Below, in pieces: positions 1 to 38,387 of a stretch of DNA of 38,387 nucleotides. The translations under genes and the position numbers were made by a program. The stretch lies in contig JAFWES010000041.1 of assembly GCA_017512805.1 (NCBI GenBank), forward strand, positions 1 to 38,387. The letters are read 5' to 3'. This stretch comes from Clostridia bacterium. GTDB lineage: Bacteria; Bacillota; Clostridia; Christensenellales; Aristaeellaceae. Below the pieces are notes generated by a model that did not search any database, was not told where the DNA came from, and saw only the letters and a list, made by a program, of their open reading frames with translations. Position 1 is the stretch's first letter; each line of letters starts with the position of its first letter.

Positions 1-42
1 CTCAGTCGGTTTGCTCTTTTTGATTGACTCCGGAATGCTCAT
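1..42 (-). CDS. Start of a minus-strand gene (first 14 codons only)
   Basis: An ATG at 42-40 on the minus strand opens a frame that stays open to the window edge and encodes MSIPESIKKSKPTE. It is preceded by a good Shine-Dalgarno sequence (AGGAGG, about 8 bases upstream) and by a well-formed promoter with a palindromic operator, so it is a real gene start. Fourteen residues are too few to assign a family. It reads in the same direction as the truncated methyltransferase but has its own promoter, so it is probably a separate transcription unit. Confidence 0.6.
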   Translation of the reverse strand, partial: MSIPESIKKSKPTE

Positions 43-59
43 CTGGCGCGCCTCCTATA

Positions 60-74
60 TACGTTACTAACGTA
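60..74. promoter_or_regulatory. Palindromic operator at the start site of the upstream gene
   Basis: TACGTTACTAACGTA is a perfect 7+1+7 inverted repeat. It lies just downstream of the -10 element of the minus-strand promoter at 78-106, where transcription should begin, so a bound protein would block initiation. This geometry is typical of TetR-like or similar dimeric repressors. The regulator is not identified; it could be the gene that starts at 42 (autoregulation). Confidence 0.5.
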
Positions 75-77
75 ATA

Positions 78-106
78 AGTATACACCAGAATGAGCGCTA
101 AATCAA
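78..106 (-). promoter_or_regulatory. Sigma-70-type promoter for the gene starting at 42
   Basis: Read on the minus strand: -35 TTGATT (106-101), a 17-bp spacer, -10 TATACT (83-78). The predicted start falls inside the palindrome at 60-74. Confidence 0.6.
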
Positions 107-204
107 GTCCCGAGGTTGCTAAATCTTGAATAAATCCTTGTTTTTCGGGCTTCTCAGACTACATATTGAAGCTGACAGAATTTTAGAGCCCAAATTAAGC
201 CGTT

Positions 205-1335
205 TCATATATACGTTAAATTTGATGGTTCAGTGTTTATATACCCTTTCTCAACCAAATGCCTACAAGCCTCCGGAGTTACGCTCCACATCATCTCTGT
301 TCCATCATCTCGAACAGGAAACACGGCTACACAACCAGGCTCTTGTTCTACAGAAAAGCGATCAACATCAGGTGTGATTGGATTGCCCACTCGTTGGATT
401 AAGCTGGTTTCTGTATTAATATAGAGTGCATAGAATTGAGATGGACGTGAAGGACGAATATTAGCCGGATTTCCTCGTCTAAACGATCGCCAATGAATCG
501 ATTCTCCTTCTTGAGAATAAGCCGCATTTTCAATTGGCGTAATAGTATAGCTTCCAACCATGACAAAATATATGAATTCATTTGTCCGACTGAAACTATT
601 AAACCTTGCAGCTCCACTTCGTGCTGTCAGTGAGCTTATCATTTGAATATGAGCTTCAGGGAACATTTCTTCCAGCAAGCATCCCAGATGCAGATATTCC
701 TTCTCATCAATCGTCACGATCAGCACAGAATCCTTCGGATTGAGTAGCCGCTTTGCCAGTTTTAATCGCTTCTCCATGAAGGACAACCATTTGCTGTGGC
801 GATAGCTGTCCGCGCCGTCCACATAGTCGTTATTGTACTTCCAGTCCTTCGCACCGGTATTGTAGGGCGGGTCGATATAGATACAGTCTACCTGTCCGGC
901 ATAGAGGTATTCCAGCAGCTGCAGCGCATGATAATTGTCCGCCTGAATCAGCGTATGCCACAGATCACTGTCCGGGGCATTGCAGACGGTATCGATGGGC
1001 TGCAAATACGGATAGATGGGTTCACCAAACCGAGCCACAGCCACCAGCTGATCCAGCGGGTATTCTACCGTTTCGGCATCCTTCTGATAGATGCAGGTGG
1101 CCTTCCCCTCCGTGATGGCTGTCACTATCATCAGATCATTCACACTGCCGTCCTTCTTGGCCACCAGCGTTCCCACTCGGACAGGCAGCTCATACAGCGG
1201 GGTGCACTCTGGAATGTGATTCTCAAACACCAGGCCGAACTTCTTCTGCCTGGACAGCTTATTCACTTCTGCTTGTATCTGTGCGCGGAGCTCAGGATCC
1301 TGAATGCGACTGATCAGGTCGTTAATAGCTGCCAT
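205..1335 (-). CDS. Type III-like Mod DNA methyltransferase, C-terminally truncated
   Basis: This 376-residue protein matches the N-terminal half of site-specific DNA methyltransferases of the Type III Mod / N6-adenine type. It has a leading helical segment, a target-side domain, and the catalytic motif IV DPPYNTG followed by the usual W-KYNNDYVD and FMEKRL segments. In this class the AdoMet-binding motif I (F-x-G-x-G-T-T) lies C-terminal to motif IV. It is absent here, because the frame stops soon after a GYINTE segment and no continuation is visible in any minus-strand frame before the next gene. Full-length relatives are usually 600 residues or more, so this is probably an inactive remnant. 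The start lies 6 bp after the XRE regulator gene, so the two form one operon. No restriction subunit is present. Confidence 0.7.
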   Translation of the reverse strand: MAAINDLISRIQDPELRAQIQAEVNKLSRQKKFGLVFENHIPECTPLYELPVRVGTLVAKKDGSVNDLMIVTAITEGKATCIYQKDAETVEYPLDQLVAVARFGEPIYPYLQPIDTVCNAPDSDLWHTLIQADNYHALQLLEYLYAGQVDCIYIDPPYNTGAKDWKYNNDYVDGADSYRHSKWLSFMEKRLKLAKRLLNPKDSVLIVTIDEKEYLHLGCLLEEMFPEAHIQMISSLTARSGAARFNSFSRTNEFIYFVMVGSYTITPIENAAYSQEGESIHWRSFRRGNPANIRPSRPSQFYALYINTETSLIQRVGNPITPDVDRFSVEQEPGCVAVFPVRDDGTEMMWSVTPEACRHLVEKGYINTEPSNLTYI

Positions 1336-1341
1336 GGTGCA

Positions 1342-1569
1342 TTACCTCTCTTTCTCTGCCGCATCGGTGTCGGGGACAATTTCCACAATATCCTCGATGC
1401 CGCAATTCAGCTCCTGACAGATTTTCCGAAGAACCTCCAGCTGAACGGACTCTCCCTTACCCATGTTGGCAATCACATTGGATGTGAGCCCGGCCTTGTG
1501 CCGAAGTTCCGTTCTCGTAATGCCTTTATCGATCAGAAGTTTCCAGAGTTTGTTGTAGCTGATAGCCAT
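1342..1569 (-). CDS. XRE/Cro-type helix-turn-helix regulator
   Basis: A 75-residue protein made of one HTH_26/XRE domain. The DNA-binding unit spans roughly residues 8-60, with the pattern LLIDKGITRTELRHKAGLT, then NVIANMGKGESV, then VLRKICQELNCGIEDI. It ends in a charged tail. It is the first gene of a two-gene unit with the truncated methyltransferase, and small XRE proteins are common partners of restriction-modification genes, where they set the timing or level of expression. A controller-like role is inferred from context only. The start has a GGGGGTGTGTAG leader with a modest ribosome site. Confidence 0.75.
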   Translation of the reverse strand: MAISYNKLWKLLIDKGITRTELRHKAGLTSNVIANMGKGESVQLEVLRKICQELNCGIEDIVEIVPDTDAAEKER

Positions 1570-1600
1570 CTACACACCCCCTAAACCATCATCAAAAGCC

Positions 1601-1629
1601 ATTGTACTATGCTGAGAGCAGTTTATCAA
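1601..1629 (-). promoter_or_regulatory. Promoter of the XRE-methyltransferase operon
   Basis: On the minus strand: -35 TTGATA (1629-1624), a 17-bp spacer, -10 TACAAT (1606-1601). It sits about 30 bp upstream of the XRE start codon. Confidence 0.6.
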
Positions 1630-1692
1630 GCTGAAGTTGACATTTTCAAGCAGATAATTTGCTGATTTTTGTAATAGATACACCATTAGCCC

Positions 1693-1721
1693 TTTTGGAT
1701 CACCGGAAAACGTGGTAAAAT
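1693..1721 (+). promoter_or_regulatory. Possible promoter of the leucine-rich-repeat gene
   Basis: A TAAAAT -10 at 1716-1721 is preceded by a weak TTTTGG at 17-bp spacing, or by TTGGAT at 15 bp. It gives a leader of roughly 65 bases before the ATG at 1792. Confidence 0.35.
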
Positions 1722-1791
1722 CGAAATAAGGGAGATAGGCAGGCAAATTCTTGCTCTGTTTGTCATCAATCAGGACTTGGAGGGACATACC

Positions 1792-4584
1792 ATGAAGAAA
1801 GCTGTATCCGCATTGCTGATCCTGGCTCTTCTCTGCACCTTCTGCTGCACCGCCATGGCAGCCGGAGAACAGAAAAGCGGTAACTTCAGGTACAAGGTGC
1901 TGTCCGACGGCACTGTTGAGATCACAAAGTACTCAAGCTATGACTCAGCAGCAATCACCATCCCAGAGGCGATTGATGGACATACTGTTTCATCTATTGG
2001 TAAGAATGCGTTTATGTACGCATCTATCACGTCTCTGACGATTGGGAGCAATGTCACCAACATTGGCGATTCTGCTTTCTTAAGCTGTGATGCCGAGACG
2101 GTTACAATCAACGCTGGTGATCTCAAGATTGGCAAGCAGGCGTTTTCTTGTTGCTCCAACATCAAGACTTTTTCCTTGACTGCAAACAACGTTGAGATTG
2201 GCAATTCGGCGTTTATGTACACGGAACCGCTTACAACCTTCAATTGGCAGCTGGCAGATGCAAATGCGCAAGGGACTAAGACAGTCATTGGCGAAAACGC
2301 ATTCTTTTCATCTGGCGTTGTGGACATCACGATTCCTGGCGATGATCTGCAAATCGGGAAGAAAGCTTTCAGCTGCTGTTCGTCGATCAAGTCGATGACA
2401 GCACTGTGCCGGACCATCACAATTGGCGATCAGGCTTTCATGCACGCCGAATTTGAATCTTTCTCTCTTCCAAACGCCGGCAGTGTCGGAGGCGGAACGG
2501 GCAAGCTCGGGGATTCAAGTTTCTTCTCTTGTGGCCTGAAATCGTTTGTTGTTCCTGCCAGCATTCAGAAGATTGAAGCAAAAGCATTCTCATGCTGCTC
2601 TGATCTGGAAAGTATCGTTATCCCGCCAACAGTGACATCCATTGGAAGCGGAGTGTTCCAGCTGGCCAATTCCTCCATGGTGGCCAAAGTCGTTGCTGGC
2701 TCTTATGCAGACCAATACTGCAAGAAAAACAGGATTGCCTGCGAATACATTACTGATGAAGACCTGACAAGCATCTACGGGGATAGATATGTTGGAGAAG
2801 CGGAAAGTGCCAGTGAAGCAGCTGCGCAGCAAGCCGCTGCTCTGCCAAAAAATACCACCCCTGCAGAGCTGCATTTCACAAATTATACCTACAAGAGTGA
2901 CAAGTGGGACCTGTACAAGGCAACGTTCCTTTCTGCTTCTACCTTGAAGATTGAAAAATGGACCAGATTGAATGCTGGTGAGGATGGCGATCCCTTTAAG
3001 TACTCCTCTGATATTTGTGTGGTAAACATCACTGATGGAAGCACAGATTTCGCTTGGGCTGATTCAACCCAAACCGCTTTTACCATCACGCTGACCGATG
3101 ATAGAAATTCTCATCTGGACGATTCAGCTCGAGCAGCTTTTACTGTGAATCGAAGCGAGATCGACAGCGTTACCGAATACACTTACATGAATGATAAGTG
3201 GAGTTGGTACCGTGCCTATGCTCTTTCTGACAGTGTGATCAAGATCGAAAAGTGGAGCCGCTTCGATGCCAGTGAGGATGGCGATCCATTCGCACACGAG
3301 AGTGACCTTTGCATTATTCAGATTGTCAATGATCCTGGTGACTTCGCCTGGACGGATGACACCCATGTTGCCTTCACTGTTACTATGCAGGATGAAGATA
3401 ATGGAAACTGGGAAGAGTCACGGCTCACGCCATTTGCTATAGATGCTGATCCGGAGAGCACTCCCTTCTACTCCTATCAGAACGATAAATGGAACTGGTA
3501 CAAAGCATATAAGATCTCGGATACTACGCTCCGAGTCGAGAGATGGTCAAGGTTTGATGCGGGCGAAGATGGTGATCCGTTCAAGAGAGAACGTGATCTT
3601 TGTATCATAAAAACCGAAGATACAGCCAATGGATTTGCTTGGTCCGATGATACGCATTCCGCCTTTACGATCAACATGATCGACGAGGATAATAGTTATT
3701 GGGAAGAAGAGACTTCCACTCCATTTGCCATTGAAAGCAGTGAGCCGGATCTAAGAACTCTGACCTATATGCATGACCGCTGGGATCTCTATGTAGCAAC
3801 TGTTCTCTCGGACGAGACAATCATTGTAGAGAACTGGAGCCGCTTCGATGCCGGTGAGGATGGCGATCCATTCAAGCGCGAGTATCATGTGATGGTGATC
3901 AATACGACAAGCGGCACGCCTGATTTCAGATGGACGGACGATTCACACGTTGCCTTCACAATTACAATGCAAGACGCAAAGAACAGTTATTGGGACGAAG
4001 CGCAGCAAGTGACATTTACACTTGATGAGACCCTTGTCCTGCCAGTGGTAAAGACCCTTTCAGTTATGCCAGTCGCCACGCCAGAACCTGCTCAAGGTGC
4101 TGCCGCAACTGCAACTCCTGCTCCTACGAGCACACCTAAACCGACAGCAACACCTACTGAAGTACCAGCAACGCCTACTGAAGTACCGACAACAGTATCT
4201 TCCGACAATACGCCAGCCAGTGAAGAAGTCGAGCAAATTATCGATCTTTCTGGCTACAATGACGCAGAGCTATTATCCTTATACGCACAGGTGAGAGATG
4301 AGATCATTAATAGGCACATCGAGAAGACGGCGATAGTGACGCCGGGTAAATATCTGGTTGGCAGAGATCTGCCTGCTGGGCAGTATGTGCTCAACAACAC
4401 GTCAGGAGAAGCGGTCTACATTGCAATTTTCAAGGATAATGCAATGAATTACAAGGACTCTGAAGCTGTTGATGCTTTTAACGTCTGGGCAGAAACGACC
4501 GTTACACTTGAAGAAGGTCAAGTCTTTGAAGTAAGGCATCATAGGATTGAGATGACAGTTTCTTCAGGGATCGTCTTCAAGTAA
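1792..4584 (+). CDS. Secreted BspA-type leucine-rich-repeat protein with four 97-residue repeats
   Basis: A 930-residue exported protein. The start at 1792 is chosen because GGAGG lies 8 bases upstream and it opens directly on a signal peptide (MKKAVSALLILALLCTF, cleavage near AMAA-GE); an upstream in-frame TTG is less likely. Residues about 35-325 are BspA-like (LRR_5) repeats with the IGDSAF / IGKKAFSCCS pattern. Residues about 365-750 hold four tandem copies, each about 97 residues, with the shared signature DKW-x-x-Y-x-A, KIEKWSRFDAGEDGDPF and FAWTDDTHVAFTITM. A Pro/Thr-rich spacer follows (about 761-808). The C-terminal domain carries GKYLVGRDLPAGQY, a motif common in Bacillota envelope proteins. 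BspA-type proteins usually mediate adhesion or surface binding. There is no LPXTG or membrane anchor, so it is probably released or held by the C-terminal domain. Confidence 0.8.
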   Translation: MKKAVSALLILALLCTFCCTAMAAGEQKSGNFRYKVLSDGTVEITKYSSYDSAAITIPEAIDGHTVSSIGKNAFMYASITSLTIGSNVTNIGDSAFLSCDAETVTINAGDLKIGKQAFSCCSNIKTFSLTANNVEIGNSAFMYTEPLTTFNWQLADANAQGTKTVIGENAFFSSGVVDITIPGDDLQIGKKAFSCCSSIKSMTALCRTITIGDQAFMHAEFESFSLPNAGSVGGGTGKLGDSSFFSCGLKSFVVPASIQKIEAKAFSCCSDLESIVIPPTVTSIGSGVFQLANSSMVAKVVAGSYADQYCKKNRIACEYITDEDLTSIYGDRYVGEAESASEAAAQQAAALPKNTTPAELHFTNYTYKSDKWDLYKATFLSASTLKIEKWTRLNAGEDGDPFKYSSDICVVNITDGSTDFAWADSTQTAFTITLTDDRNSHLDDSARAAFTVNRSEIDSVTEYTYMNDKWSWYRAYALSDSVIKIEKWSRFDASEDGDPFAHESDLCIIQIVNDPGDFAWTDDTHVAFTVTMQDEDNGNWEESRLTPFAIDADPESTPFYSYQNDKWNWYKAYKISDTTLRVERWSRFDAGEDGDPFKRERDLCIIKTEDTANGFAWSDDTHSAFTINMIDEDNSYWEEETSTPFAIESSEPDLRTLTYMHDRWDLYVATVLSDETIIVENWSRFDAGEDGDPFKREYHVMVINTTSGTPDFRWTDDSHVAFTITMQDAKNSYWDEAQQVTFTLDETLVLPVVKTLSVMPVATPEPAQGAAATATPAPTSTPKPTATPTEVPATPTEVPTTVSSDNTPASEEVEQIIDLSGYNDAELLSLYAQVRDEIINRHIEKTAIVTPGKYLVGRDLPAGQYVLNNTSGEAVYIAIFKDNAMNYKDSEAVDAFNVWAETTVTLEEGQVFEVRHHRIEMTVSSGIVFK
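2884..4035 (+). repeat. Four tandem ~291-bp coding repeats
   Basis: Equivalent codons of the repeat unit fall at 2884, 3178, 3469 and 3760, a period of 294, 291 and 291 bp. The best-conserved part encodes the GEDGDPF segment. The copies have diverged at the DNA level, so the array is old rather than freshly expanded. Confidence 0.8.
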
Positions 4585-4640
4585 TCAGGCGAAGTAATCT
4601 TGACTTTGTGCCAGCGAACAGTCTGACACACAAAGGGAGG

Positions 4641-4669
4641 GGCATCGGATTTTTGATCCGGTGCCTTTT
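4641..4669 (+). terminator. Rho-independent terminator of the leucine-rich-repeat gene
   Basis: GGCATCGGAT and ATCCGGTGCC form a 10-bp stem with one G-U pair around a 5-base loop, followed by TTTT. It lies 57 bp after the stop codon. Confidence 0.65.
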
Positions 4670-4760
4670 CCTCTGCCCGTAGAAGGGAATGTATGGAAAC
4701 GATCAGTATGGCAGGCACAGAAGCAGCCTGACATGCAGTTAAAAATCTTCATGGCATTCA

Positions 4761-4790
4761 GCGACCAGCAAACACGCCGGTCGCTTTCTT
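4761..4790 (+). terminator. Weak hairpin with T-tract
   Basis: GCGACC and GGTCGC pair around a 12-base loop and are followed by TTTCTTT. The hairpin stands between the leucine-rich-repeat gene and the small gene at 4817. It may be a second terminator, or a leader structure of the small gene. Confidence 0.35.
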
Positions 4791-4816
4791 TATGCCCACC
4801 CATGAAAGGAGCACCC

Positions 4817-5116
4817 ATGCCCAGCCGTCTCACGAAATACGAAAAAGAAACCGTCCTGCTCTACAACCAGAGCCGCGACCCTGTCATCATCAGCACTTAC
4901 GATCCCGGCCTGCGCAGACGCCTGCGAGAATATGCTGCCAGGTATCCTGAATTGTGCCGGCGCGTTGACAAGCAGAAATATCCGGACTATGCCGAGTACG
5001 AGATTCAGAAAGATCGTGTGTCTATCCGGCTCCTGCCGCCCATGAGCGAGGAAAAGCGGAAAGCGGCCAGCGAGAAAGCGAAGGCTGCGGGACTCGGCAC
5101 CAAGGTCAACACATGA
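4817..5116 (+). CDS. Small phage/ICE-associated protein of unknown function
   Basis: A 99-residue basic protein starting at 4817 behind AAAGGAG. It begins MPSRLTKYEKETVLLYNQ, continues with a segment on cutting angles DPVIISTYDPGLRRRL, and ends in a Lys/Ala-rich tail (SEEKRKAASEKAKAAG). The opening (L-T-x-YE-x-ET-x-x-x-YN) and the Y-E-I-x-K-x-x-V-x-I-R-x-x-P-P core resemble small uncharacterised proteins that recur in prophages and integrative elements of Bacillota. No catalytic motif is visible. Its stop overlaps the region fused to the truncated transposase, so it marks the remains of a mobile element. The family resemblance is from memory and not verified. Confidence 0.55.
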   Translation: MPSRLTKYEKETVLLYNQSRDPVIISTYDPGLRRRLREYAARYPELCRRVDKQKYPDYAEYEIQKDRVSIRLLPPMSEEKRKAASEKAKAAGLGTKVNT

Positions 5117-5142
5117 CGGGCCATCAAAGCAGAGGGCATCGA

Positions 5143-6105
5143 CTGATGCCAAACGGAGTGCCATCGGCAGATACATTTGAAAGGATATGGCAAAGGCTCG
5201 ACAGCAAAGAATTCAAGAGAAGTTTCCGGAGGTGGACAGAGAGTATACGGGTTAAGATCGCAGGAGAAGTAATCAGTAAAGATGGGAAGACATCCCGCGG
5301 AAGCGGAGATGATGAAAAGAAAGCTGTACATATGGTATCAGCATGGTTAAGCGAACAAAAAATGGTACTCGGGCAAATTGCAGTACCGGAGAAAACGAAT
5401 GAAATCACAGCCGTCCCTGAACTGATAAAGATGCTGGATATAGGCGGGTGTATTATAACAGCAGATGCAATGAGTTGCCAGAAATCAATCGTAGCAGAGG
5501 TCATTCGAAAGAAGGCAGACTATGTTATCGGACTGAAAGGGAATCAGAGTGGGTTGCTGGAATATGCAGAGCTGCTTTATGAAGGGATTCGCAAAGACCC
5601 AGGACTATATGAAGTCAAAAGTATCGTAACTCATGACAAAGGGCATGGAAGGCAGGAGGTAAGAACATATTATATTTCAACGGAATTATCGGGATTGCAC
5701 CAGCAGAAGGAATGGAAAGGGCTAAAGGCCATAGGAATGGTACACTCCGTCATTACCGACATCAAGACTGGAGAGGTAACCGAAGCATACAGGTACTACA
5801 TCACATCGTTAACGGACATAGAAGCATTTGCGCGGGCTGTCCGGGAACACTGGGGAATTGAGGCATCTCTTCATCATGTACTGGACGTGTCTTTCCAGGA
5901 GGATGCATCGAAAATTCGGAGGGATAATGCACCAGATAATATGGCAGTTATTCGCCATTTTGTGATTGCGGCACTCAAATATCTTCCTGTTCGTAAGAAC
6001 AATGTCAGCGCCAGACGAAAACGAAAGATGTGCGGAAGAAATCCGGATTTGCTTTTACAGGCTTTAGAACTTATCCTTGCTCCGCAAAATGCTGAGGCCC
6101 TGTAA
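5143..6105 (+). mobile_element. ISAs1-family transposase, 5' end missing
   Basis: The reading frame is open from 5113, but recognisable transposase sequence begins only at about 5147 (MPNGVPSADTF), the point where ISAs1 transposases read LPNGIPSHDTF after about 80 N-terminal residues. Those residues (the DDE_Tnp_1-associated domain) are missing and are replaced by about 11 unrelated codons. The RNase-H-fold core looks complete: ISKDGKTSRGS (first Asp), ITADAMSCQKSI (second Asp), ALKGNQ-like VIGLKGNQ, and REHWGIEASLHHVLDVSFQEDAS (Glu). The element is therefore a left-truncated insertion sequence, probably unable to move alone. The GGCCCTG at the 3' end, beside the stop codon, could be its right terminal repeat. 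No target-site duplication is visible because the left end is lost. Confidence 0.75.
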
Positions 6106-6240
6106 CAGTTTTGTAAATCGTGCGATAGCCATGTTCTATATATCGTATATTCTGTTCAAAATACCCCTGAAAGTGTTACAATACCGATATTTACGTGGCA
6201 TAATATAGCCTCCTGAAATTCATTTGAGGAGGGGCGCTGC

Positions 6241-6397
6241 ATGGCAAGAATCAGACCCAAAAAGAAAAAGAACAGCGTCTATTACTATCTCGTACCGGGA
6301 TCCCAATAAGAAAAAGGAAAATGGCGATCTGATCGAGGATGCCCGCCGGAAGAGGATTCCAAGATATTTTCAGATGCTTTTTTTCATCTTGGATTGA
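6241..6397 (+). pseudogene. Frameshifted gene fragment, family not recognised
   Basis: An ATG at 6241 with a GAGGAGG ribosome site opens MARIRPKKKKNSVYYY and stops at 6307. One base over, the frame continues SYRDPNKKKENGDLIE and then DARRKRIPRYFQMLFF to a stop at 6395. Joining the two gives a coherent basic N-terminus like that of recombinases or transposases, but I do not recognise the family. The last third lies inside the block duplicated at 8509. Positions 6106-6240 hold no gene; there is a TAATAT -10-like box at 6200 and a short CCTCC/GGAGG hairpin that could mask the ribosome site. Confidence 0.3.
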
Positions 6398-6609
6398 CAA
6401 AATGGAAAAACAGGCGCATCATAATGCATGTTACATAATTGCGATTATAAAAAGGAGAAGCTATGTATGCCACCAAAGACCAGAGTCACAGAAAGCTTGA
6501 TCATGAGAAGCTGATCGCAAGGCATCTGACAAGCGCGTGGAACGGCGCGCTGCTTGCAGCGAAACAGGAGGATAATCATGAAGAAGCTTTATGAAAAGAG
6601 CGAGATCAT
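6338..6609 (+). pseudogene. Internally deleted copy of the tetR-CPBP locus
   Basis: Positions 6338-6504 match 8509-8675 (167 bp, about a dozen differences, all upstream of the coding part). Positions 6503-6609 match 9131-9237 (107 bp, two differences). The central part of tetR, about 457 bp (8676-9132), is missing, with a 2-bp AT microhomology at the joint. What is left is a 15-codon tetR stub (start 6474, ending LIMRS) and the first 11 codons of the CPBP gene. That CPBP start (6578) now runs as an 18-codon frame which stops at 6634, overlapping the ATG of the ABC exporter at 6627, so it may couple translation into the exporter. Confidence 0.8.
6394..6422 (+). promoter_or_regulatory. Duplicated tetR-type promoter, now upstream of the ABC exporter
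   Basis: -35 TTGACA (6394-6399), a 17-bp spacer, and -10 CATCAT (6417-6422). The intact copy at 8565 has the better -10 TATCAT, so this copy should be weaker. Confidence 0.5.
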
Positions 6610-6626
6610 GGGTCAGGAGAATCATC

Positions 6627-8351
6627 ATGAATAAGAAAGAAATGAAGGCGCTTCGGCGTCCGTTCCTCAAAGCGCTTTTCCGGGATAACAAAATCAACCT
6701 TGCCATGACCCTCCTCGCGGCCCTGTTCGGCGCCGCGGCGGAGCTGGTGATCTCCTGGCTCATCAAGGAGGTCGCTGACCTGATCTCCGGGGAATGTCCC
6801 TACGGGTTCGGCACGCTGCTGATGATCACGGGAGGCGCGTTCGCTCTGTTTCTGCTGGGCGGCATGCTGGACCGGGCTTTCCTTTCCGAGTTCCGGGCAA
6901 AGGCGATGAAGCAGTACCGGGAATATGTTTTTGACCGGCTGATGGAAAAAGGCATTCAGGCCTTCTCCGGCGAGAACAGCTCCCTTTATATTTCCGCCCT
7001 CTCCAATGACGTAAACACCATCGAAACGGACTTCATCGGGCGGCTGCAGAACACCATACAGGTCGCCATCGCATTCGTCGGCGCACTGGGTCTCATGCTT
7101 TGGTGCAGTCCGCTGCTGACGCTGATCGCCATCGGGTTCTCCCTGCTGCCCATCATCGTTTCCGTGGTCCTCGGAAACAGCGCGGCAAAGGCCGAAAAGA
7201 ACGTTTCAGATCAAAAAGAGCGCTACACCGGCATGCTGAAGGACGCGCTGACGGGCTTTTCTGTGATCAAGAGCTTCAAGGCGGAACAGAACATTTCGCG
7301 CATGCATGATGACAGCAACGACGGTGTGGCGGACGCATCGAAAAAGCGCACAAAGGTCAACGTGCTGGTCAGCTATGCCTCCGGCATTGCGGGAGCAATC
7401 CTGCAGTTCGGCGTATTCTTCGTCGCGGCGGCGTTGGCGCTCTCAGGCAGGGCCATCACGGCAGGCACCGCCATTGTCTTCGTACAGCTGCTGAACTACG
7501 TGCTGGGACCCATCCAGGCATTTCCGGCGTTCTTCGCGGGCATGAAGGCCTCCTTCGGATTGATCGACAAGCTCGCCCTGGCCCTGAACAAGAATATCCC
7601 TGACGAAGGCGAAGATCTTACGCCGCGCCTCGCCGAGGGGATTTCCGTCAAGGATCTTGCTTTTGCCTATGAAGAAGGAAAGCCTGTGCTGCGTGATGTG
7701 GACATGGAACTGAACGCCGGCGGCTGCTACGCGTTGGTGGGCGGCTCCGGCAGCGGCAAGTCCACGATCCTGAATCTGCTGATGGCATCCTCGAAAAACT
7801 ATCAGGGCGAGATCCGCTATGACGGGAAGGAACTCAAAACCGTATCTGCCGGCTCGCTCTATGACCTGGTGTCCATCATTCAGCAGAACGTATTCGTGTT
7901 CAACAGCACGATCCGGGACAACATCACCATGTTCTCCGAATTCCCGGAAGAAGAGATCGACCGTGCCGTGCGGCTGTCCGGGCTGAAAAAGCTCATCGAT
8001 GAAAAGGGCGCGGACTATCTGTGTGGAGAAAACGGATCCGGCCTGTCGGGCGGTGAGCGGCAGCGCATCTCCATCGCCCGGGCATTGCTTCGCAAAACAC
8101 CGGTTCTCCTCGTGGATGAGGCTACGGCTTCCCTGGATGCGGAGACTTCCTTTGAGGTGCTGGACGCCATTCTGAGGTTGGACGGCTACACCCGCGTCAT
8201 TGTCACCCACGATCTGGACGAAAACATCCTCCGCCGCTGCACAGGGCTGTTTGCGCTGAAAAACGGCGCGATTGCGGAGGGGGGCACCTTTGATGATCTG
8301 ATGAAGGAAAAGGGATACTTCTATTCGCTCTTTACCGTGTCCCAGCGCTGA
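6627..8351 (+). CDS. ABC exporter, fused membrane and ATPase domains
   Basis: A 574-residue half-transporter of the exporter type, expected to work as a dimer (homodimer, or heterodimer with an unlinked partner) in the cytoplasmic membrane. The start at 6627 has AGGAGA 6 bases upstream; an in-frame ATG at 6591 lies in the duplicated remnant and is less likely. The N-terminal half has about six membrane segments (for example LAMTLLAALFGAAAELVISW). The C-terminal ATPase has Walker A GGSGSGKST (372-380), Q-loop IIQQNVF, signature LSGGERQR (473-480), Walker B VLLVDEAT (493-500) and the H-loop VTHD. The substrate is unknown. Neighbouring TetR and CPBP-protease genes suggest export of a peptide or a toxic compound. 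It appears to be driven by the duplicated promoter and may respond to the TetR encoded downstream. Confidence 0.85.
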   Translation: MNKKEMKALRRPFLKALFRDNKINLAMTLLAALFGAAAELVISWLIKEVADLISGECPYGFGTLLMITGGAFALFLLGGMLDRAFLSEFRAKAMKQYREYVFDRLMEKGIQAFSGENSSLYISALSNDVNTIETDFIGRLQNTIQVAIAFVGALGLMLWCSPLLTLIAIGFSLLPIIVSVVLGNSAAKAEKNVSDQKERYTGMLKDALTGFSVIKSFKAEQNISRMHDDSNDGVADASKKRTKVNVLVSYASGIAGAILQFGVFFVAAALALSGRAITAGTAIVFVQLLNYVLGPIQAFPAFFAGMKASFGLIDKLALALNKNIPDEGEDLTPRLAEGISVKDLAFAYEEGKPVLRDVDMELNAGGCYALVGGSGSGKSTILNLLMASSKNYQGEIRYDGKELKTVSAGSLYDLVSIIQQNVFVFNSTIRDNITMFSEFPEEEIDRAVRLSGLKKLIDEKGADYLCGENGSGLSGGERQRISIARALLRKTPVLLVDEATASLDAETSFEVLDAILRLDGYTRVIVTHDLDENILRRCTGLFALKNGAIAEGGTFDDLMKEKGYFYSLFTVSQR

Positions 8352-8508
8352 TCATGATTCGACTTCCACTGACGCGCGAGTCGTTTCCCCCGACGGCAGC
8401 TGGTTATCCTTCACTGTGTCTGGTAGGATGAAGCCGGAAAAGAAAGGAGCTTCAGGGATCAAAGTATCGAGTATGGTTGGCGCTATTCCACATCATGATT
8501 GCAATGGC

Positions 8509-8675
8509 GATGCCCGCCAGAAGAGGATTACAAGATCTTTTCAGATGCTTTTTTTCAACTTGGATTGACAAAACGGAAAAACAGGCGTATCATAATGCGC
8601 GTTACATAACTGTGGTTACAAAAAGGAGAAGCTATGTATGCCACCAAAGACCAGAGTCACAGAAAGCTTGATCAT
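8509..8675 (+). repeat. Parent copy of duplicated block A (tetR promoter and start)
   Basis: This 167-bp segment matches 6338-6504. The interval 8352-8508 before it holds no gene that I can support and no convincing terminator. Confidence 0.8.
8565..8593 (+). promoter_or_regulatory. Promoter of the tetR-CPBP operon
   Basis: -35 TTGACA (8565-8570), 17-bp spacer, -10 TATCAT (8588-8593). The following GTTACATAAC (8601-8610) is a short inverted repeat (GTTA/TAAC) placed where a repressor could bind. Confidence 0.6.
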
Positions 8676-9222
8676 CGACGCAGCCATAGATGTTGTCCGC
8701 CAAAACGGTTTTGAAAGCATCAATGCGCGGACTGTTTCGGAGCAGCTGCGCTGTTCCACGCAGCCGGTCATGTATCACTTTTCGACCATCGACAATCTGA
8801 AACGGGCAGTTTACAGGCACGCGGATCAGCTTCACACGAAATACCTTATGAACACTCCGCCAGGGCAGGATCCGATTCTGGGGATCGGCTTGAATTATAT
8901 CCGCTTTGCGGTGGAGGAACCGCAGCTTTTCCGCTTCCTGTTCCAATCGGGATACGCGGAGGAAAACAGTCTGCTGGAAATGGTCGATTCCGAAGAGCTT
9001 CGCCCTGTCCTTTCGGCAATGATGGAGGGAGCGGGGCTGAGCCTAGAGCAGACCAAAGGCGTGTTCATTACCGTCGCACTGTTCGCCCACGGGTACGCCA
9101 GCATCATCGCCAACAACCATCTGGCATTTGATGAGAAGCTGATCGCAAGGCATCTGACAAGCGCATGGAACGGCGCGCTGCTTGCAGCGAAACAGGAGGA
9201 TAACCATGAAGAAGCTTTATGA
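8638..9222 (+). CDS. TetR-family transcriptional regulator
   Basis: A 194-residue regulator. The start at 8638 has AAGGAG 9 bases upstream. The N-terminal helix-turn-helix reads IIDAAIDVVRQNGFESIN, then ARTVSEQLRCSTQPVMYHF, the standard TetR pattern with the recognition helix ending in YHF. The rest is the all-helical ligand and dimer domain, of the type with a C-terminal WHG-like core (FRFLFQSGYAEE, then VALFAHGYASIIANN). Its end overlaps the CPBP-protease start by 17 bp, so the two are co-transcribed and translationally coupled. It probably represses its own operon. Because the ABC exporter lies behind a copy of the same upstream region, it may control that gene too. Confidence 0.85.
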   Translation: MPPKTRVTESLIIDAAIDVVRQNGFESINARTVSEQLRCSTQPVMYHFSTIDNLKRAVYRHADQLHTKYLMNTPPGQDPILGIGLNYIRFAVEEPQLFRFLFQSGYAEENSLLEMVDSEELRPVLSAMMEGAGLSLEQTKGVFITVALFAHGYASIIANNHLAFDEKLIARHLTSAWNGALLAAKQEDNHEEAL

Positions 9223-9237
9223 AAAGAGCGAGATCAT
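9131..9237 (+). repeat. Parent copy of duplicated block B (tetR end and CPBP start)
   Basis: This 107-bp segment matches 6503-6609 with two mismatches, both compatible with a fairly recent duplication. Confidence 0.8.
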
Positions 9238-9961
9238 CTTTGCGATCTTCTGGATCGTAGTCTACACTGTTTCCATGGGGAATCTACGCAATATAGGAGA
9301 TGATAGTCCGTATATGACGATCGGTCTGATTGTGATATCCGTTTTAATGTTCCTGTTCGTTTGGAAAAACGGATTGATGAAGAAATACGGTCTGTCCGGC
9401 TGGGCCCGAAACAGCAGGGCCATGCTGTGGTTCCTTCCGCTGTGGATCATAACGACCCTGAATCTCTGGGGCGGTATTACATCGCGGTTTCCGATGCCGG
9501 GACAGCTTTTCGCGCTGATTTCCATGGCCTTTGTGGGGTTCGCCGAGGAGATGATCTTCCGGGGCTTCCTGTTCAAGGCCATGCTGAAGGACGGCAGCGT
9601 CAAAACAGCGGTGATCGTCTCCTCCGTCACCTTCGGTGTGGGACACATTCTGAATCTCTTCACCGGGCACGAGCTGGCGGAAACGCTCCTGCAGATTGCC
9701 TTTGCTGTCGCCTATGGCTTTTTGGTCACAATGGCCTTCTACAAGAGCGGCAGCCTTCTCCCCTGCATCCTGTCCCACAGCCTGTTTGATATGTTTGCTC
9801 AATTTGCGGCGCAGGACGCCTCTCCCCTGCTGAACTGGATCGGCCACGGCATCATGGTTATACTGACGGCTGGGTATTGCCTGTACTTGACAAAACGCGT
9901 AGAAACGCCGCCGATCAACAGGATCGACAGGCGCGCGGCGAAGGCTGACAGTCAGGCCTGA
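9206..9961 (+). CDS. CPBP-family intramembrane metalloprotease (CAAX/Abi type)
   Basis: A 251-residue membrane protein. The start at 9206 follows AGGAGG at 6-base spacing; a longer in-frame start at 9182 lacks one. The three CPBP motifs are present: EEMIFR (Glu114, Glu115, Arg119), FGVGH (Phe143, His147) and HSLFD (His191, Asp195), within about seven membrane segments. In Bacillota such proteins serve in bacteriocin immunity or peptide processing, but no peptide precursor gene is visible here. It is the second gene of the tetR operon and is followed by a strong terminator. Confidence 0.85.
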   Translation: MKKLYEKSEIIFAIFWIVVYTVSMGNLRNIGDDSPYMTIGLIVISVLMFLFVWKNGLMKKYGLSGWARNSRAMLWFLPLWIITTLNLWGGITSRFPMPGQLFALISMAFVGFAEEMIFRGFLFKAMLKDGSVKTAVIVSSVTFGVGHILNLFTGHELAETLLQIAFAVAYGFLVTMAFYKSGSLLPCILSHSLFDMFAQFAAQDASPLLNWIGHGIMVILTAGYCLYLTKRVETPPINRIDRRAAKADSQA

Positions 9962-9989
9962 AAGCCGCATGAATCGCAAAGATAAAATT

Positions 9990-10025
9990 GCAGCAGGAGC
10001 TTATCGGAGGGCCTGCTGCTTTTTT
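9990..10025 (+). terminator. Terminator after the CPBP gene
   Basis: GCAGCAGG (9990-9997) pairs with CCTGCTGC (10012-10019) and is followed by six T. Confidence 0.85.
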
Positions 10026-10127
10026 AGCGCTGGGCTCTCTGGATTTCAGCAACGATGCGAAAGGATTTGAAGCGTTCCAGGGATGGATACAGAATCATGT
10101 GCGGATGTATGGCAAAAGGGAAGCGAT

Positions 10128-10156
10128 CGCAGGATTCGAACCTCCGGCTTCCGGAG
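10128..10156 (-). other. tRNA-like T-arm fragment
   Basis: Read on the minus strand, this short stretch has GGTTCGAATCC, the T-loop consensus of tRNA, preceded by a CTCCGG-AAG-CCGGAG hairpin and followed by GCGATCGCTTCCC and a nearby GCCA. The T-stem has one mismatch and no D-arm or anticodon arm can be folded, so this is not a working tRNA. It stands at the border between the accessory segment and the backbone, where attachment-site remnants are often found. Confidence 0.25.
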
Positions 10157-10161
10157 TTCCA

Positions 10162-10197
10162 TTCAAAAAAAGGAGCCGATGGGCTCCTTTTTTTGAA
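10162..10197. terminator. Bidirectional terminator
   Basis: A perfect 16-bp stem (TTCAAAAAAAGGAGCC with its complement) around the 4-base loop GATG. Both arms give a T-run in the outgoing RNA, so it can end the degV transcript on the minus strand and any read-through on the plus strand. Confidence 0.85.
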
Positions 10198-10203
10198 CGG
10201 GGA

Positions 10204-11073
10204 TCAGATGGTCCGCTCCTTTCCCAGGAAGCAGACGGCCAGGGTCCCAGGCCCGCAGTGGGCTCCGATGACGGGGCCGACGGGAGCGATCCGGATCTGC
10301 AGGGCGGAATCCTTTTCGTGAATCAGGGCTTTGAGCTCTTCCGCGTCCTCCGGGGCATCGGCATGCAGGATGACCACCGGGCTTTCGCCGGGATCCGGCT
10401 CGTATTCCATGAGCTTATCCACCAGCAGGTTCAGGGCCTTTTTTCGGCCGCGGACCTTTTCCACGTTCTGCAGCGTCCCGTCGCGGGCTTCGCAGATGAC
10501 GGGCTTTATATCCAGCATGGCGCCGAAGGCGGCGGCGGTGGGGGAGATGCGGCCTCCCCGCTTCAGGTACTTCAGATCGTCCACCGTGAACCAGCCGTGA
10601 CAGCGAAGCTTGTTGGCTTCCAGCCAGTCGGCCACCTCTTCGATCGACGCCCCGTTCCGGTACATCTCATGCCCCTTCAGGGCCAGCAGGGTCAGGGGCA
10701 TGGAAATGCTCAGGGTATCCACCACGATGAATTTCCGCTGGGGATATTTTTTCAGCAGCTTGGAGCGGGCGGAGTAAATGGCCTGAATGGTGGAGCTCAT
10801 CTTACTGGAGAAGGCGACAAAGAGCAGATCCTTTTCCTTCAGGATGGGCTCAAAATAATCCATGTAGACGTCCTCGTTGAGGGCGGACGTCACAGGCGTG
10901 GCGCCGGCGCGCATCCGGTCGTAATAGCTCTTGTGATCCAGGGTTTGCCCCAGGTCGTCAAAATACTCCTTGCCGTCCAGGGCGTAGGGCATATAGACCA
11001 CGGGAATATCGTACTTTATTTTCAGGTCATAGGGCAGGTCGCTGTCGCTGTCCATCATAAAAACATAATCCAT
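10204..11073 (-). CDS. DegV-family fatty-acid-binding protein
   Basis: A 289-residue DegV-family protein. The family binds a fatty acid and, as FakB, presents it to the kinase FakA for phospholipid synthesis; that role is family knowledge, not shown here. The start at 11073 has GGAGG 8 bases upstream. Family hallmarks are the opening DSDSDLP, the TSALNEDVY segment (the TS of the fatty-acid phosphate-binding loop), VDTLSIS, the KRGGRIS segment, and the C-terminal PVGPVIGAHCGPGTLAVCF. No fakA gene is in the window. It is transcribed away from the esterase gene from a divergent promoter pair. Confidence 0.85.
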   Translation of the reverse strand: MDYVFMMDSDSDLPYDLKIKYDIPVVYMPYALDGKEYFDDLGQTLDHKSYYDRMRAGATPVTSALNEDVYMDYFEPILKEKDLLFVAFSSKMSSTIQAIYSARSKLLKKYPQRKFIVVDTLSISMPLTLLALKGHEMYRNGASIEEVADWLEANKLRCHGWFTVDDLKYLKRGGRISPTAAAFGAMLDIKPVICEARDGTLQNVEKVRGRKKALNLLVDKLMEYEPDPGESPVVILHADAPEDAEELKALIHEKDSALQIRIAPVGPVIGAHCGPGTLAVCFLGKERTI

Positions 11074-11130
11074 GTTCCATCCTCCATCATCAAGCTGGGA
11101 AAAATTCCAGGCATTATTTCTCCCCCTGTC

Positions 11131-11159
11131 ATTATAAAGCAACCTGCCGGAAAAAGCAA
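11131..11159 (-). promoter_or_regulatory. Promoter of degV
   Basis: Minus strand: -35 TTGCTT (11159-11154), 17-bp spacer, -10 TATAAT (11136-11131). Confidence 0.65.
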
Positions 11160-11189
11160 CCTGCGGAGGCGCTTTCCGACAAAATCCAG

Positions 11190-11218
11190 TTGCTTTTTCC
11201 TTTTTTACGCATTACAAT
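11190..11218 (+). promoter_or_regulatory. Promoter of the esterase-like gene
   Basis: -35 TTGCTT (11190-11195), 17-bp spacer, -10 TACAAT (11213-11218). It uses the same -35 hexamer as the divergent degV promoter. Confidence 0.6.
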
Positions 11219-11306
11219 TCTCCCGGAAGACATCGGACCGGAATTTGGGCGGAATGCGCAGAACTCAGGCGCTGGACGATACGGTCGGCAGAAGGAGATT
11301 ATGCAG

Positions 11307-12158
11307 ATGCAAAACATGATTCATGTGGATGTCCATTACGAAAGAGCGGGAGTACGGCCCCCGGATACGCCGGCCACCCTGAATCTTCTGCTCCTGCCCC
11401 ACCTTGCGGAAATCACCATGAATCCGGAACGGCCGATGGTGATCGTGGTTCCCGGCGGGGCTTATCACTATTGCTCGCCCCGGGAGGGGGAAGCCATCGC
11501 GCTGAAATTTCTGGCGGAAGGGATTCACGCGGCCGTGCTGCGGTACAGCTGTGCGCCCTGCCGCTATCCCACGGCGGCGCTGGAGCTGGCCTGGGCGGTG
11601 CAGTATTGCCGGGAGCACGCGGCGGAATGGCATGTAAAGCCGGACGCTATTTCCGTCTGCGGTTTTTCCGCGGGAGGACATCTGGCGGGGACGGTGGGGA
11701 CCCTCTGGGAGGAGCCGGTGTTCGAACAGGCGCTGGGGGACGGAGCCTCCTGGCGGCCGGACAGCCAGATTCTCTGCTATCCGGTCTTAACCATGGGCCC
11801 CTTTACCCATGAAGGGTCCCGATACGGCCTGCTGGGCGCCGCGGAGGAACCGGACAACCGTCTGGACGCGCTGGAAAAGATGAGCCTGGAGAACCGGGTT
11901 TCCGACAGGACGCCGCCCACCTTCCTCTGGCATACCCAGGAGGACGGAGCGGTTCCGGTGGAGAACAGCCTGATGTACGCGGCCGCGCTGCGCAGGCATA
12001 AAGTGCCCTTCGAGCTGCATATCTACGAGAAGGGAGGCCATGGGATCAGTACCTGCCAGGAGATTACCTCCAACGAGCGGGCGCAGGTGGTGGAGGACAA
12101 TCAGGGCTGGGTGGATCTGGCGGTGCGGTTTGTGCGCAGACACTGGAGAGGCGAGTGA
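11307..12158 (+). CDS. Alpha/beta-hydrolase, acetyl-xylan-esterase-like
   Basis: A 283-residue cytoplasmic hydrolase of the BD-FAE / esterase-lipase type. The start at 11307 gives 9-base spacing from AAGGAG; the ATG two codons earlier would leave only 3. The oxyanion segment is VVPGGAYHY. The nucleophile lies in CGFSAGG (Ser121), the acid in TQEDGAVP (Asp213) and the catalytic histidine in KGGHGIS (His245), so the triad is complete. It has no signal peptide, so it acts on imported substrates such as acetylated or feruloylated oligosaccharides. A sugar-related role fits the GH4 glycosidase two genes on, but the exact substrate cannot be told. Confidence 0.8.
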   Translation: MQNMIHVDVHYERAGVRPPDTPATLNLLLLPHLAEITMNPERPMVIVVPGGAYHYCSPREGEAIALKFLAEGIHAAVLRYSCAPCRYPTAALELAWAVQYCREHAAEWHVKPDAISVCGFSAGGHLAGTVGTLWEEPVFEQALGDGASWRPDSQILCYPVLTMGPFTHEGSRYGLLGAAEEPDNRLDALEKMSLENRVSDRTPPTFLWHTQEDGAVPVENSLMYAAALRRHKVPFELHIYEKGGHGISTCQEITSNERAQVVEDNQGWVDLAVRFVRRHWRGE

Positions 12159-12187
12159 TTTCTGCGGGCGGATTCCCACGCCGCGGT

Positions 12188-12216
12188 TTGCAAAACCCGG
12201 CCGCCTGTGTTACAGT
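12188..12216 (+). promoter_or_regulatory. Promoter of the deaminase-family gene
   Basis: -35 TTGCAA (12188-12193), 17-bp spacer, -10 TACAGT (12211-12216), about 35 bp before the ATG. The gene can therefore be expressed apart from the esterase gene. Confidence 0.5.
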
Positions 12217-12250
12217 AAGCGCGTGAATCTGGCCTGCGGAGGGAAAGCGC

Positions 12251-14737
12251 ATGACGCCCTTTGGTCACTTTTATCTGGATAAGGAAAAGGATATCCTGGT
12301 GGAACTGGAGCGGGAGGGGGACGAGCTGTTCTACGTGCTGCGGACCCCGAACCACGGGACGGGAAATCTGATTACCAACCTGGCGGTTCTCTGCCATCTT
12401 CCCCTGACGATGGACAAAAGCGGCCTGAAGGTCATACGGGGAACGCTTCCCTGCTATATCGACGGGAAAAATCGGATGGTCTATGTATTCAGACTGCTGG
12501 ATACCAAAATCGCCAACATTTTTCCGGATGGGACGGTGGAGCGGAAAGCCTCCGTTCCGGCGATTGCCAAAACCCTCATGAGCCAGACCAAGGATTACCG
12601 GCTGGATTTCCGAAAAACGGTCGTCAAAACGTATATCTTCCGGGAATGCAAGTTCCGGACCGACCTGCATACCCATATGAACGCCAATCTGGATCCGGAT
12701 CTGCTGATCGCTCTGGGCATTCATCATCAGATCCGCTATCCGCTTTACTATATCCGGAAGCTGCGCCTTCGCTGTTCTCCCGCGCAGGAGGAGCTGCTTT
12801 CCGCCCGCCGGGCGGTGGCCGAGGAAGCGTTCCGGGATTCCCCCCTGACGGGGAAGTATCGGGACCGCAAGATCAATGACGCGACATTCATCAACTTTGC
12901 TTCTCTGATTCTGGACAATCTGGAAAATGCCGCCTGGAATATCCCCCGGATTCGGGCTTCCCTGGCCATTCTCAAGGATGGGCAGGCGGTTTTTACCAAT
13001 CTCGAAAAGGTTTACCTGTATCGATACGTATTCTGCAAGGGGGTTCCCGCCGAGGATCCGGTGGCGCCGGAGACGGCGGAGCGTTTTGAGCAGATCCCGG
13101 ATGAGGAAATCGTCGGTTACCTGTACCAGATGATGGCGGACAGGGCGCATCCGGCCTTTCGGTACCATACGCTGTTTCAGGATAAACTCCTGTGGATTGC
13201 CCGCAACTATGCCCGGTGCGGAGTGGATTACGCGGAAATCTCCGATACGACGCTGGTGAAACCGGAGGCCGCTCCGGCCATGCTGGCCCAGCTGCACGCG
13301 GCCCTTCCCGCCATTGCCGAGGAAACAGGGGTGACCCTCCGGTTTCTGGCGGCGATCCGGCGGACCCCCCTGACCATTCTGAAGGACCGGATTGCGGAAA
13401 ATGACGATATCCGGGAAAACCTGCGGGTGCTGGAGGCCGTGGCCGGAGATCCCTACGTGGCGGGCAGCGATATCGTGGGGGAGGAGATCAACGATATCCG
13501 GGATCTTTCCCCGCTGCTGCATCACCTGGTGGCCCTGACGAAGCAGCATCCCTCCCTGACGCTGCGGATCCACGCCGGGGAAAATGACGGCCTGCGGGAA
13601 AACGTGGCGAACGCCATACGCTGCGTCCGAGAGGGCCTCTCTCCCGGGCAGCCCATGCCCCGGCTGCGCATCGGGCACGGCCTGTACACCACCAGCCTTT
13701 CCTCCCGGAAAGGGCAGGCGCTGCTCCGGGATTTGAAGGAAAGCGGAGCGGTGCTGGAATTTCAGATTACGTCCAACGTCCGCCTCAATAATCTTTCCGC
13801 GATCGCCCGGCATCCCCTGCGCCAGTATCTGTCCGCGGGCGTGGCCTGCGTGCAGGGGACGGACGGAGGCGCCCTCTATGGGACGGATTCCATCGACGAG
13901 CAGCTGGCGCTGGAAAAAATGCTGAACCTGTCAAAGGAAGAACTGCTTCAGATGCGGACGGCGGAGGAAAAGGTCCGGCAGGAGGGGCTTTCGTCTTTCC
14001 GGGAGAAGATGGAGGCCTTCTGCCGGGAGACGAAGGATGCGGATATAGCCGCCTTCTATGCGGAAAAAATAAAGGCACAGCGGCTTCCGACGGAACAAAT
14101 GACGGAGCTTCCCGCCCTGACGAATTCCGCCGCCTTCCTTGCGGATCAGGTGGCGGATCTGCCGCTGGACAAGGTGCCTCTGGTTTTGGCGGGCGGATCC
14201 TTCAACAATGACCGGCATCTGACCAGGCAGCGGGGGAAAGTCTGCCGGATGCTGGACCAGGTGCTGGAAGAGGGAGATCCGGACAAAATGTTCCTGGTCA
14301 TCGGACATAGCCTGACCGGGTATGAAGGATACCTGCTCAGGCGAAACCAGGGGAAGTTCAGGGTCTTTGCCTTTGTCCCCGCCCGGCTGCACACCGCGGA
14401 AGCGGAAAAGCTGAAAAAAGCCGGAGCGGAAATCCGGATATCCATCGAACCCAGCGCCATGGGGGTGTATAAAAGCTTCGCCTTCGAGATTTTTAAGCGA
14501 CGCCCCTCGATTCTGATTGCCCTGGACGGCAATTCCGCCGGCACCAATCTGATCCAGGAAGCAAAAAACGGCAGGGGGGGGAGCCGCATCTTCATCTATG
14601 AAGGGGCCCGCATGCTCAGGGAGAAAGCGATGAGCCTCCAGGGCTATGCCACCTTGTTCAATGAGGAGACGGATCTGCCCGGAAAGGTCAAAGAAACGGT
14701 GGAAACGCTGTATCCCATCCGTTGGCTGAGACCGTAA
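12251..14737 (+). CDS. Large adenosine-deaminase-family protein with SLOG-like C-terminal domain
   Basis: An 828-residue protein, more than twice the size of housekeeping adenosine deaminase (about 340). The start at 12251 has GGAGGG 7 bases upstream. Residues 1-130 are an unrecognised N-terminal domain. The deaminase barrel keeps every expected active-site residue: DLHTH (zinc His140, His142), IHAGEN (zinc His441, catalytic Glu444), RIGHG (His476) and GTDGG (zinc Asp538), with ITSNVRLNNL between the last two. About 300 residues separate the first and second motifs, against about 200 in ordinary enzymes, so there is a large helical insertion. Residues about 643-828 form a Rossmann-like domain with LVLAGGSFNND, VIGHSLTGYEG and ALDGNSAGTNLIQEA, resembling nucleotide-binding SLOG/LOG domains. 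It probably deaminates an adenine nucleoside or nucleotide under control of a bound ligand. The domain naming is inference. Confidence 0.7.
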   Translation: MTPFGHFYLDKEKDILVELEREGDELFYVLRTPNHGTGNLITNLAVLCHLPLTMDKSGLKVIRGTLPCYIDGKNRMVYVFRLLDTKIANIFPDGTVERKASVPAIAKTLMSQTKDYRLDFRKTVVKTYIFRECKFRTDLHTHMNANLDPDLLIALGIHHQIRYPLYYIRKLRLRCSPAQEELLSARRAVAEEAFRDSPLTGKYRDRKINDATFINFASLILDNLENAAWNIPRIRASLAILKDGQAVFTNLEKVYLYRYVFCKGVPAEDPVAPETAERFEQIPDEEIVGYLYQMMADRAHPAFRYHTLFQDKLLWIARNYARCGVDYAEISDTTLVKPEAAPAMLAQLHAALPAIAEETGVTLRFLAAIRRTPLTILKDRIAENDDIRENLRVLEAVAGDPYVAGSDIVGEEINDIRDLSPLLHHLVALTKQHPSLTLRIHAGENDGLRENVANAIRCVREGLSPGQPMPRLRIGHGLYTTSLSSRKGQALLRDLKESGAVLEFQITSNVRLNNLSAIARHPLRQYLSAGVACVQGTDGGALYGTDSIDEQLALEKMLNLSKEELLQMRTAEEKVRQEGLSSFREKMEAFCRETKDADIAAFYAEKIKAQRLPTEQMTELPALTNSAAFLADQVADLPLDKVPLVLAGGSFNNDRHLTRQRGKVCRMLDQVLEEGDPDKMFLVIGHSLTGYEGYLLRRNQGKFRVFAFVPARLHTAEAEKLKKAGAEIRISIEPSAMGVYKSFAFEIFKRRPSILIALDGNSAGTNLIQEAKNGRGGSRIFIYEGARMLREKAMSLQGYATLFNEETDLPGKVKETVETLYPIRWLRP

Positions 14738-14804
14738 TGGTTAAGAAAGAGGTGGATGATATCGTATGCGCATCGTCCATTCATCATAAGGGAGGAAAGA
14801 AGAA

Positions 14805-16202
14805 ATGAGCGGTGAATTCAATTCCAAAGCGCGGGAGCTGACGGTGGCCTATATCGGGGGAGGGTCCCGGGGATGGGCTTGGGGGTTCATGATGGATCTG
14901 GCCATGGACGCGGACATGTGCGGCACGGTCCGGCTGTACGATATCGACCGGCCGGCGGCGGAACGCAACAAGATCATCGGCAGCATGATCAGCGCGCATC
15001 CGGACGCGGTGTCCCGGTGGCAGTATGAGGTCAGCGATTCCCTGAAGGACGCCCTGACCGGGGCGGACTTTGTGGTGATTTCCATTCTCCCCGCCACGTT
15101 TGAGGAGATGCGTTCCGATGTCCATCTGCCGGAGCGGCTGGGGATCTGGCAGCCTGTGGGCGATACGGTGGGCGCCGGCGGATTCATGCGGGCGATGCGG
15201 ACCATTCCCATGTTCGTGACCATTGGCGAGGCGATCCGGGATTACGCGCCGGAGGCCTGGGTCATCAACTATACGAACCCCATGAGCCTGTGCGTCCGGA
15301 CACTGTACGAAGTGTTCCCGGGCGTCAAGGCCTTCGGGTGCTGCCATGAGGTGTTCGGCACCCAGACACTGCTTTGCGCCATGCTGGACAGGGAAGAGGG
15401 CATTTCCGGCGTCAAACGGCAGGATCTGTACACCACCGTCACCGGGATCAACCATTTTACCTGGCTGACCCGGGCGAGTTACAAAGGAATGGACCTGATG
15501 CCCTTGTACGCCAGAATGGCGGACAAGTACTGGGAGAGCGGATACGACGAGGGGCAGGATAAGAACTGGATGAACTCCCATTTCAACTGCGCCCATCGGG
15601 TGAAATTTGACCTGTTCCGCCGGTTCGGCGCCATCGCCGCCGCCGGGGACCGGCACCTGGCGGAGTTTACGGCTCCCTGGTATACGGCCAGCCCGGAAAC
15701 GGTGACTTCCTGGAAGTTCAGCCTGACGACGGTGGAGTGGCGGATCAAGGATCTGCACGACCGCCTGCGGCGGTCGGACGATCTGATCAGCGGAAAGGAG
15801 AAGCTGACGCTCAAACCCTCCGGTGAAGAAGGCCATCTGCTGCTCAAGGCGGTGCTGGGCCTGGGAGACCTTGTTTCCAATGTAAACATCCCCAACCGGG
15901 GACAGATTCCGAATCTGCCCCTGGGCGCGGTGGTGGAAACCAATGCGCTGTTCGGCCGGGACCGGATTGAACCCGTGTACGCCGGACCGCTGCCTTCCAA
16001 CATTCTTCCCCTGATCGCCCGGCATGTTTACAACCAGGAGAACACCCTTGCGGCGGCGATGAAACGGGATCGGAAGCTGGGCTTCACTACCTTTATGAAT
16101 GACCCCCAGCTGGCGGCGGTCCGTTTCGAGGACGGTCAGAAGCTGTTTGACGATATGCTGGAGAATCAGCGGGCCTATCTGCCGAAGGAATGGTTTGCCT
16201 GA
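14805..16202 (+). CDS. Glycoside hydrolase family 4 (alpha-galacturonidase/galactosidase-like)
   Basis: A 465-residue GH4 enzyme. GH4 cleaves glycosides by an unusual NAD- and metal-dependent oxidation-elimination route. The start at 14805 follows GGAGGA. The NAD-binding turn is IGGGSRGWAWG (residues 17-27). NYTNPMS, the metal-binding Cys180-His181 in CCHEVFG, and GINHFTW (Asn216, His217) are all present. The CHEVFG and INHFTW segments resemble the LplD-type branch (alpha-galacturonidase in Bacillus), rather than phospho-glucosidases that use CN-x-P. It is cytoplasmic. Together with the nearby esterase it suggests use of plant cell-wall oligosaccharides. Confidence 0.8.
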   Translation: MSGEFNSKARELTVAYIGGGSRGWAWGFMMDLAMDADMCGTVRLYDIDRPAAERNKIIGSMISAHPDAVSRWQYEVSDSLKDALTGADFVVISILPATFEEMRSDVHLPERLGIWQPVGDTVGAGGFMRAMRTIPMFVTIGEAIRDYAPEAWVINYTNPMSLCVRTLYEVFPGVKAFGCCHEVFGTQTLLCAMLDREEGISGVKRQDLYTTVTGINHFTWLTRASYKGMDLMPLYARMADKYWESGYDEGQDKNWMNSHFNCAHRVKFDLFRRFGAIAAAGDRHLAEFTAPWYTASPETVTSWKFSLTTVEWRIKDLHDRLRRSDDLISGKEKLTLKPSGEEGHLLLKAVLGLGDLVSNVNIPNRGQIPNLPLGAVVETNALFGRDRIEPVYAGPLPSNILPLIARHVYNQENTLAAAMKRDRKLGFTTFMNDPQLAAVRFEDGQKLFDDMLENQRAYLPKEWFA

Positions 16203-16284
16203 GGCCCCGGGAAGCGACTTCCCCGGCGCGCAGAGCAGGGATCCGGGGTGAAAGCGGAAAACCACGCGCCGCGCGCGGGGACGG

Positions 16285-16313
16285 CCCGTTCGCCTTGCAA
16301 GAACGGGGGTTTT
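16285..16313 (+). terminator. Terminator between the GH4 gene and purA
   Basis: CCCGTTC and GAACGGG (7-bp stem, 9-base loop) are followed by GGTTTT. The gap 16203-16417 also holds a TATACAAT -10-like box at 16345-16352 that may start purA, with no clear -35. I see no purine riboswitch. Confidence 0.55.
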
Positions 16314-16417
16314 ATGTTACGATCATCACGGTCAGCCGTAGTGTATACAATCGAGGAACAAAAAGTGATCCAGGCCGGACCAAAAGGGCGGGATCCTGAA
16401 AGGAAGAGAAAAAGACG

Positions 16418-17695
16418 ATGAGCAAATGCGCGATCGTAGGGATTAACTGGGGGGACGAAGGCAAGGGCCGGATGGTGGATCTGCTGACGGAGCAGTTTGA
16501 CGTGGTGATCCGTTATCAGGGCGGAGGCAATGCCGGCCATACGGTGGTAAACGAGCAGGGTAAATTCGCCCTGCATCTGCTCCCCAGCGGGATTTTTCGC
16601 CCGGGCGTGCTGAACGTGCTGGGCAACGGGGTGGCCCTGGATCTGGAAAACCTGTGGACAGAAATCGAGCAGGTCCGCGCCCAGGGGGTCAGCCTGACGC
16701 CGGAGAACCTGCGGATCAGCGAGAGAGCCTCCCTGCTCCTTCCCTGGCACCGGGAGCTGGACGGGCTGGAGGAAGCCCGGCTGAAGGATCGGGCGTATGG
16801 GTCCACCCGGCAGGGAATCGCGCCCTTTTATTCCGACAGATATCAGAAGAAGACCCTGCTGGCGGGGGAACTGTTCGACGAATCTGCGCTTCGGAGTCAC
16901 GTGGAGCAGCTGGTGGAGTGGAAAAACCTGGTATTAACCGGGATGTACGGGGCCAGGGCGGTGACGGCGCAGGAAGTGATGGACTGGCTGATCCGGTATG
17001 GAGAGAAGCTGAAGCCCTTCATCTGCGATACCACGAAGCTCCTGAAACGCAAGGAGCAGGAGGGAAAGCGCTTCCTCTTTGAGGCGCAGCTGGGATCCCT
17101 GCGGGATCTGGATTACGGAATCGTCCCCTATACCACGTCCTCCAATCCCATCGCAGCCTACGCGCCGGTGGGGTCCGGGATGCCCTGGGCGAAAATTGAC
17201 GAAATCATCGGGGTGGTCAAGGCCTATTCCACCTGCGTGGGTGAAGGGCCCTTCGTCTGTGAAATGTTCGGGGAAGAGGCGGAGAAACTGCGGGAAGCCG
17301 GGGCGGAATACGGCGCCAAGACGGGGCGGCCCCGCCGGGTGGGGCCCATTGACCTGGTGGCGACCCGCTATGGGGTGGAGATGCAGGGAGCCACCGGGAT
17401 CGCCCTGACGAAGCTGGACGTCCTCAGCGATATGGCGGAGATCCCGGTCTGCGAGCAATACGAACTGGACGGGGAACGGATCGACGATTTCCCCTTCCCC
17501 ACGAAGCTGGAGAAATGCAAGCCGGTTCTGAAGACCGTGCCCGGCTGGAAGAAAGACATTTCAGGCGCCCGGAAGTGGGAAGAGCTGCCGAAGGAAGCCC
17601 GGGACTATGTGGAAATGATCGAGAAGGCCGTGGGCTGCCCCATCATCTACGTGTCCGTAGGACCGGAGAGGGACGCATATATCGAAAGGAAATAA
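16418..17695 (+). CDS. purA: Adenylosuccinate synthase
   Basis: A 425-residue enzyme that joins IMP and aspartate with GTP to make adenylosuccinate, the first step from IMP to AMP. The P-loop and catalytic Asp are in NWGDEGKGR. The IMP-binding segment reads YQGGGNAGHT where E. coli has F-Q-G-G-N-N-A-G-H-T. The GSTRQGIAPFYSDRY and EAQLGSLRDLDYG segments, in place of GSTGRGIGPAY and EAQGTLLDIDHG, place it in the divergent PurA clade seen in many Clostridia. The catalytic Asp rules out the phage PurZ variant. It is followed after 6 bp by purB, so the two final AMP steps are one operon. Confidence 0.93.
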   Translation: MSKCAIVGINWGDEGKGRMVDLLTEQFDVVIRYQGGGNAGHTVVNEQGKFALHLLPSGIFRPGVLNVLGNGVALDLENLWTEIEQVRAQGVSLTPENLRISERASLLLPWHRELDGLEEARLKDRAYGSTRQGIAPFYSDRYQKKTLLAGELFDESALRSHVEQLVEWKNLVLTGMYGARAVTAQEVMDWLIRYGEKLKPFICDTTKLLKRKEQEGKRFLFEAQLGSLRDLDYGIVPYTTSSNPIAAYAPVGSGMPWAKIDEIIGVVKAYSTCVGEGPFVCEMFGEEAEKLREAGAEYGAKTGRPRRVGPIDLVATRYGVEMQGATGIALTKLDVLSDMAEIPVCEQYELDGERIDDFPFPTKLEKCKPVLKTVPGWKKDISGARKWEELPKEARDYVEMIEKAVGCPIIYVSVGPERDAYIERK

Positions 17696-17701
17696 AGCGC
17701 C

Positions 17702-19117
17702 ATGTATGACCAGTATGAATCTCCTCTCTCCTCGCGGTATGCCAGCCGGTACATGCTGGAGCTGTTCTCCGCGCGAACCAGGATTCGCACCTGGCGGAAG
17801 CTGTGGACGGAGCTGGCCCGGGCGGAAATGGAGATGGGCCTGCCCATTACGCAGGATCAGGTGAACGCCCTGGAAAAAAACATCGATCAGATTGATTTTG
17901 ACCTGGCTGCGAAGCGGGAGAAGGAAGTCCGGCACGATGTCATGGCGCATGTATATGCCTACGGACAGGCGGCGCCGGAGGCGGCGGGCATCATCCATCT
18001 GGGGGCGACCAGCTGTTATGTGACGGATAACGCGGATCTGATTCTGTACCGGGACGCCCTGCGGTATCTGCGGGGAGAACTGCTGAAGACCATGAGAAAC
18101 CTGGCGGACTTCGCCCGGGAATACAGGGCGGTGCCGACCCTGGGATATACCCATTATCAGCCGGCGCAGCTGGTGACGGTGGGAAAGCGGGCGGCCCTGT
18201 GGCTGCAGGATCTGGCGTCGGATCTGGAGGAGCTGGACTTCGTGCTTTCCGCCATTCCGTTCCTGGGGTGCCGGGGAGCGACGGGGACAGAGGCCAGCCT
18301 GATGGAGCTGTTTGAGGGGGATCAGGCCAAAATCGTGGAAATGAACCGGCGGCTGACGGAGCGGTTCGGCTTCACCCGCATGTGGGATGTATGCGGGCAG
18401 ACCTATCCCAGGAAGCTGGACAGCCGGATCCTGTCCTGTCTGAGCGCCATCGCGCAGAGCTGCTACCGGATGGGGAACGATTTGCGTCTCCTGCAGCATG
18501 ACAGGCAGGTGGAGGAGCCCTTCGAAAAGAATCAGATCGGTTCTTCCGCCATGCCTTACAAGCGCAATCCCATGCGCTGCGAGCGAATTTGCTCTTTGAG
18601 CCGGTATCTGATGGCGGACAGCATGAACGCCGCCATGACCGCCTCCACCCAATGGCTGGAGCGGACGCTGGACGACTCCGCCAACCGGCGGATCTCGCTG
18701 CCGGAGGGCTTCCTGTGCGCGGACGCCGTCCTGCGGCTGGCGCAGAACGTCACCGACGGGCTGCGGGTGAATGAGAAAATCATCGAACGGACCGTGATGG
18801 AATACCTGCCCTTTATCGCGACCGAGAACCTGATGATGGAAGCGGTGAAGAAGGGAGCGGACCGACAGGAAACCCATGAGGTGATCCGGAAGTGCTCCAT
18901 GCAGGCAACCGCCCGTATGAAGGAAGGCCTGGACTGCAACCTGCCGGCGCTGCTGGCCGCGGATCCGGCTTTTCACCTGACGGAGGAGGAGATCCGGGAG
19001 GGGCTTCAGCCGGCGAAGTATATCGGCCGATGCGCGGAGCAGGTAGAGGAGTATCTGAAGCGGCTGGAGCCGCTTTTGGCCGGCGTGGAGACCGGAAAAG
19101 CGGAAATCAGCGTTTGA
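17702..19117 (+). CDS. purB: Adenylosuccinate lyase
   Basis: A 471-residue member of the fumarase/aspartase superfamily. It removes fumarate from adenylosuccinate (to AMP) and from SAICAR in the main purine pathway. The family signature GSSAMPYKRNPMRCE is present, as are the conserved HLGATSCYVTDN and GYTHYQPAQ segments. Its length and the MYDQYESPLSSRYAS opening are of the longer type related to eukaryotic ADSL, rather than the 430-residue B. subtilis type. The ribosome site lies in the purA end, so the two are coupled. The downstream methyltransferase starts 55 bp on with no terminator between. Confidence 0.93.
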   Translation: MYDQYESPLSSRYASRYMLELFSARTRIRTWRKLWTELARAEMEMGLPITQDQVNALEKNIDQIDFDLAAKREKEVRHDVMAHVYAYGQAAPEAAGIIHLGATSCYVTDNADLILYRDALRYLRGELLKTMRNLADFAREYRAVPTLGYTHYQPAQLVTVGKRAALWLQDLASDLEELDFVLSAIPFLGCRGATGTEASLMELFEGDQAKIVEMNRRLTERFGFTRMWDVCGQTYPRKLDSRILSCLSAIAQSCYRMGNDLRLLQHDRQVEEPFEKNQIGSSAMPYKRNPMRCERICSLSRYLMADSMNAAMTASTQWLERTLDDSANRRISLPEGFLCADAVLRLAQNVTDGLRVNEKIIERTVMEYLPFIATENLMMEAVKKGADRQETHEVIRKCSMQATARMKEGLDCNLPALLAADPAFHLTEEEIREGLQPAKYIGRCAEQVEEYLKRLEPLLAGVETGKAEISV

Positions 19118-19172
19118 GAGAGCGGAGCGGCTGAAGCGCTGCCCCTGACGGACGACCGAATCGGAAAGAGAA

Positions 19173-20396
19173 ATGTATGAGCAGGTTTGGGTGAAAAAGA
19201 CCGTGTACGGCGACGGAGAGGATCAGCTTCTCCAGGGGGACGGCGCCCGGCTGCCCCGGGACATTTTGGACAGGGCGGGACAAATCCAGTGCGTCTATCT
19301 GGATCCCCCTTTCATGACGGGTAAAGCGTTCAGGCGGAAACGGCCCTGGGGCGAGGCAGGATGGAAGAGAGGGGCTCCCTGCCTGGATCTTTCCGGTTAC
19401 ACGGATCGGTTTCCGGACGAGGAGAGCTATCTGGAGATGCTGTCGGGGATGGTTTCCGCTTCCTGGGAAATGCTGAGGCCGGAAGGGGTGTTCTATCTGC
19501 ATCTGGACTGGCGGATGGCCGGGGAGATGCGGAATCTGTGCGATCAGGTTTTCGGGAAGGAGCGCTTTCTTAACGAGATCATCTGGAGCTACGAGAGCGG
19601 AGGGAGAAGCAAAAAAACCTTCTCCCGGAAGCATGACAATATCTTCCTGTACGCAAAGAGCGATCATTACCGCTTCGACATCACCCGGGTTCCCCTGCCT
19701 CGGGGGGAGAACCGGCAGAATCATATGGCGCGCAAGACGGACGAGGATGGACGAACCTATTCCAGCATCAAAGCCGGCGGGAAGGAATACCGGTATTATG
19801 ACGACGATCCCGTGTATCCCGGGGATGTGTGGAGCGATATCGGATTTTTGCAGCAGCGGGATCCGGAACGGACAGGGTATCTGACCCAGAAGCCGGAGAA
19901 ACTGCTGGAGCGGATGCTCAAGCCGGTGGTGGATCCCGGGGATTGGGTGGCGGACTTTTGCTGCGGCAGCGGCACCACGATGGCGGTGGCGGAGCGCCTG
20001 GGCTGCCATTATATCGGCGTGGATACAAACCCGGAATTCGCGGCCATTAGCCTGGCGCGGCTTCGGGGGGAGAATCTGACGGTCACCTGCGGCACGGCGA
20101 TGGACGGAAGGGAAGCGCATACCCATACTGACCCGGAGCGGAACCGGCTTTGGCTGGACGGACTGGAGCTGACAGGCGCCCCCTATCCGGAAATGGCAAA
20201 GGGCACTGACCTTATTGAAAGCTGGGAAGTGGGCAGGATTGAAAATGAGGTGTTTTACAGCCGGAAGCGGTTCCGGCGGTCCTTCAGGTATCCTGCCCTG
20301 ACGGACAACGTGAGCGTGGAGGACGGAAAGATGCCGGATCTGATGGTGACGGACGCGGCAGGCATCCGCCGGGCCTACCGATGGAGGAACCCATGA
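19173..20396 (+). CDS. Orphan DNA methyltransferase (N4/N6, beta-type order)
   Basis: A 407-residue DNA methyltransferase of the N6_N4_Mtase family. The catalytic motif IV is DPPF (residues 44-47), preceding the AdoMet-binding motif I DFCCGSGTT (261-269), the order of beta-class enzymes. Between them lie the EIIWSYESGG and TQKPEKLLERML segments typical of this family. The last 100 residues have no recognisable motif and may hold target recognition. DPPF is an unusual variant of DPPY/NPPY. No restriction enzyme is nearby, and the gene sits in a housekeeping operon with normal local composition. It may therefore be an epigenetic or regulatory methylase. The ribosome site is weak. Confidence 0.85.
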   Translation: MYEQVWVKKTVYGDGEDQLLQGDGARLPRDILDRAGQIQCVYLDPPFMTGKAFRRKRPWGEAGWKRGAPCLDLSGYTDRFPDEESYLEMLSGMVSASWEMLRPEGVFYLHLDWRMAGEMRNLCDQVFGKERFLNEIIWSYESGGRSKKTFSRKHDNIFLYAKSDHYRFDITRVPLPRGENRQNHMARKTDEDGRTYSSIKAGGKEYRYYDDDPVYPGDVWSDIGFLQQRDPERTGYLTQKPEKLLERMLKPVVDPGDWVADFCCGSGTTMAVAERLGCHYIGVDTNPEFAAISLARLRGENLTVTCGTAMDGREAHTHTDPERNRLWLDGLELTGAPYPEMAKGTDLIESWEVGRIENEVFYSRKRFRRSFRYPALTDNVSVEDGKMPDLMVTDAAGIRRAYRWRNP

Positions 20397-20887
20397 TCGC
20401 GCTGGAAGAGGCGAGAGGCCTGCTGGCGGAGGTGACGCCCCTGAAGACGGACTGCGGGCGGGTCTGCGGGGGAATATGCTGCCGGTCCATGGAAGGGGAA
20501 GAAACAGGAATGCTGCTTTTTCCCGGGGAAGAAGATTTTTACGAGGATCTGGATGGCTGGCGGATGCTGCCGGCCGGGCGGGATCTGCTGCTGATCTGCC
20601 CGGGGGAATGCGCTAGGGAGGATCGGCCGCTGAGCTGCCGGATGTTCCCGCTGATGCCCGTTCTCCGGGAGGACGGGAGCGTCGCGGTTCGGACGGACGA
20701 GCGGAGCCGGGCGGTATGTCCCCTGGCGAAACAGGGAAAGCGGGGGATGGACCCCGCTTTTGTGCAGGCGGTGCGGGAGGCCGGAGAACGGCTGATTCGG
20801 GAGAGCGCGCAGCGGGCTTTTCTGCGGAGACGGGCGGAAGAGCAGGAAGAGCTGAAGAGGCTGCGGAAAGCGCTGACCGGCGATTAA
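20393..20887 (+). CDS. Cys-rich YkgJ-like metal-binding protein
   Basis: A 164-residue cytoplasmic protein. The start at 20393 overlaps the methyltransferase stop in an ATGA, with GGAGG upstream; an earlier ATG at 20381 lacks a site. It has a Cys-rich N-terminal part: DCGRVCGGICCRS, then ICPGECAREDRPLSCRMFP, then VCPLA. This CxxxCC...C...C pattern resembles the YkgJ/UPF0153 family, thought to bind zinc or an iron-sulfur cluster. The C-terminal 50 residues are a charged helix. The function of the family is unknown. Tight overlap with the methyltransferase implies they are made together. Confidence 0.6.
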   Translation: MIALEEARGLLAEVTPLKTDCGRVCGGICCRSMEGEETGMLLFPGEEDFYEDLDGWRMLPAGRDLLLICPGECAREDRPLSCRMFPLMPVLREDGSVAVRTDERSRAVCPLAKQGKRGMDPAFVQAVREAGERLIRESAQRAFLRRRAEEQEELKRLRKALTGD

Positions 20888-20919
20888 CCGGATGAAGGGA
20901 AATACAGAGGATAACGAAC

Positions 20920-22701
20920 ATGCCAATGGACGGAATCACAGCCGGATTGATGGCCCGGGAGCTGAATCGGATGCTGGCGGGGGGGCGGATCGACCGGATC
21001 ACCCAGCCGGAGCGGGATACGGTGATCCTGGTGATTCGGGCGGGCAGCGAAAACAGAAACCTGCTGCTTTGCGCCTCGGCCCAGAACGCCAGATGCCATC
21101 TGACAGCGAGCCGCTTTGCCAACCCGCTGGAGCCGCCGGCGCTGTGCATGCTGATGCGCAAACAGCTGCTGGGCGGACGGGTGCTGGAAGTCCGGCAGGT
21201 GGCGGGGGACCGGATTATCCACATCGATATGGATACGGTCGGGGAGATGGGAGATCACGAGTCCCGCCGGCTGGTGCTGGAGATCATGGGGCGGCATTCC
21301 AACCTGATCCTTTTAAACGGCGAGGGGAAGATCCTGGAAGCCGCCCATCACGTGAACGCGGAGATGAGCCGGGTGCGCCAGGTGCAGCCCGGCATGATGT
21401 ACGCTCCGCCTCCGGGGCAGGACAGGCTGAATCCGGAAGAAATGACGGCGGAGGATCTTCTGGCAAAACTGAAGGAGCAGGAGGACCTGCCCTTTGAGAA
21501 AGCGCTGGCCGGGTCGGTCAGCGGGCTGAGCCAGGTCTCCGCCCGGGAGATCGCCCTGCGGGTTTTGGGAACGGGGGGCGCCTTTGGGAGCACGGAGGAG
21601 GAAAGGAGGGCGGTCTGCGAAAGGACCGTGGCCTTCTTCGCCCGCCTGCCGGAAATGACGGATCCCCGGGTTTTGCGGAACGAAGAGGGGGACGCGCTGG
21701 ATTTCTTTCCCTTCCCCTACCTGAGCCAGTGTCCGGACCGGCAGGAGCCCACCAGAACCCTGAGCCTGGCGATGGAAGCCTACTACGGTTCCCGGGATCA
21801 GCGGGACCGGCTGCGGCAGCGGAGCGCTTCCATGGTCCGGATGCTGAAAACCCAGGTGGAGCGGTGTGAGAAAAAGCTGAGCCTTCAGGAGGAGGAACTG
21901 GCTGGGGCGGCCCGGATGGAAGAATACCGGATCATGGGGGAAGTGCTCAACGCCAGCCTCTTCAACCTGAAAAAGGGAATGCGGGAGGCGGTGCTGCCCA
22001 ACTGGTACGATCCGGAAGGAGGAACCATCACGATTCCCCTGGACGAGCGGCTGACCCCCAGCCAGAACGCGCAGAAGTATTTTAAAAAGTATCAGAAGGC
22101 CCGTTCCGCCCGCATTTCCGCCCAGGAGCAGCGGGAAAAGACCCTGCAGGAACTGGATTATCTGGAGGGGATGCTGCTGGATGTGGAAAAATGCGTGGAA
22201 GAAAGCGAGCTCGAGGAGATCCGGGGGGAACTGGTCCGGACCGGATACATGAAGCGGGTCACCAACCGCCGGCAGCAGCGCGCCCTGCCGCAAAGCCGTC
22301 CCTACCGATACCTTTCGGGGGACGGGATTGAGATCCTGGTGGGGAAAAACGGCCCTCAAAACGACCGGATCACCGGAAGCGCCAAACCGGAGGAAATGTG
22401 GCTTCACGCAAAGGACATGCCGGGCAGCCATGTGATCATCCGATGCGAGGGAGACATCCCGACGGAAACCCTGAAGCAGGCGGCGATGCTGGCGGCCTGG
22501 TACAGCAAGGGGCAGCGGAGCAGCATGGTGCCCATTGACTATACCCGGCGGAAATATGTGAAAAAACCGTCTGGCGCCGCTCCGGGCAAGGTGATCTACA
22601 CGCACCAGAAAACGGCCTATATGACGGTGGAGGAGGCGGAGATTCGAAAGATGAAAGAGGAGAGGCTGACGGGCCGGGATGAGCCGGAGACCGGAAAATG
22701 A
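20920..22701 (+). CDS. rqcH: RqcH (NFACT family, ribosome quality control)
   Basis: A 593-residue Rqc2-family protein. It binds 50S subunits carrying stalled nascent chains and adds C-terminal alanine tails that mark them for proteolysis. The NFACT-N domain (about residues 1-220) includes CMLMRKQLLGGRV, the Asp97-Arg98 pair, and Glu121-Ile122 in EIMGRHSNLILL, residues at the same numbers as those known to matter in B. subtilis RqcH. A coiled-coil arm lies at about residues 290-430 and the NFACT-R domain (MWLHAKDMPGSHVIIR) at about 490-520. Its stop overlaps the next start in an ATGA. Degradation of alanine-tailed proteins by ClpXP or similar links it to the Clp genes further on. Confidence 0.9.
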   Translation: MPMDGITAGLMARELNRMLAGGRIDRITQPERDTVILVIRAGSENRNLLLCASAQNARCHLTASRFANPLEPPALCMLMRKQLLGGRVLEVRQVAGDRIIHIDMDTVGEMGDHESRRLVLEIMGRHSNLILLNGEGKILEAAHHVNAEMSRVRQVQPGMMYAPPPGQDRLNPEEMTAEDLLAKLKEQEDLPFEKALAGSVSGLSQVSAREIALRVLGTGGAFGSTEEERRAVCERTVAFFARLPEMTDPRVLRNEEGDALDFFPFPYLSQCPDRQEPTRTLSLAMEAYYGSRDQRDRLRQRSASMVRMLKTQVERCEKKLSLQEEELAGAARMEEYRIMGEVLNASLFNLKKGMREAVLPNWYDPEGGTITIPLDERLTPSQNAQKYFKKYQKARSARISAQEQREKTLQELDYLEGMLLDVEKCVEESELEEIRGELVRTGYMKRVTNRRQQRALPQSRPYRYLSGDGIEILVGKNGPQNDRITGSAKPEEMWLHAKDMPGSHVIIRCEGDIPTETLKQAAMLAAWYSKGQRSSMVPIDYTRRKYVKKPSGAAPGKVIYTHQKTAYMTVEEAEIRKMKEERLTGRDEPETGK

Positions 22702-23438
22702 GCGAAAAAGAGGAGCGCGTCCGGAAAAAAGGGAAGGAGTCGAAGGAATCGAAAGAATCCCGGAAGAGGGTGGAACAAAGAAGAGAAGCTCATTCCGGGA
22801 AGCATGCGGTGAATGAGCCGCCCAAACGTTCCGTGCTGGAGGAAGTGGGAAATGCCGTCACCCATGGAGTGGGCGCTTTGCTCTCCGTCGCCGGCATGGT
22901 TCTGCTGCTTCTGAAATCGGATACGGGTGTGAAGGCGGCCTCCAGCGTTATTTACGGCGTCTGCATGATCATCATGTTCCTGATGAGCTGCCTGTACCAT
23001 GCCTTTCGACACGGAACCCGGGTCAAGCGGCTGTGGCGGCGGTTCGACTATATTTCCATATATCTGCTGATCGGGGGAACCTTTACGCCGCTCTGGCTGA
23101 TCTACTGGGGAGACCGGACGGGGACCATCCTCTGCCTGATCCAATGGGGGCTGATCGCCGCCGGGTTGACCATGGTGGGGATCTTCGGCCCCGGGCGCCC
23201 CAAGGCCCTGCACATGGTCCTGTTTGTTGTGCTTGGATGGTGCGGACTGGTTTTCCTGCCCCGGATGATCCGGGACAATCCGAGCCTGTTCCGCCTGATT
23301 CTGGGGGGAGGAGTGATTTATACGCTGGGCATCATTCCTTTTGCCCTGAAAAAGCGGGGCTCCCATTTCCTGTGGCACTTCTTCGTGCTTTTTGGGGCCA
23401 TGGTTCAATGGATGGGTATCTACCTGTATGTTTACTGA
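22698..23438 (+). CDS. Hemolysin III / PAQR-family membrane protein
   Basis: A 246-residue protein with a highly charged N-terminal 45 residues (EKEERVRKKGKESKES), then seven predicted membrane segments. The hemolysin III motifs are VGNAVTHGVGALLS, SCLYHAF (with a conserved His) and HFLWHFFVLFGAMVQW (two His). In the PAQR superfamily these His and an Asp or Ser coordinate zinc. The function in bacteria is poorly known. The charged N-terminal extension is unusual and may be cytosolic. Its ATGA overlap with rqcH couples translation. Confidence 0.85.
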   Translation: MSEKEERVRKKGKESKESKESRKRVEQRREAHSGKHAVNEPPKRSVLEEVGNAVTHGVGALLSVAGMVLLLLKSDTGVKAASSVIYGVCMIIMFLMSCLYHAFRHGTRVKRLWRRFDYISIYLLIGGTFTPLWLIYWGDRTGTILCLIQWGLIAAGLTMVGIFGPGRPKALHMVLFVVLGWCGLVFLPRMIRDNPSLFRLILGGGVIYTLGIIPFALKKRGSHFLWHFFVLFGAMVQWMGIYLYVY

Positions 23439-23499
23439 CGGGCCGCGGAAAGAGAAAAAAGCGAGCGCGTCCATTGAGCGGGCATGGGCAGCCGGACGC

Positions 23500-23527
23500 T
23501 TGAAATTGCAGGGAATCATGCTATAAT
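23500..23527 (+). promoter_or_regulatory. Promoter of recA
   Basis: -35 TTGAAA (23500-23505), 16-bp spacer, -10 TATAAT (23522-23527). It gives a leader of about 135 bases. I find no LexA box of the CGAAC-N4-GTTCG type near it. Confidence 0.65.
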
Positions 23528-23668
23528 ACACGGGAACGGGACGGAGGATTCCCGGCGGAAAGGGAATACATTTTGTCCGCATATGCGATGCGGGAGCGAT
23601 CCATCTTCATCGAAACGGGCGGACGGACGGGAAAATGGTTTTTTACAGGAGAAAGAGAGGGCGCGAAA

Positions 23669-24823
23669 ATGGCAGCGAAGAAAGCGGCGAAATCGGAAAA
23701 GACGATTGTTATGACAGACGTGGCGGAAGAAAAGCGCAAGGCGCTGGAGCATGCCCTGACGGAACTGGACAAGCAATTCGGCAAAGGCTCCGTCATGAAG
23801 CTGGGGGCCGATTCGATTCACCGGGATATTCCGGTGATTCCCACCGGATGCCTGACGCTGGACGCGGCCCTGGGCGTAGGCGGCATTCCCCGGGGGCGGA
23901 TTGTGGAGATTTACGGGCCGGAATCCTCGGGGAAGACCACCGTGGCGCTGCACGTGGTGGCCGAAGCCCAGAAAGCGGGCGGGATCGCCGCCTTTGTGGA
24001 CGCGGAGCATGCCCTGGATCCGCAATACGCGCGGAAGCTGGGCGTCAATATTGAGGAGCTGTATGTTTCCCAGCCGGATACCGGCGAGCAGGCTCTGGAA
24101 ATTACCGAAGCCTTGGTTCGCTCCGGCGCGCTGGACGTGGTGGTTATCGACTCGGTGGCGGCGCTGGTTCCCAAGGCGGAAATCGACGGAGATATGGGGG
24201 AATCCTTTGTGGGCCTGCAGGCCCGGCTCATGAGCCAGGCGCTGCGGAAGCTGACCGGTGTGATCAACAAAACGGGCTGTGTGGCTATCTTTATCAATCA
24301 GCTGCGCGAAAAGGTAGGGGTCTTGTATGGGAACCCGGAAACCACTCCGGGCGGCCGGGCGCTGAAGTTTTATTCCTCCGTACGGCTGGATGTCAGGAAG
24401 GGGGAGCCCCTCAAAAACGGCAGCGAGATCATTGGCAACCGCACCAAGGTCAAGGTCGTCAAAAACAAGGTGGCGCCGCCCTTCCGGGTGGCGGAGTTCG
24501 ATATTGTTTACGGCGAGGGAATCAGCACGGAAGGGACGCTGCTGGATCTGGCCGTGGAAAAGGACATCATCCACAAGAGCGGAGCCTTTTTCAGCTATGG
24601 GGAGTTGCGGCTGGCGCAGGGGCGTGACAATGCCCGCTTATTCCTGAAACAGAATCCGGAGCTGACGGCGGAAATCGACAAAAAGCTGAGGGCGGAGCTC
24701 TTCGATAAGCCGGAGGGAGCCGACGAGGCGGCGCCGCTGGAGCCTCAGGAAGAGGAAGAGGACGATCTGGAGCTTCTGGAAGAGGAGCTGGATGAAGAGG
24801 GGCTGGAGGAAGAGAAAATGTGA
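23669..24823 (+). CDS. recA: Recombinase RecA
   Basis: A 384-residue RecA, the strand-exchange ATPase of recombination and the co-protease of the SOS response. The start at 23669 has GAGAGG 8 bases upstream and gives the usual N-terminus. Walker A is GPESSGKTT (83-91), Walker [11 protein letters not shown], and the L1/L2 region includes [19 protein letters not shown]. The C-terminal about 30 residues are strongly acidic (runs of Glu and Asp), a normal RecA feature that tunes DNA binding. It is single in its transcription unit and ends at a strong terminator shared with htpG. Confidence 0.96.
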
Positions 24824-24825
24824 AC

Positions 24826-24860
24826 AAAAAACCCCCGGGCAGAAGCCCGGGGGGGTTTTT
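24826..24860. terminator. Shared terminator of recA and htpG
   Basis: AAAAAACCCCCGGGC and its complement, around an AGAA loop, form a 14-15-bp stem with T-runs in both directions. It serves the convergent recA and htpG transcripts. Confidence 0.9.
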
Positions 24861-24868
24861 GGGAGATT

Positions 24869-26773
24869 TTATCCTTTCACGACCTGCGCCAGAATCCTGG
24901 CGCTGCGGTTCAGGAAAGCGGTGATTTCATCCGCCTCCAGAGGCTGGGCCGCCATGCGGGCCAGGTCATAGATCTGCTGACAGATCATCTTTGTACGCTC
25001 CTCTTCCGGATCCCGGGAGGCCAGAGCCTGCACGGTTTCGTTCCGACGGTTCAGAACCAGGGTAAACCGATCCGGCAGGGGGAAGCGCTCCCCGTAGAGG
25101 CGGCTCATTTCCTTGTAGCGCCGCATCTGTTCATCCTCGGTCACCATGGCGGCCAGATCCGGATCCCCCAGGGATTCCAGCTTCACTTCCAGATCATCCT
25201 TTTCCAGGGCTTTGCGGAACAGATCCTGCAGCGCGCCCGCATCCAGATCCTTTCCTTCTTCGGATTCTTCCTTCAGGCCGTCGATATCCGCGTCCACCCG
25301 GGCGAAAGATACCCGGTCCTCTTCGCCGGCCTCCATCTCCAGGAAGGACATGAAGTTGGTGTCAATCAGGGTATCCATGACCGCGACTTCAATCCCACGG
25401 CTGGTATAGAGGGAAACAGAAGCGGCCTGACGCTTTTCATCGCTGGTATAGTAGATCTTCTTGTCCGTCTTATCGAAGTTGGCGGCTTTGTATTCGCCGA
25501 TGGTTTCGTACTTGCCGTCTGTCTTGCGCAGGAGCAGGGAACCCTTCACCTGATCGTAGAACTTCTTTTCCCGGATGCAGCCGTACTTGACGAAGGGGGC
25601 GATATCGTCCCAGTAGCCTTCGTAGGTTTCCCTTTCGGTGTTCATCAGGGCATTGAGCTTATCCGCCACCTTCTTGGTAATATGGGCGGAGATCTTTTTG
25701 ACATACCCGTCATTCTGCAGGAAGGAGCGGCTGACGTTCAGCGGCAGGTCGGGGCAGTCGATGACGCCCTTGAGAAGCATCAGAAACTCGGGGATGACCT
25801 CCTTGATGTTATCCGCCACGAAAACCTGGCCGGCGAAGAGCTTGATTTCCCCTTCGTGGGTGCCGAAATCCTTCTTCAGTTTGGGGAAATACAGAATCCC
25901 CTTCAGATTGAAGGGATAATCCACGTTCAGGTGAATCCAGAACAGGGGGTCTTCAAAATCCATAAAGACCCGGTGATAGAACTCCTTGTATTCTTCCTCC
26001 TTACAGTCGCCGGGCTTCCGGAGCCACAGGGGATCGGTGTCGTTGATCTGCTCGGGCTTGGGCATCTCCAGAATCTTCTCGGTTTTGGGGGTGCCGTCCT
26101 CGTTGGTTTCATCCCCCACGGGGACGTCCTTTTCCACGGGCTTGGCGTTGGCGTCCTCCAGGAAGATGGGATAGGCCATGAAGCCGCAGTACCGTTTCAG
26201 CACTTCACGCACTCGGTACATCTCCAGGAACTCCTTTTCCTCCTCGGAGATATGCAGCAGGATGTCCGTCCCGTGAGCGGCGCGGCTGCCTCCGGAGATT
26301 TCGTAGCTCATGCCGTCCTCGGAGACCCAGTGCACCGGCTCGGCCCCGTCCAGGCAGGAAAGGGTTTCAATCTCCACCTTTTCCGCCGCCATGAACACAG
26401 AATAGAACCCCAGGCCGAAATGCCCGATGATGTCTCCCTTGCCCTCGTTCTTTCCGTCCTCGAACTGCTTCATGAATTCAGAAGCGCCGGAGAAGGCCAC
26501 CTGGTTGATGTATTTCTTGACTTCCTCGTCGGTCATGCCGATGCCGGTATCGGAGATGCGGATGGTTTTCGCGTCTTTGTCCACCGTTACCCGCACACCC
26601 ATTTCCTCATCGGTATCGGGATGCAGCATGCGGAACTTGGTGATGGCGTCGCAGGCGTTGGACACCACCTCCCGCAGGAAAATATCTTTATCCGAATAGA
26701 GCCAGCGCTTGATCACCGGCATCATATTCTGCGCGTCAATGGAGACGCTGCCGTTTTCTTTCATCACAGCCAT
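24869..26773 (-). CDS. htpG: Chaperone HtpG (bacterial Hsp90)
   Basis: A 634-residue Hsp90, an ATP-driven dimeric chaperone. The start at 26773 has AAGGAGG 10 bases upstream; the frame is open further back but without a site. The GHKL ATPase motifs are EVVSNACDA, DTGIGMT and GHFGLGFYS. The middle domain has the NLKGILYFPK and LPLNVSRSFLQ segments. It is preceded by a promoter and a perfect CIRCE operator, so it belongs to the HrcA heat-shock regulon. This differs from B. subtilis, where htpG is outside the CIRCE regulon. It is a single-gene unit. Confidence 0.95.
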   Translation of the reverse strand: MAVMKENGSVSIDAQNMMPVIKRWLYSDKDIFLREVVSNACDAITKFRMLHPDTDEEMGVRVTVDKDAKTIRISDTGIGMTDEEVKKYINQVAFSGASEFMKQFEDGKNEGKGDIIGHFGLGFYSVFMAAEKVEIETLSCLDGAEPVHWVSEDGMSYEISGGSRAAHGTDILLHISEEEKEFLEMYRVREVLKRYCGFMAYPIFLEDANAKPVEKDVPVGDETNEDGTPKTEKILEMPKPEQINDTDPLWLRKPGDCKEEEYKEFYHRVFMDFEDPLFWIHLNVDYPFNLKGILYFPKLKKDFGTHEGEIKLFAGQVFVADNIKEVIPEFLMLLKGVIDCPDLPLNVSRSFLQNDGYVKKISAHITKKVADKLNALMNTERETYEGYWDDIAPFVKYGCIREKKFYDQVKGSLLLRKTDGKYETIGEYKAANFDKTDKKIYYTSDEKRQAASVSLYTSRGIEVAVMDTLIDTNFMSFLEMEAGEEDRVSFARVDADIDGLKEESEEGKDLDAGALQDLFRKALEKDDLEVKLESLGDPDLAAMVTEDEQMRRYKEMSRLYGERFPLPDRFTLVLNRRNETVQALASRDPEEERTKMICQQIYDLARMAAQPLEADEITAFLNRSARILAQVVKG

Positions 26774-26835
26774 GGAAAAAGGTCCTCCTTCGTTTTCTCC
26801 CCGCCGGGCAGCGGGGATATTCGTACCCGGCAGGT

Positions 26836-26864
26836 ATTGTATCACCCCGGCAGCGGAAAATCAA
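26836..26864 (-). promoter_or_regulatory. Promoter of htpG
   Basis: Minus strand: -35 TTGATT (26864-26859), 17-bp spacer, -10 TACAAT (26841-26836). CIRCE lies 7 bp upstream of the -35 box. Confidence 0.65.
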
Positions 26865-26871
26865 GGAAAAA

Positions 26872-26898
26872 TTAGCACTCATCAAAAAAGAGTGCTAA
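26872..26898. promoter_or_regulatory. CIRCE element (HrcA operator)
   Basis: TTAGCACTC, a 9-base spacer, GAGTGCTAA: a perfect match to the CIRCE consensus bound by HrcA. It lies between the divergent promoters of htpG and mutS2, close to the htpG -35 box. Confidence 0.95.
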
Positions 26899-26924
26899 CA
26901 ATCGTCAAAATTCCGTGAAATCGG

Positions 26925-26953
26925 TTGAAGAACTGGACGACATCGGGTAAAAT
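26925..26953 (+). promoter_or_regulatory. Promoter of mutS2
   Basis: -35 TTGAAG (26925-26930), 17-bp spacer, -10 TAAAAT (26948-26953). A short CCTCC-GAA-GGAGG hairpin at 26997-27009 includes the ribosome site of mutS2. Confidence 0.55.
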
Positions 26954-27017
26954 ACTGGAGAATCGGGCCGTTTGTAGGATGACCCAAGAGCATAAACCTC
27001 CGAAGGAGGACTGAAAC

Positions 27018-29481
27018 ATGATGACGGACAGAACCCTGCGGGTGTTGGAATTCACGCGGATCCGGGAGATGCTGTCGGAGGGGGCCCTGACGGAGGGCGG
27101 CCGGGAGCGGTGCCTGGCGCTGAAGCCCATGGACAGCCTCTTTGACATCGGGGAGGCGCAGCAGGAGACGGAGGAAGCCACGGTGATCCTGCAGTACGTG
27201 GGCGGGCACCCGCTGACGGAGTTCCCCGACGCCCGGGGGGCGCTGCGGGTCTGCGCCAAGGGCGGAACGCTGAGCCCCCGGATGCTGCTGGACGTGGCGG
27301 GGCTTCTGCGGGCCAGCCGGGCCGCGCGGGACGCGCTGATTACCGAGCGGGAGAACACCCCCCGGCTCCGGGGCAAGGCCGAGACGCTGGCGGAGGTCCG
27401 GAACGTGGAGCGGGACATTACCGACGCCATTTTGAGCGAGGACGAAATCGCCGACCGGGCCTCCTCGGAGCTGGCCAATATCCGCCGGCACCTGCGGGGG
27501 GCCCAGGAGCGGATCAAGGACCGGCTGAACCAGATGATCCGGTCCGCGGGGATGCAGAAATATCTGCAGGAAAGCATTATCACCGTCCGCAACGGGCGGT
27601 ATGTGATTCCGGTGCGGGCGGAATACCGCAGCATGGTGCCGGGCCTGGTGCACGACCAGAGCACCTCCGGGGCGACGCTGTTCGTGGAGCCCATGACGGC
27701 GGTGGAGATGGGCAACGAGATCCGGGAATGGGAGATCAAGGAAGCCCGGGAGATCGAGCGGATTCTGGCCGCTCTCAGCGCGGAGGTCGCGCCCTGGGCG
27801 GAGGCCCTGGAGGCCAACGCCGAGACCCTGGGCGAGCTGGATTTCATCTTCGCCAAGGGGCTGCTGAGCCGGCGGCTGCGGTGCGTGGCGCCGAAGATGA
27901 ACGAGCGGGGCTATCTGAACATCATCCGGGGGCGGCATCCGCTGATTGACCCGGAGAAGGTGGTGCCGTCGGATATCTATCTGGGGTATCCGGAGGAAGG
28001 CGCCGACCGTTCGGGCGGCCGCCGGGGCGGAAAGCAGAAGGAGGCCGGAGGCCAGGCGCGCGCGGACGCGCCGGCCGAAGCGGCGGAGAGCAGGGGTCCC
28101 GGCTTTAATTCCCTGATCATTACCGGGCCCAATACCGGGGGCAAGACCGTGACCCTGAAAACCCTGGGGCTTCTGACCCTGATGGCCCAGGCCGGGCTGC
28201 AGGTGCCGGGAGCTGGGAACGGAGCTGTCCGTTTTCGAGCAGGTATGGGCGGACATCGGGGACGAGCAGTCCATCGAGCAAAGCCTGAGCACCTTCAGCG
28301 GGCATATGACCAACATCGTCACCATCATGCAGCAGGTCACGCCCCGGGACCTGGTGCTCTTTGACGAGCTGGGGGCGGGGACGGATCCCACGGAAGGGGC
28401 GGCCCTGGCCCAGAGCATTCTGACCCGGCTTTTGCATATCCGGGTCCGGACGGTGGCCACCACCCACTACAGCGAGCTGAAGGTATTCGCCATGACCACG
28501 GAAGGGGTGGAAAACGCCAGCGTGGAATTTGATGTGGAGACCCTGCGGCCGACTTACCGCCTGAGCATTGGGGTTCCCGGGAAAAGCAATGCCTTCGAAA
28601 TCAGCAGGCGGCTGGGACTGGCGGAGAATCTGATTGAAAACGCGAAAAAACTGCTCAGCAGCGAGGAAATTCGCTTTGAGGACGTGATTGCGGACGCGGA
28701 GTATCACCGGCAGGTCGCGGAGCGGGAGCGGCAGCTGGCCCAGGAAGCCAGCAGAGAAACCATCCGCCTGCGGGACGAGGCGGAGAGCCTGCGCCGGGAG
28801 ATGGAGCAGCGGCGGACGGAGAGCGTCCGCAAGGCGAAGGAGGAAGCCCGCCGGATTCTTCAGGATGCCCGCCAGGAAAGCGAGAGCGTGATCAGTGAGC
28901 TGAAGCGCATGAAGAAGGAAGCCGGAAGCGCAGCGGATGTCAACGCGCTTCGGCACAGGCTGGACAAGGGAATCGACGAAATGAGCGAAGGACTGAATCC
29001 CGCCCGGCCGGAGGAGGGGGAGGTTCCGGAAACCCTCAGGCCCGGGGATCAGGTGAAGGTTCTGACCTTTGGGACCAATGCCAGCGTGCTGTCCGCCCCC
29101 AACAGCAGGGGCGAGGTGGAACTGGCCAATGGCAATATGAAATTCAAGGCGAAGCTGCAGGATCTGCGGCTCATCCGTCACGGGGAGCCGGCGCCGAAGA
29201 CCACGGTCAAGGCGAAGACGGGGGCACTGACCCGGAGCGTTCCCATGGAATGTGACGTACGGGGGATGAACCTGGAAGAGGCGATCGGAGCGGTGGAAAT
29301 CTATCTGGACGAAGCGGTGCTGGCGGGGCTGCATGAAGTCAGCGTGATTCACGGGAAGGGGACCGGGGTGCTGCGAAGCGGCCTTCGGCAGGAACTGCGG
29401 CGCAACAGGCATGTAAAGAGCATCCGCCCCGGCATGTACGGAGAGGGAGAAGACGGGGTTACGGTGGTGACGCTGAAATAA
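27018..29481 (+). pseudogene. mutS2: mutS2, split by a one-base frameshift
   Basis: Two reading frames together encode one MutS2 of about 820 residues (start 27018, AAGGAGG upstream). The first covers the clamp and lever domains and Walker A TGPNTGGKT. The second, in the +1 frame, covers ADIGDEQSIEQSLSTFSGH, Walker B LVLFDELGAGTDP, the long coiled coil and a C-terminal Smr domain (DVRGMNLEEA, VIHGKGTGVL). The shift is one extra G in the GGG run at 28208-28210; dropping it gives the expected PELGTELSVFEQ. Without correction the product ends soon after Walker A and the ATPase is dead. MutS2 acts on ribosome collisions and recombination intermediates. It may be a real recent mutation or a sequencing error. 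A Gly/Ala/Arg-rich linker of about 35 residues (near 28000-28100) just before the ATPase domain is longer than usual. Confidence 0.85.
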
Positions 29482-29539
29482 GCGCAAGCGTTGAGGAAAG
29501 GCAGCCATACGCCGAAACGGACAAGGAGAAAGAACGATC

Positions 29540-30238
29540 ATGAAAGAGAAACCGGATATTCTGGTGGTCGATGACGACCCCAATATCGCGCATCTGGTGG
29601 CGCTCTATCTGCAGAAGGAGAACTATGAAGTCCGGACGGCGGCCCGGGGAGACGACGCGGTCAATGAATTCAGCCGTCTTCCTCCGGACCTGATGCTGCT
29701 GGATGTGATGCTTCCGGGAATGGATGGGTACCAGGTTTTGAAAAACGTCCGGAAGAGCAGCAGGATCCCGGTGATCATGCTGACGGCCCGGGACGAGACG
29801 TTTGACAAGGTGCTGGGGCTGGAGCTGGGGGCGGACGATTATATCACCAAGCCCTTTGATCCCAAGGAGATGGTGGCGAGGGTAAAGGCCGTTCTCCGGC
29901 GCACCCAGGGGGAAGAGGAGGAGATCAAAAACGATCTGCATTACCCGGGGCTGACGGTCAGTATCTCCTCCTATTCCGTATACTATGAGGGAAAGAAACT
30001 GGAGATGCCTCCCAAAGAGCTGGAGCTGCTGGATTTCCTGGCCAAGTCTCCGAATCAGGTTTTTACCCGGGAACAGCTTCTCAAGCAGGTGTGGGGATTT
30101 GACTTTTTCGGGGACAGCCGGACCGTGGACGTGCATATCAAACGGATCCGGGAAAAACTGCCGGATTGTGAAAAATACGGATGGGACATCCACACCGTAC
30201 GGGGCGTGGGGTACCAGTTTGAACTGAAAAAAGGATGA
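29540..30238 (+). CDS. OmpR/PhoB-family response regulator
   Basis: A 232-residue two-component response regulator. The receiver domain has the acidic pair in VVDDDPN, the phosphoacceptor Asp55 in LLDVMLPGMDG and the switch Lys in YITKPFDP. The C-terminal winged helix has the DFLAKSPNQVFTREQLL and VWGFDFFGDSRTVDVHIKR segments. An AAGGAG-like site lies upstream. Its stop overlaps the next gene start in an ATGA. The histidine kinase is two genes on, so this is one coupled three-gene unit. The signal is unknown. Confidence 0.93.
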   Translation: MKEKPDILVVDDDPNIAHLVALYLQKENYEVRTAARGDDAVNEFSRLPPDLMLLDVMLPGMDGYQVLKNVRKSSRIPVIMLTARDETFDKVLGLELGADDYITKPFDPKEMVARVKAVLRRTQGEEEEIKNDLHYPGLTVSISSYSVYYEGKKLEMPPKELELLDFLAKSPNQVFTREQLLKQVWGFDFFGDSRTVDVHIKRIREKLPDCEKYGWDIHTVRGVGYQFELKKG

Positions 30239-31488
30239 ACGGAAGACTGCTGCGGGCGGTGCGGTATTTTACCCGGGATACCGGCATCATGGACGGAATG
30301 GCGGCGGTTTGCGGCCTGGGAGGCCGGCGGGCTTACGCCTATGACGGGCGGGAGATCGGAAAGGAGACGGTCTATGACCTGGCGTCGGTGACCAAGCTGT
30401 TTACCGGCATGGTGATGATGCGGCTTTTCGAAGACGGCCGGCTGGATCTGTCGAAGAGGGTTCCCTATTACTGCCCGGAATTTCGACGGCTTGGGACGGT
30501 GACCGTGGAACAGTTGGCGGGCTTTCAGCGGAAGATTGAGACCCCGGAGCGGATAGACGCGCAAAAAAGCCGGGAGGAGGCGATTGCGTGCCTGCGGGAA
30601 GCCAGGGACGCAGGCGCCCCCGGTCAGCGCGCATATTCGGATATCCCGGCCATGATCCTGAAGTATGTGATTGAAGCGGCGGCGGGAGAGGAGCTGTACA
30701 GCTGCGTCCGGCGGATGATTCTGGCGCCGGCGGGGATGGAGGAAACCTGGGCAAAGGTGCCGGATAAAAGAAGGGGAGACTGCCTGCTGTATGGGCCGGA
30801 ATACCGGATTGAAGGAGAAAGCCGGATCTGCCGCAGGCCGCCGGCCAGAGGAATTCCTCACGATCCGAAGGCGGCACTCCTGCAGGGGGACAGTGGGGAT
30901 CTTTGCGGGCACGCGGGATTGTTTTCGACGCCCTGGGATCTGGAAAAAATGGCTGTGGCCCTGCTGGAGGGAAGCATTCTCCGGCGGGAAAGCCTGAGAA
31001 TGCTTGCGGTGAACCGAACGGGGCGGGAACGGAAGGCAGGAGGATATACACAGTACCTGGGGTACATGTGCTATCTGAAGCACCCCGACCAGTATTATTC
31101 GGAAATTCCCGCCGCCATGGGACCGGCAGCCTTCGGCATCGGAGGTTTTACCGGAAACCATTTCAGCGTTGATCCGCAGGGCGGCAGGTACACCCTGTAT
31201 CTGGGAAACCGGATCCGGGACCGGCTGACCGTCCTGATTCCGCCGGAGGGAAAGACCCGGGCGGACTACGGGCTGAGCGAGGAAGGGCAGGGGAAGATCC
31301 GATGGACGGATGGAAGGCTGCATTTTTCTTCCGTCAATTACGTTCACCAGAAGGATGAACATTTCCACCGGGCGGTGGAAGAAATCCTGAACCCGAAAGG
31401 ACGGGGCCGCCGGGCGGAAAACAGCATAGAAACGGATCATCCCCCTGCATCTCCCGAGGAGAACGGAAAAGAAGGAAGAAGCGGATGA
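30235..31488 (+). CDS. Class C beta-lactamase-fold serine hydrolase
   Basis: A 417-residue member of the beta-lactamase/penicillin-binding-protein-like family. The nucleophile motif is ASVTKLF (Ser51, Lys54). A YSD segment (AYSDIP) stands for the usual Tyr-x-Asn. The third motif is GFTGNH (in place of H-x-G-x-T-G). There is no signal peptide or membrane segment, so the protein is probably cytosolic, unlike most of the family. It lies between response regulator and kinase with 4-bp ATGA overlaps at both ends, so it must be made together with them. A role in sensing or making a cell-wall-derived signal is possible but not shown; an esterase or peptidase is equally possible. Confidence 0.75.
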   Translation: MNGRLLRAVRYFTRDTGIMDGMAAVCGLGGRRAYAYDGREIGKETVYDLASVTKLFTGMVMMRLFEDGRLDLSKRVPYYCPEFRRLGTVTVEQLAGFQRKIETPERIDAQKSREEAIACLREARDAGAPGQRAYSDIPAMILKYVIEAAAGEELYSCVRRMILAPAGMEETWAKVPDKRRGDCLLYGPEYRIEGESRICRRPPARGIPHDPKAALLQGDSGDLCGHAGLFSTPWDLEKMAVALLEGSILRRESLRMLAVNRTGRERKAGGYTQYLGYMCYLKHPDQYYSEIPAAMGPAAFGIGGFTGNHFSVDPQGGRYTLYLGNRIRDRLTVLIPPEGKTRADYGLSEEGQGKIRWTDGRLHFSSVNYVHQKDEHFHRAVEEILNPKGRGRRAENSIETDHPPASPEENGKEGRSG

Positions 31489-32993
31489 ACAGTCTTTTCG
31501 CGAGGATCATGGCGGTCATGCTGAGCGTGATCCTGATCCTGACGGCGGCGTTGAGCCTGCTGAGCTACTACAGCATGCGGGAGCAGCGGATTTCCGCGCG
31601 GCTGGATTACCTGGCCAGCGAGGCGGCGGACATCGCCGATCTGGCGGCGGATATGAACAGCGGCGGCTACCCCGCGCTGCTGTTTCAGAGTTCACCCCAG
31701 CGATATTTAAACTGGAAGGCGCAGAAGGTCAATGACGAGTTCGGCGCGTATATCGCGGTGGTGGACCGATGGGGCCGGGTCATGGATAATCTGCAGACGG
31801 CCTACAGCGAGGACCCGGATTTTGTGGCCAGCCTGAGCGGGGAAGAGATTACCGCTGCCCTGACGAGGGTTCTGGCGGGGGAGCAGATCCGCATCCGATC
31901 CCAGAGCGGACAGGATCCCACCTTTACGGTGGGCGTGCCCTTTCAGCAGTATGAAACCGTCACGGGGGCGGTTCTGATCCAGACCAAGGTGCAGCGGATT
32001 CAAAGCGGCATGGAGGATCTGCTCTTCCAGGTGATCGGCGTGGCGCTTCTTGCGATGGCGGTCAGCGCGGTTGCGGTCTGGCTGGTTGTCCGGGGAATGA
32101 TGAAACCGCTGGGAAGCCTGACGGAGGCCGCCCGGGCCATGGGGGAAGGCGACTTCAGCCTGCGGGTGGATGAAAGCAGGGGGGACGCCCAGCTGCGGCA
32201 GCTGAGCAGCACCTTTAACGGGATGAGCGAAAGGCTGCAGAAGATGGAAAACAGCCGGCGGGAATTTGTCGCCAATGTAAGCCATGAACTGCGCAGCCCG
32301 ATTACCAGCATTCGGGGATTCGCGGAGGGCATGGCGGAAGGGATCATCCCGCCGGAGGATCATCCCCGGTACCTGCGCCTGGTGGCGGAGGAGAGCAACA
32401 GGCTCAGCCGCCTGGTGGAGGAGCTGCTGGCGCTGAGCCGGCTGGAACGGGACGACGCCACCCTGGAGAAGACGGACTTCGACATGAACGAGATGCTTCG
32501 TCGGGCCATCATCCGGAGAATCGAAGATCTGGACCGGAAAAACATTGAGGTGACCTGCTCGTTTGGGACGGATCCCTGCTGCGTACGGGCGGATGAGGGC
32601 CGGATCGAGCAGGTGGTGATCAATCTGCTGGATAATGCCATCCGCTTTACGGAGGAAGGGGGCAATATTCGCCTGACGACGGAGGAAACCGCCGATGGGG
32701 TGGCCGTGACCGTGTGGGATGACGGACCACCGATCCCCGAGGAGGATCGGGCAAGGGTCTTCGAGCGGTTCTTCACCTCTGACAGGGCGCATACCTCCGG
32801 AAAGGGAACAGGGCTGGGGCTCAGCATCTGTCAGCAGATCATGAAAATGCATGGGCGAACCGTCGCGCTTCTGGACACGGAGGAGGGAACGGCCTTCCGG
32901 TTCGAACTGGATCGGGGGGAAAAGACGGAAAAACCGGCCGGGAAGGGGGCATTTCCGGCGGGAAAAACCGAAGAAATGCCGAAGGAGGAATGA
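31485..32993 (+). CDS. Membrane sensor histidine kinase
   Basis: A 502-residue kinase, the partner of the response regulator at 29540. Membrane segments lie at about residues 5-27 and 180-203, bounding an extracytoplasmic sensor of about 150 residues, followed by HAMP (about 200-255). The H-box is VANVSHELRSPITS (His267). The ATPase has N-box INLLDNAIRFT, G1 VWDDGPPIP, F-box ERFFTSDR and G2 GTGLGLSIC. A 30-residue charged tail follows. It is coupled to the serine hydrolase by an ATGA overlap. Confidence 0.92.
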   Translation: MNSLFARIMAVMLSVILILTAALSLLSYYSMREQRISARLDYLASEAADIADLAADMNSGGYPALLFQSSPQRYLNWKAQKVNDEFGAYIAVVDRWGRVMDNLQTAYSEDPDFVASLSGEEITAALTRVLAGEQIRIRSQSGQDPTFTVGVPFQQYETVTGAVLIQTKVQRIQSGMEDLLFQVIGVALLAMAVSAVAVWLVVRGMMKPLGSLTEAARAMGEGDFSLRVDESRGDAQLRQLSSTFNGMSERLQKMENSRREFVANVSHELRSPITSIRGFAEGMAEGIIPPEDHPRYLRLVAEESNRLSRLVEELLALSRLERDDATLEKTDFDMNEMLRRAIIRRIEDLDRKNIEVTCSFGTDPCCVRADEGRIEQVVINLLDNAIRFTEEGGNIRLTTEETADGVAVTVWDDGPPIPEEDRARVFERFFTSDRAHTSGKGTGLGLSICQQIMKMHGRTVALLDTEEGTAFRFELDRGEKTEKPAGKGAFPAGKTEEMPKEE

Positions 32994-33064
32994 CAAAGGC
33001 CGGGAGGTGTGTTATACTCACCCTCAGAGGAGAGGGAGAGGACTTGCCGGAAGGAGGCGCTACG

Positions 33065-33580
33065 ATGCTGGACAGGCATATCTTTCTGATCGGAATGCCG
33101 GGATGCGGCAAGCGCAGTCTGGGCCGTCGGGCAGCCCGGGAGCTGGGGCTGCCCTTTACGGATCTGGAGGAATGGCTGGCGGAAGGAATGGGGATTTCCC
33201 CTGCGGAGCTTCGTGCGCGGCAGGGGGAAGCGGAGAACCGAAGGATGGAAGCGGCCGCGCTGGCCTGGCTGACCAGGGCCAGACCGGGAATCATCACAGT
33301 AGGAGCGGCCACGCCCCTGAACCGGGCGAATCTCGGCATCATGCGGGGATGGGGGAGCCTGATCCTGATCGACCGGCCTCTGGAAGAAATTCTGGCGGAT
33401 TTTCAACCGGAAAAATATCCGGAGATGGGGGACAATCCTGAAGGGAAGCTGCGGGAAATGGAGGAGACGCTGCTGCCCGAACTGCGGAAAGCGGCGGATG
33501 TACGGATGCCGGACAAGGAAGACGAGGAGACGGCATATGCTTTATTCCTGCGGATCCTGAAGGAAAGATATCATGCCTGA
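33065..33580 (+). CDS. Shikimate-kinase-like P-loop protein with degenerate motifs
   Basis: A 171-residue protein of shikimate kinase size and layout. The start at 33065 has AAGGAGG upstream; an ATG at 32990 overlaps the kinase stop but lacks one. The P-loop reads GMPGCGKRSLG (10-20): after the Lys, where a Ser or Thr is expected, there is Arg. The substrate Asp pair is reduced to TDLEEWL. The Gly-Gly-Gly of the shikimate site is replaced by VGAATPLNRAN. The lid region (YPEMGDNPEGKLREMEE) keeps only part of the pattern. It is related to AroK but may not make shikimate phosphate. No other aro genes are nearby. Confidence 0.6.
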   Translation: MLDRHIFLIGMPGCGKRSLGRRAARELGLPFTDLEEWLAEGMGISPAELRARQGEAENRRMEAAALAWLTRARPGIITVGAATPLNRANLGIMRGWGSLILIDRPLEEILADFQPEKYPEMGDNPEGKLREMEETLLPELRKAADVRMPDKEDEETAYALFLRILKERYHA

Positions 33581-33673
33581 ACGCAGCCTGAAATGGGCTG
33601 GGGTGAGACCCGGATCCCTGTTCCAGTCCGGAATCATTCAGGAGAGCGCTGAGAGCTGAGAGGGAGAAAGACT

Positions 33674-34498
33674 TTGGAATATCAGTTTGAACTGGTCGGG
33701 AAAATCGGGTCCATGGCGCTGATCCGAAAAGAGGATCAGGATATTGATTATAATATTTTTGCCCGTCTGGGAGCGGAATTGCGGCCCGGGATGATCTGGG
33801 TGACCAGCGGCGCGACGGAAATCGGCCGCCTGGACTATATGAAGAGGACCGGATGCGAGCTTTGCGGGGATCCGGAGCAGGACAAGACGGATTACAGCAG
33901 CCAGGGGCAGGCGATTCTGATGCAGACCTACCGGCAGTTTGTAAGGCCGGAGTACGGCCTGCGGCAGATCCTGGTGGAGCATACCCATTTCAATGATCCG
34001 GAGAAGCGGGAGCACATCCGTATGCTGCTGGAACGGGCGGCCAGGCAAAAGACCATCCCTATCGTGAACTATAACGATCCTGTCAGCGATGAGGAAAACC
34101 GGAAGATGGAGCTGGCGGCGCGGCGGCAGACGGGGGCGGAGGTTCATGAGTGTGTGGATAACGACGAGACCGCCGCGGTGATCGCCAGCCTGGTTCACGC
34201 CAAAACCCTGGTGCTGATGACTTCTACCGAGGGGATCTATCAGGATTCAAAGGATCCCTCCTCGCTGGTCAGAGATGTGGTTGGGCCCGATCTGGAGACG
34301 GTGGAAGCGCAGGTCCGCAGGCTGCAGGAGCACTGCGTGGGCGCCAGCCGGGAGGGGGCCAACGGGGCCAGGGCGAAGCTGGAATACGCGATGGAATGCG
34401 TCCGGTGCGGAACCAGGGTCATCATCGGGCATGCGAGGCATCATCTTTCCGATCTGGTGGAGGGGCGGGTTCCCTGCACAAGGATCGGCATCGAATAA
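33674..34498 (+). CDS. Amino-acid-kinase-family protein (glutamate-5-kinase-like)
   Basis: A 274-residue AAK-fold protein. It starts at a TTG (33674) with GGGAGA just upstream; no ATG fits the fold. Motifs are GKIGS near the N-terminus, VTSGATEIG, PIVNYNDPVSDEE and ECVDNDETAAVIASL, as in glutamate 5-kinase and related kinases that phosphorylate an acid or phosphate group. There is no PUA domain and no proA neighbour, so the substrate is uncertain; an aspartate- or UMP-type acceptor is possible. It ends before a strong terminator. Confidence 0.65.
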   Translation: MEYQFELVGKIGSMALIRKEDQDIDYNIFARLGAELRPGMIWVTSGATEIGRLDYMKRTGCELCGDPEQDKTDYSSQGQAILMQTYRQFVRPEYGLRQILVEHTHFNDPEKREHIRMLLERAARQKTIPIVNYNDPVSDEENRKMELAARRQTGAEVHECVDNDETAAVIASLVHAKTLVLMTSTEGIYQDSKDPSSLVRDVVGPDLETVEAQVRRLQEHCVGASREGANGARAKLEYAMECVRCGTRVIIGHARHHLSDLVEGRVPCTRIGIE

Positions 34499-34526
34499 AA
34501 GAAGACGGCCGAACCGGACCGAATAC

Positions 34527-34573
34527 AGAAAGGCGCTTCTCCGCTCCTTATGGGCAGGGAGAAGCGCCTTTCT
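34527..34573 (+). terminator. Terminator between the AAK gene and ctsR
   Basis: A 16-bp stem (AGAAAGGCGCTTCTCC with its complement) around a 15-base loop. The U-run is part of the stem (TTTCT), so it may serve both directions. Confidence 0.75.
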
Positions 34574-34595
34574 GGTTATGGAGCAAATTTTATGC

Positions 34596-34624
34596 TTGTC
34601 AACGCACTAAAAAGATGATAGAAT
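34596..34624 (+). promoter_or_regulatory. Promoter of the ctsR-clpC operon
   Basis: -35 TTGTCA (34596-34601), 17-bp spacer, -10 TAGAAT (34619-34624). Confidence 0.7.
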
Positions 34625-34629
34625 CAGAA

Positions 34630-34646
34630 AGTCAAAGAAAGTCAAT
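34630..34646 (+). promoter_or_regulatory. CtsR box
   Basis: AGTCAAA-GAA-AGTCAAT, a direct repeat of the CtsR heptad with 3-base spacing, against the consensus A/GGTCAAA-N3-A/GGTCAAA. It covers the predicted transcription start, the position needed for autorepression. Confidence 0.85.
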
Positions 34647-34673
34647 TTGTATTGGCTTTTGGAGAAGGGAGAG

Positions 34674-35198
34674 ATGGACGTGAGGATCAGTGATTCGATT
34701 GAGCGATTTATCAAGGAAATGCTGGGGGAGGATTCCCAGGAGGTAGAGCTGCGCCGCAACGAGCTGGCGGAATACTTTGGGTGCGCACCCAGTCAGATCA
34801 ACTATGTGCTGGCGACCCGTTTCTCCCCCTCTCAGGGGTATATGACCGAGAGCCACCGGGGCGGCGGGGGATACATCCGGATTGTCCGGGTGGTGGAAAC
34901 GGGACGGCAGAAAATGGCGTACCTGGTTCGGGACCGGATCGGCGATGCGATCAGCGAAGAGGAAGCGCTGCGAATTATCGGACATCTGCGGGAGAGCGGG
35001 AACGCCGACGAAGGGGAGGCGGCCGTCATGACTGCGGCGGTCAGCGGGAAGGCCCTGGCCGTGCCCCTGACCCCGGAGGTCAAGAACGTATTGAGGGCGA
35101 GGATCCTCAAATCCATGATCCTGGTTCTGGCCAACCAGAACCTGCAAAAGACAGTGACGGAGGAAAAACATGCTTTGCGAACAGTGCCAGAAAAATGA
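34674..35198 (+). CDS. ctsR: Heat-shock repressor CtsR
   Basis: A 174-residue class III heat-shock repressor. It binds the CtsR box and releases it on heat. The start at 34674 follows GGAGAAGGG. The N-terminal winged helix holds the family signature PSQINYVLATRFSPSQGY followed by SHRGGGGYIRI. The C-terminal domain, about 80 residues, is longer than in B. subtilis CtsR (154). It overlaps the McsA-ClpC gene by 29 bp, so their synthesis is coupled. Confidence 0.93.
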   Translation: MDVRISDSIERFIKEMLGEDSQEVELRRNELAEYFGCAPSQINYVLATRFSPSQGYMTESHRGGGGYIRIVRVVETGRQKMAYLVRDRIGDAISEEEALRIIGHLRESGNADEGEAAVMTAAVSGKALAVPLTPEVKNVLRARILKSMILVLANQNLQKTVTEEKHALRTVPEK

Positions 35199-37929
35199 AG
35201 CGAACTTTACCATGTCCGTCATCTCGGAAGGGGAGAACACGACCCGTCACCTGTGCGCGGACTGCTTCAGCCGGATGAACGCGGATCTCATGAAGGGGAA
35301 TCTGCGGAGCTTTTTGAGTACCATGCTGGGAGCAATTCAGGCGAACCAGCGGACCAACAGCGAGGAAAGAAAGGAATTTTCAATGCCCATATTCGGACGG
35401 TTTACCCAGAAGGCCCAACAGACGCTCCAGCTGGCCCAGCGGATCGCCGCGGACCTGCAAATGCCCTACGTGGGGACGGAGCATATCCTGCTGGCCCTGC
35501 TGAAGAACAACGATCCGGTTCCCGGACCCGTGGCGGAGAAGCTGAGCTTTGACAAAGTCATCGGCGAGATTCAGGAGCGCCTTTCCGAAAACGGGGAAGG
35601 GGAGAGAAGGGCCTCGGGCCGGATTGAGATGAGCCCCCGGGGAAAGAAACTGCTGGAGACCAGCGTTATCGAGAGCCGGAAGCTCGGACAGGGTTTTGTG
35701 ACGGTGGAGCATTTCTGGCTGGCGCTGCTGGGCAGTGACGACGGGGTGGCGGGAGCCATCCTTCGCAAGGCGGGAGTAGACTGTTCGGCGGCCCGGGAGG
35801 AGATTCTCCGCAACATGCGGGATCAGGCTTCTTCGGGGGATAACCAGCGGGGAAACCAGCGCGGAAACATGGGCTTCTTTCCCTTTATGGCGCAGGTGCA
35901 GGCCGGGAACCGGGGACAGCAGAACGATCATTCGGCGCTGGACCAGTTTTGCCGGGATCTGACGGGAGCGGCGGAAAAGAACGAACTGGATCCGGTCATC
36001 GGCCGGGACGCGGAAATCCAGCGGATCATCCAGATTCTGATCCGGCGGACGAAGAACAATCCTGTGCTGATCGGGGAGCCCGGCGTAGGCAAGAGCGCTG
36101 TGGTGGAAGGGCTGGCCCAGCGGATCGTGCAGGGCAACGTGCCGGAAATGCTGCTGGGAAAGCGGGTTCTGAGCCTGGATATGGGAAGCCTGGTGGCCGG
36201 AACCAAATATCGGGGCGAATTCGAAGAGCGGCTGAAAAACATGATGGACGAGCTGCGCAAAGCCGGCAACGTGCTGCTGTTCATGGATGAAATGCATACC
36301 ATCATCGGCGCGGGGAACAGCGAAGGAGGGCTGGACGCGGCGAACATCCTGAAGCCGGCGCTGAGCCGGGGGGAAATCCAGTGCATCGGGGCGACCACCC
36401 TGGATGAATACCGGAAACATATCGAAAAGGACTCCGCCCTGGAACGGCGGTTTCAGCCTGTGACGGTGGAGGAGCCCTCGGCGGAGGAGACGCTGAGCAT
36501 CCTGTGCGGGCTGCGGGATAAATACGAAGCCCACCATAAGGTCCGGATTACCGATGAGGCGCTGGCTGCGGCGGTGAAGCTCAGCAGCCGGTATATTCCC
36601 GACCGGTTCCTGCCGGACAAGGCGGTGGACCTGATGGATGAAGCGGCCAGCCGGGTTCGGATTCAGGCTTGCACCACCCCGCCGGACCTTCGCGAACAGG
36701 AGAAGCGGCTGGAAGCGGTGCAGATCGAAAAAAACGAAGCCATCGCCCATCAGAACTTTGAAAAGGCGGCCGCCCTGCGGGATCAGGAGCAGCATCTGAC
36801 CAAAGAGATGGAAAAGAAACGCGCGGCGTGGAACCGTTCCCAGAGCACCGCTCGGGACGTGGTGACCGAGGACGACATCGCGCAGGTGGTTTCCCTCTGG
36901 ACCGGGATTCCCGTCAGCCGGATGACGGAAACGGAAGCCAGGAAGCTGATGAAGCTGGAAAAGACCCTGCATGAGCGGCTGGTGGGACAGGAAGAGGCCG
37001 TTTCCGCGGTGGCCAGGGCCATTCGCAGGGCCCGGGCCGGCCTGAAGGATCCCCGGCGGCCGATCGGCAGCTTCATCTTCCTGGGCCCCACCGGCGTGGG
37101 AAAGACGGAACTGTGCAAGGCGCTGGGCGAGGCCATGTTCGGGGACGAGGACGCGGTGATCAGGCTGGACATGAGCGAATATATGGAGAAGCATACCGTG
37201 TCCAGACTGGTGGGGTCCCCTCCCGGCTATGTGGGATATGAAGAAGGCGGACAGCTGACGGAGGCGGTTCGGCGGAAGCCCTACAGCGTGGTGCTGCTGG
37301 ATGAGGTGGAAAAGGCCCATCCGGATGTATTCAACATTCTGCTGCAAATTCTGGAGGACGGGAGGCTGACGGACAACACGGGCCGGGTGGTTTCCTTCCA
37401 GAATACCATCGTCGTCATGACCTCCAACGCCGGCGCCCATACCATTGCCAGCAGCCGCACCATGGGATTCGGGGCGGAAGGATCCAGGAGCCTGGCGGAC
37501 TACGAGGCCATGAAGGACTCGGTCATGAAGGAGGTCAAAGACCTGTTCCGGCCGGAATTCGTGAACAGGGTGGATGAGCTGATCGTATTCCATGCCCTGA
37601 CGGAGGAGGATATCCTGCAGATTACGGAGATGATGCTCAGGCAGGTGGCGGAGCGGCTGAAGGAACGCGACATCAAACTGACATGGGACAAGCCGGTGCG
37701 GGAGAAACTGGCGAAGGAAGGGTATGACCCGAAATTCGGGGCGAGACCCTTGCGGCGGCTGATTCAGCGGACGGTGGAAGATACGCTGTCCGAGGCGCTG
37801 CTGGAGGGAAAAGTGACGCTGGGACAGCCCGTGCGGCTGGGAGTCAGGGGCGGAGAAATTATCATCCGGGAACAGAAAGTTCCCGCAGACCCGAAACTCT
37901 CGAAGGAGATTGACAGAAAAATAACTTAA
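35170..37929 (+). CDS. clpC: McsA zinc finger fused in frame to ClpC
   Basis: A 919-residue frame. GGAGG lies 6 bases before the ATG at 35170. Residues 1-71 are the first half of Mcs[10 protein letters not shown] and HLCADCF, a two-Cys-pair zinc finger. From about residue 72 ([15 protein letters not shown]) a normal ClpC follows: N-domain with two repeats ([11 protein letters not shown] and [11 protein letters not shown], which keep the Glu of the phosphoarginine sites), AAA1 with Walker A GEPGVGKS (from 302), a UVR-like middle domain ([19 protein letters not shown]), and AAA2 with Walker A GPTGVGKT (from 639) and [11 protein letters not shown]. An internal ATG at 35383 with AAAGGA could also give a free ClpC of 848 residues. 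ClpC unfolds proteins for ClpP. The usual mcsB kinase gene is absent from the operon. Confidence 0.88.
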
Positions 37930-37942
37930 AATGTTTTTCTGT
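37913..37942 (+). terminator. Possible weak terminator after clpC
   Basis: ACAGAAAAA and TTTTTCTGT pair (9 bp, AT-rich) around a 12-base loop. It overlaps the end of the coding region. Confidence 0.35.
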
Positions 37943-37958
37943 TGTATTTGAAAAAGGC

Positions 37959-37987
37959 TTGACAGCAGAGGAAAAAGCGGATAAAAT
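37959..37987 (+). promoter_or_regulatory. Promoter of tRNA-Gly and tuf
   Basis: -35 TTGACA (37959-37964), 17-bp spacer, -10 TAAAAT (37982-37987). This near-consensus promoter suits a highly expressed translation operon. Confidence 0.75.
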
Positions 37988-38030
37988 ATGCCTCGTTCGC
38001 AAGACTTCAAGGGCTTGTGATGCGGCATAT

Positions 38031-38104
38031 GCAGGTGTAGCTCAATGGCAGAGCCCCAGCTTCCCAAGCTGGTCACGTGGGTTCGATTCCCATCACCTGC
38101 TCCA
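38031..38104 (+). tRNA. tRNA-Gly(CCC)
   Basis: A full cloverleaf folds: acceptor GCAGGTG with CACCTGC, D-arm GCTC/GAGC, anticodon stem CCAGC/GCTGG with loop TTCCCAA (anticodon CCC, 38063-38065), T-arm GTGGG-TTCGATT-CCCAT, then encoded CCA. It reads GGG glycine codons, which are frequent in this GC-rich genome. It lies 69 bp before tuf and is probably co-transcribed with it. Confidence 0.95.
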
Positions 38105-38172
38105 TTTTCGCATCATCGGCTCGGAAGCAAGGCTTCGCTTTTGAGCGAGATTTTGAAGGAGGACTGATAACC

Positions 38173-38387
38173 ATGGCGAAAGAAAAGTTTGAGCGGACTA
38201 AACCGCATGTTAACATCGGCACCATCGGACACGTGGATCACGGCAGGACGACGCTGACCGCCGCCATCACCATGACCCTGGCCACCAAGGGTGAAGCCCA
38301 GGCCATGCGGTATGATGAAATCGACAAGGCCCCCGAAGAGAAGGCGCGCGGAATCACGATCAACACCGCGCACGTGGAATACGAGAC
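38173..38387 (+). CDS. tuf: Elongation factor Tu, start only
   Basis: The first 71 codons of EF-Tu, cut by the window end. AAGGAGG lies about 11 bases upstream. It opens [20 protein letters not shown] and holds the switch-I segment [21 protein letters not shown]. The G1 loop reads GHVDHGRTT: the Lys of the universal GHVDHGKT is an Arg (codon AGG). That Lys contacts the GTP phosphates and is essentially invariant in EF-Tu. Either this copy is altered, or the base is a sequencing error (AAG to AGG). Confidence 0.9.

Follow-up and report, generated by a model that had tools for sequence, protein, structure and literature searches.

Introduction

Cad1 and RADAR are gated deaminases, defence effectors that convert ATP to ITP. 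A relative of such enzymes that is well conserved and mostly lacks partner genes would show whether gated-deaminase chemistry also serves ordinary purine control. In Cad1, which is associated with type III CRISPR, a CARF domain precedes the deaminase core, and TaqCad1, which acts on ATP and not on adenosine, carries Gly264 and Asn549 at the positions of Asp19 and Asp296 of mouse adenosine deaminase (passages drawn from PMC12669630). The ordinary bacterial adenosine deaminase (add; PF00962, TIGR01430) consists of a barrel core with metal ligands, a catalytic Glu and a catalytic His, and TSN and HPL segments, all of which are found again in the protein described here.

This protein is encoded in a 38,387-nucleotide stretch of DNA, hereafter called the window. 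It has 828 residues, as against 315–445 in 20 shorter family members, and joins the deaminase core to two additional domains that the ordinary enzyme lacks (Table 1). Among the matches listed in our literature search, which left most subscription papers outside its scope, the architecture was not described, including in the portions covered of PMC11645235, PMC12669630, PMC9994260, PMC7159879 and PMC9503650.

Table 1. Features of the window and the basis of their assignment
Feature	Position	Strand	Basis or remark
Whole gene, 828-aa adenosine-deaminase-superfamily protein (P0001)	12251..14737	+	ORF translation, Pfam, alignment
N-terminal domain, residues 1–134, mostly beta by crude prediction	12251..12652	+	no family match
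Deaminase core, residues 135–600	12653..14050	+	Pfam, profile match, alignment
C-terminal domain, residues 640–815, alternating beta/alpha (Rossmann-like) by crude prediction	14168..14695	+	no convincing family match
Family-4 glycosidase gene	14805-16202		between the 828-aa gene and purA-purB
purA	16418		within window
purB	17702		within window

Results

The 828-residue protein is a conserved variant of the adenosine deaminase superfamily

The open reading frame, correctly placed by the first-pass annotation, is intact, with no internal stops, and a GGAGGG stretch lies 7 nt upstream of its ATG. Conserved residues begin at F7 and the homologues were trimmed to the query start; the start codon is thus putative. 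Pfam A_deaminase (PF00962) matches residues 317–569 (E 1.1e-13, 51.5 bits for a cut-off of 27), and the NCBIfam model TIGR01430 reaches 49.1 bits, far under its equivalog cut-off of 216.55. All library models searched cover the deaminase part at most, and among solved structures the best sequence matches are to ordinary adenosine deaminases (6n9m, with E 1.4e-6 for the single sequence and 1.1e-9 for a profile).

Conservation was assessed in an alignment (A1) of 44 sequences, the window protein and 43 loci at less than 82% mutual identity, and in a wider set of 73 rows, in 66 of which all spacings could be measured; 72 of the 80 best loci passed the length filter, some loci being lost to antisense ORFs when the longest ORF was picked. 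In ten hand-picked close pairs dN/dS ranges from 0.02 to 0.18 in the N-terminal domain, the core and the C-terminal domain alike, so that all three parts are under purifying selection. The gene is real and well conserved, and apparently an undescribed variant of its superfamily.

Scans for sigma-70 promoters and terminators around the gene returned nothing above chance. Control by a riboswitch was considered and set aside, the three Rfam cis-regulatory matches found among 21 sources (TPP in L083, T-box in L159, SAM in L058) not lying immediately 5′ of the gene.

The core keeps its catalytic residues and has replaced two substrate contacts

The metal ligands H140, H142, H441 and D538 and the catalytic residues E444 and H476, already named in the first-pass annotation, are as stated and invariant in 44/44 aligned homologues, together with the whole HxH ... 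HAGE ... GHG ... TD set and a GxDxxGxE segment. In the wider set a single row out of 73 (L048) has Gly in place of the metal-ligand Asp at the D538 position. The core family matches the 20 shorter proteins, called ordinary by family membership alone, with a profile probability of 98.9%. From HxH to HAGE the stretch is ~100 residues longer than in ordinary enzymes, the additional residues being spread over several segments. The histidines of HAGE and GHG are separated by 24 residues in mouse adenosine deaminase and by 35 in the 828-residue family; the spacing from the last catalytic His to the Asp is 62 residues in 66/66 rows measured (of 73).

Two further positions set the family apart, Asp19 and Asp296 of the mouse enzyme, which in ordinary enzymes contact the ribose and the base, respectively. 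The former is Asn144, an invariant Asn in the 44 aligned homologues and Asn in all 73 rows of the wider set (72 by exact motif, L061 by eye), and the latter is Gly539, Gly in all 44 aligned rows. The shorter members all have Asp or Glu at the Asp19 position (20/20); in the 11 that were aligned this position is Asp (6) or Glu (5) and the Asp296 position, counted from the alignment, is Asp (8) or Asn (3). Since both positions are replaced in all 44 homologues, plain adenosine is a doubtful substrate, and the true substrate is probably another compound; the loss of both contacts could also mean that the substrate is not an adenine compound at all. Neither replacement had been pointed out in the first-pass annotation.

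Two conserved accessory domains, found only in this architecture among the genomes sampled

The presence of an N-terminal domain, of additional residues in the core and of a conserved C-terminal domain, as first proposed, is borne out. The majority-residue fraction is highest in the N-terminal domain (0.79), intermediate in the core (0.74) and lowest in the C-terminal domain (0.65). The secondary structure given for both accessory domains in Table 1 is a crude averaged estimate. Within the 176 residues of the C-terminal domain 25 are invariant, among them G648 G649 S650 F651, G685, E692, R729, E733, K741, G760, N761, N766 and Q769. Of the two motifs initially singled out there, GGS (648–650) thus holds throughout, and the GNSAGT stretch holds in part, G760, N761 and N766 being invariant and A763, G764 and T765 variable.

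Neither accessory domain of the window protein found anything convincing in Pfam, in PHROGs or, by profile, among PDB sequences, and the 44 C-terminal domains searched against Pfam gave a best E of 0.0037, again nothing convincing. Toprim_2 matches 20 and Toprim_4 matches 12 of the 44 C-terminal domains at E ≤ 1 (best 0.0064 and 0.005, respectively); we set these weak matches aside, as they hang on the DGNSAG stretch, whose Asp759 is Cys in L067, L073 and L080.

Searched back against genomes of the class, the C-terminal profile gave seven strong matches in 291 genomes, all within open frames of 823–869 aa, and one further weak match (E 0.001); the N-terminal profile gave six strong matches in 245 genomes, again within these long frames, and six further weak ones (E 0.01–0.09). 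Weak matches aside, both domains are confined to the 828-residue type of architecture in these 291 and 245 genomes, and the long homologues retain both, so that the outcome named at first as refuting, close homologues with no conserved accessory domain, did not arise. By these searches, the accessory domains would be two domain families apparently not yet described.

The C-terminal domain had been labelled SLOG-like, and profile–profile comparison gives this label no support. Against 12 LOG proteins the P value is 0.32, against YpsA it is 0.041 over 10 columns only (2 of 13 rows of the YpsA alignment left out and one trimmed), and against NDT and TIR it is 0.77 and 0.24 (inputs of 9 of 12 and 16 of 30 loci, L215 and L222 being lost from these). 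The SLOG-to-SLOG yardstick, YpsA against LOG, itself gave a modest signal (P 0.00028 over 130 columns, probability 41%), and the other pairs gave 0.00043 (YpsA and NDT), 0.0065 (TIR and NDT), 0.051 (LOG and TIR) and 0.31 (LOG and NDT). As several of these yardstick pairs score poorly, a kinship at such depth would often be missed by comparisons of this kind.

Comparison with Cad1 and RdrB

The protein has in common with Cad1 a deaminase core joined to a Rossmann-like domain, here by crude prediction, and the alteration of both the Asp19 and the Asp296 positions. This parallel is a hint about the substrate and no proof, because Asn at the Asp296 position is not rare (3 of the 11 aligned shorter members). 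In Cad1 the sensor domain stands before the core, whereas the Rossmann-like domain follows it here. The PADLOC Cad1 model matches the protein only over model positions 342–571 of 605, the deaminase part, and gives a match in 32 of the 44 homologues; it also matches short ordinary deaminases over its deaminase part, and the match, being unspecific, was rejected as a sign of Cad1 kinship.

RdrB is of similar size, with 799 residues in 8FNW (the entry codes 8FNV and 8FNW were confirmed, 8FNW as the RdrA–RdrB complex), and likewise has ~140–150 residues ahead of HxH and a long stretch from HxH to HAGE, 344 residues in RdrB by the residue numbers of PMC9994260 and 299 here. The same source places a large insertion in RdrB after the last catalytic histidine, H530, and the deaminase profile match falls at 689–786 of 799; the 828-residue family has no insertion in its 62-residue His–Asp spacing and carries a separate domain after the barrel. 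No RADAR-named model matched the homologues at E ≤ 10 in the PADLOC library, which we take to include one for RdrB. By the features compared, the enzyme may work like Cad1 or RdrB and is a member of neither.

The gene has no conserved neighbour

The first-pass annotation placed the gene beside purA-purB. Both genes are in the window, with the glycosidase gene intervening, and their relevance is unsupported: they lie near the homologue in one of 20 larger loci (19 of the genus and one from another family), namely L150, which is the closest relative among the 20 (75%), shares part of the upstream region and has the purA-purB order inverted. A purine operon was rejected on this count. Across 78 loci, every gene cluster within 5 kb is limited to 5 loci at most, and the gene is without a conserved partner or neighbour. 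Upstream neighbours are on the same strand in 38 cases and on the opposite strand in 33; downstream the figures are 43 and 25. In the 20 larger loci, ABC-type genes occur in 12, at scattered positions, and a family of 800–906-aa ORFs occurs in four, directly downstream in two. A subclade of eight has flanking AI-2E-type transporter, zinc-ribbon and TPM-type genes in common, and MATE, cysteine synthase, QueH-like and Tex genes in seven of its eight loci (both read by eye).

Within 1500 bases of the gene in 77 loci there are 139 neighbours, of which 137 (up to 900 aa) were scanned with Pfam and PADLOC. The commonest Pfam families, taken from the top 25 of 95, are alpha-amylase (5), TrmO (4) and TrkA (4), and L075 and L091, which are close relatives, have a gene of the nucleoside hydrolase family 30 nt downstream. 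Seventeen PADLOC models matched at E ≤ 1e-10, including the generic GlgB (5 members), with single matches to Dsr1, ThsA, SAVED_TIR, viperin, mad3/mad8, HamB and CRISPR-regulator models. The CRISPR-type matches among the 137 are one WYL and one Csa3 regulator, with no effector-complex model among the 17. An adjacent RdrA ATPase was not found either, there being no conserved neighbour and no RADAR-named model among the 17 families matched by the 137 neighbours.

Although no partner is conserved, in two of the 77 loci a TIR-domain gene adjoins the homologue on the same strand, 29 nt upstream in L060 and 128 nt downstream in L076. By a TIR model built in this analysis, 2 of the 140 immediate neighbours carry this domain, compared with 0 of the 584 other genes in the same loci, an adjacency noticed after the fact in one of many families examined. 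The other 75 loci have no TIR neighbour, and the window's own genome has no TIR_2 match. In L038 a SIR2-like gene adjoins the homologue. The two TIR genes would fit a signal-maker encoded next to its sensor, as in Thoeris, which we take as a lead only.

A probably chromosomal gene present in most of the genus genomes sampled

A protein search found a long match in 27 of 37 genomes of the genus (the window's own included; G004 gave a short fragment), and a census of A_deaminase matches found the long form, in open frames of at least 815 aa, in 31 of 41 genomes whose completeness varies from 54 to 99%. In 24 of the 41 the long form is the only A_deaminase match over the cut-off; 11 have another such match, seven of these together with the long form. 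Elsewhere the gene is sparse, with one other full-length case in a phylum sample of 398 genomes and a patchy occurrence in two other families (7/150 and 8/59 genomes, each count including the centre genome chosen for having the gene). Two scans of viral contigs by short peptide patterns, with which distant relatives can be missed, found no relative and give a viral home of the gene no support. Partial deaminase matches occur in four phage and eight plasmid records, none covering 80% of the query.

Proposed function and rival explanations

Our tentative preference is for a stand-alone, chromosomal, metal-dependent enzyme that deaminates a purine nucleotide, or else a modified nucleoside, and whose C-terminal domain has a regulatory role. 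In the barrel core, the usual metal ion together with Glu444 and His476 would serve to hydrolyse an exocyclic amino group, and the substrate is probably other than plain adenosine, given the replaced ribose and base contacts. The C-terminal domain, with its Rossmann-like pattern, most likely takes up a small ligand resembling a nucleotide and modulates the core; oligomerisation, or the covering of the active site, is the probable role of the N-terminal domain. We infer all of these steps, from the deaminase reaction and the nucleotide substrate to ligand binding, gating and oligomerisation; sensing by the C-terminal domain is drawn from its residue pattern and the architecture, because it has no detectable kinship to a known ligand-binding family. 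It is unlikely that the protein is a resident ligand-gated enzyme in which a nucleotide messenger or metabolite, sensed by the C-terminal domain, switches adenine-nucleotide deamination, as a non-mobile counterpart or evolutionary source of the Cad1/RADAR logic; an ADP-ribose derivative would be one candidate ligand, because of the TIR genes beside two homologues. The family, beside which many genomes of this gut genus showed no other such deaminase, would provide a one-protein system for testing gating and define two new domain families.

The first proposal for this gene was either a nucleotide-sensing or purine-salvage enzyme or a lone defence effector, and the former is the better half. A constitutive metabolic deaminase, working in purine salvage on adenosine, AMP, some modified adenine nucleotide or a compound related to these, with the additional domains for assembly or substrate capture and no gating, is rather unlikely, although 24 of the 31 carriers in the genus have no A_deaminase match over the cut-off besides the long form, the commonest neighbour families are ordinary enzymes and the pair L075/L091 has its nucleoside-hydrolase-family gene. 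Against it, the family has lost the usual contacts to ribose and base, a domain of 176 residues, 25 of them invariant, exceeds the needs of an assembly tag, and seven of the 31 carriers have another A_deaminase match too. Distinctly less credible is a role in anti-phage defence, in which the enzyme would deplete adenine nucleotides or turn them into poisons once an infection signal occupies its C-terminal domain; the signal might be an ADP-ribose derivative from a TIR enzyme whose gene lies elsewhere or, in a few genomes, adjacent. The general plan, that of Cad1 and partly of RdrB, the same-strand TIR genes of L060 and L076, the SIR2-like gene of L038 and the patchy occurrence in two other families are in keeping with it; the wide occurrence in the genus (31 of 41 genomes), the strong purifying selection, the 75 of 77 loci without a TIR neighbour, the lack of a TIR_2 match in the window's genome and the empty viral, phage and plasmid searches (at 80% coverage for the latter two) speak against it. 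This defence reading is weaker, and is kept alive by the two TIR neighbours.

The chemistry itself might also differ from the deamination tuned by a sensor domain that we favour. In a two-step enzyme the core would deaminate and the C-terminal domain would be catalytic as well, for example cleaving a base–ribose bond as LOG does. Invariant polar residues lie in the expected post-strand loops (G648–F651, E692, E733, K741, N761, N766, Q769) and the motif order resembles LOG by eye, but the LOG comparison gave P 0.32 and the catalytic glutamate of LOG would align, in this by-eye register, with Asn766; we consider such an enzyme improbable. Most improbable of all is a superfamily member that has left purine deamination for another amidohydrolase reaction, as the alteration of both the Asp19 and Asp296 positions and a TIGR01430 score of less than a quarter of the equivalog cut-off might suggest, against which stand the HxH ... 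HAGE ... GHG ... TD and GxDxxGxE residues, unchanged in 44/44 homologues.

Relatives in a wider sample

A pattern scan over 84,980 species returned 367 stretches with an encoded relative at E ≤ 1e-3, some of them perhaps ordinary deaminases, and the best 80 of these were kept as the loci used above. In a quick tree of the 73 rows, the 20 rows titled as Actinomycetota form one side of a branch with a support of 100 and fall inside Bacillota under a midpoint root. With the root so assumed, these rows are most simply explained by one transfer, bearing in mind that bins can hold stray contigs. Several titles among the best 80 of the 367 loci name the gut of goat, sheep, roe deer or yak.

Genes adjoining the deaminase homologues

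Several loci of other genomes that carry a homologue of the deaminase have a gene close beside it. TIR-domain genes lie on the same strand as the homologue in L060 and L076, and members of one large ORF family, which is also present a few kb from the homologue in L155 and L161, directly follow it in L152 and L151. In the closely related loci L075 and L091, the gene that starts 30 nt past the homologue encodes a putative lipoprotein bearing a nucleoside-hydrolase motif, a possible link through inosine. The SAM riboswitch of L058 was considered as a control element of the deaminase and rejected, as it sits 3' of the homologue, ahead of the next gene.

Features near the homologues and in the window
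Feature	Locus	Position	Strand	Placement
TIR-domain gene	L060	11-634	+	29 nt upstream of homologue
TIR-domain gene	L076	4363-5781	+	128 nt downstream of homologue
Putative lipoprotein	L075, L091	10499-11560	+	
Large ORF	L152	11198-13597	+	
Large ORF	L151	6286-8781	-	
SAM riboswitch	L058	10756-10884	+	just downstream of homologue
N6/N4 DNA methylase, first of two	window	205-1335	-	
BspA-type leucine-rich-repeat protein, then a small ORF and DDE transposase	window	1777-6105	+	
N6/N4 DNA methylase, second of two	window	19173-20396	+	after purB
MutS2, both ORFs	window	27018-29481	+	
MutS2, first ORF	window	27018-28364	+	
MutS2, second ORF	window	28306-29481	+	
Response regulator, beta-lactamase-family gene, likely histidine kinase	window	29540-32993	+	

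A replaced residue, a split gene and other genes

At the position equivalent to the metal-ligand Asp D538, the L048 homologue reads QGTGGG in place of QGTDGG, an Asp-to-Gly change reflecting either decay or an assembly error. In the window, MutS2 is split between two overlapping ORFs, each holding one portion of the MutS_V domain, through either a frameshift or an assembly error. The beta-lactamase-family gene is flanked by the response regulator and its likely cognate histidine kinase.
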